Positions 1 through 64,000 of a stretch of DNA of 64,000 nt are shown piece after piece. Position 1 is the stretch's first letter. Every line of letters begins with the position of its first letter. The translations under genes were made by a program, and so were the position numbers. The stretch spans positions 24,542 through 88,541 of the forward strand of contig NZ_BLZO01000069.1 in the NCBI RefSeq assembly GCF_014132355.1, given 5' to 3'. The notes below the pieces were generated by a model, which saw nothing but the letters and a program-made list of their open reading frames with translations, ran no database searches and was not told the DNA's origin. This DNA comes from Okeania sp. KiyG1 (GTDB lineage Bacteria; Cyanobacteriota; Cyanobacteriia; Cyanobacteriales; Microcoleaceae).

Positions 1-242
1 GGGCTTGCTGATTAAATCTAAAAGTATTTACAGATAAAGGTAAGTGCCTTTTTGGGGCCTTTAAAAAGTGCCTGGTTTTCAGCTCTTCATGCTCATGCAT
101 GGAGCGTATTTTAGGCGCATAGTTGGGCAGAAAAATCACTGTATCCAAAACTTAGCTCCTACCTCCTCGCTCCCGACCCTTTTCTCCTGTCTCCTGTCTC
201 CTGTCTCCTACCCTCACCCATAAGAATTTTTCAGCAAACCCT
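1..242 (+). repeat. Dispersed repeat F1, copy 1 (MITE-like)
   Basis: The left end (GGGCTTGCTGATTAAA) sits at the window edge and the right end (TTTTTCAGCAAACCCT) at 226-242, so the ends form imperfect inverted repeats. The inside holds CTCCTGT short tandem repeats. The same element recurs at 22946-23247 and 34578-34811 in this orientation, and at 21747-21974 and 25723-25983 inverted. No ORF of transposase size is present, so it is most likely a non-autonomous element. Confidence 0.7.
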
Positions 243-384
243 AATTATTAATTATTAATTATTAATTGTTGAAGCATCCTAATTGTGCTTTCAGGATTTA
301 ATTTTTGAAGTTCACAGATTATTCTCCTGTAGAATCTGCTAAAAATATAAAGATACTAATATTTGAAAAAAAGCCACTGTAACA

Positions 385-1086
385 ATGATAACTGTCAAAG
401 AAGCTAGAGAACAAGCATTATCTTTTCTTAGTCAACAAGGACTTGAAAGAGAATTTATTGAAAATGCCTCAGTCAAACTTGATGATGCAGAAAAATTGAT
501 TAATATCAGCCGTCAAAAAAATCATCAGAAAATATTAGAAATTGGCACATTTGTCGGAGTTTCCACTGCTGTATTAGGATTGTGCCTACCAGAGTCAAAA
601 ATTGTTTGTGTCGATGCCGATCTTCCTGTAGAACTTCTCAATCTTCTTTGTGTTAAACAATTTGAAATTAAAAATCAACAAACTCATTTATATTTTGTTG
701 AAAAAGTGCTTAAACACTTTGAAATTTTGACAAGATTTACCTTAAAACGAGGTTTTTTTTCTTGCGGTTTTCCCAACAAAGAAGATTTAGATAAAGTTGT
801 AAATTATGGGATTAACCTTGAAGATAGAGAAATTATTGGTCGAGAAATATGTGAAGAATATGGACCATTCGATCTAGCATTTCTGGATGCAGACCATCGA
901 ACAGAAGCGGTCAAACAAGACCTAACATTACTTTCTAGTTACATTAAACCAGAAGGAACAATTATTCTTCATGATGTTGGCTTAGATTATTGGGGACAAC
1001 AAGTACGACAAGGTGTGGAATTGTTCTTAAAAGAACATCCTCAAAAAAAATTTAATATTGAAGGTGAAATTGGCTTGATATCTTAA
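385..1086 (+). CDS. Class I SAM-dependent O-methyltransferase-like protein
   Basis: A 233-residue Rossmann-fold methyltransferase. The SAM-binding glycine motif reads LEIGTFVGVST near residue 51. It is followed by the acidic loop VCVDAD, and motif IV appears as FDLAFLDADH, in the style of CCoAOMT/class I O-methyltransferases, then ILHDVG. The insert between the acidic loop and motif IV is longer than in simple caffeoyl-CoA-type enzymes. The substrate cannot be read from the sequence. The start is the ATG after a weak AT-rich leader. It stands alone between repeat-rich spacers with no co-directional partner. Confidence 0.75.
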   Translation: MITVKEAREQALSFLSQQGLEREFIENASVKLDDAEKLINISRQKNHQKILEIGTFVGVSTAVLGLCLPESKIVCVDADLPVELLNLLCVKQFEIKNQQTHLYFVEKVLKHFEILTRFTLKRGFFSCGFPNKEDLDKVVNYGINLEDREIIGREICEEYGPFDLAFLDADHRTEAVKQDLTLLSSYIKPEGTIILHDVGLDYWGQQVRQGVELFLKEHPQKKFNIEGEIGLIS

Positions 1087-1872
1087 GGTTTTGTCAGCAA
1101 CGAATGATTCTTAAAACTTAAAATTGGGTCATAAATTCCAGATACCGAGTTTCTAGCACTGCCTTATACCAATTTAATCAAAGAATGTTACAAATGAGTG
1201 ACTGGAAATCCTTGCCAGATATACATTTTTCCATACATCCATTTTTAAAATTGGTATTAGTCAGAGACTCGGTTAATTTTTTGGTGTTGCTGATTCTGGG
1301 TATGATTTGATGATTTGATGATTTTGGATTTTGGATTTTGGATTTTGGATGGTTTGAACTACTTGTTAATATTAACTGTTCCCTGTTCTATGTTAAATGT
1401 TCCCTCCATACCTATAAACCTACTTTCATACCTTAATTCAGCAATGCCAATTTTTTATATCTTAATATTTATAAATATCAAATTTTATAAGCTACATATA
1501 TTTGAAATTCATATTTAATAAAAATAAATTTTATAGTGAATTAAACTTTCAATAAATTATTTTTATTTGTAACTCAAATAAAGTCATAATCAAAAATTGT
1601 AAATCTTATACCAAATCCGGTCCTGAATGCACCACGTTTTTCGTTCTTCCTCTCTAACTTTTCTGCCTCCAGCATAGCTGCCTTACCCTTGTAAACCGGA
1701 CATGATATTAGTTATCAATACAAAGCGAAAATTCCCCTGCTCAAAGTGAAGTTCTAAAGAAGAAATGAAAATTCTCCCGATCAAAGCAAAGTTCTCAAGA
1801 ATAAGCTATAAGTAGTAAAAGAATGAGGGGTCTTACCCCTCAATGTAGTTACAGCTTTATCAAGGATGTCCA
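1087..1872. other. Non-coding spacer with short repeats
   Basis: No credible gene. It contains an F4-like element at about 1165-1258 (ends TATACCAATTT and AAATTGGTAT), a GATTTTG/GATTTTGG tandem tract near 1316-1350, an F3-like left end near 1283-1306, and an imperfect ~55-bp tandem duplication at about 1724-1800. A perfect 8-bp-stem hairpin (TGAGGGGT/ACCCCTCA) lies at 1824-1842, upstream of the next gene. The hairpin could be an upstream terminator or a leader element. Confidence 0.5.
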
Positions 1873-2448
1873 ATGCTAAAGACTTTTCCGATTGATACAA
1901 CGCGAAATATCAATCCTCTAACCAATAACTTCAGGGTCAACAATTTCAACAGATATACCGTAGCCATTCCTGACAATGAAATGACTAAATCAGAACTCTT
2001 ACAACTCCCAACAATGTCTAGTTGTATTCGCCTTGGCCTAGAAAATTTAAAATCCTTTGAAGTAGTAGACCATCAGTTTAGAAATTGGGGCCTAACTTTC
2101 TCTAATGCAATTGCGATCGAACCCTCAAACCCTGCTTTTGCAATTCCTCCAGGTGTAAAAGTATTAATGGGAGCGCCAAAAAGTGGCCTAATAGAAATTC
2201 ACTTTAAATTTCCAGTCAAGTTTGTCAGTGGAGTGGTTACCAGTTCTCGCCGAACAATCTTGTCAGCTTACGATCAAAATGAAGAACTTCTGGCCAAAGA
2301 TGAAACGTCCGCCTCAAACTTGCTTAACTCTAATTCACATATTTCCCCAAATGCTCAATTAACTGTGAATGCCGAGAACATTCACAAAGTTAGTTTCTAC
2401 GCTTTTGAGGGTCAACTAATAGTTGTTGATTTGAAGTTTGGCTTCTGA
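1873..2448 (+). CDS. Hypothetical protein, probably beta-sandwich
   Basis: 191 residues, family not recognised. There is no signal peptide or membrane segment. The C-terminal half alternates short hydrophobic strands with turns (GLIEIHFKFPVKFVSG, then KVSFYAFEGQLIVVDLKFGF). This is the look of an extracellular jelly-roll or PEP-CTERM-associated beta-sandwich module. The ATG at 1873 follows GGATGTCCA. A TGAGGGGT hairpin ends about 30 bp upstream. Function is unknown; the reading frame is intact and its codon use is ordinary for this genome. Confidence 0.6.
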   Translation: MLKTFPIDTTRNINPLTNNFRVNNFNRYTVAIPDNEMTKSELLQLPTMSSCIRLGLENLKSFEVVDHQFRNWGLTFSNAIAIEPSNPAFAIPPGVKVLMGAPKSGLIEIHFKFPVKFVSGVVTSSRRTILSAYDQNEELLAKDETSASNLLNSNSHISPNAQLTVNAENIHKVSFYAFEGQLIVVDLKFGF

Positions 2449-2712
2449 AACTCCCCAAAAGTTCCATCGAGCTTCAAGATTTGATACCAATTTGAAAAAA
2501 GAATGTTACAAATAGTTTCAAACTTTAGATATCGAATAATTTGCTGAAATTACTGCAAAATAAAAGTTTTGAGCTATAAAATCTGACTTTTGACTTTTGA
2601 GTTTTGACTTTTGAATTCCGTGAAACGGTATGAGAACTTATCCTAACTTTTCTTAATAGTGCTATAAGTAATAAATCCATGAATAGTTTAGTACCAGGAA
2701 GAGTGTCAGAAA

Positions 2713-3954
2713 GTGTCAAATCCCAATCCTCTGTCTATATTTGTCCCCTGGTTACATTTTCATCAACCTCCGATTTGGAATAATGGTCAACTACAGGGCA
2801 ACTTAGAAAAAATGCTTGGTGGTGAAGAAAACTCTGAAGAGCATTGGAATGCTCAATGGTTTGCTCAAGCATACAAAAATCCTGCCCGTTATGCGAAACA
2901 ACTCACACAAGAAGGCCATAAACCTCGGATGATGGTAGATTACTCTGGGGTATTGCTCGAAGAAATGGCCAAGCTTTCTACCAATGGTATTTTTTCTCAT
3001 CTTCACGTTGATAATGAACCAGTAGGAGATGTAATTAGTCTCTGGCGAGAAGTTCTCACAGAATATTCAGACACAATAGAATTTACTGGTAGTGCATATA
3101 GTCATTGTTATTTTCCGGCCACTCCCGAACGAGACCATGAAGGTCAAATTATGGAATGGCGACGAGTCTTTAGGGATTTATTTGGGACAGAGGCATTATC
3201 GCGAGTAAGGGGGTTTTGGCCACCAGAGATGGGCATGACAGGAGACCCTGCTGAAGCATTAAGATTTATACGTCTGTTGAAGAAGTGCGGTTATGAATGG
3301 ATTATTTTACCCAATGCAGCATTGGAACATCCTGAAGGTTGGAGTACGCCAGAGTTAGAAAACCGAGTGCATTGGTTGGTGGTAGAATCAGATGGTGAGT
3401 CGGAACGTATTCTCTGTGTGGTTAGAGATACGGATATGGGTATTCGACAACAAAGTGGTCAAAATGCTGAGGGTTGTATTAGTGATGTGCGATATCGTGG
3501 GCAAGAAGTGGGAATGAAACCCCCTGCTTTGGTAGTGCCGACTTCTGATGGGGAAAATGGTAATGTGATGATGTTTGAATATTTTAAGAATTCTTTTGTT
3601 CCTCTGTTTCGGGAGAGCGATCGTTGGTCTGATGTGGGTTTTTTGACTGTAAGTCAATATATCGATACATATTTATCAGAGGGTTCAGCGACAGAGGTAA
3701 GACTTAAGTCAACTGGGGGTTCGTGGATAGGGGGACACCAGCAATGGCAAGAAGGAGACTTAAGACAAGAGGTATTGGCAGCAGTTGAAAAGTTGAGTCA
3801 AGATTATGCCAAGGTTGTAGAGTCTGGTAAGGGGTCTGCTGAAAAAACTAGGGCGTTATTGTTGTGTGAAACCAGTTGTTTTGTTTATTGGGGTTCTGAT
3901 TTTTGGGCGGAACAGGCAAAGTTATGTATTGAGTGGGCAACAGAGATGTTATAG
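2713..3954 (+). CDS. Glycoside hydrolase family 57 protein
   Basis: 413 residues. GH57 enzymes act on alpha-1,4/1,6-glucans such as glycogen with a retaining mechanism. The first family motif is HFHQPP (His15-His17-Gln18-Pro19). The nucleophile motif is RGFWPPEMG, with Glu172 as the expected nucleophile. The later VVRDTDMGI may hold the acid/base region, but that assignment is weak. The length fits only the catalytic barrel of GH57, without a large C-terminal extension. The start is GTG; an internal start would remove the first motif. It points towards a convergent GDSL esterase gene, with a terminator hairpin between them. Confidence 0.85.
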   Translation: MSNPNPLSIFVPWLHFHQPPIWNNGQLQGNLEKMLGGEENSEEHWNAQWFAQAYKNPARYAKQLTQEGHKPRMMVDYSGVLLEEMAKLSTNGIFSHLHVDNEPVGDVISLWREVLTEYSDTIEFTGSAYSHCYFPATPERDHEGQIMEWRRVFRDLFGTEALSRVRGFWPPEMGMTGDPAEALRFIRLLKKCGYEWIILPNAALEHPEGWSTPELENRVHWLVVESDGESERILCVVRDTDMGIRQQSGQNAEGCISDVRYRGQEVGMKPPALVVPTSDGENGNVMMFEYFKNSFVPLFRESDRWSDVGFLTVSQYIDTYLSEGSATEVRLKSTGGSWIGGHQQWQEGDLRQEVLAAVEKLSQDYAKVVESGKGSAEKTRALLLCETSCFVYWGSDFWAEQAKLCIEWATEML

Positions 3955-4063
3955 AACCTGTTTGAGATCTATTTAGGGTTTGCGCTCAAAAGTCTTATGG
4001 GTGAGGGTAGGAGTCAGGAGTCATAATTCAGGAGAAATGGGAATCACACAGGAGACCAGGAAA

Positions 4064-4107
4064 GGATGTTTCATACAAGTATTGTGAAACATCCCTATAC
4101 TCTTTTT
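4064..4107. terminator. Rho-independent terminator-like hairpin between convergent genes
   Basis: GGATGTTTCA at 4064-4073 pairs perfectly with TGAAACATCC at 4085-4094 (11-nt loop), followed by CTATACTCTTTTT. It sits between the 3' ends of the GH57 gene and the convergent GDSL esterase gene, where it could serve either. Confidence 0.6.
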
Positions 4108-4226
4108 CATAAATCTTCAAAGATTCTGATGATATAGTAGTCGAAGCAAAGGGTGCTAACATTTCTAAATTATCAAACTCACTCAAAGAGTATTTTTGAC
4201 TTTTGACTTTTGCCTTGCACGTAGCG

Positions 4227-5309
4227 CTATACTTTCTGTTTCTGCTTTTGTATATCTTTCTGTTTGAAAGCTGACATTCCCAGGAAACTTAAACCTAATC
4301 CCAACAAACTCAATGTAGAACTAGCTTCAGGAACAGCTTGATTATATTCAGGAACAGCTTGATTATATTCAGAGTTCAAAGCAGATATAGCTTCATTTGC
4401 TACTAACTTATGAAATGCTTTTGTAGGATGAAGGTAATCCCAGAATAAGTATCTATCTGGATCTGCAAGATCGACATCACAGTCAAAAGCGTTGTTGCAA
4501 GCAGAAGGATCGAGAACTGTCTCTAACCAATTGTCTGTTACATTGGTAAAACCTAACTGACTGGGATTATCAAGTATTTCATTGAAAATAGAGTCAACAT
4601 CTAATAATGTGATGGTAACTTCAGATAACTCTTCCTCCAACTCAGCGATCTTTAACTCCAATTTTTGGTTATGATCGTCTGTTAATTGATTCAATCTCTC
4701 AGATGCACTTTCACTTCTGGATGTAGCAAGAGGTGAGAAACCGAATAATGGCAAGTTAGGGATAAGGAAGTCCTCAGCACCTTCACCATGTAAATTTCTA
4801 ATAGCATCAGCAATATTCTCAACAACAATATCAGGATTTCCATCAGATTCTGCATCTGAACCCAACAATGTCTCCTTAATATAATCATTTGCACCTATCC
4901 ACACAGTATACAGTGCATTAGAGTTAGCTGACTGACCTTCATCTAAAAAATCATTGATAAAATCGTCAATTTGTTCACCGAATTTCTCTCCACTATCATT
5001 TCCACCTCTAGCAAAGTTAGCTCCATCTGAAGACACACCACCACGACGAGGACGATAATAAGTTACAGGATCTAAATCTAAACACGATTCTGCTAGAATA
5101 TCTGCAAAAACATTTCCGTTAGAAGCTCTACGCTCAAAATAACGACGGCCGTTTCTAGTTCCGTTTGTATTTCCTGGATCTGAAAGGCTATCCCCAAAAA
5201 CAAACATTTGAGAAAAGTCTAAATTGCAATTTGTAGCATAAGCTGGTGCAGTGCCTATAGTTAGAGTAGATGCAGTTACAGCAAAGCTGAGTGACACAAA
5301 TTTATTCAT
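4227..5309 (-). CDS. Exported GDSL/SGNH esterase with PEP-CTERM-like tail
   Basis: 360 residues. A Sec signal peptide (residues 1-25, ending PAYA) precedes the SGNH block I, VFGDSLSD, with nucleophile Ser41. Block III is seen as IGANDY and block V as DYLHP (Asp-x-x-His). The C-terminus, VPEASSTLSLLGLGLSFLGM followed by a Lys/Gln-rich end, resembles a PEP-CTERM sorting tail. Family enzymes hydrolyse lipid or acyl-sugar esters outside the membrane. Just before the tail there is an in-frame 21-bp tandem duplication giving EYNQAVP twice. The second, related gene lies upstream on the same strand. Confidence 0.85.
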   Translation of the reverse strand: MNKFVSLSFAVTASTLTIGTAPAYATNCNLDFSQMFVFGDSLSDPGNTNGTRNGRRYFERRASNGNVFADILAESCLDLDPVTYYRPRRGGVSSDGANFARGGNDSGEKFGEQIDDFINDFLDEGQSANSNALYTVWIGANDYIKETLLGSDAESDGNPDIVVENIADAIRNLHGEGAEDFLIPNLPLFGFSPLATSRSESASERLNQLTDDHNQKLELKIAELEEELSEVTITLLDVDSIFNEILDNPSQLGFTNVTDNWLETVLDPSACNNAFDCDVDLADPDRYLFWDYLHPTKAFHKLVANEAISALNSEYNQAVPEYNQAVPEASSTLSLLGLGLSFLGMSAFKQKDIQKQKQKV

Positions 5310-5907
5310 TGATTTAAGCTGTATTATTATTATTGTTATTATAAATCTATTCTTTAAATAATAAATTAAATTTCTAAAAATGTCAAGTAAGAATTGTTAG
5401 TGTTTTATGAAAATTCAGTAAAGATTTGGCAGTATTTCACTGGTTACATGAATATTTGATGAAGTTGATATAGTAATATTATGTCCGCTTAATCAGTGAT
5501 AATACAGTTTGTAGGTTGTAGGTGGCTCGGTGGTAGGTGTAAATTCAAAAGGGAAGACTTGAAACGGAGTGGAAATTTGGGATATTTCTTCAATATTGAG
5601 AGTCAAACATTTTTATTATACTTAATCATCCGGACATGATATAATTTACATTTATAGATGAAGATTTGATGAACTTGGCCTTTTTGTTTTTGACATGAGC
5701 GGGTAAGAATTCATAATCCGAAAATAAAAATAGGCATTGGTAAAATAAGTAAGCATTTCCTGCGGAATGCTGACTAAAATAAGGTATTAAATTTGGATTA
5801 AATAAAGATTGATAGTAAGGAAAAAAAGCTGTTTTAAATATTTGGCTACGAAAAATCATACCATCATTTACCAACGCCTCTTATTCATAGCTCTTCAAAG
5901 ATATTGA
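5310..5907. other. Spacer between the two GDSL esterase genes
   Basis: An AT-rich spacer of about 600 bp. It holds an F7-type end (ATCCGGACATGATAT, 5629-5643), an F8-type stretch near 5755-5772 and an F3-type right end (CAACGCCTCTTATTC) near 5872. The 82-residue reverse ORF here runs through these repeats and is not convincing as a gene. Confidence 0.5.
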
Positions 5908-7038
5908 TTATATTTTCTGTTTCTGCTTTTGTTTATCTTTCTGTTTGAAAGCTGATATAGCTAACGAACTGACACCTAATCCCAATAAACCAAATGTAGA
6001 AGTAGGTTCTGGAACGGTTTTAAATTCTGATTTGAGAGCAGATAAAGCTTCATCGGCGACTATCTGATTAGATACTTCTGTAGGATGAACTATATCCCAG
6101 AATAAGTATTCATCTGAATTAGGAACATCGATATCGCAGGACTCTACTGAACCATCTGCTCCTAAAAAAGCATCTGGACAAAAAGCTAATACTGTATCTG
6201 ACCAACTGTCTGTTGTATTCGTAACATTAAACTGACTGGGATTTTCAATTATCTCATTTACTATAGAGTTAACATCTAATAGAATGATTTTTGCTCCAAC
6301 TAAAGATTGATTTAATTGGGCGATCGCATCCTCTAATTTTTGGTTATGCTCATCAGTTAACTCGTTCAAAATATTAGATGTATTTGTTAATGTAGCTAAA
6401 GGACTAATACCTAATGATGGCAAGTTAGGGATGAGGAAGTTGCGAGCGCCTATGTTATATAAAGATGCGATCGCGTTGGAAATATTATTAATAGTTGTAT
6501 CTGTATTAGGTGGTGCATCTGGTTGTGATGTAAAACCTAATGTAAATAGAGGGTCTAAAAGATAATCATTTGCACCAGTCCAAATGGTATATAGTGCTTC
6601 GGAGTTAGCTGAACTATCTGTTGCTAACAGAGGACTAATAAAACTCTCAAGTTGTTGCTGTAAACCTAGAGGAAAATCATCAAAAATATTCTGGTCTCCG
6701 CTGAGAGAACCACCCGTGGCATAGTTTGCTCCATCCGGCGAAACAGAAAAATTAGTAAAAAAAGCTGTAGGATTTAAGTTTAAAGATGATGCTAGAGATT
6801 CTATCCAAATAGAGCTATTAGAAAATCTACCTTCAAACGAGAGGGAGTTTCCTGGAAATGCTCCACCTGTTTGAGTAAAAGCATTTCCTGTATCAGAAAG
6901 ACTATCTCCAAAAATAAACATTTGAGAAAAATCTAAACTGGAATTATCGGTGTTGAAATTTGCAGCAGACACAGGGAATGTCCCCATAGTTAGAGCAGAT
7001 ACGCTTAAGGCAATGCTTATGGAAAAAACATGATTCAT
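5908..7038 (-). CDS. Exported GDSL/SGNH esterase with PEP-CTERM-like tail (paralogue)
   Basis: 376 residues from the ATG at 7038. This start has GGGGTG just upstream and begins directly with a signal peptide (MNHVFSISIALSVSA...). The longer frame up to 7107 would put 23 polar residues in front of it. SGNH block I is IFGDSLSD with Ser46, block III is TGANDY, and block V is DIVHP. The C-terminus, VPEPTSTFGLLGLGVSSLA, has the true PEP triplet of PEP-CTERM proteins, followed by a basic tail. It is a close paralogue of the downstream esterase, so the pair is probably a tandem duplication. The extracellular substrate is unknown. Confidence 0.85.
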   Translation of the reverse strand: MNHVFSISIALSVSALTMGTFPVSAANFNTDNSSLDFSQMFIFGDSLSDTGNAFTQTGGAFPGNSLSFEGRFSNSSIWIESLASSLNLNPTAFFTNFSVSPDGANYATGGSLSGDQNIFDDFPLGLQQQLESFISPLLATDSSANSEALYTIWTGANDYLLDPLFTLGFTSQPDAPPNTDTTINNISNAIASLYNIGARNFLIPNLPSLGISPLATLTNTSNILNELTDEHNQKLEDAIAQLNQSLVGAKIILLDVNSIVNEIIENPSQFNVTNTTDSWSDTVLAFCPDAFLGADGSVESCDIDVPNSDEYLFWDIVHPTEVSNQIVADEALSALKSEFKTVPEPTSTFGLLGLGVSSLAISAFKQKDKQKQKQKI

Positions 7039-8214
7039 TTTTGCACCCCGTTCGATGTAATAACTACCGAATATTTGCATATTGGCAAAATTTTTTAGGG
7101 ATGTCAATTATGAAATAAAAGTTAAAAATTTTTATCATTCATGCTTCATAAAATACTTTTTTGTTAGTTATAAAATCAATAAATACTCACAAATTTAATC
7201 ATTAGAAATCTCTGGAAAAGAGGGAGTAGGGAGTAGGGGAAAATAATTGATTATTTATGTACAATAATTGATTTTATTTTTTATTATTGGAGATATCTAT
7301 TAGTTTACAGAAAAATCTATGTCAAAATCTGAATTTTGACTATTAGTATATTACTATGAAAGACTACCGAATAATTTACAAATTTACTCAAAAGCCAAAT
7401 TTTAATTTGACAAAATAGCAAAGCTCTAGTAAAATATAATACTTATAATATTTCCTAACTTTTAATATCAAGTCTCATTTAATTAGCCATAATAAAAATG
7501 TTCAACTCTAGAGAGAGAATATTTTTTCCGTTTGTCATGGGGAACAAACAAATTTCCTCTTGTTCCCTACTCCCTACTCCCTAAATTTTTTATCAAAATA
7601 ATTGGGTCGCGCAACCCCGCCTTTTAAGGCGAAATATTTTTGGAGAGTTGCTCAAATCCCTTACTTCCCCTCCTGGGAGGGGCGGGGGTGGGTTGGGTTA
7701 AGGGTTGGTTAACTTCTGTACAGATGGTTCGCGTGTAGGGGTGCTTCGCGAACCACCCCTACTGTAAGGACGCCCTTGCGAAGCCCATGCCGTCAGGCTA
7801 TATGGCCATTTGCGCTCTGCAAAGCTCCGAATGGCGCCTCTACTGACTTCTGACTTCGTTAATGGGGTTATTTAAAGAGACACGATATTATATCATGTCC
7901 GGATAAGAGCGCGATAGAACTCCGTTCCGCTCGGCGTTAACGCAGTTGTGCGCCAGCAAACAAAAAAACTTTCTCCTTTTCCTCCTCTTATTTCTTGCTT
8001 CTTTCTTCCCTCCTGACTCCTGACTTCCCCTCCCCTCCACGGTCGGGGTTAGGGGTGGGTTGACTCCTGAGGACTCCGTCATTTTATTTATAAGTAATCA
8101 ACCGTACATAATATAAGATATTTTCTGCACAATTCAAATAGGACTGCTAGGGATAGAAAAATATATTTAAATCATTAATATTAACCTGTAGAGTAAAACT
8201 ATGTATCATCAGAA
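7039..8214. other. Repeat-rich spacer
   Basis: No gene. It contains a degenerate F2 element (about 7203-7297), a block of GC-rich hairpins around 7605-7850 (for example CGCCTTTTAAGGCG and CCCCTCCTGGGAGGGG), and an F7 element (about 7886-8100). The latter is a near inverted copy of 9650-9875. Both F7 copies flank the CHAT gene. Confidence 0.5.
7886..8100 (+). repeat. Dispersed repeat F7 (CATGTCCGGATAA type)
   Basis: It begins with TATATCATGTCCGGATAA, continues with AGAACTCCGTTCC and a pyrimidine-rich stretch (AACTTTCTCCTTTTCCTCC), then CCCCTCC hairpins. The same order is found inverted at about 9650-9875, and a short copy lies at about 11296-11370. Isolated ends occur near 1694, 5629 and 11955. 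Confidence 0.55.
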
Positions 8215-9564
8215 ATGGAAAAAAAGAATTATTTTTTGTTTATTATTTATCTTAATTTTTTTAGTACCATTATCTTAAACATTCTATGGCTCAAACAATC
8301 AGCGATCGCTGTAAAAGACGAGGACTGGGATAGATTTTTAGAACAGAAAGATTTTATTGAAGCAGTAAATCAAGTTGAGCAACATTGGGAAAGAGACTAT
8401 GAAAATTACTTTGATGAAAATCTAGCTGACTTTTCAGTAACTGCTGAAGGTATAGCTGAAACTCTTTCAAATATATCTCAACAAACTGGTACAAAACCTG
8501 CAGTTATTTGGATTTGGTCACGAGCAGAGCAAATGCAGCTAATATTAATAACTCCAGGCAAAAAACCAGAAATTTATAGTGTTACTGATGCAGATAGGCC
8601 ACAGTTAATTAATACAGTCAGAAGGCTAAATGTAGAAATTACAAATCCTAGAAAACGCAATACAAAATCATATTTAGAGTCAGCACAAAAATTACATGAA
8701 TGGATGGTAAAACCATTAGAAAAAACTTTAAAACGGGAAAAAATAGATACTATTATGTTCTGCTTAGGTATGGGTTTACGAACTTTACCATTAGCAGCAT
8801 TACATGATGGAGAAAATTTTTTGATAGAAAAGTATGCTCTTACTAGAATTCCAGCATTTAATCTGATAGATACTAACTACAATAAAATTAAAAATGCTGA
8901 AATATTAGCAATGGGAGCATCAGAATTTAAAGAACTAGAACCTTTACCAGCAGTACCAGTAGAAATCAACAAAATCACGCGATTTGTGTGGCAAGGTAAT
9001 GCTTTGATAAATCAAGATTTTACAGTGAAAAATTTACAAGCTCAACGACAGAAAAAATCTTATGAAATAGTTCATTTGGCTACCCATGCAGAGTTTAGAC
9101 CAGGAAAACCAGAACGGTCTTATATACAGTTTTGGAATGATGAACAAATCGGATTAGATGAAATAGAAAAATTAAAACTGAATGACCCCCCAGTAGAATT
9201 ATTAGTTTTAAGTGCTTGTCGCACTGCTTTGGGGGATAGACAAGCAGAATTGGGTTTTGCGGGGTTAACGGTAAAGTCAGGAGTTAGATCGGCATTAGCA
9301 AGTTTATGGAATGTCAGCGATATCGGAACATTAGCATTAATGACAGAATTTTATCAACACTTGCAAAAAACACTACTGAGAGCAGAAGCACTCCGACAAG
9401 CTCAAATTGCAATGATACGAGGGGAAGTAGGTATAAATATGGGTGAGTTAAGTGGAACTAGGGGAGAGTTACAACTACCTCCAGAATTGTCAGAGTTTGG
9501 CGATGAAATTTTTTCCCACCCTTATTATTGGTCAGCTTTTACATTAATTGGTAATCCTTGGTAA
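8215..9564 (+). CDS. CHAT-domain (caspase-like) peptidase, no TPR array
   Basis: 449 residues. CHAT domains are clan CD cysteine peptidases related to separase and caspases. The dyad is visible as VHLATHAEF (His291) and LVLSACRTALG (Cys335), followed by the typical AGLTVKSGVRSALASLW. An N-terminal hydrophobic segment (residues 6-26) could be a signal or anchor. The TPR array that usually precedes CHAT in cyanobacteria is absent, and residues 75-130 form only the usual pre-CHAT strand region. An overlapping frame from an ATG at 8201 also encodes a hydrophobic leader (MYHQKWKKRIIFCLLF...) and stops at about 8278, so the 5' end may have suffered a frameshift. No partner gene adjoins it. Confidence 0.8.
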   Translation: MEKKNYFLFIIYLNFFSTIILNILWLKQSAIAVKDEDWDRFLEQKDFIEAVNQVEQHWERDYENYFDENLADFSVTAEGIAETLSNISQQTGTKPAVIWIWSRAEQMQLILITPGKKPEIYSVTDADRPQLINTVRRLNVEITNPRKRNTKSYLESAQKLHEWMVKPLEKTLKREKIDTIMFCLGMGLRTLPLAALHDGENFLIEKYALTRIPAFNLIDTNYNKIKNAEILAMGASEFKELEPLPAVPVEINKITRFVWQGNALINQDFTVKNLQAQRQKKSYEIVHLATHAEFRPGKPERSYIQFWNDEQIGLDEIEKLKLNDPPVELLVLSACRTALGDRQAELGFAGLTVKSGVRSALASLWNVSDIGTLALMTEFYQHLQKTLLRAEALRQAQIAMIRGEVGINMGELSGTRGELQLPPELSEFGDEIFSHPYYWSAFTLIGNPW

Positions 9565-9649
9565 GTCTTCTGGGCGTTGTTAATTTAGACCCTAGATCGA
9601 TCATCTTCTCGACCTTTCTATTTTCGGCGTTGCTGAATTAGTGTATAAT

Positions 9650-9875
9650 ATTAGTCTTAATTACTTAGGAGTCAACCCACCCCTCGCCCCTCCCCCGATC
9701 GTGGAGGGAAGTAAACCCACCCCTAACCCCTCCTGGGAGGGGAAGGACTGAGTCAGGAAGGAAGAAAGAAGAAGAAAAAAGAATAGAAGGAGAAAGTTTT
9801 TTGTTTAGCTACGCCATATGTAACGCGGAGCGCAGAACTCCGTTCTATCCCTAATTATTGGGACATGAAATCATA
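9650..9875 (-). repeat. Dispersed repeat F7, inverted copy
   Basis: Reverse-oriented counterpart of 7886-8100. It has CCCACCCC/CCCCTCC hairpins, then AGAAGGAGAAAGTTTTTTG, AGAACTCCGTTCT and finally ATTGGGACATGA. An F3 left end (GGCGTTGCTGAATTA) abuts it at about 9626-9640. Confidence 0.5.
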
Positions 9876-10087
9876 CCTCAAATCACCAATGCCCTATTTT
9901 CTATATGTAATAATATATATGATGATCTAACTCTAACAGTAAACAAATATTCCATTGCACTGAACTGAGCAAAGCAGGAAGCAAGGAGTAGCAGTGCCAC
10001 CCCACGAAGTGCGACAGACATATCTGGTAGCGCATCAACAGAGGGAGTAGGGAGAGTCCAAAAATTGGATAATTTATTTTTTGCTAT

Positions 10088-10200
10088 TAGACATCTCCAA
10101 TAATAAAAAATCAAATCAATTATCGCACTCTTATTTATCAATTCTTTCCCCCTACTGCCTACTTTCTACTGCCTACTCCCTCTTTTGGTGGAGATGTCTA
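10088..10200. mobile_element. F2 MITE-like element, copy A
   Basis: 113 bp bounded by perfect 11-bp inverted repeats TAGACATCTCC (10088-10098) and GGAGATGTCTA (10190-10200). The inside is AT-rich with ACTGCCTACT repeats. Another copy is at 35065-35163 and a degenerate one at about 7203-7297. It has no coding capacity, so it is a probable non-autonomous transposon ending 57 bp before the RNase III start. Confidence 0.65.
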
Positions 10201-10256
10201 TTCCTAAATTTTAAAAGTAAACAAATAAATTGGGAGATACCAAAACCATCCAAACA

Positions 10257-10994
10257 ATGACTCAAATATATCATCCTCGCCAAAAGCAACTTCAATCTCT
10301 AATCAAAAAATTATCTATACCTCAACAAGCAGCAATAAAATGGAATTTACTAGATTTGGCTTTAACCCATTCTACAGTTTCCTCAACACATAACTATGAA
10401 CAATTAGAGTTTGTAGGTGATGCAGTAGTACGACTGGTAGCTGCCGAGTTACTATTTGAAAAATATTCAAATTACCCAGTAGGAGAATTTGCTGCCATTC
10501 GTTCTATTTTGGTGAGCGATCGCTCTCTAGCACAAATTGCCAATAAGTATGGGTGGAGTCGTTATTTACTGGTATCTAAAAGTGCGGCAGGGGATCGAGC
10601 TGGAGAAGAATCACGAATAGCAGATTCTTTTGAAGCTGTTTTAGCTGCTCTTTATTTAAGCACTAATAGCTTAGAATTAATTCGCCCCTGGTTAGACTCT
10701 CACTTTGAAATCTTAATCGCAGAAATTCGCAGTGACCCAGCTAGGCAAAATTATAAAGCAGCTCTCCAAGAATGGACTCAAGGTCATTACAAAACACTGC
10801 CAAATTATCAAGTTGAGGAAACAAATAAGATTCATGGCGATCGTGGACGTTTCTTTGCAGAAGTTTGGTTTAAAGATAAGAAACTTGGCATGGGTAAGGG
10901 ACCATCAATTAAAGCTGCGGAACAAGCTGCAGCTAAATCTGCTTTGAATAAATTGAAAGCTCACAGTTTTGAACAGTTAGATGATCTACTTTAG
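10257..10994 (+). CDS. rnc: Ribonuclease III
   Basis: 245 residues from the ATG at 10257; a TTG at 10230 in the same frame would add 9 residues. The RNase III signature reads YEQLEFVGDAVVRL, with Glu48, Glu51 and Asp55. The second metal-site pair is in IADSFEAVLAALY (Asp123, Glu126), matching E. coli Asp114/Glu117. The C-terminal double-stranded RNA-binding domain covers roughly residues 155-240 and ends KAAEQAAAKSALNKL. All catalytic residues are present, so it should cleave dsRNA in rRNA and mRNA maturation. Cyanobacteria often carry several RNase III paralogues; which one this is cannot be told here. Confidence 0.9.
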   Translation: MTQIYHPRQKQLQSLIKKLSIPQQAAIKWNLLDLALTHSTVSSTHNYEQLEFVGDAVVRLVAAELLFEKYSNYPVGEFAAIRSILVSDRSLAQIANKYGWSRYLLVSKSAAGDRAGEESRIADSFEAVLAALYLSTNSLELIRPWLDSHFEILIAEIRSDPARQNYKAALQEWTQGHYKTLPNYQVEETNKIHGDRGRFFAEVWFKDKKLGMGKGPSIKAAEQAAAKSALNKLKAHSFEQLDDLL

Positions 10995-11972
10995 TACCTG
11001 ACAGATAAAATTTTTCATAGTAGTTAATACTTACCAGTTTTGAAAACCAGGTGAATAATAACACTGATAGGTTTTGACTTGTTATTAGCAGTCAAATCAA
11101 ATCTATCAAAAATGGAGCTTTAATGAATAGATAGGTAGATGTATTCTGTATAGATAGGATCGGCTTTTTAATCGCTAAATTATCGGGACTCGATCTCAAT
11201 CAAGTTGCATAAAGCTAACGCACATTGAATCTAGTATAACTACTACTCATGCCACTTGGATGAATATTTGCTATAAATCTTGATTCTGTCTGTAATATCA
11301 TGTCCGGATAATTAACCATAGAACTCCGTTCCGCTTACGCGACCAAAAAACTTCCTATTTCTTCTTCTTTACTGGCGTTGCTGAATTAAGGTATGATTAT
11401 AGAAAAGTAGCGATCGCGCTCACTATAAAATAATTTGTATTATTTGAATAAGGAGTTGGCACATCTCTAAATTTTAGAAGCGTGAATTAATAATTGAATA
11501 GAATATTTGAGCATTTATTCAGATTTAGAATAGCAAAGAGTTTGACAATGTAACCTTGCTAAATAATGTTTTAATCTAGTATTTCCGGCATTGCATAATT
11601 GCGGGATGATTTTGTCACCAGAGCAGAAACCATAATCCCCGTGTCCCCGTGGAGCGCCGAAATCATCCCAGTATTCAGCAACGCCTCTTTACTTCCGTTC
11701 TTAGAAACCCACGATTATCTATATAAATCTATGATTTTCTCTAATTAACCATAATCCCCAATTCCAAGCGTGACGAGCTACACCTGCGTGTTTAGCCAGT
11801 AATGTTTTTTGCTGCTTATTTGGGTGTAATTCAGTATGATATCCAAGTAGCATAAACAGATCATACCAGATTTTTATAGATAATACCAGATTTTAGCCAA
11901 CAGTTACAAGCCCTCCTGACTCCTGACTCCTTAGTCGTTTATTTATAACTGTTCAACGGGACATGATATAAA
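10995..11972. other. Spacer with F7 and F3 repeats
   Basis: About 980 bp without a credible gene. It holds a short F7 copy (about 11296-11370), an F3 left end (GGCGTTGCTGAATTA, about 11374-11388), a full F3 element at 11587-11685, and a CTCCTGACTCCTGA tract close to an F7 end near 11955. Confidence 0.5.
11587..11685. mobile_element. F3 MITE-like element
   Basis: A 99-bp unit whose ends are extended inverted repeats: GGCATTGCATAATTGCGGGA on the left against CCCAGTATTCAGCAACGCC on the right. The conserved core is GGCGTTGC...GGGATGAT / ATCATCCC...GCAACGCC. Related full units are inserted in the satellite at 28740-28852 and 29527-29644. Confidence 0.6.
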
Positions 11973-12692
11973 TCAACGCAATGCAAAATCAGAGCGTAAT
12001 CTCAAGTCTAAATCTTCTTCTGGACGAATCACGACAACCTCAGCTTTTTCCCGACCCAATAATACTCCAGCTAAAGCACCCAAACCAGCACCAGCTAATA
12101 CTCTTTCTGTAGCAATTACTTTATCCCCAGTAATACCAGATAGTAAAGTAGCAGCAGCACCACCCACAGCGGCACCCTTCAAAATATCTCCAGCATCAGC
12201 ACCCTTTCTAATTTGTTCAGTATCGGTAACTACCCTAGAAATAGCGTCAAAACGAAACCTTCTGCGACCGCTGATAATTAACTGTTCGGCCAAAAATTGA
12301 GTACCATCTGAAACAGGTTGTAGTTGACCTTCTATGAGACTGCCAGAGGGTATGATTACTCTTCCTTGAACATCTCGAATATCTTGTGCTACTGTTAGCC
12401 TTAATCTCATAGATTCATCTGGACTCAGAACTATTTTTTCTGCTTCCTCATATTCGACAGGTATAAGTGTTCCTGCTGGTATTCGTGCTACAGAAAACTG
12501 TCTTTGTTGGTTATTAGAAAACTGTCTTTGTTGGTTATTAGGAAATTGCCTTTGTTGGTTCCCAATAAATGTTCTTCGCCGATAAAATTGAGCCATAGCA
12601 GGATTTGAAATTAGGGGTGTTGCTGTGGCTAATGTCATACCTAAAGTTAATAATAAAGATGTTCCGAAATGCCATTTTTTTGAATTAAACAT
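11973..12692 (-). CDS. Exported glycine-zipper protein, function unknown
   Basis: 239 residues. A signal peptide (1-34, cleavage likely after AMA) is followed by three tandem NNQQRQF-type octapeptides (about residues 44-67). Next comes a beta-rich domain starting ARIPAGTLIPVEYEEAEK, with a PSGSLIEGQLQP strand pair. The latter resembles domains that set aside periplasmic proteins such as the TrbI/VirB10 C-terminal region. The C-terminal part has a glycine-zipper stretch (GAAVGGAAATLLSGITG, then AGAGLGALAGVLLG) that could insert in a membrane. Probably periplasmic or outer-membrane associated. The gene is monocistronic. Confidence 0.7.
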   Translation of the reverse strand: MFNSKKWHFGTSLLLTLGMTLATATPLISNPAMAQFYRRRTFIGNQQRQFPNNQQRQFSNNQQRQFSVARIPAGTLIPVEYEEAEKIVLSPDESMRLRLTVAQDIRDVQGRVIIPSGSLIEGQLQPVSDGTQFLAEQLIISGRRRFRFDAISRVVTDTEQIRKGADAGDILKGAAVGGAAATLLSGITGDKVIATERVLAGAGLGALAGVLLGREKAEVVVIRPEEDLDLRLRSDFALR

Positions 12693-12930
12693 AGGTAATA
12701 TTCTCCAAATAGAAAATTTTCAGTAGTGTAATAAATATCTGGTTAGATATATAGTAGGGAACAAGGAACAGTTAGAAAAACATTTCCTAGTATTCGATTC
12801 ATTATCAGTAATTCTCCTAACCAATTCTTTCTTAGCTATAGCAGTGCAACCTCAGCTATTTAAATTTTTAAGGTCAGGGAAAATTACTAAACTTTTTGTA
12901 TTACAAGATTTTTGATTCCCTGTTATTTGC

Positions 12931-13884
12931 CTACATAGTAATAGCTTTCAAGGCTAAAATTCCTGCACCATAAGCAGGTTGATGTCGAGGCCAGATAATT
13001 TTCGCAGCAGGAGCGATCGCTATGATGGAGTCTTCAAATTTACCGCGAAAATTAATTATGCTCTTCCAGATATTTCCAATAGTAACAACCTCAAAAGTTT
13101 CGTGAGGCTGAAATAAGGTAGATATCACAATTTTTGTAGCTACGCTTAACTCCTCTACAGCATCGTGGATAATTTTTTTAGCCACCTTATCTCCCTTATC
13201 TGCGGCTGTGGAGACAATAGGAGCAAGTGCTGCTATCTGTGTTGGACCCCATCCACGACGATAGACTACTTCTATTAGACCTTCAATATTACTCAGGCCC
13301 AGATATGCTTGAAAATCTGTAATTAGAGTTGTGGGTAATTCACGTCCATCATCAGCTTTCAATACTGCTTGTAAACCCCGAATAGCTATATTATAACCAC
13401 TACCTTCGTCTCCTAACAGATAGCCCCAACCACCAACTCGTTTAGTTAACCCCTGACTATTTTGGCCGAATACTTGAGAACCTGTACCTGCCATAGCCAC
13501 AATACCTACAGAATGGCCAATACCACCGACCAGAGCGATCGGGCTATCGCTACAAATAATTATTGTATTTGGCTGTAATGCCCATTTTATCGGAATATTA
13601 GTAATAATTTCTTGGAGGAAATTTTTTACTACTCGAATATCTCCAGGTCTTCCTACTCCTGCTAAACCAAGACAAATTCCAGAAATTGGTTGATGGTTAT
13701 TACTATTACTAACTGCTTGAGTAATAGCGGTTTGAATCGAATTTTTTGCTACTTCAATTCCTACGCTCTGATAATTTGAAGGACCGCTTTTACTACTACC
13801 AAGAATTTGATAATTTTCATCCATTAAAACGGCTTCTGTTTTGGTACCACCGCCATCAATTCCTAAAACATTCACTTTTTTCAT
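12931..13884 (-). CDS. BadF/BadG/BcrA/BcrD-type ATPase, N-acetylglucosamine kinase-like
   Basis: 317 residues of the ASKHA sugar-kinase fold. The phosphate-1 loop is GIDGGGTKTEAVL (residues 8-20), and the phosphate-2/adenosine elements are seen as GTGSQVFG and GDEGSGYNIAIRGL. Length and motif order fit the eukaryotic-type GlcNAc kinase/BadF family, which phosphorylates amino sugars during peptidoglycan or chitin recycling. The exact sugar is not determinable. The ATG at 13884 starts right at the first beta strand. It shares direction with the glycine-zipper gene downstream, but a 238-bp spacer argues against an operon. Confidence 0.8.
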   Translation of the reverse strand: MKKVNVLGIDGGGTKTEAVLMDENYQILGSSKSGPSNYQSVGIEVAKNSIQTAITQAVSNSNNHQPISGICLGLAGVGRPGDIRVVKNFLQEIITNIPIKWALQPNTIIICSDSPIALVGGIGHSVGIVAMAGTGSQVFGQNSQGLTKRVGGWGYLLGDEGSGYNIAIRGLQAVLKADDGRELPTTLITDFQAYLGLSNIEGLIEVVYRRGWGPTQIAALAPIVSTAADKGDKVAKKIIHDAVEELSVATKIVISTLFQPHETFEVVTIGNIWKSIINFRGKFEDSIIAIAPAAKIIWPRHQPAYGAGILALKAITM

Positions 13885-14677
13885 GTTCTTCTATATATTA
13901 TAATTACTATTATTATTAGACATATATATAAAATAGGGAACAGGAAACAATAATATAGTATATAGTGGTATTAATTGATAATTTATACCAATTTGATAAG
14001 TGTTTGTTACAGATAGTAGAAGTAAGAAAGAAGGAAGAAGGAAGAAGGAAGAAGGAAGAAGGAAGAAGGAAGAAGGAAGAAGAAGAAAATATTTAAAAAA
14101 GGTAAAAAATAGATAGAACTATCTCTAATGAAGGATCGCCACTATTTTTAAACATATTTTATCGAGAGGCACTTTTTATAGAATTATTTTTTCAAATTGA
14201 ATTGGTATTATAGATAATAATTTATTTTTTAAAATTTTTGGAGAAGTCTATTTATCTAATTTGGAGGCAGGAAAAACTTTAAAATCAAATTATTATAATC
14301 AGACAAAAATTATCACAAGTAGTCATTTCAGTTATCAGTTACCAGTTATCAGTACCTCTGCCTGTTTGCACAGCATGACCTAGGAAAGTCAGAGGCTTGA
14401 AATACTGAACTTTATTTTTTTAATCCCCTTGTAGAGCGGTAGCTCGCGGCGCAGCCAAGGGGAGGTTTGAAACCTTATTTTTTGGTCAAAATAAATTTAT
14501 TTTTTATTCAGCTTGACAGGAATGAAATGTAAAAGTTAGTATCAAAAGTGATGAAGCAGGTGATATAGGGTTTCTCAGCCTAATGAGGTACACCTATTTT
14601 TATTTGTATTCTGTTCCCTATTTCCTGTGCCTTAAAACCAACGAATAACAGTACATCACCAGCATGGGAATTGCTAT
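13885..14677. other. Spacer with F4, microsatellite and F6 repeats
   Basis: An F4-like element spans about 13984-14209 (ATACCAATTT ... AATTGGTAT). It encloses a GGAAGAA microsatellite (about 14025-14088). A stretch at 14262-14325 is repeated at about 16013-16083. An F6 unit (TTTCAGTTATCAG ... GAGGCTTGAAATA ... TTTTTTGGTCAAA) covers about 14325-14490. No gene was seen. Confidence 0.5.
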
Positions 14678-15679
14678 ATGACTAATAGTTGCATAGTTAA
14701 AAGTAACATGAATATTTATTTTGGACAAGATCGAACCTTCTGCATTTCAACCATAGATGAAATTAATTTGTACCTCAAAATTCCTATTCTAGAAGGGCGA
14801 TCGATTATTCATTACTCTAGCAAATTAGGAAAAAAATACAGCGAGCAAGGCTTTCATCTGCTACAAACAAAATCACAACTAATAGGCGCTTCCACTGTAC
14901 CGATAACATATCCTCTAAACGAATTTGTATACAAAACATATTTAAGTTTGCTAGAGCTGACCCAAGACTGGAATTTATGTCGAATTTGGAATTATGTTCC
15001 CTACATTAATGATGAAAGTAGGGGTGATTAACTGTTAAACTTAAACCGTAGAAAATAGTTGTAAAATTTACACTCATTGTTGTAATATTAAATAGGTAAC
15101 AATAAATTATCAAGCGTTAGCGAGTGAATGCAACTTGTTGATAGACATATTATTAACCGAACACATAACTTTTGGCGAGTTTGTGATGAATTAGCCAATA
15201 AGATCGAAAAACTTGTATAATTTGGCTAATTATTATTGTCGTCAGCATTTTTTCCAGTCCTCAAAAAGCCTGGATTTAACTAAGCTGTACCACGCCACCA
15301 AAGATAGCGATGCTTATAGAGCATTACCAACTAAAGTATCAAAACAAATAATCAAATGCTTGGTTGCCACTTGGCGTAGTTATTTTCAGGCAATGGACAT
15401 GAGTCTCTGGGCAAAGGCAATATTGACAAACAGTTTGAGGTAACTCTAGATAACATGAAACTGGTGTTTGAACGTATGGGGTTTAATCCAGGACTTCCAG
15501 ACCCAATACTTTACGATCGTACCTTCACCATTTACCTCCGCCATCCTTCTGATTTGCCTGTTGTTCAACAGATGGTTAAGAAAAATTTCCCTGCTGCTGA
15601 TAGACTTATCTATTTGCATTCGGATATATGCCGCTCAGAACTAGACATTGAAATTGAAGCCATCATTACTGAAAAATAG
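14678..15679 (+). pseudogene. Chorismatase (FkbO/Hyg5-like), interrupted
   Basis: The N-terminal piece (14678-15031) ends in CRIWNYVPYINDE, matching the WNYV..IN motif of chorismatases. The C-terminal piece (about 15395-15679) reads GHESLGKGNIDKQFEVTLDN, then YLRHPSDLPVVQQ and LHSDICRSELDIEIEA. This matches the RidA-like C-terminal half of FkbO/Hyg5, which convert chorismate to dihydroxycyclohexadiene- or 3-hydroxybenzoate-type starter acids. About 95 residues of the middle are missing, and in their place sits a TnpB fragment. The gene is dead as read. A broken flavin monooxygenase follows within ~20 bp, suggesting a lost biosynthetic operon. Confidence 0.75.
15128..15394 (+). mobile_element. 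TnpB N-terminal fragment inside the chorismatase gene
   Basis: From the ATG at 15128 the frame reads MQLVDRHIINRTHNFWRVCD. After a one-base slip near 15210 it continues as NLYNLANYYCRQHFFQSSK and ALPTKVSKQIIKCL. This is the N-terminal region of IS891/IS1341-type TnpB of the IS200/IS605 superfamily. The catalytic RuvC part is absent, and the chorismatase frame resumes at about 15395. No complete right end is visible, so this is a deletion remnant rather than an active insertion. Confidence 0.7.
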
Positions 15680-15700
15680 CAGACCATAACTATCCTGCAA

Positions 15701-16294
15701 TTGAGCTACCCGATTTTATCCTTTATCAACTCTAAAAACAAAATAGAATTTGGTTTACAGTTTTTTCCCGATGTTAGCCCTCAACAGAAGTCAGGATCAC
15801 AGTATTTTAACGAAGCTCTCCATCTGGTAAGTCTGTGCGACAAACTTAATTATACTAATGTTCGGATTGTCGAACACTACTCCCCTACTCCCCCACTCCC
15901 CCACTCCCAACTATACAATAACTATTCAACCGGATTCTATATTAGGAGTGGGTTGACTCCTACCCTCACCCATAAGACTTTTTTAGCAAATCCTAATTAT
16001 TATCTACCCACTTTGGAGGCAGAAAAAATTTTGGTATTACAAACAAACTATTCCTACCAGACAAAAATTATCACAAATAGTCAGGATGAGCCGTATCTAA
16101 CTCCAGAATTTCAATATGTTCTATCTGGCTTAATTATGAAGCTGAAAAATTCTCAATTAAGAGACTTTCTGATTGATAAAATCCTTGGGGATACAAAGCA
16201 AAATATTAAATCTGATGTAACCAAGCTAGAAATATTTGAAAAATCTCGACCTCCCCGTTTAGGAGCATTCTATACTTCTGAGAATTACGAATGA
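15701..16294 (+). pseudogene. Luciferase-like (LLM-class) flavin monooxygenase remnant
   Basis: The first ~65 residues (IEFGLQFFPDVS, then FNEALHLVSLCDKLNYTNV, then RIVEHY) fit the N-terminal barrel of flavin-dependent LLM monooxygenases found in natural-product clusters. The reading frame then runs into a CCCCCACT microsatellite and the right end of an F1 repeat (about 15941-16005), so the barrel is not completed. The rest of the frame (from about 16080) is not recognisable and may be another remnant. It begins ~20 bp after the chorismatase remnant on the same strand, which suggests former co-transcription. Confidence 0.5.
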
Positions 16295-16682
16295 AAATTT
16301 TATGGCAAATAATAGTTTATATGCATTAACTCCTATTTATTCTAATTTTCAAAAGGAAAACTGGGAAAATATTTTAATTTACACGGAACGCTTACTCAAC
16401 TCGAAATTATATTTATGTCTAGCGTATCAGATGAATATTATTAGAAAAATCCCAAGCAGCAACCTCAAATCAAAGTTAGTGATTTAAAAAGATTACCTTT
16501 TTGGCTGGATAAAAAAGTTTATTTTTTGAAAAAATTATTAGTCTCAATCCTATAGCCTACATTTCGCACGACAAAATGTAGTACATAAAGAGGAGAAAAC
16601 TTGAATAAGTATTTAGACTCAAGAAAAAAACACCTCAAACTGTAATTCTAGATCGGGAGGTGAAGATACAAAAGAGGAGAAA
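16295..16682. other. Decayed sequence, no intact gene
   Basis: It includes a 61-residue frame (16302-16487) with no recognised family, probably part of the same degraded gene cluster. The last ~120 bp (ATTTCGCACGACAAAATGTA and following) are probably the left flank of the IS1634-type transposase remnant. Confidence 0.35.
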
Positions 16683-16995
16683 ATGTCAATAGAAGTGACT
16701 AATGTAGACCCAGATCGGATTGGTAGCAGGAATTATTGATGAAATTGGTATAGAAAAGAAAATTAATCTATTACCTAAATAACACGGGAGCATGAAAGCC
16801 ATCGTCTTTTAAGCGATGGATGAAAGGCAACTCGTCGGATTTTAATCCGAAGTATTTTATTTTACCGAAAAGCGACGTTTAAGCTCCCCCGTGTTTGAAC
16901 CGGGATATGAAAACAAGGGAGTTGTTTGGACTAGACAATTTTAGCTGCCCTCTGTTACTATAATAGACAATAACTTTTCAGTCTGCCCGTTTCCA

Positions 16996-18243
16996 ATGTA
17001 CTCTTGCCAGAAAGTTTTAGTAAATAAAAATTCTGAATTAATTGCTATCTTAAAATTCTTGTGCGAAGAATCTCACAAGCTAACTAACATGGGAATATAT
17101 TATGGCAGACAATTATATTTTAAGTCTCACAAAACCTTGGGTAAGTATGACTTGGAAAAAGTCTATAAAAACAACTATCACTATAAAGTTTTATATTCAC
17201 TCTTCAGCACAACAAATATTGAGAACTGTAGCTGAATCATTTAGGTCTTATTATAGTATAATTAAAGCTTATAGTTCAGGTAAAATCTCAGATAAACCAA
17301 GGATTCCTAACTACAGAAAAAAAGGGGGAATGGCTACAGTAAGTTACCCCAAGCAAGCATTAAAACTTAAAGATAATCAAATTAGAGTACCATTAGGCAA
17401 TACCTGTAAACGCTGGTTTGGAATAGATTGCTTTTTAATTCCAATGCCTAGTATAAGAGCATTTTCTACTCTCAAGGAACTGAGAATATTACCCATAAAT
17501 AGATGCTTTACCCAAGAATTTGTCTATGAAAAAGAAGTAGTAGTTAAACCTCAATTAAATCAAGACAATGTATTAGGAATAGACCATGGTGTAAATAATT
17601 GGTTAGCCTGTGTATCTAATGTTGGTACTAGCTTAATCCTAGATGGTAAACATCTCAAATCAATGAATCGTTGGTACAACAAACAAGTATCAACCATTAA
17701 AGAAAATCAACCTTTAGGATTTTGGTCAAATAGGCTAGCTTCTATTACTGAAAAACGTAACCGCCAAATGCGATTTGGGTATAAATAAAGCAGCAAGAAT
17801 AGTAATTAATCATTGCTTAAAAATTCTATTGGTACAATTGTATTTGGTTGGAATAAATGTCAGAAAAATCAAATAGAATTAGGAAAGAAAAGTAATTCAG
17901 AATTTGTACCAATTCCCACAGCTAGACTCTTTGAAAGAATAGCTCAGTTGTGCGATGAATATGGAATAATATTTATAGAAACCGAAGAAAGTTATACTTG
18001 TAGGGGCGAATGGCATTCGCCCCTTCATTTTTAGATGGTGACTATCTACCTAATTATGGTGAGAAACCCAATGATTGGAAACCTAAGTCTTTCAGACAAG
18101 CTTCGCTAACAGGAAAAAGAATAAAGCGTGGTTTGTATAGAACAGGTGATAATTTGTGTGTGAATGCAGACTGTAATGGAGCTGCAAATATCATCACAAA
18201 AGTAAGCAGAAAGTTAAGTTTAGACGCTATGCCGACTGTGTAG
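16996..18243 (+). pseudogene. tnpB: tnpB (RNA-guided nuclease), frameshifted
   Basis: The frames 16996-17235, ~17210-17788, ~17785-18000 and 18010-18243 together make one IS891/IS1341-type TnpB. RuvC landmarks are visible: GIDHGVNNWLA (first Asp), IIFIETEESYT (Glu) and CVNADCNGAANI (last Asp). The basic helix region is YRKKGGMATVSYPKQALKL. At least two frameshifts (near 17215 and 17780) and a palindromic insertion (GGGGCGAATGGCATTCGCCC, near 18003-18024) break it. No zinc-ribbon cysteine pair is present, as in this subgroup. It is not functional as read. Confidence 0.8.
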
Positions 18244-18371
18244 GGGCACTTTGACTTGTCCCCAGAGAGCGTATCTTTGGTCAGCTAAGAAGAAACGGAG
18301 CAACAGAGATTTATCCTGTTGCGTAGTATCTGCGCTTGTTTCCCCTCGGCTTCAGCCAGGGGAGTAGTCAA
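18244..18371 (+). ncRNA. Putative omegaRNA/right end of the TnpB element
   Basis: The segment just downstream of tnpB holds two hairpins (GGGGCACTTTGACTTGTCCCC and CCCCTCGGCTTCAGCCAGGGG) and ends at the element border. In TnpB systems the 3' transcript plus right end gives the guide RNA scaffold, with the guide taken from flanking DNA. Assigned by position and structure only. Confidence 0.4.
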
Positions 18372-18910
18372 TTGGAGAACAGTTACCAGAAAAAATTACA
18401 GGGAGTCAAGCAGTCAAAGGAATACTTTTAAATGGGTTAGGTAAGGTTTCATCTCCATTATACTTATTTAGTCGATTTTTTCAGAGGAAAGCAATAGAAC
18501 ATTTAATTGCCCAAGGGGTGAAAGCAGAGTATTTTAACAACGATGATAGATTATTGTTGAGTATTAGACCAACTTTATCGCACAGGATTAAATCAGATTT
18601 TCATGTCTGTGGTGGAGCGAAGCAGTGAAAATTTATCAACTAGAAACAAGCACAGTCCACCTAGATTCCGGTTCCCGATCATGTTCATGGAGATTATCAA
18701 AGACTTGAAGATGAATCCACAGAAGATATAGAACCAAAAACTGTGAAAATCACTTATGGATATTCGAGAGATAAAGGACCTGACTTAAAACAATTTCTGA
18801 TGGATTTAATTTGTACGAACGACGGAGATGTGCCATTCTGGATGAGAATTGGGTCGGGAAATGAATCTCGACCAAAAACAATTTGTAAAAGCCATGAAAG
18901 AGTTTAAAAG

Positions 18911-19859
18911 TCAGTTAAATTTTTTTATCCCCTCAGTTCAAACACGGGGGCCTTCAACGTTGCTTTTCGGTCAAATAAAATACATCGGATTATAACAAGA
19001 TTCTCAAATAATAACTTATATATTTCAACAGAAAAATATTAATTTTCTGACAACTTATAACTGATAACCGAAATAACTCCTTCTTCTTTTTTATAAGACT
19101 ATAAAATACTTTGACATTAATTAAACTTATAATTAATTGATTAACATATTTATAATTTAAACTAATTTTGGCAAAAAAGTTCAAATGAGCTATCGAAGAC
19201 CATATTTTAGGGAAAAATCACGATTTTGCCCCTGTATGAGCAATCTTTTCATAAACGCTACAAGTATTGATATGCAATAAATACAGGATTTTTGCTTATC
19301 GCTCAATTTTGATCTATATTGATAACAAGTCTGTCGCTCTGCGTAGGTGCTTATTAAAATGAAAAAGGGCATTAGCGAGTGGGAGTGCGATCGCGTACTA
19401 TCACAAAATGGTATTGATAAGATTGATAACTTTTTCTACCATTTCATATTGATAAAAATTTCGACCATAAAAACTGCTGAATAAGTGCCAAAACCTATTC
19501 AGCCATCCTGAAAAGTAATAGAAAAATTACACCTATAGCTAAGAAAAAATTGGTGAGAACTTATGCAGATGATAAACCTTAGACTAGGAAATATTTTTCC
19601 GACTATTCCCTATTCCCTGGTAAGCATTAAGCTATTAGCTGTCAGCTCGAGCGCAACAAGAGTCTCTCCTCAAAAACAGTGTTTAAATTAACAACTGACT
19701 TTAAGGGCAAGGGAGCCAACTTTTGTAGTAAGAAAATTAATAAAGCTTTTATCCTAAACTAGAAGCAATAGCTGATAGCTGAAGTCCGCAGTTACGACCA
19801 TAGAAGGCTGGCTGACGGCTGTTTGCGCAGCATTCCGTAGGAAATGCTTACATTCCCTG
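18911..19859. other. Spacer with an orphan TnpB-element end
   Basis: At about 18928-18986 there is an inverted, diverged copy of the left-end segment seen at 16850-16910 (TTCAAACACGGGGG ... TTGCTTTTCGGTCAAATAAAATAC), in opposite orientation to the neighbouring element. The rest (18990-19859) is AT-rich with short spurious frames and an F8 palindrome near 19826-19850. Confidence 0.5.
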
Positions 19860-20777
19860 CTACTGTAATTGAGGTAAAGCCTTTCTTGCCCTTTCTGCAC
19901 GAGCATCTGCCGACTCCATCACTTCATCAATTTTTTCCAACATTTCCCCTGGATAATTTTCTAGCACCTTAGTAGAAAGAGAAATTCGCTTTCGGCCTTC
20001 ATCTAAATCAACAATCATCGCCCTAACCAAATTACCCTGGGCAAAAATAGTTGATAAAGAATCAACCCGTTTTTGACTAACTTGGGTAATATGCAGCAAA
20101 CCAGTTAAACCCTCTAAATCGACAAAAACCCCAAAAGGTTTCACTCCAGCAACCTTTCCTTCAACCAACTGACCAACTATTAACTTACTAAAACCAGCAG
20201 ATTGAGCAGCCAAACGCTGAGACATCACAATTTTCTTCTTTTCTTGGTCTAATTCCAAAAAATTGACCGTCAATACTTGGTCAATCAATGACTCTAAATT
20301 ATCCTTTGCCAGAAGATGGGAGCGCGGAATAAAACCCCGCAAAGATTGTACATCCACCGTCACCCCACCCTTATTAGTACCAATTACTCGAACTTGGAAA
20401 GACTGACCACCTTCTTGTAATTCAATCAAATTCTCCCAAATTTGATTAATTTCTAGCTGCTTGATAGAAAGAAGCACTTCTCCTTCTGCATTTTGCTCGC
20501 GGATAATTAGGAAGTCCCGTTCTAGCTGTAATGGTAGTGCTTCCGATAAATCTTGTGTTACTCCCAAGAAAGCTTCTTGAATGGGTAAAAGAGCTAAAGA
20601 CTTACCCCCTATATCAATGTATATACCTTCAGATTCATAACTATATACTTTTCCAGTAACTATTTGTCCTTTTTGAAATTCATAATTATATTGAGGTTGT
20701 TCGAGAGCTTTAGCAAAATCGTCCATGGAAAAGGACTGTTTACTTTCTTGAGAGCTGCTTGATTCGGGATTCATCAT
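19860..20777 (-). CDS. rps1b: S1-domain RNA-binding protein, Rps1b-type ribosomal protein S1 homologue
   Basis: 305 residues with three S1 (OB-fold) repeats: about 34-105 (GQIVTGKVYSYESEGIYIDI), 118-185 (weaker, GGVTVDVQSLRGFIPRSHL) and 196-268 (GQLVEGKVAGVKPFGVFVDL, then GLLHITQVS). The length and three-repeat plan match the second cyanobacterial S1 homologue, exemplified by Synechocystis slr1984, rather than the larger bacterial six-repeat S1. It likely binds mRNA at translation initiation. A start at the second ATG (20774) is equally possible. A TnpB-element end with hairpins lies immediately upstream of the start. Confidence 0.85.
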   Translation of the reverse strand: MMNPESSSSQESKQSFSMDDFAKALEQPQYNYEFQKGQIVTGKVYSYESEGIYIDIGGKSLALLPIQEAFLGVTQDLSEALPLQLERDFLIIREQNAEGEVLLSIKQLEINQIWENLIELQEGGQSFQVRVIGTNKGGVTVDVQSLRGFIPRSHLLAKDNLESLIDQVLTVNFLELDQEKKKIVMSQRLAAQSAGFSKLIVGQLVEGKVAGVKPFGVFVDLEGLTGLLHITQVSQKRVDSLSTIFAQGNLVRAMIVDLDEGRKRISLSTKVLENYPGEMLEKIDEVMESADARAERARKALPQLQ

Positions 20778-20799
20778 AAACTTTCGGTAAGTGGGAAAC

Positions 20800-21746
20800 C
20801 AGCCAGTTTTTAACGGCTGGATGGAAACGATGCGACGGGTTTTAACCCGTAGTCACGCACATTGCCAATTTTGAATATTTTCGCTACTAAGATGTATTAT
20901 AAGTGCGAAAGTTAATTATGTATCTTACCCAAAAGAACAAAATTATAAACCTGTATGGCCAGAAGTTTAGAGCCTTAAAGCAATTGTGCAGATTATCTAA
21001 AAATATTTACAATGTAGGACTTTACTCTGGGTGATAGTTTTATTTTGCTGAGGGCGGATATCTCAGATACGAGTCAAATTACCATTACTGCAAGGATAAC
21101 GAAAGCGTTTGCGTAGCATTCCGTAGGAAAGCTCCTCTGTAAGAGGCAAATTATCAACTACTTCAAACCTATATTGCACAGCAAACTTTAAAAGTTGTAG
21201 ATAGGTCTTTTAATAATTAATAATTAATAATTAATAATTAATAATTAACAATTACCTCAGACCTGGGGTTAGACAATAAGCGCAACTTGTGTATCAAATA
21301 TTGGGTCATCGTTTATTTTAGACGGTAGAAAACTTAGATCAATCAACCAGTTGTACAACAAGGAAAATTCGCTTATTACAGTCATTAAAGGATAAACAAG
21401 GCATTAAAGGTTTAACCAAAAAACAAGGCGCGCATTACAGTAAATCGGAACAATAAAGTTAGAGATTACCTAAATAAAGCAGCTAGATATTTAATTAACT
21501 GGTGTAGAGAAAACAAAATATCTACTATTTTTTTTGGTGTTAATCCAGGGATGAAACAAAATCTCAATTTAGGTAAAAAAAACAATCAAAAGTTGGTGCA
21601 AATATCACACAACATTTTTAGATTCAAACTAAAAGCCATGTGTGATAGGTATGGGTTAACTTACATGGAGCAAGATAAGTCTTATACTTCCAAGGCTAGT
21701 TTTTTAGATAGCGATCCAATACCTGTTTACCGAATAATTAATAATT
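20800..21746 (+). pseudogene. tnpB: Decayed IS200/IS605-type element with tnpB remnants
   Basis: A hairpin-rich left end (CCAGTTTTTAACGGCTGG and GCGACGGGTTTTAACCCGTAGTC, about 20803-20855) is followed by tnpB pieces. These are MYLTQKNKIINLYGQKFRAL from the ATG at 20918, NYQLLQTYIAQQTLKVVDR near 21135, [17 protein letters not shown] near 21315, and a C-terminal frame 21551-21748 with AMCDRYGLTYMEQDKSYTSK. Indels, an F8 palindrome and an AATTAATAATT microsatellite break the frame. The 3' end is cut off by an F1 repeat. It is older than the element at 16783. Confidence 0.7.
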
Positions 21747-21974
21747 AGGGTTTGCACTTCACTAGTCTTTTAGTAGGGGTAGGAGACAGGAGACAGGAGA
21801 AATTGGAATTTATAGCAGGTAGGAGTAAGAATTGTTCCTTGATTTTTCTGCCCAAGTCTTGCCTAAAATACTAACTTTTTGAGCATAAAGAGCTGAAAAA
21901 TTTGCATTTTATTCTACCCCAAAAAAGCTAAAGCCTTTATATGTCAATGCTTTGATATTTAATCAGCAAGCCCT
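21747..21974 (-). repeat. Dispersed repeat F1, inverted copy
   Basis: It runs from AGGGTTTGCACTTCACTAGT to AATCAGCAAGCCCT, opposite in direction to copy 1. It terminates the tnpB remnant before it, which suggests insertion into or next to that pseudogene. Confidence 0.65.
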
Positions 21975-22009
21975 AATTAATAATTAAATAATTTTGGTTT
22001 AAAGCCTCC

Positions 22010-22090
22010 CCTTTAAAGGGAAAAAAGCGGTCGAGATATGGGAGGAAACCTGCGCCATATCCAATCGACCAAGAGAAGAAATAATATTTC
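22010..22090 (+). repeat. Structured repeat F5, copy 1
   Basis: The core at 22029-22070 folds as a nested hairpin: GGTCGA pairs with TCGACC, GATATGG with CCATATC, and an AGG/CCT tip closes the loop. Two further copies (37461-37566 inverted, 56261-56400) keep the fold with substituted pairs. It could be a structured RNA or a palindromic DNA element. Confidence 0.55.
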
Positions 22091-22142
22091 CTGATATTCA
22101 ATTCCGTAAAGGTTAAAACCAGAGGTAATTATCAATTATCAA

Positions 22143-22898
22143 TTATCCATTATCCATTAATGAAAATTCTTGACTAAACAGTTGCTTTGTCTTAACCCAA
22201 GCATCAGTAGCAGCTTCAGCATTATAACTACTACGATGGTCACAAAAGAAACCATGGTCTGCCGGATAACGAAATACCTGGTGCTTAATTTGATACTTCT
22301 GTAATTCTGCCTCTATTTGGTCTACTTGTTCTACGGGAATTAAAGGATCTTCTGTGCCAAAAAAGCAGTAGATAGTACCACTAATTTTCGGAGTTAGAGT
22401 AATAGTAGGTTCACCACCACCGGGAGTACCAGTGGCAATACCAGCTCCATAGAAAGAGGCAGTTGCTTGAATTTCTGGTAAAGTTGCTGCCAGATAACTC
22501 ACATGGCCTCCAAAACAGAAACCAATACAACCAAACTTATCTGCTTTAATAGTAGGTAGGGTTTTGAGATAGTTTATAGTAGCTTGAACATCACTTAGTA
22601 GTTCTGAGGCTTTGGTTTGTTCTTTATATTTGCGGCCCAGTTTTAAATCTTCCTCACTATAGCCAACTTCAAAACCGGGAGCTTGACGTTGGTAGATTGA
22701 GGGAGCGATCGCTACATAACCTTGTTTGGCAATTTTTTCTGTTACTTCTCGAATATGGGCATTGACCCCAAATATTTCTTGAATTACTACTACTGCTGGA
22801 AATAGATTTTCTTCTACTGGTTGTGCTAGATAGGAAGCTATTTCTAGGTCTCCGTTGGGGACTTGAATATGGCCTGTACGAATTTTTAATTCTGTCAT
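22143..22898 (-). CDS. Dienelactone hydrolase family protein
   Basis: 251 residues of alpha/beta-hydrolase fold. The nucleophile elbow is GCIGFCFGGH with Cys128, as in carboxymethylenebutenolidase. The acid is Asp184 (FGTEDPLIP) and the base is His215 (YPADHGFFCD). Length fits single-domain DLH proteins. In aromatic degraders this family opens dienelactones. Cyanobacterial members are general alpha/beta-hydrolases of uncertain substrate, and no aromatic pathway gene lies nearby. The start ATG at 22898 sits just before the KIRTGHIQVPNGDLE strand pair typical of the family. Confidence 0.88.
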   Translation of the reverse strand: MTELKIRTGHIQVPNGDLEIASYLAQPVEENLFPAVVVIQEIFGVNAHIREVTEKIAKQGYVAIAPSIYQRQAPGFEVGYSEEDLKLGRKYKEQTKASELLSDVQATINYLKTLPTIKADKFGCIGFCFGGHVSYLAATLPEIQATASFYGAGIATGTPGGGEPTITLTPKISGTIYCFFGTEDPLIPVEQVDQIEAELQKYQIKHQVFRYPADHGFFCDHRSSYNAEAATDAWVKTKQLFSQEFSLMDNG

Positions 22899-22945
22899 AT
22901 AGTTTCTACACTCCGAAGGTATTAGGTAGGAGGTTGTAAGTATTT

Positions 22946-23247
22946 AGGGCTTGCTGATTAAATCTAAAAGCATTGACAAGTAAAGGTTTGAGCCTTCTTT
23001 AATTCCCAAGTCGTGCGCTGGGAGTAGTCTAAAACCCTCAAAAAGTTAGCATAAAAGGCAAACCTTCGGACAGAAAAATTGAGGGACAAAACGCCCGCTC
23101 CTACCTCCTCGCTCCCGACCCATGTCTCCTGTCTCCTGTCTCCTGTCTCCCCTCCTGGGAGGGAGGGGCGAGGGGTGGGTTGGGAGGGGAGGGGCGAGGG
23201 GTGGGTTGTCTCCTACCCTTACCCATAAGACTTTTTCAGCAAACCCT
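22946..23247 (+). repeat. Dispersed repeat F1, copy 3
   Basis: Longest copy (302 bp): AGGGCTTGCTGATTAAATCT on the left, TTTTTCAGCAAACCCT on the right. The extra length comes from duplicated GGGAGGGGCGAGGGGTGGG blocks and CTCCTGT tracts. It fills most of the spacer between the dienelactone hydrolase and the divergent GntR regulator. Confidence 0.7.
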
Positions 23248-23442
23248 ATTTAGATGGGAAAAGTTTACTTAAATCCTTATTCAAAACTAGATGCTATCTA
23301 GTTGATTGTTCAGAATACATAATAATTGTTCAAGTAATTAAGATCAATTTAATTAAAAGATTTAATATGAGTGAGTTCTTGACGAAGCAAAAACTAAAAT
23401 TAGAGGATGAAAATTTATTTCTGAGCAGCAGTTTTTTCTACT

Positions 23443-24426
23443 ATGGTTAATTTTCAGATTAAAGCAGATAGTGATATTCCTGCATCAAACCAATTATTTA
23501 ATCAAATTCGGTTTGCCATTGCTTCTCGACAATTTCCCCCTGGCCATCGACTACCTAGTACTCGACAACTTGCGATGCAAACTGGTTTACATCGCAACAC
23601 GATAAGTAAGGTATATCGTCAACTTGAAGATATCGATCTTGTGGAAGCTCAAGCAGGTTCAGGTATTTATGTCAGAGCGCAGGGAAATGAGAGAGGGCCA
23701 AGGTTAAATTCTCCCTTTTATGACAAGTATCCCCATGCCAGTAATATAGTCAAGGGTGGCTTGGATGAATTACTGTCCCAAGGTTGTAGTTTGAATGAAG
23801 CTAGAGAAATGTTTCTCTCTGAGATTGATTGGCGACTGCGTTGTAGTGCCAGGGTATTAGTTACAGCTCCCTCTAATGATATTGGTATTGGACAGTTAAT
23901 GGCTAAAGAGTTGGAACAAGCTCTTAATATTTCTGTCCAAGTAGTTCCTCTGGAAGAACTAGGTAGAGTTATAGAGGAAATATCTTCTGGAACGGTTGTC
24001 ACAAGTCGATATTTCATTGGACGAGCTGAAAAAATAGCTGCTCCTCAATCTGTACGAGTGATTCCAATTGATATATATGATTATGCTCAAGAATTTAAGT
24101 TGGTCAATAATTTATCTCAGGGAAGTTACTTTGGTATTGTTAGTCTCAGTTCTGGTCTACTAAAAGCTGCAGAAGTAATTATTTACAGCTTGCGTGGAAA
24201 TGACATAAATGTAATGACTGCCCAACAGGAAGAAACCCACAAAGTTGATGCTATGGTGCGGGTAGCTAAAATAATTATTTGTGACAGATTTAGTGATGCT
24301 AAAGTTAAAGCTGCCGTACAAAAAAACAGAGCAGATATTATTCGCCCGCCACAAATTATCTGTTTTGAAAATTACATTGGTACAGAGTCAATTAATTTAT
24401 TGAAACGAGAGTTGGGTTTGGTATAG
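23443..24426 (+). CDS. GntR-family transcriptional regulator
   Basis: 327 residues. Residues ~8-75 form the winged helix-turn-helix: PASNQLFNQIRFAIASRQ, then GHRLPSTRQLAMQTGLHRNT, then VYRQLEDIDLVEAQAGSGIYV. The longer C-terminal part (80-327) is neither a UTRA nor an MocR aminotransferase domain of usual length. It has an alternating alpha/beta pattern (ARVLVTAPSNDIGIGQLMAK, then QVVPLEELG, then TVVTSRYFIG) resembling a ligand-sensing periplasmic-binding-like fold. The ligand is unknown. It lies divergent to the hydrolase gene, with an F1 repeat in the shared spacer; whether it controls that gene is speculative. Confidence 0.82.
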   Translation: MVNFQIKADSDIPASNQLFNQIRFAIASRQFPPGHRLPSTRQLAMQTGLHRNTISKVYRQLEDIDLVEAQAGSGIYVRAQGNERGPRLNSPFYDKYPHASNIVKGGLDELLSQGCSLNEAREMFLSEIDWRLRCSARVLVTAPSNDIGIGQLMAKELEQALNISVQVVPLEELGRVIEEISSGTVVTSRYFIGRAEKIAAPQSVRVIPIDIYDYAQEFKLVNNLSQGSYFGIVSLSSGLLKAAEVIIYSLRGNDINVMTAQQEETHKVDAMVRVAKIIICDRFSDAKVKAAVQKNRADIIRPPQIICFENYIGTESINLLKRELGLV

Positions 24427-24907
24427 TTACTTCTTAAGATTATGCAAGATGAAGAACAATTAGATAAAATTAATATTAATTTATTCCCTATTTCCAATGT
24501 TTATGCTGCTATAACTTTATATGGTATTTTCAAATATTGTGAAGCCTAATAGTAAGCATTTCCGTTTGTCATGCTGCGCAAACAGCAGTCAGCTATTAGC
24601 TATCAGTTATTAACTTATTATCTGAGAAGGAGAATTCAAAATTATGTTTATACAGCATTCCGCAGGAAATAAAAAGGTAACAAGTTAACCTTAGTAAGTC
24701 CTGTGTATTCATGCATCTTTTTGCGTAGCATTACAAACGGAAATTCTTACTCCTAATAATTGCTGAATATAGCAGCACTAAAAAATCTCTATCTATTATT
24801 TCCTCTTATTCCATTTTTCTATCAATCTTAGTTTCACACCTTAAAATAGAAAAATTATAGTTCAATCAGAAATAAAAAAATCCAACTATAAATTATATTT
24901 TGATTTT
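24427..24907. other. Spacer with F8 palindromes
   Basis: No gene seen. Two F8-like stretches (AAGCATTTCCGTTTGTCATGC near 24552, and CAGCATTCCGCAGGAAA near 24654) and a further TTTTTGCGTAGCATTACAAAC stretch near 24719 are present among AT-rich sequence. Confidence 0.45.
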
Positions 24908-25561
24908 ATGGAACCAAGCATTAATTTAAAGCAAGCTATTGAAAAACGTCGTTCTGCTCGTGCATTTAGTAAAGATTTAATTCCTAATGTAATCCTAGAA
25001 GAAATTTTACGTCTGGGTATGATGGCTCCTTCTAGTTTTAATTTACAACCTTGGCGTTTTATTGTGGTTAAGAAACAAGATAATAAAGAACGACTTAAGG
25101 CTTGTGCTTTTAATCAACGCCAGGTAGGAGAAGCTCCAGTAGTTTTAATTTGTTGTGGCGATCGCCATGTATCTAAACCAGAATATATAGAATCTATAAT
25201 TGAGTTGCGCAAAGAGCATGAAGCTATCAATGATACTTATGCAGATTATATGAAAAATTCAATTCCTAAAATGTTTGAAAATCCTCATTCTTTTGAGTCT
25301 ATGGAAGCTTGGATAAATAGGCAAATAATGTTAGCAGTAGCTCAAATTATGCTCATTTCTAGTAGTTTTGGGGTTGATAGTTGTCCTCTCGAAGGATTTA
25401 TTACATCTCAAGTTAAAGCAGCATTTAATATTCCTGAGCAAGTAGATGTTTGTTGTCTATTAGCTATGGGTTATGCTGCTGAACCATTTAAAAAATACGG
25501 TGGACGTCTTTCTGTTCGTCAGGTCTGCTTTCAAGAAACCTATGGACAGGATTTTGTCTGA
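24908..25561 (+). CDS. Nitroreductase-family FMN oxidoreductase
   Basis: 217 residues. The N-terminal FMN-phosphate contact region KRRSARAFSKD, the GMMAPSSFNLQPWRFIVV block and the C-terminal LAMGYAAEPFKKYGGR are typical of the NfsB/FRase-I-like superfamily. These are homodimeric NAD(P)H-dependent flavoproteins reducing nitro groups, quinones or other small electrophiles. A central block with GVDSCPLEGF positions the dimer-interface flavin site. The physiological substrate cannot be deduced. The ATG start sits just before the first helix. It lies 480 bp after the GntR gene, same strand, so it is probably separately transcribed. Confidence 0.88.
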   Translation: MEPSINLKQAIEKRRSARAFSKDLIPNVILEEILRLGMMAPSSFNLQPWRFIVVKKQDNKERLKACAFNQRQVGEAPVVLICCGDRHVSKPEYIESIIELRKEHEAINDTYADYMKNSIPKMFENPHSFESMEAWINRQIMLAVAQIMLISSSFGVDSCPLEGFITSQVKAAFNIPEQVDVCCLLAMGYAAEPFKKYGGRLSVRQVCFQETYGQDFV

Positions 25562-25722
25562 TTGACCAATCCTACTAATTTGACCAAAAAATGTGACAAA
25601 ACTGTGTTTGTATGTAACAAAAATTTATCGCAAATATTTATCCAAATTTTATTATTAATAGCTTTACGTTTAGGGTTATTAATTTAGTGACAAAATTCAA
25701 AAGATTAATTCCTAAAATAATT

Positions 25723-25983
25723 AGGGTTTGCGTATGGAAAGTCTTTTTGCTCTTTGTAGGAGACAGGAGAAAACCCACCCCTCGCCCCTCCCCTCCCAGG
25801 AGGGGAGAAATGGGAATGTAGAGGAGGTAGGAGCGGGCGTTTTGTCTCTCAATTTTTCTGCCATAATCGTCCCAAAAAACTAGCTTTATGCAGCTCTTGC
25901 CACCGAAAAGCTGGTACTTTTTTCAACTATAAAACGCTAAAATCAATATCTGTCAATACTTTTAGAATTAATCAGCAAGCCCT
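25723..25983 (-). repeat. Dispersed repeat F1, inverted copy 4
   Basis: AGGGTTTGCGTATGGAAAGT on the left and TTAATCAGCAAGCCCT on the right. The inner part carries CCCACCCCTCGCCCC and AGGAGACAGG blocks shared with the other copies. An F4-like end (ATACCAATTTG) follows directly. Confidence 0.65.
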
Positions 25984-26124
25984 AATTAATACCAATTTGT
26001 TTGATAAATGTTTGCTACAAATTTCTGTTGCCTGTTCCTTATAACTAGAGTTTTGTAACATTATTTATTTTCACGCTTAGTATTGAACCCACAAAGAAAA
26101 GATAATAAAATTATTAACTAGAAA

Positions 26125-26547
26125 ATGAAAACAGCAATCAGAAATATTAATACTCAGATATTAGAGGATAATTTACAAAAAAGCTGGCAATCTTTGAGAG
26201 ATTTCAATGATGCTTGTAAAATTAAATGTGACTTAAAAGCTGGAACATTATTAGTGATTTGTGAACATCCAGCAAATTTAGTGATAGATCGAGAGAAAAC
26301 AATTTCTGAGTTAAAAGATATAGTTCAAAAACAACCACTAGAATCTATTGAGAAAATAGGTATTTGTTTAAATGTGATTGGTCATATACATCCTTATGCT
26401 TATCATTCATTTTTTACCAAGAGTCGGCAAGAAGAGTCTACATTAACTTTTATGCCGAGATGGGTAGATAGAGATATGGATTATCAAGTAAAAATTACAT
26501 CAGAATTTTTAGATTCTTTAGATAATCCATTTGATTTAAAAATTTAG
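26125..26547 (+). CDS. Hypothetical protein, upstream half of a possible frameshift pair
   Basis: 140 residues, no family recognised. It ends KITSEFLDSLDNPFDLKI. The downstream ORF begins with a related stretch (KITSKLLDDLDNPFDAEG) in the -1 frame. That frame is open continuously from 26535, and the stop codon here (TAG, 26545) lies just past a TTTAAAA heptamer. A -1 shift would give one ~640-residue protein: this soluble N-terminal domain, a linker with two LDxLDNPFD motifs, one membrane helix and repeat helices. Without a shift, this is a small cytosolic protein. Confidence 0.6.
   Translation: MKTAIRNINTQILEDNLQKSWQSLRDFNDACKIKCDLKAGTLLVICEHPANLVIDREKTISELKDIVQKQPLESIEKIGICLNVIGHIHPYAYHSFFTKSRQEESTLTFMPRWVDRDMDYQVKITSEFLDSLDNPFDLKI
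26535..26541 (+). promoter_or_regulatory. Candidate -1 ribosomal frameshift heptamer TTTAAAA
   Basis: The zero-frame codons are GAT TTA AAA ATT TAG. The heptamer T TTA AAA therefore fits the X XXY YYZ rule in frame, four nucleotides before the stop. A simultaneous slip gives TTT AAA AAT TTA GAA CAG, which enters the frame of the 26652-28052 ORF exactly. No obvious strong stem-loop follows by eye. It may instead be a simple one-base loss in the A5 run. Confidence 0.35.
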
Positions 26548-26651
26548 AACAGATATCTATTAGGTTAGAGTCTGAGCTAAACACTAATGTCGAGAAAGAG
26601 GATATTCCTGGAAATAAAAGTCAAAACTCAGAGATTAAAATTACTTCAAAA

Positions 26652-28052
26652 TTGCTGGATGATTTAGATAACCCCTTTGATGCGGAAGGATTAGATCTAT
26701 CTCTAAAAATCAAGAATAAAAGCAAAAATTCTAATTATGTAGAACAAAAATCAACTGTTAACTTCAGTACCTTCTCTAAAGTAGAATTTCTCAGTGCCAG
26801 TTTAAGTTTGACCATTTTAATAGGCTGTTTTTATGCAATAACTCAACCCTGTGTTATAGGAAAATGTATGATCGTACCCACAGCAAGAGAGTTAAATCAA
26901 CAATCATTAGAAACAATTAAAAATTTTCAAAACTCTCTAGCTCCAAAGCAAGCAAAAGAAAAGTTACAAAAAGCAGTTCAAGATTTAAACAAAATTCCAT
27001 TTTGGTCAATACATTATCTAGAGTCACAACATTTAAAATCTACTTACAAAGTAGAAATTCAACATTTGGAAAATATTGAACAAGCTTTAGCTAAAGGTCA
27101 ACAAGCAGCTCAAAATAGTAAAACTTTGCCACTCAAAGTAGAAGATTGGATAGAAACTCAATCACTTTGGCAAAATGCAATTTTCTTACTAGAAAAAGTA
27201 CCAGAAGATAGTACTGCTTATCCTTTTGCTAAGAATAAACTACAGCAATATCGTAAATATTTAGTGGCGATTAAAGGTAGATTAACAACAGAAGAAGCAG
27301 CAGATAAAAAATTAATTGCTGCTAAAAAATCAGCTCAGTTAGCAAATACAAGAGAAGTCGTAGCTCAGTTTCCTGAAAGCTGGAAAAGTGTATATTCAAG
27401 TTGGGCGGATGCCTTAGATAAAATATCTTCTATTCCACCACAAACAACTGCCTATTTAGAAGCTAAAAATTTACTCCCTCAGTATGAACAAAAACTTCAG
27501 TTAGCTGAGGAACGTAGGATTATAGAACAAATTGGTGAAGAATATTATAATCAAGCTATTAGTTATGCGAAACAAGCTGAAGTTTTTGAGACAAAAGATA
27601 ATTGGCAAGAGGCTGTGGAATATTGGCAAAATGCTCTAAATTCTGCTGAGGAAGTACCTACCAATTCTAGTTATTTTTCTAAGGCAAAACCTCTGATTAA
27701 ATCTTATGACACTATTCTCAAAATAGCACAAGCTAACCAGAGATTTTTAGATACTATAGCTAAAGCTCGTCAAGATTTAAGTAAGACTTGTAAGGGAACA
27801 CCCAAAATTTGTGAATATAGTATTACTAAGGATTTAATTACTGTACGCTTAACTTCTGATTATGTGGATAAAATTAAGAAAACAGCTAAGGAGTTACAGG
27901 GGAATAAAGATCAAAAGAGTTTGAATCAACTAGAAAAACATTTGAAAACTTTACAGATAGCTTTGAAGGCTATTAGTAATAATGCCAATATTCCTTTAGA
28001 GGTTTATAACCCACAAGGTTTAAAAATTGCTGCTCATATTCCTAATAGTTGA
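26652..28052 (+). CDS. Single-pass membrane protein with degenerate helical repeats
   Basis: 466 residues from TTG; no ATG/GTG/TTG precedes it in the frame, which is open back to 26535, so translation may enter by frameshift. One membrane helix lies at about 45-62 (LSLTILIGCFYAI). Beyond it are at least three ~75-residue repeats built on W..A...LEKVP..S.AY..A...L..Y...L (about residues 170-210, 245-290, 315-360), resembling TPR-like hairpins. The C-terminus has three cysteines (TCKGTPKICEYS) and a short beta region ending PLEVYNPQGLKI. The topology suggests an extracytoplasmic repeat domain. Function is unknown. Confidence 0.65.
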   Translation: MLDDLDNPFDAEGLDLSLKIKNKSKNSNYVEQKSTVNFSTFSKVEFLSASLSLTILIGCFYAITQPCVIGKCMIVPTARELNQQSLETIKNFQNSLAPKQAKEKLQKAVQDLNKIPFWSIHYLESQHLKSTYKVEIQHLENIEQALAKGQQAAQNSKTLPLKVEDWIETQSLWQNAIFLLEKVPEDSTAYPFAKNKLQQYRKYLVAIKGRLTTEEAADKKLIAAKKSAQLANTREVVAQFPESWKSVYSSWADALDKISSIPPQTTAYLEAKNLLPQYEQKLQLAEERRIIEQIGEEYYNQAISYAKQAEVFETKDNWQEAVEYWQNALNSAEEVPTNSSYFSKAKPLIKSYDTILKIAQANQRFLDTIAKARQDLSKTCKGTPKICEYSITKDLITVRLTSDYVDKIKKTAKELQGNKDQKSLNQLEKHLKTLQIALKAISNNANIPLEVYNPQGLKIAAHIPNS

Positions 28053-28477
28053 AGTAATTTCAGTTATCAGTTATCAGTTATCAGTTAACAGTACCTCTAC
28101 AATAAAGAGGCTTGAAATCTGTAATATTCTCGATTTTTACCCTTGGTATGATACTAATTTTTAAAAGAAAGCGATCATGGAGAATTAGCAGACATAGTTG
28201 ACCGTTAAATAATACTTTTAGAGTGAGGTATTGAATTAAGATGAAATTTGAGCATACCTTCTATATTTAAATATGAGAAAATTGCTACTTTTTGAAAGTA
28301 GAAATAGGCTTCTCTATTTATGAAGCGATCGCTCAATTGGCAATTGGATAACTTTTCTAAATTGTAGAGGTACTGATAACTGATAACTGAAATTACCTTC
28401 AGCTACTTACCATGACATTTGAGCAACTGCTAGACAAGGATTTGGCCACAGATACACGGATGATTAATCTGCATTCT
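28053..28477. other. Spacer leading into the satellite, with F6 ends
   Basis: TTATCAG heptads with ACCTCTACAATAAAGAGG occur at about 28060-28110, and an inverted counterpart lies at about 28370-28395. A ~55-bp stretch (GCTACTTTTTGAAAGT ... ATGAAGCGAT, about 28281-28330) recurs beyond the satellite at about 30587-30634. The satellite is therefore bracketed by direct repeats. Confidence 0.45.
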
Positions 28478-28739
28478 GTGCAGCTCCAAAAAACAGCAAG
28501 GCTTTTCCCCTGGCATCCCTAAAAAAATCGTGATAGTATGTAATTATTGGGTGTTTATCGCCCCTACGCATGACTTTTTATTCAACGCAAAAACAGCATT
28601 TCGTTACTGAATACATATAGAAGGCATACTCACATAACCAAAGCACCAGAAAATCATCATCCTGTGAAGCACTACGAACAGAATTTCGGAAAAATTTTCT
28701 ACCATTAACAGTATCGATATAGGTCAACATATCAATATA

Positions 28740-28852
28740 GGCGTTGCTGAGGGGCGGGATGAAACTTTTGACAGAAGGTAAATCCCATGTTTTGTTTTTT
28801 ATACGGACTGTGTTCGAGAGCCTAAAATTCATCCTGCACTCTATGCAACGCC
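28740..28852. mobile_element. F3 MITE inserted in satellite module B (first copy)
   Basis: 113 bp from GGCGTTGCTGAGGGGCGGGA to ACTCTATGCAACGCC. Terminal inverted repeats GGCGTTGC/GCAACGCC, with inner GGGATGAA/TTCATCC, match the stand-alone copy at 11587-11685. Flanking ATATA on both sides suggests a short AT target duplication. Confidence 0.65.
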
Positions 28853-29526
28853 ATATATATACTCATATAGAGGGGATGTAGCTACTGCTATGCGATCGCT
28901 ATTATTCACAACCAAAGAAAAATTATCATCCTGTGAAGCTCCAAAAAAACGGCAAGGTATTTCCTCTGGCATTCTCAAAAAAATTATGATAGTATGTAAA
29001 CATTGGCTTCTACTCGCCCCTACGCATGACTTTTTATTCAACGCAAAAACAGCATTTCGTTACTGAATACATATAGAAGAGATACTCACATAACCAAAGC
29101 ACCAGAAAATCATCATCCTGTGAAACTCTAAAAAATTAAGTGGCGACACCGAAAAATTTTCACCCCATCAACACATCCATATATTTACTCATGTAAAGGC
29201 GATGTCGCTACCGCACAGCAAGTGCGGTAGCTATTATTCACTTTTGAATCAAATTATCATTCTGTGAAGCTTCAAAAAAACGGCAAGGTATTTCCTCTTG
29301 CATCCCTAAAAAAATCGTGATAGTATGTAATCGTTGGGTTCTACTCGCACCTACGCATGACTTTTTATTCAACGCAAAAACAGCATTTCGTTACTGAATA
29401 CATATAGAAGAGATACTCACATAACCAAAGCAGAGAAAATTCATCATCCTGTGAAGCACTACGAACAGAATTTCGGAAAAATTTTCTACCATTAACAGTA
29501 TCGATATAGGTCAACATATCAATATA

Positions 29527-29644
29527 GGCGTTGCTGAGGGGCGGGATGAAACTTTTGGCAGAAGGTAAATCCCATGTTTTGTTTTTTATGCTTCCTGTGT
29601 TCGAGAGCCTAAAATTCCCGAACGCACTCTATCTATGCAACGCC
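29527..29644. mobile_element. F3 MITE inserted in satellite module B (second copy)
   Basis: 118 bp, nearly the same as the copy at 28740 and at the same point of its repeat unit, with small differences near the right end (CCCGAACGCACTCTATCTAT). One insertion followed by duplication of a larger block explains both copies better than two insertions. Confidence 0.65.
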
Positions 29645-30490
29645 ATATATATACTCATATAGAGGGGATGTAGCTACTGCTATGCGATCGCTATATTCAC
29701 TTTTCAATCAAATCATCATTCTGTGAAGCTCCAAAAAAACAGCAAGGTATTTCCTCTTGCATCCCCAAAAAAATCGTGATACTATGTAATCATTGGGTGT
29801 TACTCGCCCCTACGCATGACTTTTTATTCAACGCAAAAACAGCATTTCGTTACTGAATACATATAGAAGGAATACTCACATAACCAAAGCAGAGAAAAAT
29901 TATCATCCTGTGAAGCACTAAGAAAAGAAGTGGTGACACCGAAAAATTTTCACCCCATCAACACATCCATACATATACTCATATAAAAGGAATGTAGCTA
30001 CTGCTATGCGATCGCTATTATTCACTTTTCAATCAAATTATCATCCTGTGAAGCTCAAAAAAAAAGCGGCAAGGTATTTCCCCTTGCATCCCCAAAAAAA
30101 TCGTGATACTATGTAATTATTGGGAGTTACTCGCCCCTACGCATGACTTTTTATTCAACGCAAAAACAGCATTTCGTTACTGAATACATATAGAAGGAAT
30201 ACTCACATAACCAAAGCAGAGAAAAATTATCATCCTGTGAAGCACTAAGAAAAGAAGTGGTGACACCGAAAAATTTTCACCCCATCAACATATCCATATA
30301 TTTACTCATATAAAAGGAATGTAGCTACTGCTATGCGATCGCTATTATTCACTTTTCAATCAAATTATCATCCTGTGAAGCTCAAAAAAAAACGGCAAGG
30401 TATTTTCCCTTGCATCCCCAAAAAAATCGTGATAGTATGTAATCATTGGGTGTTGTTCGCCCCTGCACATGACTTTTTATTCAACCAAAG

Positions 30491-30889
30491 AAAAACTTAT
30501 ATTTTGCGTTCATACTTAATCTCAAAATCATTACCACTGAACAACGCCGAGAATTTAGTTAAGATAAAAGTCTGAAATATCAGAAAAATGCTACTTTTTG
30601 AAAGTCGAAACAGAGTTCAGTATTTTTGAAGCGATTCAGCTTTAGCAAAGTTTATATTATAGTCATTTAACTTTAGATTGAGACAAAGCTTTCTTGCTCT
30701 GAGGAAGTTTCAGACGAAAAAACGTCTCATTTTTAAGTTAAACAACTATAAGTAGTCGTGCTTTTAGGAATTTCCTAGTTGAGATAGGGAACAAGGAATA
30801 GTAAACAGGGAGTGAATTAGGATGTGTAATTAATTTTGCATAGGAACTTATTATAAAAATAAGAAAAACTTTTCTACCAGTGAGATAAC
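30491..30889. other. Spacer downstream of the satellite
   Basis: It contains the second flanking direct repeat (about 30587-30634) and the 3' region of the reverse-strand RTX gene. A possible hairpin (AAACGTCTCATTTTTAAG region) is not convincing. No gene was seen. Confidence 0.4.
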
Positions 30890-32095
30890 CTACGACTGAA
30901 TCATAAAATCTCTAGCTCTAAGTAGTGGAATATCTGTAAAAGTAGCAAACTTTCCACCGTTGCCAAAACCATTAGTTCTACCATTAGGATTGTAATATAA
31001 ATCTCCACTGGAAAAATCATAAACAATTTCTGCGCGACTTCTAGCAACTGCATCCCTACTATCAACAACTGCAAATTCTCTTGCCACATTAAAACCTCTA
31101 CCGATACGACTATTTAAACTGGTAAAAGTGGTTTTATCTAGAACAATTTTGTCCTGACCTAATACAAAATCTACGATAGTATCTATTCCCACATCATTCC
31201 GACGAAAACGTCTGTCTGTTTCATAAATAAATTTATCTTTTCCTCGACCACCAATTAAATTATCGTTTCCTGAACCACCATTAATATTATCATTTCCTGA
31301 ACCACCATTAAGTCTATCATTACCCGCTCCACCAATTAAATTATCGTTTCCTGAACCACCATTAATATTATCATTTCCACCTTCACCTATTAATAAATCT
31401 CTCCCAGCACCACCGTTGATTCTATCGTTTCCTGAACCGCCATTAATTTCATCATTGCCACCTCTACCATTGAGAGTATCTCTGCCGCCTCTACCTGCAA
31501 TAATTTCATTTTGGTTAGTTCCTGAAAGTTTGTCATTTCCAGAACTACCTTGAAGTAAATTTTCTGAATTTTCTACTAAAGCTTCCAAACGAATATTATC
31601 AAAAAAAACATCCCCAGTTACTCCACCTGAACCTGACCAGTCTTCAAATATAAGGTGAACTTCTTCATCGGTTGTGAATATAATTTCAACAGATTCCCAT
31701 CTTCCAGTATCCTGTAAATCAGTAAAATCTTCAGCTAGGGTATTCGTATCTCGAATTGTTCCAGCAACCCATGCATCTGCGTTGGTCAGTTCACTGCCAT
31801 ACCCTACATATCCACCAAAATTACCTACTATACTTCCTGGTAATCCTAAACCTAAATAGTCAAAAGATAAACGATATATACCAATATTACTATTATTAAA
31901 CAGAACCCTGAAGGACTCTTGTGTGAAAATATCTCCTCCACTTCCGAAACCACTAAATGAAACAACTTGGTCATTTTGTAGTGGGTCATTAGTAATAAAT
32001 CCTGTAAAAGAACCTCCAAACCTTCCAGTCCAACGAGATAAGTTTGACTCAAAATCTTCAAAAAATATTGTTTCAAAGGTAAAAGTTTCTGCCAT
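30890..32095 (-). CDS. RTX/hemolysin-type calcium-binding protein
   Basis: 401 residues without an N-terminal signal peptide, as expected for type I secretion. Residues 1-170 form a beta-rich lectin-like domain (ESNLSRWTGRFGGSF, later DVFFDNIRLEAL). About a dozen RTX nonapeptides (GGxGxDxxx; for example GGSGNDNINGGSGNDNLIGG) follow at ~180-292 and build a Ca2+ parallel beta-roll. The C-terminal segment (FIYETDRR, VGIDTIVDFVLGQDKIVLD, YNPNG, ARDFMI) resembles the secretion-signal domain of cyanobacterial RTX proteins. Likely secreted or on the cell surface; the ligand is unknown. No T1SS genes are nearby. Confidence 0.85.
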   Translation of the reverse strand: MAETFTFETIFFEDFESNLSRWTGRFGGSFTGFITNDPLQNDQVVSFSGFGSGGDIFTQESFRVLFNNSNIGIYRLSFDYLGLGLPGSIVGNFGGYVGYGSELTNADAWVAGTIRDTNTLAEDFTDLQDTGRWESVEIIFTTDEEVHLIFEDWSGSGGVTGDVFFDNIRLEALVENSENLLQGSSGNDKLSGTNQNEIIAGRGGRDTLNGRGGNDEINGGSGNDRINGGAGRDLLIGEGGNDNINGGSGNDNLIGGAGNDRLNGGSGNDNINGGSGNDNLIGGRGKDKFIYETDRRFRRNDVGIDTIVDFVLGQDKIVLDKTTFTSLNSRIGRGFNVAREFAVVDSRDAVARSRAEIVYDFSSGDLYYNPNGRTNGFGNGGKFATFTDIPLLRARDFMIQS

Positions 32096-32171
32096 AAAGT
32101 TTTCCTTAAATTAACAAGATTATCTGAAGCATGATGTTAATCCATTTCTGTCATTTTGCGAAAAAAATTTA

Positions 32172-32549
32172 TTATTGCTTAATTGTCGTCGCTACACTCT
32201 GAATGTATTTACCTTCTTGCCTTCCTTTTTGAGTAGCATTCTCTAAACGTTCTAAATAAAGCGGTGATAATTCCATAATTAATTCCCTATCCTCTGGTTC
32301 TAGACCTCGATTTAGTTCCAACATTGTCAGCAAGTTGTAAACTAATTCCAACACATTGAAACGTAATGGATTTTCAACAGATAAATTTCTTAATTCCTCA
32401 ATAACTTCTTTTTGCACTTGTCCTCTACCTAAAATTCTCAACCACAAAGTTTCCCCACTTTTTTGTAATTGATGAACTGCGATTATTTTGGTTCTCAAAA
32501 TTTTTCCTAGGGTGTAAATACCTGGGGAACTACATTCTGTATCATTCAC
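32172..32549 (-). pseudogene. C-terminal remnant of an Rpn-like PD-(D/E)XK nuclease/transposase family protein
   Basis: The 125-residue frame carries GETLWLRILGRGQVQKEVIEEL, LSVENPLRFNVLELVYNLLTM, LEPEDRELIMELSPLYLERL and ATQKGRQEGK. This is the C-terminal signature of the large cyanobacterial Rpn family (recombination-promoting nuclease/putative transposase). The N-terminal nuclease half (~150 residues) is missing, and the first ~15 residues do not fit the family, so it is a truncated remnant. Such genes are frequently broken in repeat-rich cyanobacteria. Confidence 0.7.
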
Positions 32550-33319
32550 AGCACTAACTCCCGAAATTATTGCCTGTGAAATAGTTAGTGTAATTATCCA
32601 TAATAGAGGTAAGTCTGTTTTAGTAGTTTTCTGATTTTTTCGATTAATTTATCTTTCTAAACCTGCACAAATATCAAATAAATTTTCCAAACAACTACGA
32701 ATTTTTCTAGGAGTAACTTAATTACGAAATGGTTCGATAGTACAGACATTGACAGCAATTTTTTCTAGTATACCTAAGTTGAATAAATTCTCAGGAGTCT
32801 GAGTATATAGGATAAAATAAACGTCAGCTTGTCTGATTTATCCAGATATATCTTTACTTACTTCTACTTAACCAAAAAATAAGGTCTCAAGCCTTCCCTT
32901 GGCTGCGCCGCGAGCTGCCGCTCTACAACTCTACAAGAGGAGGAAAAAAAATAAAGTTCAATATTTCAAGCCTCTGAATTTCCTGCGGAATGCTGCGCAA
33001 ACAGGCAAAAGTACTGATAACTGATAACTGATAACTGATAACTTATAACTGATAACTTATAACTTAAATGACCTCTGTTAGATAATAATTCTGTTAAATA
33101 CTGTTTGGCAAATTGGTCATGGATAAATCTTGTCATTGATTAATTTTAAGTTGTACTAACTTTAATAAATACTTCTACATTTCTATTACGGTTCAGATAA
33201 GACCAAAACTCATAAAGTATAGTTCTATAGACTCATATAATTTCCTTCTTTCTTCTTTCTTCTTTATTATTCCTTCTTCCCTCTTCCCTCTTCCTTCTTC
33301 CTTCTTACTTCTTACTTTC
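32550..33319. other. Spacer with an F6 element
   Basis: Possible further decayed Rpn-gene sequence near 32640-32730. An F6 element spans about 32868-33064 on the reverse strand (ACCAAAAAATAAGGTCTCAA ... GAGCTGCCGCTCTAC ... F8 palindrome ... CTGATAA heptads). Next to fetB is a TTCTTTCTTC microsatellite (about 33245-33310). Confidence 0.45.
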
Positions 33320-34090
33320 TTATAAATTTTTGAGTTGTGCATCCTGATTAAAAAATTGTCTACATAAACCATAGGTAATTAATAAACTTGTCACCAAGTT
33401 TGTAAAAGCCAAAAGAAACATAATTAAAATCTGATATGCTACAGCATTCAAAGGATTAACACCAGTTAATAACTGACCAGTAAAAATACCAGGAAGCGTA
33501 ACTATTCCAACTACCATCATTAAATTTAAAGTAGGTATTAATGCAGCACGAACAGCATCTTTTCTATATTTAGCAACTGCCTGTTGAGAAGTAGCTCCTA
33601 AACTTAAATAAGTTTCAATTTCTACTGGACTAGAATTAATTGTACTGACAAGTCTTTCGCCAGCGAGCGCTGCTGTATTCATGGCATTTCCTAATACTAT
33701 TCCTACTAAGGGAATTAAGTATTGAGGTTCGTACCAAGTTTCAGGTTGAATAACTAATAAGTTGGTATAACTGATACTTAAAACTGTACTTGTTAAAATC
33801 GAAACCCAAACTAAAGGTAATAATCGAGGTATTTTTTTACTAATTCTATTCCTAGCAACAACAGAAGCAACTGTTAACATAATAGTAATCATAGCGACCA
33901 CCAACCAAGGTTGTTTATTATCAAATACTATTTCTAATACATAGCCAACAAATATTAACTGCACAATAGTACGAATTGTCGCTATTAATAATTGCCATTC
34001 TAATCCTAATTTTTGCCAAGCTGACAAACCAATAGCTATAGCAATAAGTCCTAAAGCCATAGCTATATCTATAATTGTTAATTGAATCAT
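33320..34090 (-). CDS. fetB: FetB/UPF0014-type ABC transporter permease
   Basis: 256 residues with about seven membrane helices (for example IAMALGLIAIAIGLSAW, LLIATIRTIVQLIFVGYVLE, LVVAMITIMLTVASVVA, ILIMFLLAFTNLVTSLLITY). The family hallmark loop is GNAMNTAALAGERL, followed by YLSLGATSQQAV and KYRKDAVRAALIPTLN. FetB pairs with the ATPase FetA to export iron or other metals and aid oxidative-stress tolerance in E. coli. No fetA is adjacent. A ~338-bp tandem duplication copies its first 78 codons and leader just upstream, so the upstream promoter region exists twice. Confidence 0.85.
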   Translation of the reverse strand: MIQLTIIDIAMALGLIAIAIGLSAWQKLGLEWQLLIATIRTIVQLIFVGYVLEIVFDNKQPWLVVAMITIMLTVASVVARNRISKKIPRLLPLVWVSILTSTVLSISYTNLLVIQPETWYEPQYLIPLVGIVLGNAMNTAALAGERLVSTINSSPVEIETYLSLGATSQQAVAKYRKDAVRAALIPTLNLMMVVGIVTLPGIFTGQLLTGVNPLNAVAYQILIMFLLAFTNLVTSLLITYGLCRQFFNQDAQLKNL

Positions 34091-34182
34091 ATTTGTTACT
34101 TATACCAAATTAATAATAAGTTCCATAGAATAATATTTTAATCAGAGTTGACTGTAGATTAAAATATACAGGTTAATAAATT

Positions 34183-34428
34183 TCATATTTTAGCAACAAC
34201 AGAAGCAACTGTTAACATAACAGTAATCATAGCAACTACTAACCAAGGTTGTTTATAATCGAATACTATTTCTAATACATAGCCAACAAATATTAACTGT
34301 ACAATAGTACGAGTTGTTGCTATTAATAATTGCCATTCTAATCCTAATTTTTGCCAAGCTGACAAACCAATAGCTATAGCAATAAGTCCTAAAGCCATAG
34401 CTATATCTATAATTGTTAATTGAATCAT
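34183..34428 (-). pseudogene. Truncated duplicate of the fetB 5' end
   Basis: 81 residues nearly identical to the start of the adjacent permease (few substitutions, e.g. Asn-to-Tyr in FDNKQP and Ile-to-Val), ending SVVAKI. The unit (about 34192-34525) repeats 33854-34191 at an offset of 338 bp, including the leader and start. The differences show it is not a recent or purely technical duplicate. It could make a short membrane peptide with three helices, but a pseudogene is more likely. Confidence 0.75.
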
Positions 34429-34577
34429 ATTTGTTACTTATACCAAATTAATAATAAGTTCCATAGAATAATATTTTAATCAGAGTTGACTGTAGATTAA
34501 AATATACAGGTTAATAAATTTCATAATTCTGTGCAACTTCACATAAAATTGGTATAAAGTTTAATTTTATATTAGTT

Positions 34578-34811
34578 AGGGCTTACCGATCTAATCTCAA
34601 AGCATTGACAGATAAAGCCAAGTTTCTTTTAGGTCGAAAAAAGTGTCAGCTTTTCAGTCCAAAAAGCTCAAAAAATCAGTACAAAAAATCAGTATTTTAG
34701 GCATACAAGAGCAGAAAAATTACTCTGGCAACTTTTCCTCCTACCTCCTATATAATTCTCCCTCTCTCCTGACTCCTACCCTCACCAAAATACTTTTTCA
34801 GCCAACTCTAG
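34578..34811 (+). repeat. Dispersed repeat F1, copy 5
   Basis: AGGGCTTACCGATCTAATCT on the left, TTTTTCAGCCAACTCT on the right. It is more diverged at both ends than the other copies. The inside shares the GCAGAAAAATTACTC and CTCCTACC blocks. Confidence 0.6.
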
Positions 34812-35064
34812 TTAGTAAAAATCATAATTAACCTCACCAAAAGCATTATGCTTTCTAGTTAGGTATGACTAATTTATATTAATGTATATTCTGAAATTCT
34901 AATTTTTAGAAGACTTAGCTAGGAATAGTTAAGTTAATTAGAATTACAGATATGAGGATTCTTTAAATGTAAGCATTTCCTGCGGAATGCTGCGCAAACA
35001 GCTTTTAGCGGTTAGCTATGCGGTTAGCTATTGCGTTTGTCATGCTGCGCAAACAGCTTTTAAA

Positions 35065-35163
35065 TAGACATCTCCTTCATGGATAGGGAGTAGGGAATAG
35101 GGGGAAAGAATTGATAATTGCTGTGCAATAATTGATTGGATTTTTTATGATTGGAGATGTCTA
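35065..35163. mobile_element. F2 MITE-like element, copy B
   Basis: 99 bp with perfect 11-bp inverted ends TAGACATCTCC and GGAGATGTCTA, the same as copy A at 10088-10200. The inner sequence (AATAATTGATTGGATTTTTT) is also conserved in the degenerate copy near 7203-7297. Confidence 0.65.
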
Positions 35164-35342
35164 ATCAATAAAGCAAGCATTCATTTAATTTCTACTACAT
35201 TATCAACCAGATATTCGTACTCTAAAGCTTTGATAAAATTGCTTTTTTCTCCTTTAAAAGTAATAAAGCTAATAGGTCATAGCTGACTGCTTAATTCTTA
35301 CCTTTGAATTAACTTTAAAGATACTTGGAATTAACTTTAATA

Positions 35343-35582
35343 TTAGCTAATAGCCTCACTCAAGTCATCATAATCTATAGCTGGTTCAGGAGGATTTTCA
35401 AGACCTGACTTATGAGTATCAGTTAGTACTTGCCAAACTAAACCACCAAAGCGTTCGGCACATCTCTTTTGTATACTCTCTATTAACTTTTCACCATAGT
35501 AATATTTTTCTTCATTCCAATACACATTCTCTTTTTTTCCAGTTTCTTTGTTATCAACTGTTATCACAGAATATTTTGACAT
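35343..35582 (-). CDS. Small hypothetical protein (79 aa)
   Basis: A compact acidic/basic protein, not recognised. It starts MSKYSVITVDNKETGKKENV after GGAGAATACA, a plausible ribosome binding site 6 bp from the ATG. It contains a hydrophobic centre (RCAERFGGLVWQVLTDT) and an acidic C-terminus (PAIDYDDLSEAIS). There is no signal peptide or membrane helix. It stands alone among repeats. The good start context and balanced composition argue for a real gene. It could be a small regulatory or antitoxin-like protein, but no motif supports that. Confidence 0.5.
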   Translation of the reverse strand: MSKYSVITVDNKETGKKENVYWNEEKYYYGEKLIESIQKRCAERFGGLVWQVLTDTHKSGLENPPEPAIDYDDLSEAIS

Positions 35583-36016
35583 TGTATTCTCCTAATATAT
35601 GTTAAGTAATAGGCACCTCTAATTACTCTTAGAAAAATTAAAAATTTACTTGTATTAGCAATAAATTAAAGCATTTATTCTAGATGCAAATATATCAAAT
35701 ATAAAAAGAAATATACTACTACCTAAAGTTATAGATTAGGTAAATTTTTGATTGAGTTAATACTAGAAAATATCTATCCTTAGATTGTAGCTAAAATTGT
35801 ATTTTAGCAATCTTATTTGAGTTGTGAGATATTGTAGATTTTAGGAAATAGGGAATAGGGAACAGGTATGGGAAAAACACCGAAGCAATAAAATTATCAC
35901 AAATGATTTAGGATTGCTATTACAAGACTCACGTTAACAGTAGCTTGATTTTCTAAGTCAGTTATCATATCAATAAATTTTACTAGCCTTTTATTCTTTA
36001 ATTTCTCACTCTAAAT
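35583..36016. other. Divergent spacer before the aminotransferase
   Basis: 434 bp, AT-rich. It must hold promoters for the small reverse gene and the forward aminotransferase. A GGGAATAGGGAACAGG tract near 35850 is the only repeat recognised. Confidence 0.4.
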
Positions 36017-37168
36017 ATGACTAATATTCCTCCCCTAGATTTAACACAACAGTATAAATCAATCGCTGAAGAAATAAACACCAGAGTCCAAGAAGTACTC
36101 AGCTCTGGTCGCTATATTGGTGGCTCTATTGTTGATGAATTTGAACAACAATTTGCTAACTATATAGATGTATCTCATTGTGTATCCTGTAACTCTGGCA
36201 CTGATGCTCTATTTCTAGCTTTACGAGCTGTAAATATTGGCCCTGGTGATGAAGTAATTACTACTCCTTTTACTTTTTTCGCTACCGCTGAAGTAATAAG
36301 TGCTGTCGGAGCAACACCAGTTTTTATTGATATTGACCCCCAGACTTTTAACCTAGATATTGAACAACTCCAATCAGCAATTACTGAAAAAACAAAGGCT
36401 ATTTTGCCAGTACATTTATTTGGTCAACCAGTAGATATGACCCGGTTAATGGCGATCGCTCGTTCCCATAATTTAATAGTTATAGAAGATTGTGCCCAAG
36501 CTACAGGGGCTGAATGGTCAGGAAAAAAAGTAGGAAGTTTTGGTGATATCGGTTGTTTTAGTTTTTTTCCTACTAAAAATTTGGGAGCTTTTGGAGATGG
36601 GGGTGCTTTAACTACTAATAACTCGGCGATCGCTGACCAAGTACGGATGCTCAAAAATCATGGACAGTCTGCTAAATATTTTTATGAACATATCGGTATT
36701 AATAGTCGGTTGGACACCATACAAGCTGCAATTCTACAAGTTAAGTTGCGTTATCTAGATAGTTGGAACGAGCAACGTCGGGATTTAGCAGATCGTTACC
36801 TTGAATTTATGAGTGGAATAAATGCTGTAGTTCCTCCTCAAGAGTTGACTGGTAGTAGATGTGTTTGGAATCAATACACGATTAGGCTCAAAAGTCAAGA
36901 TTTAGAAGCTACAGTAAAGTCTCGTTTTTCTAATTCTCTGCGTAATTGGATTCGTATTCAGTTACAAAACAAAGGAATAGGTTCAATGGTTTACTATCCT
37001 ACTCCTTTACATTTACAGCCAGTTTACAAATTTTTGGCATTCCGTCAGTTGCCAGTGGTAGAACAAGTTTGTCATCAGGTTTTGTCCTTGCCTATATTTC
37101 CGGAACTTTCTACTCCACAACAAGAACAAGTTATATTTGCTTTGAAGGATTGTTTACAGGAACTTTGA
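36017..37168 (+). CDS. DegT/DnrJ/EryC1/StrS-family PLP aminotransferase
   Basis: 383 residues, full length for sugar aminotransferases of fold type I. The PLP-phosphate site is CNSGTDALFLAL, and the Asp that contacts the pyridine nitrogen lies in VIEDCAQATGAEW (Asp158). The Schiff-base lysine is Lys187 in FSFFPTKNLGAFGDGG. These enzymes aminate keto-nucleotide sugars to feed amino sugars into glycans or antibiotics. The polysaccharide locus begins ~4 kb downstream, so a role in the same surface glycan is plausible but not shown. It is followed by a short inverted repeat CCTCTTCTTGAAAAGAAGAGG-type hairpin at 37294-37314. Confidence 0.88.
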   Translation: MTNIPPLDLTQQYKSIAEEINTRVQEVLSSGRYIGGSIVDEFEQQFANYIDVSHCVSCNSGTDALFLALRAVNIGPGDEVITTPFTFFATAEVISAVGATPVFIDIDPQTFNLDIEQLQSAITEKTKAILPVHLFGQPVDMTRLMAIARSHNLIVIEDCAQATGAEWSGKKVGSFGDIGCFSFFPTKNLGAFGDGGALTTNNSAIADQVRMLKNHGQSAKYFYEHIGINSRLDTIQAAILQVKLRYLDSWNEQRRDLADRYLEFMSGINAVVPPQELTGSRCVWNQYTIRLKSQDLEATVKSRFSNSLRNWIRIQLQNKGIGSMVYYPTPLHLQPVYKFLAFRQLPVVEQVCHQVLSLPIFPELSTPQQEQVIFALKDCLQEL

Positions 37169-37865
37169 TAGTCAGGAATTACGGCAAGGCACTACATATA
37201 GCAGATAAAAACTATAGCACTATGGTATATATAGTGTTTTTGTTGGAAAAATGCTTCAATAATTTAGAATTTAGAATTTAGAATTTAGAATTACCTCTTC
37301 TTGAAAAGAAGAGGATTGGGTTACAGCGCTTTTCATTCGAGTAGACCACAAAGTCAGCCATCTATTGTGGAATTTGCAGTCCTCGTTTCGCTGACCACCG
37401 CTTCACCTACCACCTAACTTTTTAACTGTGGTTTACCGATTTAAAAACTGCTGTAAAAGGAATTTTTTTCTTCTCTTGGTCGATTGGATATGGCGAGGAG
37501 ACCTCGCCATCCCTCGACCGCTTTTTTCTCCATGAATGGAGAGGCTTTATACCTTAATTTTTCGGTAAGTTCTGATAGTGTTGACTTTAATATTTCTTTA
37601 AAATTTATTTTTGAAATTTGTAGTTTTGTATACTATACTTAATAAAAAGAAAAATAATTTAATTTAAGACAGCAGGGATAAATTTTTTTTATACCTTTTG
37701 AATCACTCAAAATCTGCCATTAGTTAAGAAGAAAAAAGGTACAACAAACAACAAAAAGATGAAGGAAAAATTTCAGCTCTAAGCTCTAGAAATATAGCTA
37801 AATACAGATAAAGTAACAATTGCCCGTTACTTAGAAACTGTCAATATCCTTGACTTATTTTTGTT
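37169..37865. other. Spacer with hairpin, F5 copy and microsatellite
   Basis: It holds a TATATATAGTG-rich palindromic stretch (about 37185-37235) resembling the core of the tandem array that follows, an AATTTAG microsatellite (37258-37292), a perfect hairpin at 37294-37314 and F5 copy 2 (37461-37566). No gene was seen. Confidence 0.45.
37461..37566 (-). repeat. Structured repeat F5, copy 2 (inverted)
   Basis: Read on the reverse strand the core is GGTCGA, GGGATGGCGAGG, loop TCT, CCTCGCCATATCC, TCGACC. The inner stem differs from copy 1 (GATGGCGAGG/CCTCGCCATATC against GATATGG/CCATATC), but pairing is kept. Confidence 0.55.
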
Positions 37866-38712
37866 GTGAAATACCACCCCCTTTTTTCAGACGACTTACA
37901 CAAAAACTCTATATATAGTCAAAAAACTATAGTGCCACACTATATATAGCGATTTGCCAGAAAAAGCCAAGGTGAAATACCACCCCTTTTTTCAAATGAC
38001 TTACACAAAAACCCTATATATAGTCAAAAACTATAGTGCCACACTATATATATGATTTGCCAGAAAAAGCCAAGGTGAAATACCACCCCCTTTTTCAGAC
38101 GACTTACACAAAAACTCTATATATAGTCAAAAACTATAGTGCCACACTATATATAGCGATTTGCCAGAAAAAAGCCAAGGTGAAATACCACCCCCTTTTT
38201 TCAGACGACTTACACAAAAACTCTATATATAGTCAAAAAAAACTATAGTGCCACACTATATATAGCGATTTGCCAGAAAAAAGCCAAGGAGAAATACCAC
38301 CTCCTTTTTTCAGATGACTTACACAAAAACTCTATATATAGTCAAAAAAAACTATAGTGCCACACTATATATAGCGATTTGCCAGAAAAAAGCCAAGGAG
38401 AAATACCACCCCCTTTTTTCAAATGACTTACACAAAAACCCTATATATAGTCAAAAACTATAGTACCACACTATATATAGCGATTTGCCAGAAAAAGCCA
38501 AGGAGAAATACCACCCCCTTTTTCAAATGACTTACACAAAAACTCTATATATAGTCAAAAACTATAGTACCACACTATATATAGCGATTTGCCAGAAAAA
38601 GCCAAGGAGAAATACCACCCCTTTTTTCAAATGACTTACACAAAAACCCTATATATAGTAAACAAAAACTATAGTGCCACACTATATATAGCGATTTACC
38701 AGAAAAAAGCTA
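37866..38712. repeat. ~105-bp tandem array, eight units, palindromic core
   Basis: Units begin near 37866, 37972, 38075, 38180, 38289, 38398, 38503 and 38607 (steps of 103-109 bp). Each has GTGAAATACCACCCCCTTTT, GACTTACACAAAAAC, then CTATATATAG, ACTATAGTGCCACACTATATATAG and GCGATTTGCCAGAAAAAGCC. CTATATATAG is a perfect 10-bp palindrome occurring twice per unit. Unit lengths vary mainly in T/A runs. A 70-residue frame (38036-38248) merely translates the repeat. No such array is known to me; function unknown. Confidence 0.8.
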
Positions 38713-38919
38713 AACATACCTAAGTCATGTGTAACTAGCTATCAGCTTTTAGCAGCTTTGGTTAAAATTCCCGACAACCACAAGCGATAGTTTAGGAGGA
38801 GTAGTGTATCCCCTTCTCCCACGTTAAAAAAATGAACAAAGCTGAGTGCTGAGTGCTGAGTGCTTCTTTAACTCAACTCAATAAATAAAAATATAAAATT
38901 TAAGAGGAAAATATTAAAA

Positions 38920-40656
38920 GTGGATGACAATCACTTTAATTCAACAAGACGATACGACCCAGAAGCGATCGCTAAATATTACCGTTACCGTCCCTGGTTA
39001 GTAATTTGGAGATTTCTCGTTATACTTTTGTCCTTTGCTAGTTTTCTACTAGGAGTTTTATGGGATAAATGGCAATATGACAAAGTTGAAGATACTCCCG
39101 AACGAGCTACCCAACTGCGAAAAATTCTAACTCGCTTAGGACCAACATTTATTAAAGTAGGCCAAGCATTATCCACAAGACCCGATTTAATTCGTAAAGA
39201 CTTTTTAGAAGAACTAACAAAATTACAAGACCAGTTACCACCTTTTGATAATCAGAAAGCCATCTCAATTATAGAAACAGAGTTAGGCCAAAACATCAAC
39301 AACATATACAGCGAAATTTCTCCCAGACCAGTTGCAGCAGCTAGTCTGGGTCAAGTTTATCAGGCACGTCTTCAGAGCGGAGAAGTAGTAGCAGTAAAAG
39401 TTCAACGACCAAACTTATTGCCCATTATTACTCTCGATTTATTCTTAATGCGGTGGTCAGCAACTTGGTTAGCTCCCTGGTTGCCTCTGAATCTTGGCCA
39501 CGATTTATCTCTGATTGTAGATGAATTTGGCACAAAGCTATTTGAAGAGATTGACTATATCAATGAAGGACGAAATGCAGAAAGATTTGCGACCTATTTT
39601 GCCGATGACCCAAGCGTGAAAGTACCATCAATATTTTGGCGTTATACTACCATCCATGTTTTGACCCTGGAATGGATTGATGGTCTGAAATTATTAGATA
39701 CCGAACAAATTAAAGCAGCAGGTCTTGATACTGATACTTTGATTACTGTAGGTGTTACTAGCGGTCTACGTCAATTACTAGAATTTGGCTTTTTTCATGC
39801 AGACCCTCATCCCGGTAACTTATTTGCCTTAAAAGATGGTCGAATGGCCTACATTGATTTTGGCATGATGGATCAATTGGAGCAGGATACTAAAGAAAAT
39901 TTGGTTGATTCAGTCATTCATTTGATTAATAAAGATTATCAAGAGTTGGCTAAAGATTTTGTCAAACTTGGGTTTTTGGCACCTGATGTAGATATTCAGC
40001 CAATTGTACCAGCTTTAGAAATAGTGCTGGGAAATATTATGGGTGAGAAAGTTAAGGATTTTAACTTTAAGACAATTACAGATAAGTTCTCGGAGTTAAT
40101 GTTTGAATATCCATTCCGAGTTCCGGCTAAGTTTGCCTTAATTATTCGTTCTTTAGTTACCGAGGAAGGTTTAGCTCTTTCTCTAAATCCAAATTTCAGA
40201 ATAGTTGATATTGCTTATCCTTATGTGGCAAGAAGATTATTAAAAGGTGAGTCCCCAGCATTACGTCGTAGGTTAATTGAGGTATTGTTTAAAGATGGAA
40301 AATTCCAGTGGCAAAGGTTAGAAAATTTGATTGGCATAGCTCAAACAGACCAAAATTTTGATATACTACCTACTGCTCAATTAGGTTTACAATATCTCTT
40401 GAGTGAAGAAGGCGAATTTCTCCGAAAAAAATTGATACTAGCAATGGTAGAAGACGACCGAATTCACACCGAAGAAGTTAGTCGTTTGTGGGGTTTAATT
40501 CAAGATGACTTTCAACCAAGTCGTTTGTTTGATATTGCTTTAGGTGCTCTAGCTGAATTTTCTACACAGAGAGCTACTGCAATTTTACCTTCTGTAATGG
40601 CCATGACAAATTCTCAAGCAAGGAGTCAGGAGTCAGGAGTTAGGAGTCAGAATTGA
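38920..40656 (+). CDS. ABC1/AarF/UbiB-family protein kinase-like
   Basis: 578 residues from GTG (38920), preceded by AGAGGAAAATATTAAAA. The family-specific KxGQ motif is IKVGQALSTRPDLI (about residue 85). The Ala-rich nucleotide loop is AAASLGQVYQARL, followed by VAVKVQRP. The catalytic loop is FFHADPHPGNLF and the metal motif is YIDFGMMDQL. An N-terminal hydrophobic segment (RFLVILLSFASFLLGVL) anchors it to the membrane. Cyanobacterial members act in prenylquinone biology. The last ~12 residues (ARSQESGVRSQN) come from an AGGAGTC microsatellite that has run into the 3' end, so the natural stop was probably just before. Confidence 0.88.
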   Translation: MDDNHFNSTRRYDPEAIAKYYRYRPWLVIWRFLVILLSFASFLLGVLWDKWQYDKVEDTPERATQLRKILTRLGPTFIKVGQALSTRPDLIRKDFLEELTKLQDQLPPFDNQKAISIIETELGQNINNIYSEISPRPVAAASLGQVYQARLQSGEVVAVKVQRPNLLPIITLDLFLMRWSATWLAPWLPLNLGHDLSLIVDEFGTKLFEEIDYINEGRNAERFATYFADDPSVKVPSIFWRYTTIHVLTLEWIDGLKLLDTEQIKAAGLDTDTLITVGVTSGLRQLLEFGFFHADPHPGNLFALKDGRMAYIDFGMMDQLEQDTKENLVDSVIHLINKDYQELAKDFVKLGFLAPDVDIQPIVPALEIVLGNIMGEKVKDFNFKTITDKFSELMFEYPFRVPAKFALIIRSLVTEEGLALSLNPNFRIVDIAYPYVARRLLKGESPALRRRLIEVLFKDGKFQWQRLENLIGIAQTDQNFDILPTAQLGLQYLLSEEGEFLRKKLILAMVEDDRIHTEEVSRLWGLIQDDFQPSRLFDIALGALAEFSTQRATAILPSVMAMTNSQARSQESGVRSQN

Positions 40657-41137
40657 AGAGTTTATTTTACAGATTAATCATCAGGAAAATCAGGAATAAG
40701 TAGTCATAATTTTCCCCTAAAATATTCTGTTAATTTGTAATTAAATGACTCTTATACTTGAATTATTATTGCTCAAAAAGAGAATCAATTAATTGATGTA
40801 TTGATATTACTGCATTACAGATAAAAATTAATTTTTAAATTCTTGTAAAGTAAGATTTTGAGTGCCAAGAAAACACTTTTCTAATAAGTAGTTCTGTAAT
40901 TCAGTAGTATCTATTACTAAATAGATAATTGAAATTAGTATAAATCAATGAATTATTTGTGTATGACACAATGCTTTTGCTTTAAGATTAGGATATTCTT
41001 TTTTTACCTGTTGTCTGTTGCTTTTCCTACCGGAATGCTGCGCAAACAACCCAGATTTATTGTCCTAATCAAAGAAGGTACTGCTATATAATCTGCTTTA
41101 TTTAAGTATTAAAAAAACACAAAAACAATGAAAGATA
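40657..41137. other. Spacer before the glycan locus
   Basis: AT-rich, with an F8-like stretch (TTTTCCTACCGGAATGCTGC, near 41024). No gene was seen. Confidence 0.4.
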
Positions 41138-42050
41138 ATGAAAAATCTTAAGAACATAGCTAAACAAAACTTATTTGTTAGTAAAATTCGGAGTAAAATA
41201 AGAATTGTTCAAAAAATTCAGCATTTAATTAATCGTAATAAAATACTTAGTCATCAACTGATATTTTGTATTAATTCTGGGCGTTCTGGTTCTAATTATT
41301 TATCAGCACTTTTAGGAACTGCTGAAGAGGTTGTTAGTTATCACGAACCAAAACCTTCTATGACGCACCAGTATTTAAAGATGATTAATAAATCTAACTA
41401 TACAACTTCTTTTTAAAAAGAAAGTTGAAAAATGCTGCTATTAAAGATCAACTATTACAACTTCCTGATGACAAGATATACTGTGAAACCAACCATATGT
41501 TTATTAAAACTTTTTTTGATGTTGTTGTTCAGGAATTTCCCAAAGTAAAAGTTATTATTTTGCGTCGCTATTTACCAAGGGTGTTGAAAAGTTTTATTGA
41601 ACTAGGATATTTTTCTGAGAGAAATCGACATTGGAAGTCTTGGATGTCTAGTCCTAATGCTGCTACTGCAGCTATTCCCTGTATTGATGTCGATCAAAAC
41701 TTAGACCAGTGGGATTTATCTATAGCCTATTTAATTGATATAGAAGCTAGAGCAAAGAGGTTTCAGCAAGAATATCCAGAGATAAATACCTATGAAGTAC
41801 GTTTAGAAACTTTAAATAATTTTACTAATGTTGAATCACTTTTTGAGCAACTAAATATTACTCTAACTGATGCAACCAAGAACATGTATAGTCAAAAAAT
41901 TAATCAAAGAAAAAGCATAAAGAAAATATACTAGCGAACAAGATATTAGTTTATCATATTGCCAAGAACGAATAGAAAAGTATATTCAAAAAGACCATGA
42001 TTTGAATATCCCCATACCTGTTAATACTTTAGCACTAGATGATTATATAT
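41138..42050 (+). pseudogene. Sulfotransferase, two frameshifts
   Basis: The frame 41138-41416 carries the PAPS 5'-phosphosulfate loop INSGRSGSNYLSALLG and stops at TAA in a T5A5 run (41410-41419). The -1 frame (41425-41934) continues with KVIILRRYLPRVLKSF (3'-phosphate-binding-like) and WDLSIAYLIDIEARAK. After another slip near 41930 the frame reads SEQDISLSYCQERIEKYIQ and ends LALDDYI at ~42050. Together ~300 residues, the usual sulfotransferase size. Family enzymes move sulfate from PAPS to a sugar or other hydroxyl. Broken as read, unless expression corrects the frame. Confidence 0.75.
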
Positions 42051-42137
42051 AAAAAAATACTTCTTCGATAAATAATTCTATAATTAAGTAGTATATATCC
42101 CTCAAATAATTAATTAATATAAATCAAGGAAATATTT

Positions 42138-42491
42138 GTGTATAATCTCCCTCAACCTCCCTATTTTTTAATCGCAGTTGGTTTATTCATGAGTTTATCT
42201 TCAGGAATAGTATTTGCCAAATTAATTAAGCAACTGGTTCAAGATTGGTCAGCAAATCCTTCTACTTGTAATATAGTTAGTATAAGAGGATTAACATTAC
42301 AGCTTCCATATATAGGTATTGCTATTGGTGCATTAATATTTTTATCCTCAAGTTTACAATTATTTGGATTTACTAACTTAGTTGCCTATTCTATTTGTTT
42401 GCCTTTAACTGTCGCAACTGGGGTAGTTCTCTGGATTCAGTTTACTAAAATTTTAGATAAGATGGAACGGAGCATAACAGAAGAGAGTTGA
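42138..42491 (+). CDS. Small membrane protein, unknown
   Basis: 117 residues from GTG (42138). Three hydrophobic segments are seen: YFLIAVGLFMSLSSGIVFA (9-27), GIAIGALIFLSSSLQLFGF (~57-75) and YSICLPLTVATGVVLWIQF (~80-98). A polar loop lies between the first two. No family is recognised. It ends 69 bp before the epimerase gene on the same strand and could share its transcript. Orthologues in related genomes would decide between a real gene and chance; the clean membrane pattern favours a real gene. Confidence 0.6.
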   Translation: MYNLPQPPYFLIAVGLFMSLSSGIVFAKLIKQLVQDWSANPSTCNIVSIRGLTLQLPYIGIAIGALIFLSSSLQLFGFTNLVAYSICLPLTVATGVVLWIQFTKILDKMERSITEES

Positions 42492-42560
42492 TTTTTTTCA
42501 ACATCAGGATAAATTGACTCCCGTTTTCAGTAAAAAATAGCCACTTGAATATAGGAAAAA

Positions 42561-43508
42561 ATGAGTAATATTATCGTAACAGGAGTAGGTGGGTTTATTG
42601 GGTCTCATTTAGCGGAAACTCTTTTAAATCAAGGAGAAAAAGTAATAGGTATCGATCAATTTAATGATTACTATGATCCTGTTTTAAAACGTCAGAATAT
42701 TTCTCAATTTAAAGACAATTCCGCTTTCCAACTAATAGAAAATGATATTCAATCTTTAAATTGGTCAGAGTTATTAGCAGATGTAGATATAGTTTATCAT
42801 CAAGCGGCTCAAGCAGGTGTTCGTGCTAGTTGGGGTGAAGGTTTTCGTGCTTATACAGAACGTAATATAAATGCTACTCAAATAATTTTAGAAGCGGCTA
42901 AAGATGCTCCTAATTTGAAAAGATTGGTTTATGCTTCTACTTCTTCTGTATATGGTAATGCTGAAACTTTTCCCACTCCTGAGACTATTTGTCCTCAACC
43001 AGTATCCCCTTATGGAATTACTAAGTTAGCAGCAGAACAATTAGGTAAGTTGTATCATCAGAATTTTGGCGTACCCTGCGTATATTTACGCTACTTTACA
43101 GTATACGGTCCCCGGCAACGACCTGATATGGCCTTTCATAAATTTTTTAAGTGGATTTTGCAAGATGAACCAATTTCTATTTATGGAGATGGTCAGCAAA
43201 CTAGAGACTTTACTTTTGTTAGTGATGCAGTAGCAGCTAACTTATTAGCAGGTACAGTACCGGAAGCAGTGGGTGAAGTATTTAATATTGGTGGGGGTAG
43301 TCGGGTTGTATTAGCAGAAGTTATTAATATGATGGAGGAAATAGTTGGGCGTCCAATTAAGAAAAATTTTGTGGAAAAAGCGAGGGGAGATGCTCGTCAT
43401 ACAAGTGCTGATGTTTCTAAAGCACAGAAAATTTTGGGTTATCAACCTCAAGTTTCTTTGAAAGAGGGGTTGCAGAGAGAGTGGGAATGGGTAAAGTCTC
43501 TCTATTAG
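42561..43508 (+). CDS. NAD-dependent epimerase/dehydratase (UDP-sugar, extended SDR)
   Basis: 315 residues. The Rossmann motif is VTGVGGFIGSHL (residues 6-17) and the acidic NAD-ribose contact is GIDQFNDYYDP. The SDR triad is Ser127-129 (YASTSSVYG), Tyr151 and Lys155 (SPYGITKLAAEQL). The C-terminal part contains the substrate loop YTVYGPRQRPDMAFHKF and IYGDGQQTRDFTFV. The DYYDP and YGPRQRPDMA blocks are like UDP-glucuronate 4-epimerases (GalE/WbpP group). It likely makes a nucleotide sugar for the surrounding glycan locus. Confidence 0.85.
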   Translation: MSNIIVTGVGGFIGSHLAETLLNQGEKVIGIDQFNDYYDPVLKRQNISQFKDNSAFQLIENDIQSLNWSELLADVDIVYHQAAQAGVRASWGEGFRAYTERNINATQIILEAAKDAPNLKRLVYASTSSVYGNAETFPTPETICPQPVSPYGITKLAAEQLGKLYHQNFGVPCVYLRYFTVYGPRQRPDMAFHKFFKWILQDEPISIYGDGQQTRDFTFVSDAVAANLLAGTVPEAVGEVFNIGGGSRVVLAEVINMMEEIVGRPIKKNFVEKARGDARHTSADVSKAQKILGYQPQVSLKEGLQREWEWVKSLY

Positions 43509-44092
43509 TTAGATTTTTTTGGCAAACAAGATTGTTTTTTGTTAGTGCTAAAAAGTAGTGATTTTTGGCGTTTACTTGGTATTTTGTTTCACAGAAATGT
43601 ACAAACTACTATGATGATAATTTTTGGGAATTAAGGCAAAAAAAAGTAGCTATAACTGTCATAGCTTATATAAGTTAAAGGTGTTCGTGTTTTTTGAACC
43701 CCAAAAACTTAAATGCTTATCTGGTAAGTATTTGAAAAGTTTTACTTTTTGTTTCCCAACTACCCTATTACTTCTATAGGACTTAGTATGGTAAAAATAA
43801 CTTGAATAATTTAAGTTTCTGTACTGTCTGTGCAATTTCTATGAGCAATTCTTTCCAGGAGCAATCAATAAATTAATTTCCTTGTAGCCCTACTAAACTA
43901 CTTTTACCTTTTTTAATGTTCAATAAATTTTTACCTGCACCTACGGTATCTAAAACATTATTTACTGTTTAGATATGCCTATTTTTGACCTGGCTATCGG
44001 ACTCACAAATTGGGAATATAACTATTTAATGATACACCAATCAAAAAGTTAAAGTTTATCTATCTATCAATAATTAGATTGTTAATGAGTAC
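43509..44092. other. Spacer between convergent genes
   Basis: 584 bp, AT-rich, between the epimerase (+) and a sulfotransferase (-). Neither a clear terminator nor a dispersed repeat was recognised. Confidence 0.35.
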
Positions 44093-44956
44093 CTAAGTTT
44101 TTAACCAGTGAGATAAGTCAATATCAATAATATCTTGTGTTTTTAAAATATCTTCACGATAATAGTCTATTAAATTAGACTTCAATTGATTAGGTGATTT
44201 TCTTTTGACAACAAAAAGATTGCTTAATTTCTTGCCCAACATATACCTCTGTTTTTCGTTAGTAAAAGGTTTTATTATTGTCTTGGCAGTGGTTCTCAGA
44301 AAATTGTTTGATAAAAATATTTTTTGGAGTTTACCACCTTTTTTTTGACCTCCTTTACGGACAATATATGATGTATCTGGAATAAAATTTTGATTGACTC
44401 CAACAAAGTTAAATAACTTGAAAAAAAACTTTTTCTGATCTCCAACAAAACTATCGAAAAGTAAAACACATATTTCCTTGTCTTTAAACTCATCTAAATA
44501 TAATTTTAAACGATTATAATACAGTCCGTTTGTTAATATTCTATTGGTATTAAAATTTTGAGGATTTTGACAAATATCTTCCCATTTAACTTGACATTTT
44601 CCTTGGTCAGGAAGCACTTGATAATGGGAGAAAGCTCTATCGACGGGATTTCGTAACATAGCTAATAATTTAACATTGGGAAAATATTTTTTTATTGACA
44701 AGCAAGCTGTTTCAGACTTCCAATAAGTACTAGAAACTTCACCAAAAGTTTTCTGATTGATAATTTGATGAGTATCATATGAAGCTTTATAATCCTCAAT
44801 ATCTAATTTAGAACGGCCTAATATGTCCAGTCCTTTATCTATAGGCATGATAATTTCTGGATGTTGCTTTAGATAAGAGTGTAATGAGGAAGTTCCACAC
44901 TTATGTCCTCCTAAAACAATAAACCGATTTGCATGGAGAAAGTCACTTAAATTCAT
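44093..44956 (-). CDS. Sulfotransferase (Sulfotransfer_1-like)
   Basis: 287 residues. The 5'-phosphosulfate loop is VLGGHKCGTSSLHSYLKQHP (residues 14-33). The 3'-phosphate site is LLAMLRNPVDRAFSHYQV (~93-110). The middle has YWKSETACL and the C-terminus ends with YREDILKTQDIIDIDLSHWL, a tail typical of bacterial heparan/NodH-type carbohydrate sulfotransferases. Expected to sulfate a glycan with PAPS as donor in the cytosol. It is similar in plan to the frameshifted gene at 56442-57352. Intact; the start is the only ATG before the loop. Confidence 0.85.
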   Translation of the reverse strand: MNLSDFLHANRFIVLGGHKCGTSSLHSYLKQHPEIIMPIDKGLDILGRSKLDIEDYKASYDTHQIINQKTFGEVSSTYWKSETACLSIKKYFPNVKLLAMLRNPVDRAFSHYQVLPDQGKCQVKWEDICQNPQNFNTNRILTNGLYYNRLKLYLDEFKDKEICVLLFDSFVGDQKKFFFKLFNFVGVNQNFIPDTSYIVRKGGQKKGGKLQKIFLSNNFLRTTAKTIIKPFTNEKQRYMLGKKLSNLFVVKRKSPNQLKSNLIDYYREDILKTQDIIDIDLSHWLKT

Positions 44957-45504
44957 CTGCCCAATTTATAGAATCCATAGATCGATAATTAGTTATCTAA
45001 TATAGTGGCTTGGAAGAAATTTATAGCTCATTTAATACTAGATTGTAATTGTTTTGCGAGATAAGAGACTGTTTGTAAAAGGAATATTAAATCCAGTCAT
45101 AGGGTAGGTTAGGCGACAATACTTATGTTGACTCACCAAAATCTTAACTATCCGCCGTAACCGACTAATATTAAGCACTCTAGATGTCTTAATCTTTGGT
45201 TTACAAACACTCTCTAACAGGCACAGTCTTCTAAATCTCTTTTAGTTTCATCAAACTAACGTTAATTTAAATAGCTACCTGCAATAATTATAAAGTTTTA
45301 TAACAGAGAAATTATCGATCTTTACAACAATCTATAATACCTCATTTATCATGTTTGCAGTAGTTTCGGAGTTGATGAGGCACACACTTAGAATACTTGA
45401 GGGATAAGGAAATAGAAATTATTATTAAACTGTACCCCACCCATAAAAGTTCTGTAAAAGCTATAAATTTTTTATAAAACTACCATTCAAAATCCTTGGT
45501 CATG
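44957..45504. other. Spacer, no gene
   Basis: 548 bp between two reverse-strand genes. A GC-richer patch at 45100-45190 does not translate into anything recognised. No repeat family was recognised. Confidence 0.35.
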
Positions 45505-46438
45505 TTAATTACTGTAAATTTTTTTTATTTGCCCCGCTATCTTTTTGACTTTATCAATAAATTTTCGCCCTAAACTTTTTTTCCTATCTGTTTTTTGAGG
45601 ATAGTAATTAGGTTTAGCTTCACCCAGATATCGATAATGCTCCCAAATATCCCAATAAGGACACCCTGGTTGAATCCGAATTCCTGCCCAATGTAGATAC
45701 TCTAAAGGTTGATTCACATTTGGGTCTATCAGCTTATCACCTTCTCGATGAAAATGTGATGTACCTGCCCAACTTCCTGGTGCTTTTCCTGGTCTACGAA
45801 CAATATTGAAACGCCTTTTAATTCGCTTCAACATCATATAATTAATAATTGGTTGATCGGAAGTTTTATGAGAGAAATCAAAGTATTCTAGGTGAGCTGC
45901 ACATTCAGCAAATACATCATACAAATCCTGTTCTGAAATTAGACCTTTTTTAGATGCCCACCATCCTCCATTAAAAATATCCTTAAGTTCATCTTGACTA
46001 AAAACTTGATAAATTTCTGGAGTGAATACATTTTTCATTCCGCCTAAATGTTGATAATCAAAACACAAGAAATCATATTCATTTAGATAGTTTAGATTTT
46101 CAATAATTTTATCAAAAACAACAATATCTGTATCTATGTATAAAAATTATCAAATTCTCCAAACCAACAAGCTTGCTTATGAAACTGATTTGGTCTGGCA
46201 AAAAATTATTACCAAAAATTTGTTTTACTTTGTTTGATAATCTTTTAATCAATTCTAAATATTGATAAATTTTGACCCCATAATCTCTCGAAAAACGTTC
46301 TGCGACTGTTTGATAATTATCATCATAGGGAATCAAAATAATTGGTGTATCACTATCATACTTACGGATACTTTTTAATAGAGCAATACCTTGTTCTATC
46401 ATTTTGTTATTTGCAGTGATATATATACCACGAGTCAT
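45505..46438 (-). pseudogene. Glycosyltransferase-like gene (Npun_R2821/R2823 type), frameshifted
   Basis: It begins MTRGIYITANNKMIEQGIAL and follows the intact paralogue at 48060-48992. Near 46200 the zero frame departs (it should read FHKQACWFGEFDNF), and a second slip near 46140 restores the DxD strand YIDTDIVVFDK. From 46068 the frame runs intact to the end (CFDYQHLGGMKNVF, then GGWWASKKG, YLHWAGIRIQPGCPYWDIW, HYRYLGEAKP). Two indels in ~60 bp make it inactive as read. The C-terminus ends KKIAGQIKKIYS. It clearly arose by tandem duplication. Confidence 0.8.
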
Positions 46439-46505
46439 GATATTTTCCTGTGTATACTAATTTCATCAACTTATGCTACACCACCTAAGTCTTACTGAAA
46501 AGTCC

Positions 46506-47285
46506 TCACCGATAATAAAATTCAAAATCTCTTAAAGCCATTATCCTAGTTTTATTAAGACGATAATGATAACCCATTCTCTTTTGTAGTTTATTCCAAA
46601 AAGTTGCTTTTGGTTTACTCCGAGAAGCATCCCAGTGCTGAGTCACTCCAGTAATTTTTTCCCACGCTTCACTATTAATAACCCATCCTACTTTTGCAGC
46701 AGCTAACCCCATTAAACTACCTTCTCCAGCGTGCATTCCTTTTAATTCTGCATACCGAGAAACTTTCCCCCAAGTTTCCAAAAATGCTATTTCCTTACCA
46801 TTATCTCTAAAAATAATAAATAAAGATTCCCCTATCCAACTAGAATTATTAAATGAATCATCAGAAATATTTAGCTTATCTGCCAATTTTTTCAATATTG
46901 GTAAACTAGAAGCTCGATATTTTGAAACGTGTTCTACTAAGTTTTTATGGCGTCCAGTTAACCCAGGTTTCCATTCAATATCTTCTGGTAATGATTCTAA
47001 AATTCTAGTATCGGCATCTATATATATAGCTACTGGAAATAATGATATTGCTTTCTGGCAGAGAAATCTTTTATCGTTATAACAATGTAGAATTCCTTGC
47101 TGATAATGTTTAAAAGCCATTACATTTTTATAGCTACTAAAATCATCAGGTTTCTCTGTATAAATTACCAGTGAAGTTCCTGGAGCATTAGTTTCCAAAT
47201 CTTTAGCTAACTCCTTGGCTATATCGCGATATCTTTGCCCTAGTGCCAAAGTACAAAAACAAAATTTTTTTTGTTCGGCGGTCAT
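46506..47285 (-). CDS. Glycosyltransferase-like protein, GT-A fold
   Basis: 259 residues. The start KFCFCTLALGQRYRDIAKEL is a nucleotide-binding first strand, and the metal-binding DxD lies in PVAIYIDADTRIL (~85-97). Later landmarks are SSWIGESLFIIF, HAGEGSLMGLAAAKVGW and ITGVTQHWD. This order matches small GT8-like/nucleotide-sugar transferases, although the exact family is not recognised. No membrane segment, so probably cytosolic. It lies between two copies of the Npun_R2821-type gene, on the same strand, with 67 bp before the next start. Donor and acceptor unknown. Confidence 0.7.
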   Translation of the reverse strand: MTAEQKKFCFCTLALGQRYRDIAKELAKDLETNAPGTSLVIYTEKPDDFSSYKNVMAFKHYQQGILHCYNDKRFLCQKAISLFPVAIYIDADTRILESLPEDIEWKPGLTGRHKNLVEHVSKYRASSLPILKKLADKLNISDDSFNNSSWIGESLFIIFRDNGKEIAFLETWGKVSRYAELKGMHAGEGSLMGLAAAKVGWVINSEAWEKITGVTQHWDASRSKPKATFWNKLQKRMGYHYRLNKTRIMALRDFEFYYR

Positions 47286-48059
47286 ATTTTCACCTAGAAA
47301 TTTTAACGATAAAAAATGCTGAAAATTATTTGATTTGAAGAAGTGACAAAATTAGGAAATAATTTTGAATATAACAAGGATACTAACTCAAAAATATCTT
47401 GAATAAATCCTAGAATAGAAATTTATATACCAATTCCCATCTCATCTCTGAGTGAGGTACAAAATTTCTTTGTTTGAGGAAGTAATGAGTAGTAAATCTG
47501 GTTCCAGGGAATATAAAATCAACTAACAAAACAGTACTTAAGTAACTTGAAAAATGGTTTATATACCAATTGTTATTAAAAGTAAGGGGCAAAAAAATAT
47601 AGGTTTTAGGAAATAGCTCATCTAGGAAAAGGTAACAGGGAAAAAATACAAGTGTAAATCATGTTTCTAGATAAACTCTATATTTTTAATCTTTCAAGTT
47701 TTTCTAAATCTGAATTATCAATATATCCCTGTTGAAAAAAAATTTTGTGCCTTCTTTATTTAACTTTTTTGATTTACTACTCTATATCTTTAAGGGGAAA
47801 TTTATTTTAGGGATGGTTTTTTTCTGACTCCAAATCATCTGAAATATATTAAAAATTATTCTTCTGTCTTTATGACCAAGAAATAAGGTCTCAAGCTTCC
47901 CCTTTGAAAGGAATAAAAAAGGAATTTTCAGATTTCAACCTTCGCCTTGAGTCGGAAGTACTGTTTCGCTTCGCGACATGAATGCGGAGCATTCTGTAGG
48001 ATACCTCCTCTAAGAGAGGCAACTCCTAGGTCGGAGGCTAACTGATAACTGAAATGACC
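47286..48059. other. Spacer with F4 and F6 repeats
   Basis: F4-like ends (TATACCAATT) occur near 47427 and 47563. An F6 unit spans about 47873-48058 (ACCAAGAAATAAGGTCTCAA ... F8-like ATGCGGAGCATTCTGTAGGA ... CTGATAACTGAAATGACC) and abuts the stop of the next gene. No gene was seen. Confidence 0.45.
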
Positions 48060-48992
48060 CTAACTTTTCTTAATTTGCCGAACTATATTTTTGACTCGAT
48101 CAATAAATTTTTCTCTTGGACTTTTTTCCTTTTCAGTTTTCTGAGGATAGTAAGTAGGTTTAGCTTCGCCCAGATATCGATAATGCTCCCAAATATCCCA
48201 ATAAGGGCATCCTGGTTCAATCCGAAAACCTGCCCAATGTAAATATTGTACGGGTTTACCTACTTTAGGGTCAATCAAGCGATCGCCTTCCTGTTGAAAA
48301 TGGGGACTACCTGCCCAACTTCCGGGACCTTTGCCTTCTGGCCGTCTAACTAGATTCAATCGCCGAGAAATATGTTTTAATACTATATAGTTAAAAATGG
48401 GCTGGTCTGTGGTTTTTTCAGAAAAGTCGAAATACTCGGTATGAGCAGCACATTCGGCAAAGGTTTCATATAGTTCATTTTCTGTAAATAGGTTTTTCTT
48501 TGACGCCCACCACCCACTATTAAATACATCTTTAAGTTGTTCTTCAGTGAAGATTTTATTTTCTAGAACTTTGGATGTAAAGACATTTTTTATTCCACTT
48601 AAATATTGATAGTCGCAACACAGAAAGTCATTATCTTCCAGATATTTGAGATTGTCAGCAATTTTTTCAAAGACAACAATATCAACATCAATATAGAGAA
48701 ATTCATCGAAAGGTCCGAACCAACAAGCTTGTTTTTTTTGTTTGTTAGGAGTATTGAAAAAACCTTGACCAAAAATGTTATATAAATTGTTGCAGAGATT
48801 ATCTACAAATTCTAAATCTGGATAAATTTCTACACCATATTTACTCGTAACTATTTCTTCTACCTGCTGATAATTTTCATCAAAAGGTATCATGATAATT
48901 GGAGTATCAGTGTCATATAATCGGATACTTTTCAGCAGAGCGATCGTATTATCAAGCACTTTATCATTGGCGACAATATAAATTCCTTTCAT
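48060..48992 (-). CDS. Npun_R2821/Npun_R2823-family glycosyltransferase-like protein
   Basis: 310 residues. It begins MKGIYIVANDKVLDNTIALL, a GT-A-type first strand and helix. The metal motif is FLYIDVDIVVFEK (~104-116), and the later GWWASKKNLF, TTDQPIFNYIVLK and PGSWAGSPHF resemble acceptor-site blocks. It ends YLHWAGFRIEPGCPYWDIWEHYRYL and a basic tail. The family name is recalled from related cyanobacterial proteins. Donor and acceptor unknown. Three paralogues stand in the locus (45505 broken, this one, 50305). The upstream spacer is an array of relics of such genes. Confidence 0.78.
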   Translation of the reverse strand: MKGIYIVANDKVLDNTIALLKSIRLYDTDTPIIMIPFDENYQQVEEIVTSKYGVEIYPDLEFVDNLCNNLYNIFGQGFFNTPNKQKKQACWFGPFDEFLYIDVDIVVFEKIADNLKYLEDNDFLCCDYQYLSGIKNVFTSKVLENKIFTEEQLKDVFNSGWWASKKNLFTENELYETFAECAAHTEYFDFSEKTTDQPIFNYIVLKHISRRLNLVRRPEGKGPGSWAGSPHFQQEGDRLIDPKVGKPVQYLHWAGFRIEPGCPYWDIWEHYRYLGEAKPTYYPQKTEKEKSPREKFIDRVKNIVRQIKKS

Positions 48993-50304
48993 GATTTTTT
49001 CCTTAGTTATTTCTCTCCAATTTTTGGCAGATTTTAGTGATTATATTTACTGGGAAATTCTCTGATTTTTATTTTCCTACAAATTTTGATTTTTTGGGGA
49101 AAGAATCATCAAAAATTCCTTTCATATTGTTTATCTGGATTTTTACCTAGTTTTTGGCAAATTTTAGTGATTATATTTACTGCCAGATTATCGAATTTTA
49201 GTCTCCCTATAAATTTGGTTTGTTCGGGAAATCATCATCAGAAATTGAAGACTTTTCCACAAATGGATAGTTTGAGCGATCGCCCAGTAGTTGACGACCA
49301 TATAAATGCTTTTTATCTTTTTTTCCTTAGTTATTTCTCTCCAATTTTTGGCAGATTTTCATCATTATATTTACTGGCAGATTCTCAAATTTTAACTAAC
49401 CAGTATATTTTAGTAATTTTCTGAAATAAATTATCAGAAATATCAGACTTTTCTAAAAATGGATTGCTTGAGCGGTTGCCCAATAGTTAGCAATAATATA
49501 AATGCCTTTCATCTTTTTTCCTTAGCTATTTTAACTCTGTTTTTGGCAGATTTTAGTCATTACATTTACTGGCGGATTATCGGATTCTAGTTCCCCTGTA
49601 TATTTTAGTGATTTTCGGGAATCAATTATCAGAAATTGAACATCCACAAATGGATAATTTTAGCGATCGCCCTGTAGTTTACGACAACATAAATAGATGC
49701 TTTTTATCTTTTTTTCCTTAGTTATTTCTCTCCAATTTTTGGCAGATTTTCATCATTATATTTACTGGCATATTCTCAAATTTTAACTAACCAGTAAATT
49801 TTAGTAATTTTCGGGAATAAATCATCAGAAATTGAACAGTTTTCCACAAATGGATAGTTTGAGCATTCCCCCTGTAGTTAGCAATAATATAAATGCCTTT
49901 CGTCTTTTTCCCTTAGCTATTTTAATCCTGTTTTTGGCAGATTTTAGTCATTACATTTACTGGCGGATTATCGGATTCTAGTTGCCCTGTATATTTTAGC
50001 GATTTTCGGGAAATCATCATCAGAAATTTAACATTCACAAATGGATAATTTTAGCGATCGCCCTGTAGTTTACGACAACATAAATAGATGCTTTTTATCT
50101 TTTTTTTCCTTAGTTATTTCTCTCCATTTTTTGGCAGATTTCAATCATTATATTTACTGGCATATTTTCAAATTTTAACTAACCAGTGAATTTGAGTAAT
50201 TTTCGGGAATAAATTATCAGAAATTGAACAGTTTTCCACAAATGGATAGTTTGACCGTCTCCCTGTTTCTTATCTACCATATAAATTTATTTTATCTTTT
50301 TTAT
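48993..50304 (-). repeat. Satellite built from glycosyltransferase gene ends (~195-bp units, ~390-bp dimers)
   Basis: On the reverse strand each unit has a gene end, a short spacer with AAGGAAAAA, and a gene start. At 49921-50003 the reverse frame reads KYTGQLESDNPPVNVMTKIC then stop, against KFTGKPEPYNPPVNIMTKIF of the intact gene at 50305. At 49512 it reads MKGIYIIAN, against MKGIYIVAN of the gene at 48992. CTTAG(T/C)TATTT markers recur near 49000, 49325, 49520, 49720, 49912, 50110 and 50300, and two subtypes alternate. The coding middles are lost. It lies exactly between two paralogous genes. Confidence 0.75.
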
Positions 50305-51309
50305 TTAACTATTTAAACCCAGTTTTTTGAAGATTTTAGTCATTATGTTTACTGGCGGATTATAAGGTTCTGGTTTGCCAGTAAATTTTGGTCTTTTATC
50401 TGGTTCATGGAGATAACGATAGTGGAGAAAAATATCTCGATAAGGAAAATCTAAATTTTCTCCCTGACAAAGCCTAGCAAACCTTTTAGAAGAAACTCCA
50501 ATATAATGAAGATATGTCAGTCTTTCTCCTTTATCATATAATACATTGTCCCTTTCTTCAAAATGAGGCGATGTTACAGAACAACCTGTTCTTTTTTCTG
50601 GTGGTAAATCAAGACCAAAATTATAAACAGGAATATCCAATCGCATTTTCATATAGTTGAGTAAAGATTGGTTTGGAGCGGATGTATATAAAACTTCTCC
50701 TTCTCCAGAGTTAAGCTTTTCTACTAGAAACTGTCTTTGAGTTTCCGAGAATAAACCTCTTTTTCCTGCATAAAATCCCGCACAAAAAATTTCAGACTTA
50801 ATCCGTGACTCTGGAAAAACATCAAACAGTTTAGACGACTCTAAATTAAAAATATGGGAGGGGTCTTTATACTGAAAATCATAGACAACAAAATCATCCT
50901 TATCCAACTGTTCAAAAATATATTCAACAGAATTAAGTACCAGAATATCTGCATCAAAATACATAAACTTTTCAAAAGGAGCTTGAGAGTCAAAGCCACA
51001 ATATCTACGATTCATGCCAATTCGATTTACTCCCTTAATCCCTTTTTCTGCCCACATACTCAAAGCATTTGGATGACCTTTCCAAGCTTGGTAAGAAAAT
51101 TCTTCCCAGGGGGCAAATATTTCTGGATTGTCTAAAAATTGGACATTATTTCGCTTTTCTATATCAGCTTGGACTTTTCCCGTGCGATCGTCATAAGCAA
51201 TAACACAAACTGGAGTATCAGTACCAACATTGACCTCAATACTATTGAGTAGAGCTACCAGTTGATCGAAGACAACATCATTTGCTACAGTGTATATACC
51301 GTTAGTCAT
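50305..51309 (-). CDS. Npun_R2821/Npun_R2823-type glycosyltransferase-like protein
   Basis: 334 residues. It starts MTNGIYTVANDVVFDQLVAL, parallel to the 48060 paralogue but more diverged. The DxD is in FMYFDADILVLN (~118-129), and further blocks are EIFCAGFYAGKRGLF and TSAPNQSLLNYMKMRLD. It ends LTYLHYIGVS, then FPYRDIFLHYRYLHEPDKRP and KFTGKPEPYNPPVNIMTKIF. The last ~25 codons are the source of the relics in the next 1.3 kb. Likely a cytosolic sugar transferase for the glycan locus; the sugar is unknown. Divergent from a sulfotransferase gene 60 bp away. Confidence 0.75.
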   Translation of the reverse strand: MTNGIYTVANDVVFDQLVALLNSIEVNVGTDTPVCVIAYDDRTGKVQADIEKRNNVQFLDNPEIFAPWEEFSYQAWKGHPNALSMWAEKGIKGVNRIGMNRRYCGFDSQAPFEKFMYFDADILVLNSVEYIFEQLDKDDFVVYDFQYKDPSHIFNLESSKLFDVFPESRIKSEIFCAGFYAGKRGLFSETQRQFLVEKLNSGEGEVLYTSAPNQSLLNYMKMRLDIPVYNFGLDLPPEKRTGCSVTSPHFEERDNVLYDKGERLTYLHYIGVSSKRFARLCQGENLDFPYRDIFLHYRYLHEPDKRPKFTGKPEPYNPPVNIMTKIFKKLGLNS

Positions 51310-51368
51310 AGAAGTTAAATTGAATCACTGCTTTTGATTATATCAAGTTCAACACTCATCACAAACTA

Positions 51369-52321
51369 TTGTTATTTATTTTTGTGTTTATAGGAATAAT
51401 TATTTATGCAGAAAAAGTCATATTTATCATGTCAAGTGGGCATTCTGGTTCTAGTCTTTTATCACTAATTTTAGGAAGTCATCCAGACTGTTTTTCCGCA
51501 GGTGAATTAGTCGGTCTTCCCAATCGTTATCGTCAGCAAAAACCTATTGATTGTGTGAATAAGACATCTGAATTTTGGGAAAAAACTTTTGGAGAAAAAG
51601 GACTATATGAGTTGGCTAGTGTTCTAGGAAATACTCGTTTAAATAAGAATATTCCTTTAAAGTTTGAGAAAAAATTAGACAAATATTCAACAAAGATGAG
51701 ATTTTTAATCCTTATTCTTTTATGTTTTCCAAGTTAGAGAATAAAAGCGTTATTATTGATGCTAGTAAAGCTTATCCTTGGATTGGAGAAAAAATTCAAG
51801 CTGAAGAATTTACATCAGGAAAAGTAGAAGCATATTTAATTCATTTAGTTCGTGATGGTAGAGCTGTTGTTAACTCTTACTCCAGAAAATATCCTCATTG
51901 GGATATGGCTAAGGTAGCAACAGAATGGGTAGAAAAAAGTAAACTAAGGAATGATTTTTTTGAAAAATTTAATCCTGAGAAAAGAATTGAGATTGCTTAT
52001 GAAAAATTAGCGAGTAATCCTCATCAAACTGTTGAAAGGATTTGTGATTTTGTAGGTATAAATTTTGTTCCTTCCATGATAGAGTATTGGCAATACGATC
52101 ATTATGATATTTCTGGTAATGAAGGTACTTATTCTCTAATTCGTCGCTATCGAGAGCAGGTAATAGAAAATAAAGTAGAGAAAATCAATGACGATTACTA
52201 TAGCAATGTAGATATAGCTATAAAGTTAGATTTACGCTGGCAAAGAGAGCTAGCACCAGAAAAACTAGAAATATTTGAGCGTATTGCCGGAGAAGCTAAC
52301 AAACCTTTTGAGTGGAATTAA
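51369..52321 (+). pseudogene. Sulfotransferase, frameshifted
   Basis: The first frame carries the PAPS loop MSSGHSGSSLLSLILGSHPD and AGELVGLPNRY. Near 51690 it departs into KMRFLILILLCFPS and stops, while the overlapping frame continues as DEIFNPYSFMFSKLENKSV, IDASKAYPWIGEKI, LIHLVRDGRAVVNSYSRKYP (3'-phosphate site) and ends KLEIFERIAGEANKPFEWN. It is a tandem paralogue of 53121-54050 (KLEVFQRIAGEFNKPFEWN). The start is also unclear: the ATG at 51404 is out of frame with the PAPS-loop frame. Inactive as read. Confidence 0.8.
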
Positions 52322-52389
52322 AAGTCAAAATATTTTTTGTTACTTAAACAATAATAATTAAATAACCTCATAACTAAGAAACAATCAAA

Positions 52390-53076
52390 ATGCTAATATC
52401 TCACAAACATAAATTTATTTTTGTTCATGTACAAAAAACAGCAGGACAAAGTGTCACAGAGACTTTAAAAAAAAATGTACCTGACTTAGAAAAACTTGTT
52501 ACTCAGCATAAACATGGTTCTGCCATAACAGGTAGAGATATATTGGGAGTTGATAAATGGAATGAATACTATAAATTTGCTTTTGTGAGAAATCCTTGGG
52601 ATAGATTAGTATCTTGGTACAGCATGATTTTAGGAATTTGTTTAGACGAAAAAATGAGCCAAAATTACTCCAATTATAATTTATGGCACAAAGTTGTTAG
52701 AAACTACAGAAAATACCGATATCTTAATCGTCCACATAACAGTAAATTTTATTCTTATGTCTTGAAAAACTGCAATAGCTTTGAAGATTTTATCAAAAAT
52801 AGTCATAGAGACAATATGAAAAATATGAGGAATCAATTAGACTATTTAGTAGATGAAGAGGGCAATATAATAGTAGATTTTATTGGTAAGTTTGAATCTT
52901 TAGGGGATGATTTTAATCAACTTAAGAGTAACTTAAATTTGCCACATATGGAATTACCTCATGTTACACATAAATCCAAACACAGGAATTATCAAGAATA
53001 TTATAATGATGAAATTCGTGAAATAGTTCAAGAAAGATATCATCAAGATATTAAGTATTTTAATTACAATTTTTAA
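52390..53076 (+). CDS. Sulfotransferase family 2 (Sulfotransfer_2-like)
   Basis: 228 residues. The opening MLISHKHKFIFVHVQKTAGQ carries the 5'-phosphosulfate loop FVHVQKTAGQSV. The 3'-phosphate site is YKFAFVRNPWDRLVSWYSM. The C-terminal part has YLVDEEGNIIVDFIGKFESL and HVTHKSKHRNYQEYY, typical of the chondroitin/HNK-1-type family (PF03567). It transfers sulfate from PAPS to a carbohydrate. It differs in family from its neighbours on both sides, so the locus combines at least two sulfotransferase families. It is separated by 44 bp from the next gene, a probable operon. Confidence 0.85.
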   Translation: MLISHKHKFIFVHVQKTAGQSVTETLKKNVPDLEKLVTQHKHGSAITGRDILGVDKWNEYYKFAFVRNPWDRLVSWYSMILGICLDEKMSQNYSNYNLWHKVVRNYRKYRYLNRPHNSKFYSYVLKNCNSFEDFIKNSHRDNMKNMRNQLDYLVDEEGNIIVDFIGKFESLGDDFNQLKSNLNLPHMELPHVTHKSKHRNYQEYYNDEIREIVQERYHQDIKYFNYNF

Positions 53077-53120
53077 GTTTTTGTTTCATTATAAAAAGTC
53101 AGGAAATGAATGAGGAGTAA

Positions 53121-54050
53121 ATGACTAAAAAAGTTGTATCTATTATAGGTAGTGGTAGAACAGGTTCAACATTATTGATGTTGATTTTGGGCAGTCACCC
53201 TGAATGTTTTGCACTAGGAGAAATTAGTAAATTATATCGATATTATAAAAAAAAGCAAGCTCTTTGTGGTATATGTTTGGGTACTTGCTCATTCTGGGAA
53301 CAACAATTTACTAAAACAGAACTAGACAGATTAACTGCGGTTTTAGGTAAAACCCGATTAAATCCATTAATTCCTCTTCAGCTAGAAAAAAAAGTTAGAG
53401 AAATATTCCATCTAGATGGAGTATTTAATGCTTACTCATCAATTTTTGAGAAACTATCTAAAACAGTTTTAATCGATTCGAGTAAAGAAGTTGATTGGGT
53501 GAAAGAACGATATAAAGCTAAAGAGTTTACTGCGGGAAAAATTCAAAATTATCTCATTCACATGGTTCGTGATGGTAGAGCTACTATGAGTTCAAAATTG
53601 AGAATTACTCCTGGACTTACAGCTACGGAATTTAGTCATCAGTGGGCTAAAAGAATTAAAGAAACTAATGAATTTTTTGATAAGTTTCCTTCTGAACGGA
53701 AAATGGTTATTCGTTATGAAAAATTTATCACAGAAAATCAGGAAACTTTACAAAGTTTATGTCAGCTTTTACAGATAAAATATGTGCCAGAAATGGCTCA
53801 ATATTGGAAACATGACCACCATCCTATTGCTGGAAATACAGGAACTCGTTCCTTGATTTTAAAGTATAGAAATGAAGAAGCTACCGCAGTTCAAAATCAG
53901 GTGCAACAACGTCAGGGAAACTATTATGACAATATGGGTTTGAAGTTAAAGTTAGATTTACGATGGAAGAACGAGTTATCATCAGAAAAACTAGAAGTAT
54001 TTCAGCGTATTGCGGGGGAATTTAACAAACCTTTTGAGTGGAATAAATAA
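53121..54050 (+). CDS. Sulfotransferase
   Basis: 309 residues. The PAPS loop is SIIGSGRTGSTLLMLILGSH (residues 8-27). A cysteine-rich stretch (ALCGICLGTCSFWEQ) follows and is not seen in the paralogue. The 3'-phosphate site is IHMVRDGRATMSSKLR. The C-terminus ends with YWKHDHHPIAGNTGTRSLI and EKLEVFQRIAGEFNKPFEWN. It is the intact partner of the broken copy at 51369-52321. The pyruvyl-transferase gene starts 22 bp downstream, suggesting co-transcription. Acceptor unknown; context suggests a surface polysaccharide. Confidence 0.85.
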   Translation: MTKKVVSIIGSGRTGSTLLMLILGSHPECFALGEISKLYRYYKKKQALCGICLGTCSFWEQQFTKTELDRLTAVLGKTRLNPLIPLQLEKKVREIFHLDGVFNAYSSIFEKLSKTVLIDSSKEVDWVKERYKAKEFTAGKIQNYLIHMVRDGRATMSSKLRITPGLTATEFSHQWAKRIKETNEFFDKFPSERKMVIRYEKFITENQETLQSLCQLLQIKYVPEMAQYWKHDHHPIAGNTGTRSLILKYRNEEATAVQNQVQQRQGNYYDNMGLKLKLDLRWKNELSSEKLEVFQRIAGEFNKPFEWNK

Positions 54051-54072
54051 TTATCAAAGGAGATTTAATTTT

Positions 54073-55107
54073 ATGTACTCTGCGTTAAAATATGAACAAG
54101 GTAAATCCAGTGGTGGAACTGTAAATGTTGGAGACATGATTCAAACATTGGCCGCAGTACAGTATCTGCCTAAAATTGATTATTATCTTGAAAGGCGACA
54201 AGGAAAAAATATATCTAATGATTTACCAGATTCTTTTTGTATTATGAATGGGTGGTATAGTTTAGGAATGCTACCTCCACCACCTAACATTACTCCTTTT
54301 TACATTTCAATTCACATTAAGACTCCAGAAATGTTAACGGATGAAGTTGTTAAGCATTTAAAAGAACATCAACCTATTGGTTGTCGCGATCGCTCAACAT
54401 TAAATTTACTAAAGTCTTATGATATAGATTCATATTATTCTGGATGTTTAACTTTAAGTTTTCCAACTATCAAAGAAAAAACTACAGGCAAAATTTATAT
54501 AGTTAATCTTGATGAAAGAGGATTAAAGCTTTTACCTGAAGAGATCAAAGAAAAAGCCATCCATGTTGATTATATAACTTATCGAGATTTATTGACTCTA
54601 ATGAAAGTAAAAAAGGGTAAGATTTTACGTCCAATTGAAGGTGGAATTGAGCGTTTCCAAGAAATTTTAGAAATACCACAAATTTTTATCAACTCAGAAT
54701 TTAGTTCTCTTTTCCCTAAAATTTGGACGGATAAAGAGCTGGAAAATCTTATTCATCTTTTTAAAGCTCGTTCACTTCTAAAAATGTACAGTAAAGCTAG
54801 TTTAGTAATTACTAATAGATTACATTGTGCATCTCCATGTCTTGCTCTGGGAACACCAGTAGTATTTATACCAAGAAAAAAACATCTATCAGGTGATTCT
54901 CGCTTTGAAACTGTTGGCCGTTATATTCCATTGAATATGGAAGCAGAAAAATCCTCTAATATAGACTGGAACCCTCAACCAGTTAATGTTGAAAATCACA
55001 AACTATTTTTAAGAATGCTTTGCCAAAAAGCAGTGGAGATGGGTGAAAATCCCCTGAAGAAAATTCCTTTAACTCAATTTTATGAAGATAGCGGTTGGAA
55101 GAGTTAG
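54073..55107 (+). CDS. Polysaccharide pyruvyl transferase family protein
   Basis: 344 residues from the ATG at 54073, chosen because AAAGGAGATTT lies 5 bp upstream and the frame before it overlaps the previous gene. Landmarks are GTVNVGDMIQTLAAVQYL at the start, HQPIGCRDRSTLNLL in the middle and LVITNRLHCASPCLALGTPVVFIP near the C-terminus. The latter is the pyruvyl-transferase (PF04230/CsaB) block, with the RLH motif. These enzymes place ketal-linked pyruvate from PEP on sugars of capsules and wall polymers, adding acidity. With the sulfotransferases it implies an anionic glycan. Confidence 0.8.
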   Translation: MYSALKYEQGKSSGGTVNVGDMIQTLAAVQYLPKIDYYLERRQGKNISNDLPDSFCIMNGWYSLGMLPPPPNITPFYISIHIKTPEMLTDEVVKHLKEHQPIGCRDRSTLNLLKSYDIDSYYSGCLTLSFPTIKEKTTGKIYIVNLDERGLKLLPEEIKEKAIHVDYITYRDLLTLMKVKKGKILRPIEGGIERFQEILEIPQIFINSEFSSLFPKIWTDKELENLIHLFKARSLLKMYSKASLVITNRLHCASPCLALGTPVVFIPRKKHLSGDSRFETVGRYIPLNMEAEKSSNIDWNPQPVNVENHKLFLRMLCQKAVEMGENPLKKIPLTQFYEDSGWKS

Positions 55108-55171
55108 TTTGAAGTTTGAGAATGCTATTTTTGAGGTATAAAAATAACTGTTACTACAATTGTTTTTTGTC

Positions 55172-56152
55172 CTACTTAAAAAAGGAATAAATACGGTTAT
55201 AAGTAGCATCTACTTTTATTTGGAAATAACAAACCTGTAAATATAATTGTTGCCTCCACAGATAGGAACTACACCATTCCTGATACTTAGGTATAGCCGC
55301 ATCAGTTAGAAAACTACGCCATTGCCTAACAACATTTTGAGGTTCAATTTCTTGCCCACGAACTTTACCATTTTCTCTAACTTTTTCACACAACTTAGGA
55401 TTATCCCTCAGACGCTTCAAAACATTAATAGCATCTTCAACTGAACTAACTTCAAAATAGTCAAACTCGCTTTTCCGTTCTGAGTGAAAAGCTGATTCTT
55501 TTCCTAAAATTGCAGGTACTCCAGCTTGCCAAGCATTATAAAGTTTAGTCGCTGGTTTTTGAGTATAATCTTGCTGTTGAAAATTACGAACAGCCACAAC
55601 AGCATCAATATTACTATAATCATACCAGCGATTTCTGGGAATAATTTGCCAATTCAATCCTAATTCTTCTAATTGTTTCGACCAAGAAGCAGCTTTTAAT
55701 TCTGGCGCTAAATTAGAATTAATACCAAAATAACCAATATTCTCAAAGCGATCGCCCCTTTCAGGATGACGAGGAATTAATCCTGGTTGTCTCCATAGAG
55801 GAATATAGTAACTATTTCTGAAATTTTTGGCATCTTGAGGATTTTGAACTACTTGCAACTGAGCATAAGGATGAGGATTTCGATCTGGTTTAATACAGAC
55901 CATTAAAACCTTTGACGTTGGTCTTAGTTCATAGTCAAAAGAATCTCGATGAGCTATTACAATTCCTTCGTCTGGCATAGTTCCTACTAAGGTACAAGGA
56001 AAACCATCTGCTTTAAGGTAAAGATAGGTTTGTAAAGTCCAACAGTATATCCCTCTGCCAAATTCTTCCCAATAAACATCTGGTTTATTTGGCATATCAT
56101 TCCGCCAGTTTTCTTGGGGAAGATAAAAATATATTGGGGGTAAATCTGTCAT
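55172..56152 (-). CDS. Glycosyltransferase-like protein, GT-B type
   Basis: 326 residues. It reads IYFYLPQENWRNDMPNKPDV at the start and RGIYCWTLQTYLYLKADGFP, as in family-4-like transferases acting on surface glycans. The donor-site region is TKLYNAWQAGVPAILGKESA, followed by VSSVEDAINVLKRLRDNPKL, the usual end of a GT-B fold. No membrane helix. The substrate is unknown. It converges with the pyruvyl-transferase gene, with only 64 bp between. The start is preceded at once by an F6 heptad repeat (TTATCAG), so its leader is repeat-derived. Confidence 0.65.
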   Translation of the reverse strand: MTDLPPIYFYLPQENWRNDMPNKPDVYWEEFGRGIYCWTLQTYLYLKADGFPCTLVGTMPDEGIVIAHRDSFDYELRPTSKVLMVCIKPDRNPHPYAQLQVVQNPQDAKNFRNSYYIPLWRQPGLIPRHPERGDRFENIGYFGINSNLAPELKAASWSKQLEELGLNWQIIPRNRWYDYSNIDAVVAVRNFQQQDYTQKPATKLYNAWQAGVPAILGKESAFHSERKSEFDYFEVSSVEDAINVLKRLRDNPKLCEKVRENGKVRGQEIEPQNVVRQWRSFLTDAAIPKYQEWCSSYLWRQQLYLQVCYFQIKVDATYNRIYSFFK

Positions 56153-56260
56153 TTCAGTTATCAGTTATCAGTTATCAGTTATCAGTTATAACTACCTCTA
56201 ACAAGTAGGCAGCTTTGAGACTTTATTTATTTGGTCATATTAAAAAATTCATCTTTGATT

Positions 56261-56400
56261 TACCGAAAAATCAAGGTATAAAGCCTCTCCATTCATGGAT
56301 AAAAAAGCGGTCGAGGGATGGCGAGGAAACCTGCGCCATATCCAATTGACCAAGAGAAGAAAAAAAATCCTTTTAGTCAATCCTCTTCTCAGAAAGAATA
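56261..56400 (+). repeat. Structured repeat F5, copy 3, next to F6 heptads
   Basis: The core at 56310-56350 reads GGTCGA GGGATGGCGAGG AAA CCTGCGCCATATCC AA TTGACC. The outer stem keeps pairing through a G.T wobble. F6 heptads (TTATCAG, 56157-56188) precede it and an AATTATT microsatellite (56403-56440) follows, filling the spacer. Confidence 0.55.
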
Positions 56401-56441
56401 GGTAATTATTAATTATTAATTATTAATTATTAATTATTGAA

Positions 56442-57352
56442 CTAAACTTCTAACCATTTTGACAAATCTCTGCCGATTAAATCCTGAAGTTTTAATATAT
56501 CTTCCCGATAATCAGCAATTAATTGCTTTCTGATTTTTGGAGATAATTTTGGTTTACCTAAATTCTTCTTTTTGAGAACCCCTGCTATTTTTTCCGCATT
56601 CCCATTGGCATAAATAATTTCAAACTATCTTTAATTGGATTCGGACGATTTAGTAAAGTATTAAGAGTTTGATTTTTGGCTACATTCGTAGGATTATGTA
56701 CTTTAGCCACATTTAAAATAAAAGTATCATCTACTCCCAAAAATTTAAAGATATCTTGAGTTAAAGCAATAGGGTCTTTTCTAATATCCTCATACAGACA
56801 AACCTTAATTTGATTAGCAGGAAAAAGATCGAAATAACGCTTGAGTTGGAGATAATAAAAACCTCGACGTTTATGATGCCATTGAAAACTCCAATTATTC
56901 TCTACTCGCCAATCTTCTTGTTCTAATGTTTTCTTAAAATCAGGTTCCGGTTCTCTACCATTACTTAGGGAAAATAAAAAGTGAGAAAAAGCTCTTTCTG
57001 CTGGGTCTCTAAGAATAGCAATTATTTTAGCATCAGGTATATAGTTATGTATTCGTTGTGGTGCTTTTTCACTATATATATATGAAGTAGAAGCTTCCCC
57101 AATTGCTATTTCATCTGTCACTTCAGCAAACAACTCTTGGTAGCTTTCTAAATCTGTAATTGCATTCCCCATAAAATGAATACCATTAGGACCAATTCGC
57201 TCTTTACTTTCTCCTTCTAAAGTAAAAAAATCTGGTTCTTTTTGGTCTCTAGAAGCTGGCATATAAATTTGAGGATGTTGCTTCAGATAATAATAAAGAG
57301 AAGAAGTACCAGACTTAGCAGCACCGATTAATAAAAAATTTGGCATTGTCAT
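56442..57352 (-). pseudogene. Sulfotransferase with C-terminal frameshift
   Basis: From the ATG at 57352 the frame gives 255 residues. The PAPS loop is LLIGAAKSGTSSLYYYLKQH, then the 3'-phosphate site IIAILRDPAERAFSHFLFSL and the strand VCLYEDIRKDP. It stops at 56585 after GMRKK, in an A6 run. The neighbouring frame continues as AEKIAGVLKKKNLGKPKLSP, RKQLIADYREDILKLQDLI and GRDLSKWLEV, stopping at 56442. This is exactly the C-terminal tail of the family (compare 44093-44956). One base lost near 56600 explains it. The truncated protein may still fold; activity is uncertain. Confidence 0.8.
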
Positions 57353-57353
57353 T

Positions 57354-57460
57354 TCAGTTATCAGTTATCAGTTATCAGTTATCAGTTATCAGTTATCAGT
57401 TATCAGTTATCAGTTATCAGTTATCAGTTATCAGTTATTAGTTATTAGTTATTAGTTATT
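57354..57460. repeat. TTATCAG heptad microsatellite (F6 end)
   Basis: About a dozen perfect TTATCAG copies followed by about four TTATTAG copies, starting just upstream of a sulfotransferase start codon. Shorter runs of the same heptad occur at 14333, 28060, 33015 and 56157. Copy number is likely to vary. Confidence 0.8.
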
Positions 57461-57697
57461 ACTACCAACCTTTGAAGCATAAAGCTTGAAATACCTATGG
57501 CGAATATTTTTTTCATCCCCTATCGAAGGCTATAGTTTATAAACATCTTTACTTAACATAAAAGTTGAGAGAGAAAAGTAGAGAAGTTTTGTATTTGCCA
57601 TTCAATTGATATTTCAGGAGAGTAAACGTATTTAATTAAAAACTTTTCTCCCCCACCTCCCCATCACCCCATCACCCCATCTATTTTTAATACCTCC
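57461..57697. other. Spacer, non-coding
   Basis: It continues the F6 element (AACCTTTGAAGCATAAAGCT, about 57467), then AT-rich sequence and a CACCCCATCACCCC tract before the next reverse-strand stop. No gene was seen. Confidence 0.4.
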
Positions 57698-58792
57698 CTA
57701 TGATATTTCAGCTAACCACAATTTAGCTACATTTTCCCAGGTTTCATCTTTCACTAACTCAACATTTTTTTCTCGGAGTTCTTGAATTTGTTCTGGGTTT
57801 CTGAGCAATTCTACTATTTTATAAGCCAGTGCTTCTTGAGTTTCTTTTTCGTAAGGATGACCGGGGACTTTAACACAATAATTTTTGTCTGTTAATCCTG
57901 CATAATCGGTTGTTACTGGTACAGATCCTACTAGGGCAGATTCTCTAACTGTATTACAATCTAATTCTTGAAAAGTACAACCATAATAATGAATAGATGA
58001 AGTAGATTTTTCTTGCATTAGTTGTTCTCGCCCTATTTTCCCTCGTTCAGTTACTCCTGGTTGTGCCATTAATTTCAACATTTTTTCTTTCCAATCTGCC
58101 TCGACTTTACTACTCCAACCATAGTAAATATTCAACTCTGCTGACGGAATTTCTTTGTTAATAATCGGCCAGCCAAACTCTAACATTCTTTCTAACCCTC
58201 TAATATAATTAGAAGCGTAAATAATTTTGTTAGAGTCTTTAGAATTTTCATAGAGCGAGGAGAAAGATGGTTCTATTCCATTTGGGATAATAGCAATTTT
58301 ATTGTCAGGTATTTCTGGAAGTAATGAACGGTGATAATTGTTCTTGCAGAAAATTTTATCGTAGTGTTTTAATTTTTCATAAGTTACTTCTCTAGGCAAC
58401 AATACCGAACCTAAATCTAACCATACTCTTTTAGATTTAATGGGAAACTTAATTCTCCAGGCAAATTGCCACATAATTAGAGTATCAAAACTATCGTAAG
58501 GATTAAATTTTGAATAGTGATGATATTCTACTCCATCATAGACACCTTCTTTTTTACCACAGTTATTATAGACAGCAACTTTATAACCTAACTTTACCCA
58601 TTCTCTGCCTAGAAAAACAATTCTGGCATCAGCACCTCCTAGTCCTGTTTTTAAACTTTCTGGAGACCATTCATAAGGAGTTTCACCAGTGTAGTAAACA
58701 ATAGAATTTTCTGACCATACTTTAGGTGTTATTCTTTGTTTTAAAGTAGTTAATTTAGAATTAAAACTATAGAGTAGTTTCTTAGTCGCCAC
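57698..58792 (-). CDS. Glycosyltransferase, family-1/4-like
   Basis: 364 residues, GT-B plan. The N-terminal domain has SIVYYTGETPYEWSPESL, then GLGGADARIVFLGREWVKLG (acceptor-side glycine loop) and VYNNCGKKEGVYDGVEYHHY. The C-terminal domain has IAIIPNGIEP, IIYASNYIRGLERMLEFGWP, ELNIYYGW and YYGCTFQELDCNTVRESALVG, the nucleotide-sugar-binding E...E region. This is followed by PVTTDYAGL and LLRNPEQIQELREK. Close paralogue of the broken gene at 62670-63772. Likely cytosolic, adding a sugar in the surface glycan. The ATG at 58792 follows AATTCAACTGTGGCGACT. Confidence 0.8.
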   Translation of the reverse strand: MATKKLLYSFNSKLTTLKQRITPKVWSENSIVYYTGETPYEWSPESLKTGLGGADARIVFLGREWVKLGYKVAVYNNCGKKEGVYDGVEYHHYSKFNPYDSFDTLIMWQFAWRIKFPIKSKRVWLDLGSVLLPREVTYEKLKHYDKIFCKNNYHRSLLPEIPDNKIAIIPNGIEPSFSSLYENSKDSNKIIYASNYIRGLERMLEFGWPIINKEIPSAELNIYYGWSSKVEADWKEKMLKLMAQPGVTERGKIGREQLMQEKSTSSIHYYGCTFQELDCNTVRESALVGSVPVTTDYAGLTDKNYCVKVPGHPYEKETQEALAYKIVELLRNPEQIQELREKNVELVKDETWENVAKLWLAEIS

Positions 58793-59920
58793 AGTTGAAT
58801 TACTCCCAGTATATTTTTGATTTTCCTTGTTACTAGACAGTGCAAAGTTCTAGGAATAACTATTGCTAGCTAAGGCTTTCAGCTATCTAAAGGTTAGAAA
58901 CTTTCTATTCAGACTTGTAGGTGCTGTAAGCCTTTTCCAGTAATACTTTTAGTCTTGAAAGCTAATCATTCTTTAGAAGAACTTTGTACTCTCCAGCTTG
59001 TTATTTTAACTATAAATATTTTCTCGAATCGGGATGATATTTAGTATTAGTAGTATTCAGAGGTTTCTGGCGATCGCCAAGACATCTCCCCAATTCATAT
59101 AATTAAAAATCATTTCTTCTATTGATGATAGTCTCTGTTATTTTTCACTAAACATCTACAACAGAAGCAATCAACTATTAACTATAATAGACTCTCCCAA
59201 AGTAAATTTATTAACATTATTAATACCTCAAATATTTCTTTCCTTGTTGTCTATTACTTCAAATTCAAAATAATTATTGACATACACATTATACTATCTT
59301 AGCAAACTTAGAGTAAACCTTGATAACTAGATAATTTGTCTTAGAACTTAATTCATCTATATTGTCGTCGCACAAATCCCTCTTTTAAAGTAGCTAAACT
59401 TTCTATTTTATTAGCATATTTTTCTTAATTACTGTATATCAAAAATCAGGTATGCCTCTGTATCTTGGATAATTTCCTCTTGAACATTTCGCTATAAGTC
59501 TTGTGTTTGTGCAGCAGTCCGCAGGAAAATTAAAGATTCTATTCTTAAATAATGATTAAGTAGGTAGGCACGAAAAATTTTAACTATCAGGACTTAAGCA
59601 GAGACCCTACAGATAGGGAGGGTGAATGCCATTATACCCTACAGATAGTACTTTCAAGGTTAATTTGCGTAAGTCCTGACTATATTAATATTAATAATTG
59701 TAAACTCACTCCCAGCTCCTCCAACTCCTACAAACAGTTGAGTTGAGGGTTATTTACATATTTTACATAGGGACAAGTTTTAACGCCTACTTAATATGTT
59801 ATAGTTCTGTCTAAGTAATTTCCACATTAGTTATAGTACAATTTGCGCAAAAAATAAGTAAATATTGGTATGGAATTAATATCAATAGTAAAAAACTGAT
59901 ACCTTGGAGGTAAAAAAAAG
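58793..59920. other. Long spacer with duplicated segment
   Basis: About 1.1 kb without a convincing gene. The segment about 59085-59212 (ATTTCTTCTATTGATGATAG, then TTTTTCACTAAACATCTACA) is repeated in the same orientation at about 61145-61248. The two copies bracket the glycosyltransferase gene at 59921. An F8-like stretch lies near 59508, and a short duplicated ACCCTACAGATAG lies at 59603-59648. Confidence 0.5.
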
Positions 59921-60919
59921 ATGCAGTTAATAGATAAACCACAAGTAATTGAACGTGGTAGTAAGGAATCATTAAAGCTATCTAACACCTGTTCTTTCTC
60001 GATGTTGGTAGCAAGAACAGACATACCTTTTATGATGCATACAATTCCTCATCTAGTTAGAATGAGTAATTTTAATTTTACTCAAAAAGTGCTGTTTATG
60101 GATACAGCACCTCTATCTGGAGATAAAGTTATGCGTCCTGGTGTTGGTACTCTAAGTGAACTTAGAGATTGCTGCAGGAAACTGATAAGTGAAGGTATTG
60201 TAGATCGAGTTGTGGAGATGAACTATGACCAAAATCATCAAAAACAAATGTACCAAAAGCATTTTGGTCATCGGATTAAACCCACCCATAACTATAAGGG
60301 TTATCCGATCTTGGGGTCAATTTCTCACATAGAATCTGTACCAGGAGATTATATGTTGCACTATGACAGTGATATGCTTCTACATCAACAACCAGATTAT
60401 AATTGGATAGATGAAGGTATCAAGTTAATGGAGCAAAATCCGGAGATAATGGCAATTCGACCATTGACAGGGCCACCAACTGAAGATGGTACTATATACC
60501 AAAAAAATAATTCCCTAAAACCAGGAGTAGAAGGCTTCTATAAACTCAAATTTTTCAGCAGTAGGGTGTATCTGATTAACCGTAAACGCTTTGACAAGTT
60601 ACTGCCATTGCCTATTTTGTGGCGTTCTTATAACAAAAAATCTCTTAATCGACTCCCACTAAACTTAAAAACCCTTTTAAATTACTATACTGGCAAAGGC
60701 AAGTTGGATTCTTGGGAAGTTATGGTATCCATGCAGTTAGAGAAAAGTGACTATGTACGAGCAACTATGAGTTCCCCCAAGGCGTGGACCATTCATCCTA
60801 AAGACCGAAGTCCAGAATTTATCAGAGCTTTGCCAAATATTATCGAAAAAATAGAGCAAGGATGGTACCCACCTGAGCAAGCTGGACACTATGATTTTAT
60901 TTCCAAATATTGGCTCTGA
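59921..60919 (+). CDS. Glycosyltransferase-like protein with DxD motif
   Basis: 332 residues; ATG preceded by CTTGGAGGTAAAAAAAAG, a strong ribosome binding site. CSFSMLVARTDIPFMMHTIP opens the GT-A-like fold, and the metal motif is in GDYMLHYDSDMLLHQQPDYN (~145-164). FFSSRVYLINRKRFDKLLPL and LDSWEVMVSMQLEKSDYVRA are later blocks. The C-terminus ends WYPPEQAGHYDFISKYWL. Family not recognised with certainty, but the DSD motif and context support a sugar transferase. It lies between two direct repeats and a TnpB element, so it may have moved as a unit. Confidence 0.6.
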   Translation: MQLIDKPQVIERGSKESLKLSNTCSFSMLVARTDIPFMMHTIPHLVRMSNFNFTQKVLFMDTAPLSGDKVMRPGVGTLSELRDCCRKLISEGIVDRVVEMNYDQNHQKQMYQKHFGHRIKPTHNYKGYPILGSISHIESVPGDYMLHYDSDMLLHQQPDYNWIDEGIKLMEQNPEIMAIRPLTGPPTEDGTIYQKNNSLKPGVEGFYKLKFFSSRVYLINRKRFDKLLPLPILWRSYNKKSLNRLPLNLKTLLNYYTGKGKLDSWEVMVSMQLEKSDYVRATMSSPKAWTIHPKDRSPEFIRALPNIIEKIEQGWYPPEQAGHYDFISKYWL

Positions 60920-61262
60920 TTTAAGGGACTTGCGTTTAAATAAATTACCAATTAAATTAGGTGAGGCAAAACTAACAGATAAACTCAATTAAAAATTCTG
61001 AAAGAATATTTTGCCCACCTAGAAAACTCAACATTGGTACATTATTTTTTTGCTAATCCCTATGGAGCGATCGCTACTAGATAGGATAAATGGGTAATAT
61101 TATAGAGGTTCCTGGAGGTCATCAATACATATCCTCCCATACATACAGCTAAAAATTATTTCTTCTATTGATGATAGTCTCTGTTGTTTTTCACTAAACA
61201 TCTACAGATACAATCAATTATTAACTATACAGACTCTCCTAAAGTACATTTATCCAAATGTT
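60920..61262. other. Spacer ending at the TnpB element
   Basis: It contains the second copy of the ~130-bp direct repeat (61145-61248). The repeat is cut at CATTTATCC by the left end of the TnpB element. The first copy, at 59085-59212, shows the uninterrupted context. Confidence 0.45.
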
Positions 61263-61372
61263 GGCATTTATACCCGCGCTCTCCCGTAGGGGAGCGCCGT
61301 ATGGGAATGCCAATCAATGTTGCGGCTTCACACAATCTGTTAAAATGTAAATGTTGAAAAATTTGGCAGCAG

Positions 61373-62539
61373 ATGGTTGAAAAAGCGTACAAATTTAGAT
61401 TTTACCCAACTCCGGAGCAGGAAAATCTGTTGCGGAGGACTTTGGGTTGTGTGCGCCTAATCTACAATAAGGCTTTAGCTGCTAGAACTCAAGCCTGGTA
61501 TGAGAAAAAAGAGCAAGTAAGTTACAAGCAAACTTCAACCATGCTTACGAATTGGAAAAAGCAGGAAGATTTAGATTTTCTTGACAGAGTAAGTAGTGTG
61601 CCATTACAGCAAGGCTTAAGACATCTACAGACTGCTTTTACCAACTTTTTTAGTGGACGAGCTAAATATCCTAACTTCAAGAAAAAGCGTATGGGGTGGC
61701 AGTGCAGAATTTACAAAGTCTGCATTTAAGTGGAAAGATGGTCAAGTCTCAGATCGCTAAATGTGCTGAACCATTACCTATTAGATGGAGTAGGCAACTA
61801 CCACTTGGTTGTGTACCAACTACAATTACAGTCAAACTTGACCCCAGTAGCAGATGGTCTATATCCTTGAGAGTCAACGACACTAGAAATTTATTACTCA
61901 AGCCAGTCAAAAAGCAAATAGGTATTGACGCGCGGAATTACCAGTTTAGTTACTACCAGTAATGGAGAAAAAATTTCTAACCCTAAGAATATAAACAAAT
62001 TACACAAAAAGCTGAGATTAGCGGGAAGTCTCTATCGAGAAAAACCAAGGGATCTAATAACTATCAAAAGGCCAGACTGAAAGTAGCCAGGATACACGCC
62101 AAGATTAAAGATTCAAGAGGAGACTATACGCACAAACTGACAACCCAACTAATTAGAGAAAACCAAACGATAGTAGTTGAGGACTTGGCAGTAAAAATAT
62201 GGTGAAAAATCACAAATTAGCTAGAGTAATATCAGATGCCAATTGGGGAGAATTAGTTAGGCAATTAGATTACAAAGCTGAGTGGTATGGTCGTCAATTA
62301 ATCAAGATTGATAGATATTTTCCCAGTGCCTCTTTCAGAGGAGCTTTCCTATCGGAATGCTTCGCAAACGCTAACAAAGCGTTGTTCTAATTGTGGGCAT
62401 TATAGTAGAAAAATTACCTTTAAATATTAGAGAGTGGGATTGCCCAGAGTGTGCAGCTCACCATGACCGGGACATAAACGCTTCGCTAAATATTTTTGCT
62501 GCGGGACTCGCAGTGTCAGTCTGTGGAGCGCGCCTTTAG
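61373..62539 (+). pseudogene. tnpB: tnpB (RNA-guided nuclease), multiple frameshifts
   Basis: The first frame (61373-61729) is the canonical TnpB start (KAYKFRFYPTPEQENLLRRT, then GCVRLIYNKALAAR). A slip near 61690 leads to frame 61696-61962 with KKQIGID (first RuvC Asp). Then pieces read [30 protein letters not shown] (Glu), RYFPS, CSNCGH and [18 protein letters not shown] (zinc ribbon and last Asp). An F8-like insertion near 62330 separates the ribbon from the rest. All catalytic residues are still visible, but at least four frame breaks inactivate it. Confidence 0.8.
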
Positions 62540-62648
62540 ACCCGAGGGGAGTAAATCCCGGAAGGCGGGTGCTAAGAAACAGAAAGTCTCTAACAGTGAT
62601 GCTAGGGAATCCCGGGCTGTCTCCTAGAGCAGCGTCGGGAGAATGTCA
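62540..62648 (+). ncRNA. Putative omegaRNA scaffold/right end
   Basis: A GC-rich segment directly after tnpB with stems such as CCCGAGGGGAGTAAATCCCGG and AATCCCGGGCTGTCTCCTAG. Much higher GC than its surroundings and located where TnpB guide-RNA scaffolds map. The guide would derive from the sequence beyond 62648. Expression is not shown. Confidence 0.45.
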
Positions 62649-62669
62649 AAGTTGATACTAGAGCATATT

Positions 62670-63772
62670 ATGTTAACACCTATAAAAAAGTGGATTAAAT
62701 CTCAAGTTCCCTTTGCTAATGACTTAACAAAAAAACTAACTGCTAAAAAATGGCCAGAAAAGTCAATTGTATATTATCTAGGAAAGCGTTTTTTAGTACT
62801 AGAATCCGATCTTAAAACTAAGGGTGCTAGTGGTTCGGATAGTGCAGTTTTCTTTTTGACTAGAGAATGGGTCAAGCAAGGCTATGATGTTACAGTTTTT
62901 ACTAATTGTGAAGATAAAGAGGGTATTTATGGAGGAGTTAAGTATGTTAATTATGACAAAATTAACTGGTACGATACCTTTGATACTTTGATTATGTGGC
63001 GACATCCTAAGATGTTACCTACTTATGCTAAAGCTCAAAGAACCTGGTTTGATTGGCACGATATAATTACATTTGAACCTATATATTTAAAGCCGTATAA
63101 TAAAATTTTTGTCAAAGTTATTACCAACGTAATTTATTACCAGACATACCTGATGATAAGTTCGTAGTTATTAATAATGGTGCAGATTCTACTGTTTCAG
63201 AACTTAGTAACAATCAAAAACAACCATATAGATTAGTATATGCTTCGAGGTATTATCGAGGTTTAGAATTCATGTTGATGTGGGGATGGCCGATTATTAA
63301 AAGAGAAATTCCAGAGGCAGAACTACATATTTATTATGGGTGGACGAAGCGTGACTATAGTGAAAAGTTAATACCTTGGAGGCAAAAAATGATGGAATTA
63401 ATGGAGCAGCCAGGAGTAATTGAACATGGTATTGTAGGTCATAATCAATTAATGCATGAAAAATCTACTTCAGCTATTCATTATTATGGGTGTGCTTATG
63501 AAGAAATAGACTGTATTTCATTGCGGGAGTCGGCGATGGTAGGATGTGTTCCTGTCACTACTAATTATGCAGCAATTAAGGAGAAAGATTACTGTATAAA
63601 AGTGGATGGCGACCCCCAGGTAAAGGAAACTCAAGAGGCTTTAGCTTATAGAGTAGTTGAACTTTTAAAAAATCCTCAAGAGTTAGGGGAGATTAGGGGA
63701 AAAATCCAAGAATCTGTCAAGAATGAAATTTGGGAGCAGGTAGCACCATTGTGGTTGCAAAATATTGATTAA
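62670..63772 (+). pseudogene. Glycosyltransferase, family-1/4-like, frameshifted
   Basis: The ATG at 62670 (MLTPIKKWIKSQVPFAN) is preferred over 62643, which lies inside the TnpB element's right end. The frame carries KSIVYYLGKRFLVLESDLK, GASGSDSAVFFLTREWVKQG and AQRTWFDWHDIITFEPIYLK. Near 63115 it slips into VITNVIYYQTYLMISS. The correct continuation is SYYQRNLLPDIPDDKFVV, then YASRYYRGLEFMLMWGWPII, IHYYGCAYEEIDCISLRESA and LWLQNID (to 63772). It is a paralogue of 57698-58792, on the opposite strand. One indel separates it from an intact gene. Confidence 0.8.
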
Positions 63773-64000
63773 GTATGACTCAAATAAACTCTAGCGCCGC
63801 TACGCGGAAGTTAAAGGTTAAAAGTCAAAAGTTAAAAGTATTTATTTGTAGTTGGGTGTATCTCATATTTGCAAAAATACTTTTTTCTTATTTATTCCCT
63901 GTTGCCTATTGCCTTCCGAAGCTGTTGCCTAAAAGCGATAAATTTTTTGCTTTATTCAAAATTTAGATGCACCCTTGTAGTTGTTTTAGGATTTTGTAAC
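63773..64000. other. Non-coding end of the window
   Basis: It carries a GTTAAAGGTTAAAAGTCAAA repeat tract and AT-rich sequence. The short frame here is not credible as a gene. Confidence 0.4.

Follow-up and report, generated by a model that had tools for sequence, protein, structure and literature searches.

Tandem copies of a gene junction form a probable minisatellite between two sugar-transferase-like genes of Okeania

The spacer between two neighboring genes, A and B, is occupied by a tandem array of ~195-bp units which, to judge from their sequence, are copies of the junction at which A ends and B begins. We consider it highly probable that this array is a minisatellite that arose when ~195 bp spanning the A-B operon junction were duplicated in tandem, and that the copies were subsequently multiplied. 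The DNA analyzed, hereafter the window, was a stretch of 64,000 nt from a genome of 10.98 Mb (G000), and the features of the locus are collected in Table 1. The genus, which we take to be Okeania, was represented by five further genomes, presumably Okeania sp. SIO3B5 (G001), SIO2B3 (G002), O. hirsuta PAB10Feb10-1 (G003), SIO2C9 (G004), and SIO1I7 (G005). Other relatives were, by their presumed names, MO_207.B10 (G012), Trichodesmium MAG_R03 (G029) and MAG_R02 (G026), and jk18x7bins.61 (G009), the last three shortened below to R03, R02, and jk18.

Table 1. Genes A and B and the copies of their junction in the window
Feature	Position	Strand	Remarks
Gene A, upstream gene, Npun_R2821/R2822 family, 334 aa	50305..51309	-	NF045582.1, 409 bits (cut-off 250)
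Gene B, downstream gene, Npun_R2821/R2822 family, 310 aa	48060..48992	-	NF045582.1, 334 bits (cut-off 250)
A-B spacer with putative tandem copies of the A-B junction	48993..50304	-	1,312 nt, stop of A to ATG of B
First copy: A's own 3' end, then decayed copy of B's start	50213..50393	-	unit profile match
Unit u1, type a	50016..50210	-	
Unit u2, type b (LESDNPPVNVMTKI; TKGIYIIAN)	49821..50013	-	
Unit u3, type a	49625..49818	-	
Unit u4, type b (LESDNPPVNVMTKI; MKGIYIIAN, ATG at 49512)	49430..49622	-	
Unit u5, type a	49234..49427	-	
Unit u6, shortened (copy spacing 130)	49110..49230	-	
Last copy: decayed A end, then B's own start	48919..49100	-	

Both flanking genes scored above the curated cut-off of NF045582, which places them in the Npun_R2821/Npun_R2822 family, and they were ~29% identical to each other. 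The Pfam family Mannosyl_trans3 was passed by B (27.9 bits; cut-off 22), with A below it (13.8). Described here as sugar-transferase-like on sequence similarity, the two genes have several sulfotransferase-like genes around them. At 51369-52321 of the window two ORFs overlap in different frames, the second matching Pfam sulfotransferase, and the pair may be a sulfotransferase gene split by a frameshift. Downstream of B (45505-46438) lies a third paralogue of the A/B family, broken by an internal TGA and TAA; in O. hirsuta, SIO2C9, and SIO3B5 it is almost whole, with one TAA.

The array was detected at 49139-50363 with a period of 195 (6.2 copies, 74% matches) and a period of 391 (3.1 copies, 87%). 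Two unit types of ~195 bp each alternate, giving a higher-order period of ~391, in agreement with a sequence-only reading of this DNA that had described ~195-bp units of two types and a true period of ~390 bp. The units stand head to tail within the spacer, as those of minisatellites do. A 93-nt segment from the end of A recurs in eight copies spaced 194-197 nt, the last of which, beside B, is spaced 130. In gene direction, a unit runs from the C-terminal coding end of A through a stop and a short spacer with AAGGA to a start resembling that of B, which the best copy spells MKGIYI, and ~52 nt later the next A end follows. The sequence-only reading had assigned fixed motifs to every unit. An A-type end is indeed present in the units, but the literal LESDNPPVNVMTKI was found in two; the stop placed directly after MTKI exists, but five codons later in these two units and eight codons later in most others; and the B-type start, given as MKGIYIIAN throughout, is often decayed and keeps its literal form with an ATG in one unit (minus strand), a second reading TKGIYIIAN. 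The short unit beside B reads MKGIFDD, and the other unit type has LKFEN[ML]PVNIM with ATA replacing ATG. Start codons across the units were mostly decayed, and the stretch from stop through ribosome-binding site to start was recognizable in most units.

Next, we compared the units with an intact junction. The A and B orthologues of MO_207.B10 (93% and 90% identical) are separated by 10 nt and free of an array, and all five whole units tested matched this junction at z 16-37, with none of 500 shuffles as good. In alignment, the eight copies of the array were also collinear with the array-free junction of O. hirsuta. Unit content corresponds to ~33 codons from the end of A, ~10 nt of spacer, and ~26 codons from the start of B. 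The two parts were scored separately in u1, u2, and u4, the split being misplaced in u3 and u5, which have whole-unit scores only. In that order, the A-type C-terminus matched the 3' end of A at z 14.4, 23.4, and 26.4 (0 of 500 dinucleotide shuffles each) and the B-type start matched the start of B at z 3.4, 9.5, and 6.3 (3, 0, and 0 of 500 shuffles). Similarity to the flanking gene ends thus exceeded that of shuffles on both sides, and the earlier description of a satellite built from gene ends was borne out. The start part showed no excess against the start of A (z 1.0, 0.0, and -0.6) or against that of A-prime, another A paralogue (z -0.6, -1.5, and -1.2), and scored somewhat against the start of the downstream paralogue C (z 0.4, 3.4, and 2.6).

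The last 52 nt of the unit were compared with nt 25-76 of B in fixed register, in which 24-30 of 52 positions matched in 12 of the 13 testable units; the other nine of the 22 units were out of register and omitted. Against the B gene of the window, 11 of the 13 units beat all 880 other registers, while for the remaining two, 2 and 384 registers did as well or better; against that of MO_207.B10, six scored above every other register, and for 11 no more than one register did as well or better, with the proviso that units share ancestry and the trials are therefore not independent. This ~52-nt tail was seen as the start of B by the fixed register alone, not by local alignment or profile. Of nine B starts, a tail profile matched three, for which 1, 3, and 9 of 300 shuffles did equally well; the other six gave no match. 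An origin of the tail elsewhere in A or B was rejected. Local alignment in six genomes pointed to nt 705-748 of B (705-753 in MO_207.B10), where 2 to 29 of 300 shuffles were as good for the tail alone, values that are not independent since the B genes are homologous; by eye, this match runs through the GGCGATCGCT word. In the aligned units no middle sequence of A or B was seen, and the seam, identical in position in all of them, is too diverged for microhomology to show. With its A-type end, its B-type start and tail, and its collinearity with an intact junction, the unit is a copy of the A-B junction.

The array was searched for in 60 genomes (own, genus, family, and order), of which 12, the window's own included, had a match. 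It lies between A and B in five of the six genus genomes (G000, G001, G002, G004, and G005); in the sixth, O. hirsuta, the array is absent and A-prime adjoins B. A unit profile built from the units of the window's genome matched eight times there, six times in SIO3B5, 11 times in SIO2B3, and eight times each in SIO2C9 and SIO1I7, counting the end of A and the start of B, and once each, at the plain junction, in O. hirsuta and MO_207.B10. Copy number thus differs between related genomes, as the sequence-only reading had it and as in a VNTR at the species level, with counts that come from five species-level draft assemblies, in which repeats may be collapsed and the exact number of units misjudged. 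An assembly artefact as the source of the array was ruled out by orthologous, diverged units in five separate assemblies.

Outside the genus, matches in seven genomes were short (26-124 nt); the unit profile, applied to four of these genomes, matched 1, 1, 1, and 2 times, and G028, G035, and G057 were compared by blastn only. A-prime, 53% identical to A, stands directly before B in O. hirsuta and SIO2F4 (12-nt spacer and 4-nt overlap). The spacers before B in array-free relatives measured 10, 12, and 12 nt, with one 4-nt overlap; those of HE19RPO, OSCR, Microseira, and Baaleninema were left unused, their B coordinates being off the ATG. In R03, R02, and jk18 an A-type C-terminal remnant without a body lies directly before B (L020 204-304; L021, L022). 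An A gene is found ~490 nt upstream of the remnant in R03, and A-prime ~1 kb upstream in R02, with a coding-looking stretch between (by eye); in jk18 the remaining 198 nt of contig held no match to A. Ends left behind by lost genes therefore seem to occur at the site before B without amplification. SIO3B5 has, ~1.9 kb upstream of its intact A, an isolated fragment comprising the first 136 codons of an A copy (94% identical to A; L018 5926-6333). An apparent doubled A end in Hydrocoleum was set aside, as it sits at N in the contig.

The relative age of the array was apparent from a tree of 44 copies, in which 13 of 41 inner branches were well supported; seven of the 51 copies (from SIO3I5, Hydrocoleum, SIO2F4, TrichR02, and TrichR03) had been excluded. 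One group (98/94) united the A-adjacent copies of the five genomes and another (100/98, 13 rows) their type-a core units, all five being represented; copies next to B clustered with junction sequences from MO_207.B10, jk18, and O. hirsuta. Because these groups span five species, the unit types are older than the split of the species, and copy number has changed since. Between the window's genome and SIO1I7, SIO2C9, and SIO2B3, the Jukes-Cantor (JC) divergence of the array was 0.122, 0.118, and 0.162, near the synonymous rate of A and B (dS 0.119-0.215; four-fold-site JC 0.067-0.169). The values for SIO3B5 (JC 0.30-0.34) were unused, since its unit number differs and non-orthologous units were probably paired. 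Among the five genomes, dN of B was 0.012-0.022 against a dS of 0.136-0.239, so that B is under purifying selection despite its separation from A.

Several possible functions of the array were examined. Coding units were rejected in view of stops in every reverse frame; an ORF of 112 aa on the plus strand (49086-49424) spans fewer than two units. An array of structured RNA was unsupported: RNAalifold gave no consensus pair for 22 units and one plain junction, a two-unit stretch folded no better than its shuffles, 60 of 100 of which did as well (z 0.34), and Rfam had no match at gathering scores in 45000-53000. Promoter-like sites (11 vs. 7.3 +/- 3.2 in shuffles) and terminator-like sites (1 vs. 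0.8) were in no clear excess in the array; an array of promoters or terminators was rejected on these counts, and the suggestion that the units serve as small leader-terminator modules found no backing in either the sites or RNA structure. For the suggested role as a recombination substrate, no sign emerged that new paralogues are made or swapped through the array. The array is probably a neutral, operon-splitting minisatellite and most likely has no function.

Selection might nevertheless keep the array as a regulator of B, through uncoupling from A or through repeated promoters or ribosome-binding sites. Its presence in five of six genus genomes, the purifying selection on B in five genomes, and the recognizable stop-to-start stretch of most units speak for such a role, but divergence close to the synonymous rate, variable copy number, mostly decayed start codons, the lack of a clear promoter excess, and that of RNA structure make it extremely unlikely. 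It is very doubtful, too, that the 3' end of A holds promoter or translation signals of B and that the array is a multiplied upstream module freeing B from A; signals of this kind would account for A-end remnants being kept before B in lineages without the body of A.

Other routes would yield much the same units. The sequence-only reading had envisaged full tandem paralogues between A and B that lost their ~300-codon middles, the joined ends then being amplified, and the start and end motifs of each unit, the bodiless A-type ends before B in R03, R02, and jk18, and the 136-codon A fragment upstream of A in SIO3B5 all agree with it. Part of that proposal survives, in that the ends in these three Trichodesmium-like relatives indicate that body loss with the end kept does seem to happen at this site. 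For the array itself, however, no loss is needed, the unit being collinear with the intact A-B junction; a start from B and an end from A, in junction order, do not fit a deletion inside one paralogue, the same seam recurs in all aligned units, middle sequence is never seen, and more events are required. We regard this route as highly improbable. Duplication of the whole pair (A-B-A-B), with a deletion joining the start of the first B to the end of the second A and amplification of the hybrid, predicts an identical anatomy, and more than one A-type gene lies near B in some relatives; yet the arrangement was not seen in the loci examined, and two events are invoked where one suffices, so that this course, too, appears very improbable.

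Under the preferred reading of a duplicated junction, we infer the mechanism and the order of steps as follows. One tandem duplication across the junction (the end of A, the ~10-nt spacer with its ribosome-binding site, and the start of B) would have kept A and B whole and placed between them a non-coding copy made of an end and a start. The unit would then have multiplied by slippage or unequal crossing-over, as single units at first, which diverged into two types, and later as ~391-bp pairs, and copy number would keep changing in separate species. The array parts a tight operon by 1.1-1.9 kb, so that B must be expressed by read-through or from a promoter of its own. This looks like ordinary repeat growth and no new kind of system, and similar duplications were found at other gene ends of the same genome.

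Long tandem arrays are frequent in the host genome: 35 non-overlapping arrays with periods of 60-500 were found in a sample of 438,798 bp (contig C58, the window, and seven other stretches). The placement control excluded the 11 arrays inside ORFs. Six of the 24 outside ORFs, the A-B array included, touched an end of an ORF 150 aa or longer, against 14.2 (10-18) under random placement, where one of 1000 placements had six or fewer. Arrays at gene ends were thus rarer than chance, as expected if most such arrays are harmful. At 33853-34525 of the window, two 338-bp tandem copies (328 of 338 positions identical) with the first 238 nt of an ORF (33320-34090, minus strand) are a young duplication of a gene start, and at C58:142673-143023 (L092) two identical 175-bp copies include the final 88 nt of an ORF of 901 aa. 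Other intergenic arrays lie at 37868-38707 (109 bp x 7.9) and 29643-30489 (327 bp x 2.6) of the window. For Trichodesmium, a relative, 40% non-coding DNA is reported (PMC4649490).

The A-B array offers a clear case of the birth of a bacterial satellite: the junction of origin, relatives lacking the array, and an array shared by several species are all visible, and the flanking genes provide a yardstick for dating its growth. Repeats amounting to 1.1-1.9 kb split a tight operon whose downstream gene remains under selection. The case also cautions that bodiless gene ends need not be the remains of deleted genes. Neither this array nor any gene-junction satellite was described in the titles and abstract beginnings surveyed, few subscription papers among them.

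Among known systems, eukaryotic higher-order repeats such as alpha satellite consist of diverged monomers re-amplified as a multi-unit block. The monomers of the A-B array were likewise re-amplified as a block, from 195 to 391 bp, but the array is small, single-locus, bacterial, and derived from gene ends, with no centromere role. MIRUs are a dispersed family whose small ORFs overlap the stop and start of flanking genes. A dispersed element was rejected for the A-B array: unlike MIRUs, it had a single match across the window's genome, with 40 of 106 first-look candidates scored, and its starts are decayed. The 77-bp repeats at senX3-regX3 of mycobacteria (MIRU-VNTR locus 580) are likewise variable tandem repeats inside an operon junction, two in BCG Pasteur and three in BCG Danish (PMC9392950). 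With intergenic minisatellites and VNTRs of bacteria the A-B array shares tandem spacer units whose copy number varies between related genomes; in contrast to them, its units are long and strongly diverged, follow a two-unit higher-order period, and come from the ends of the flanking genes.
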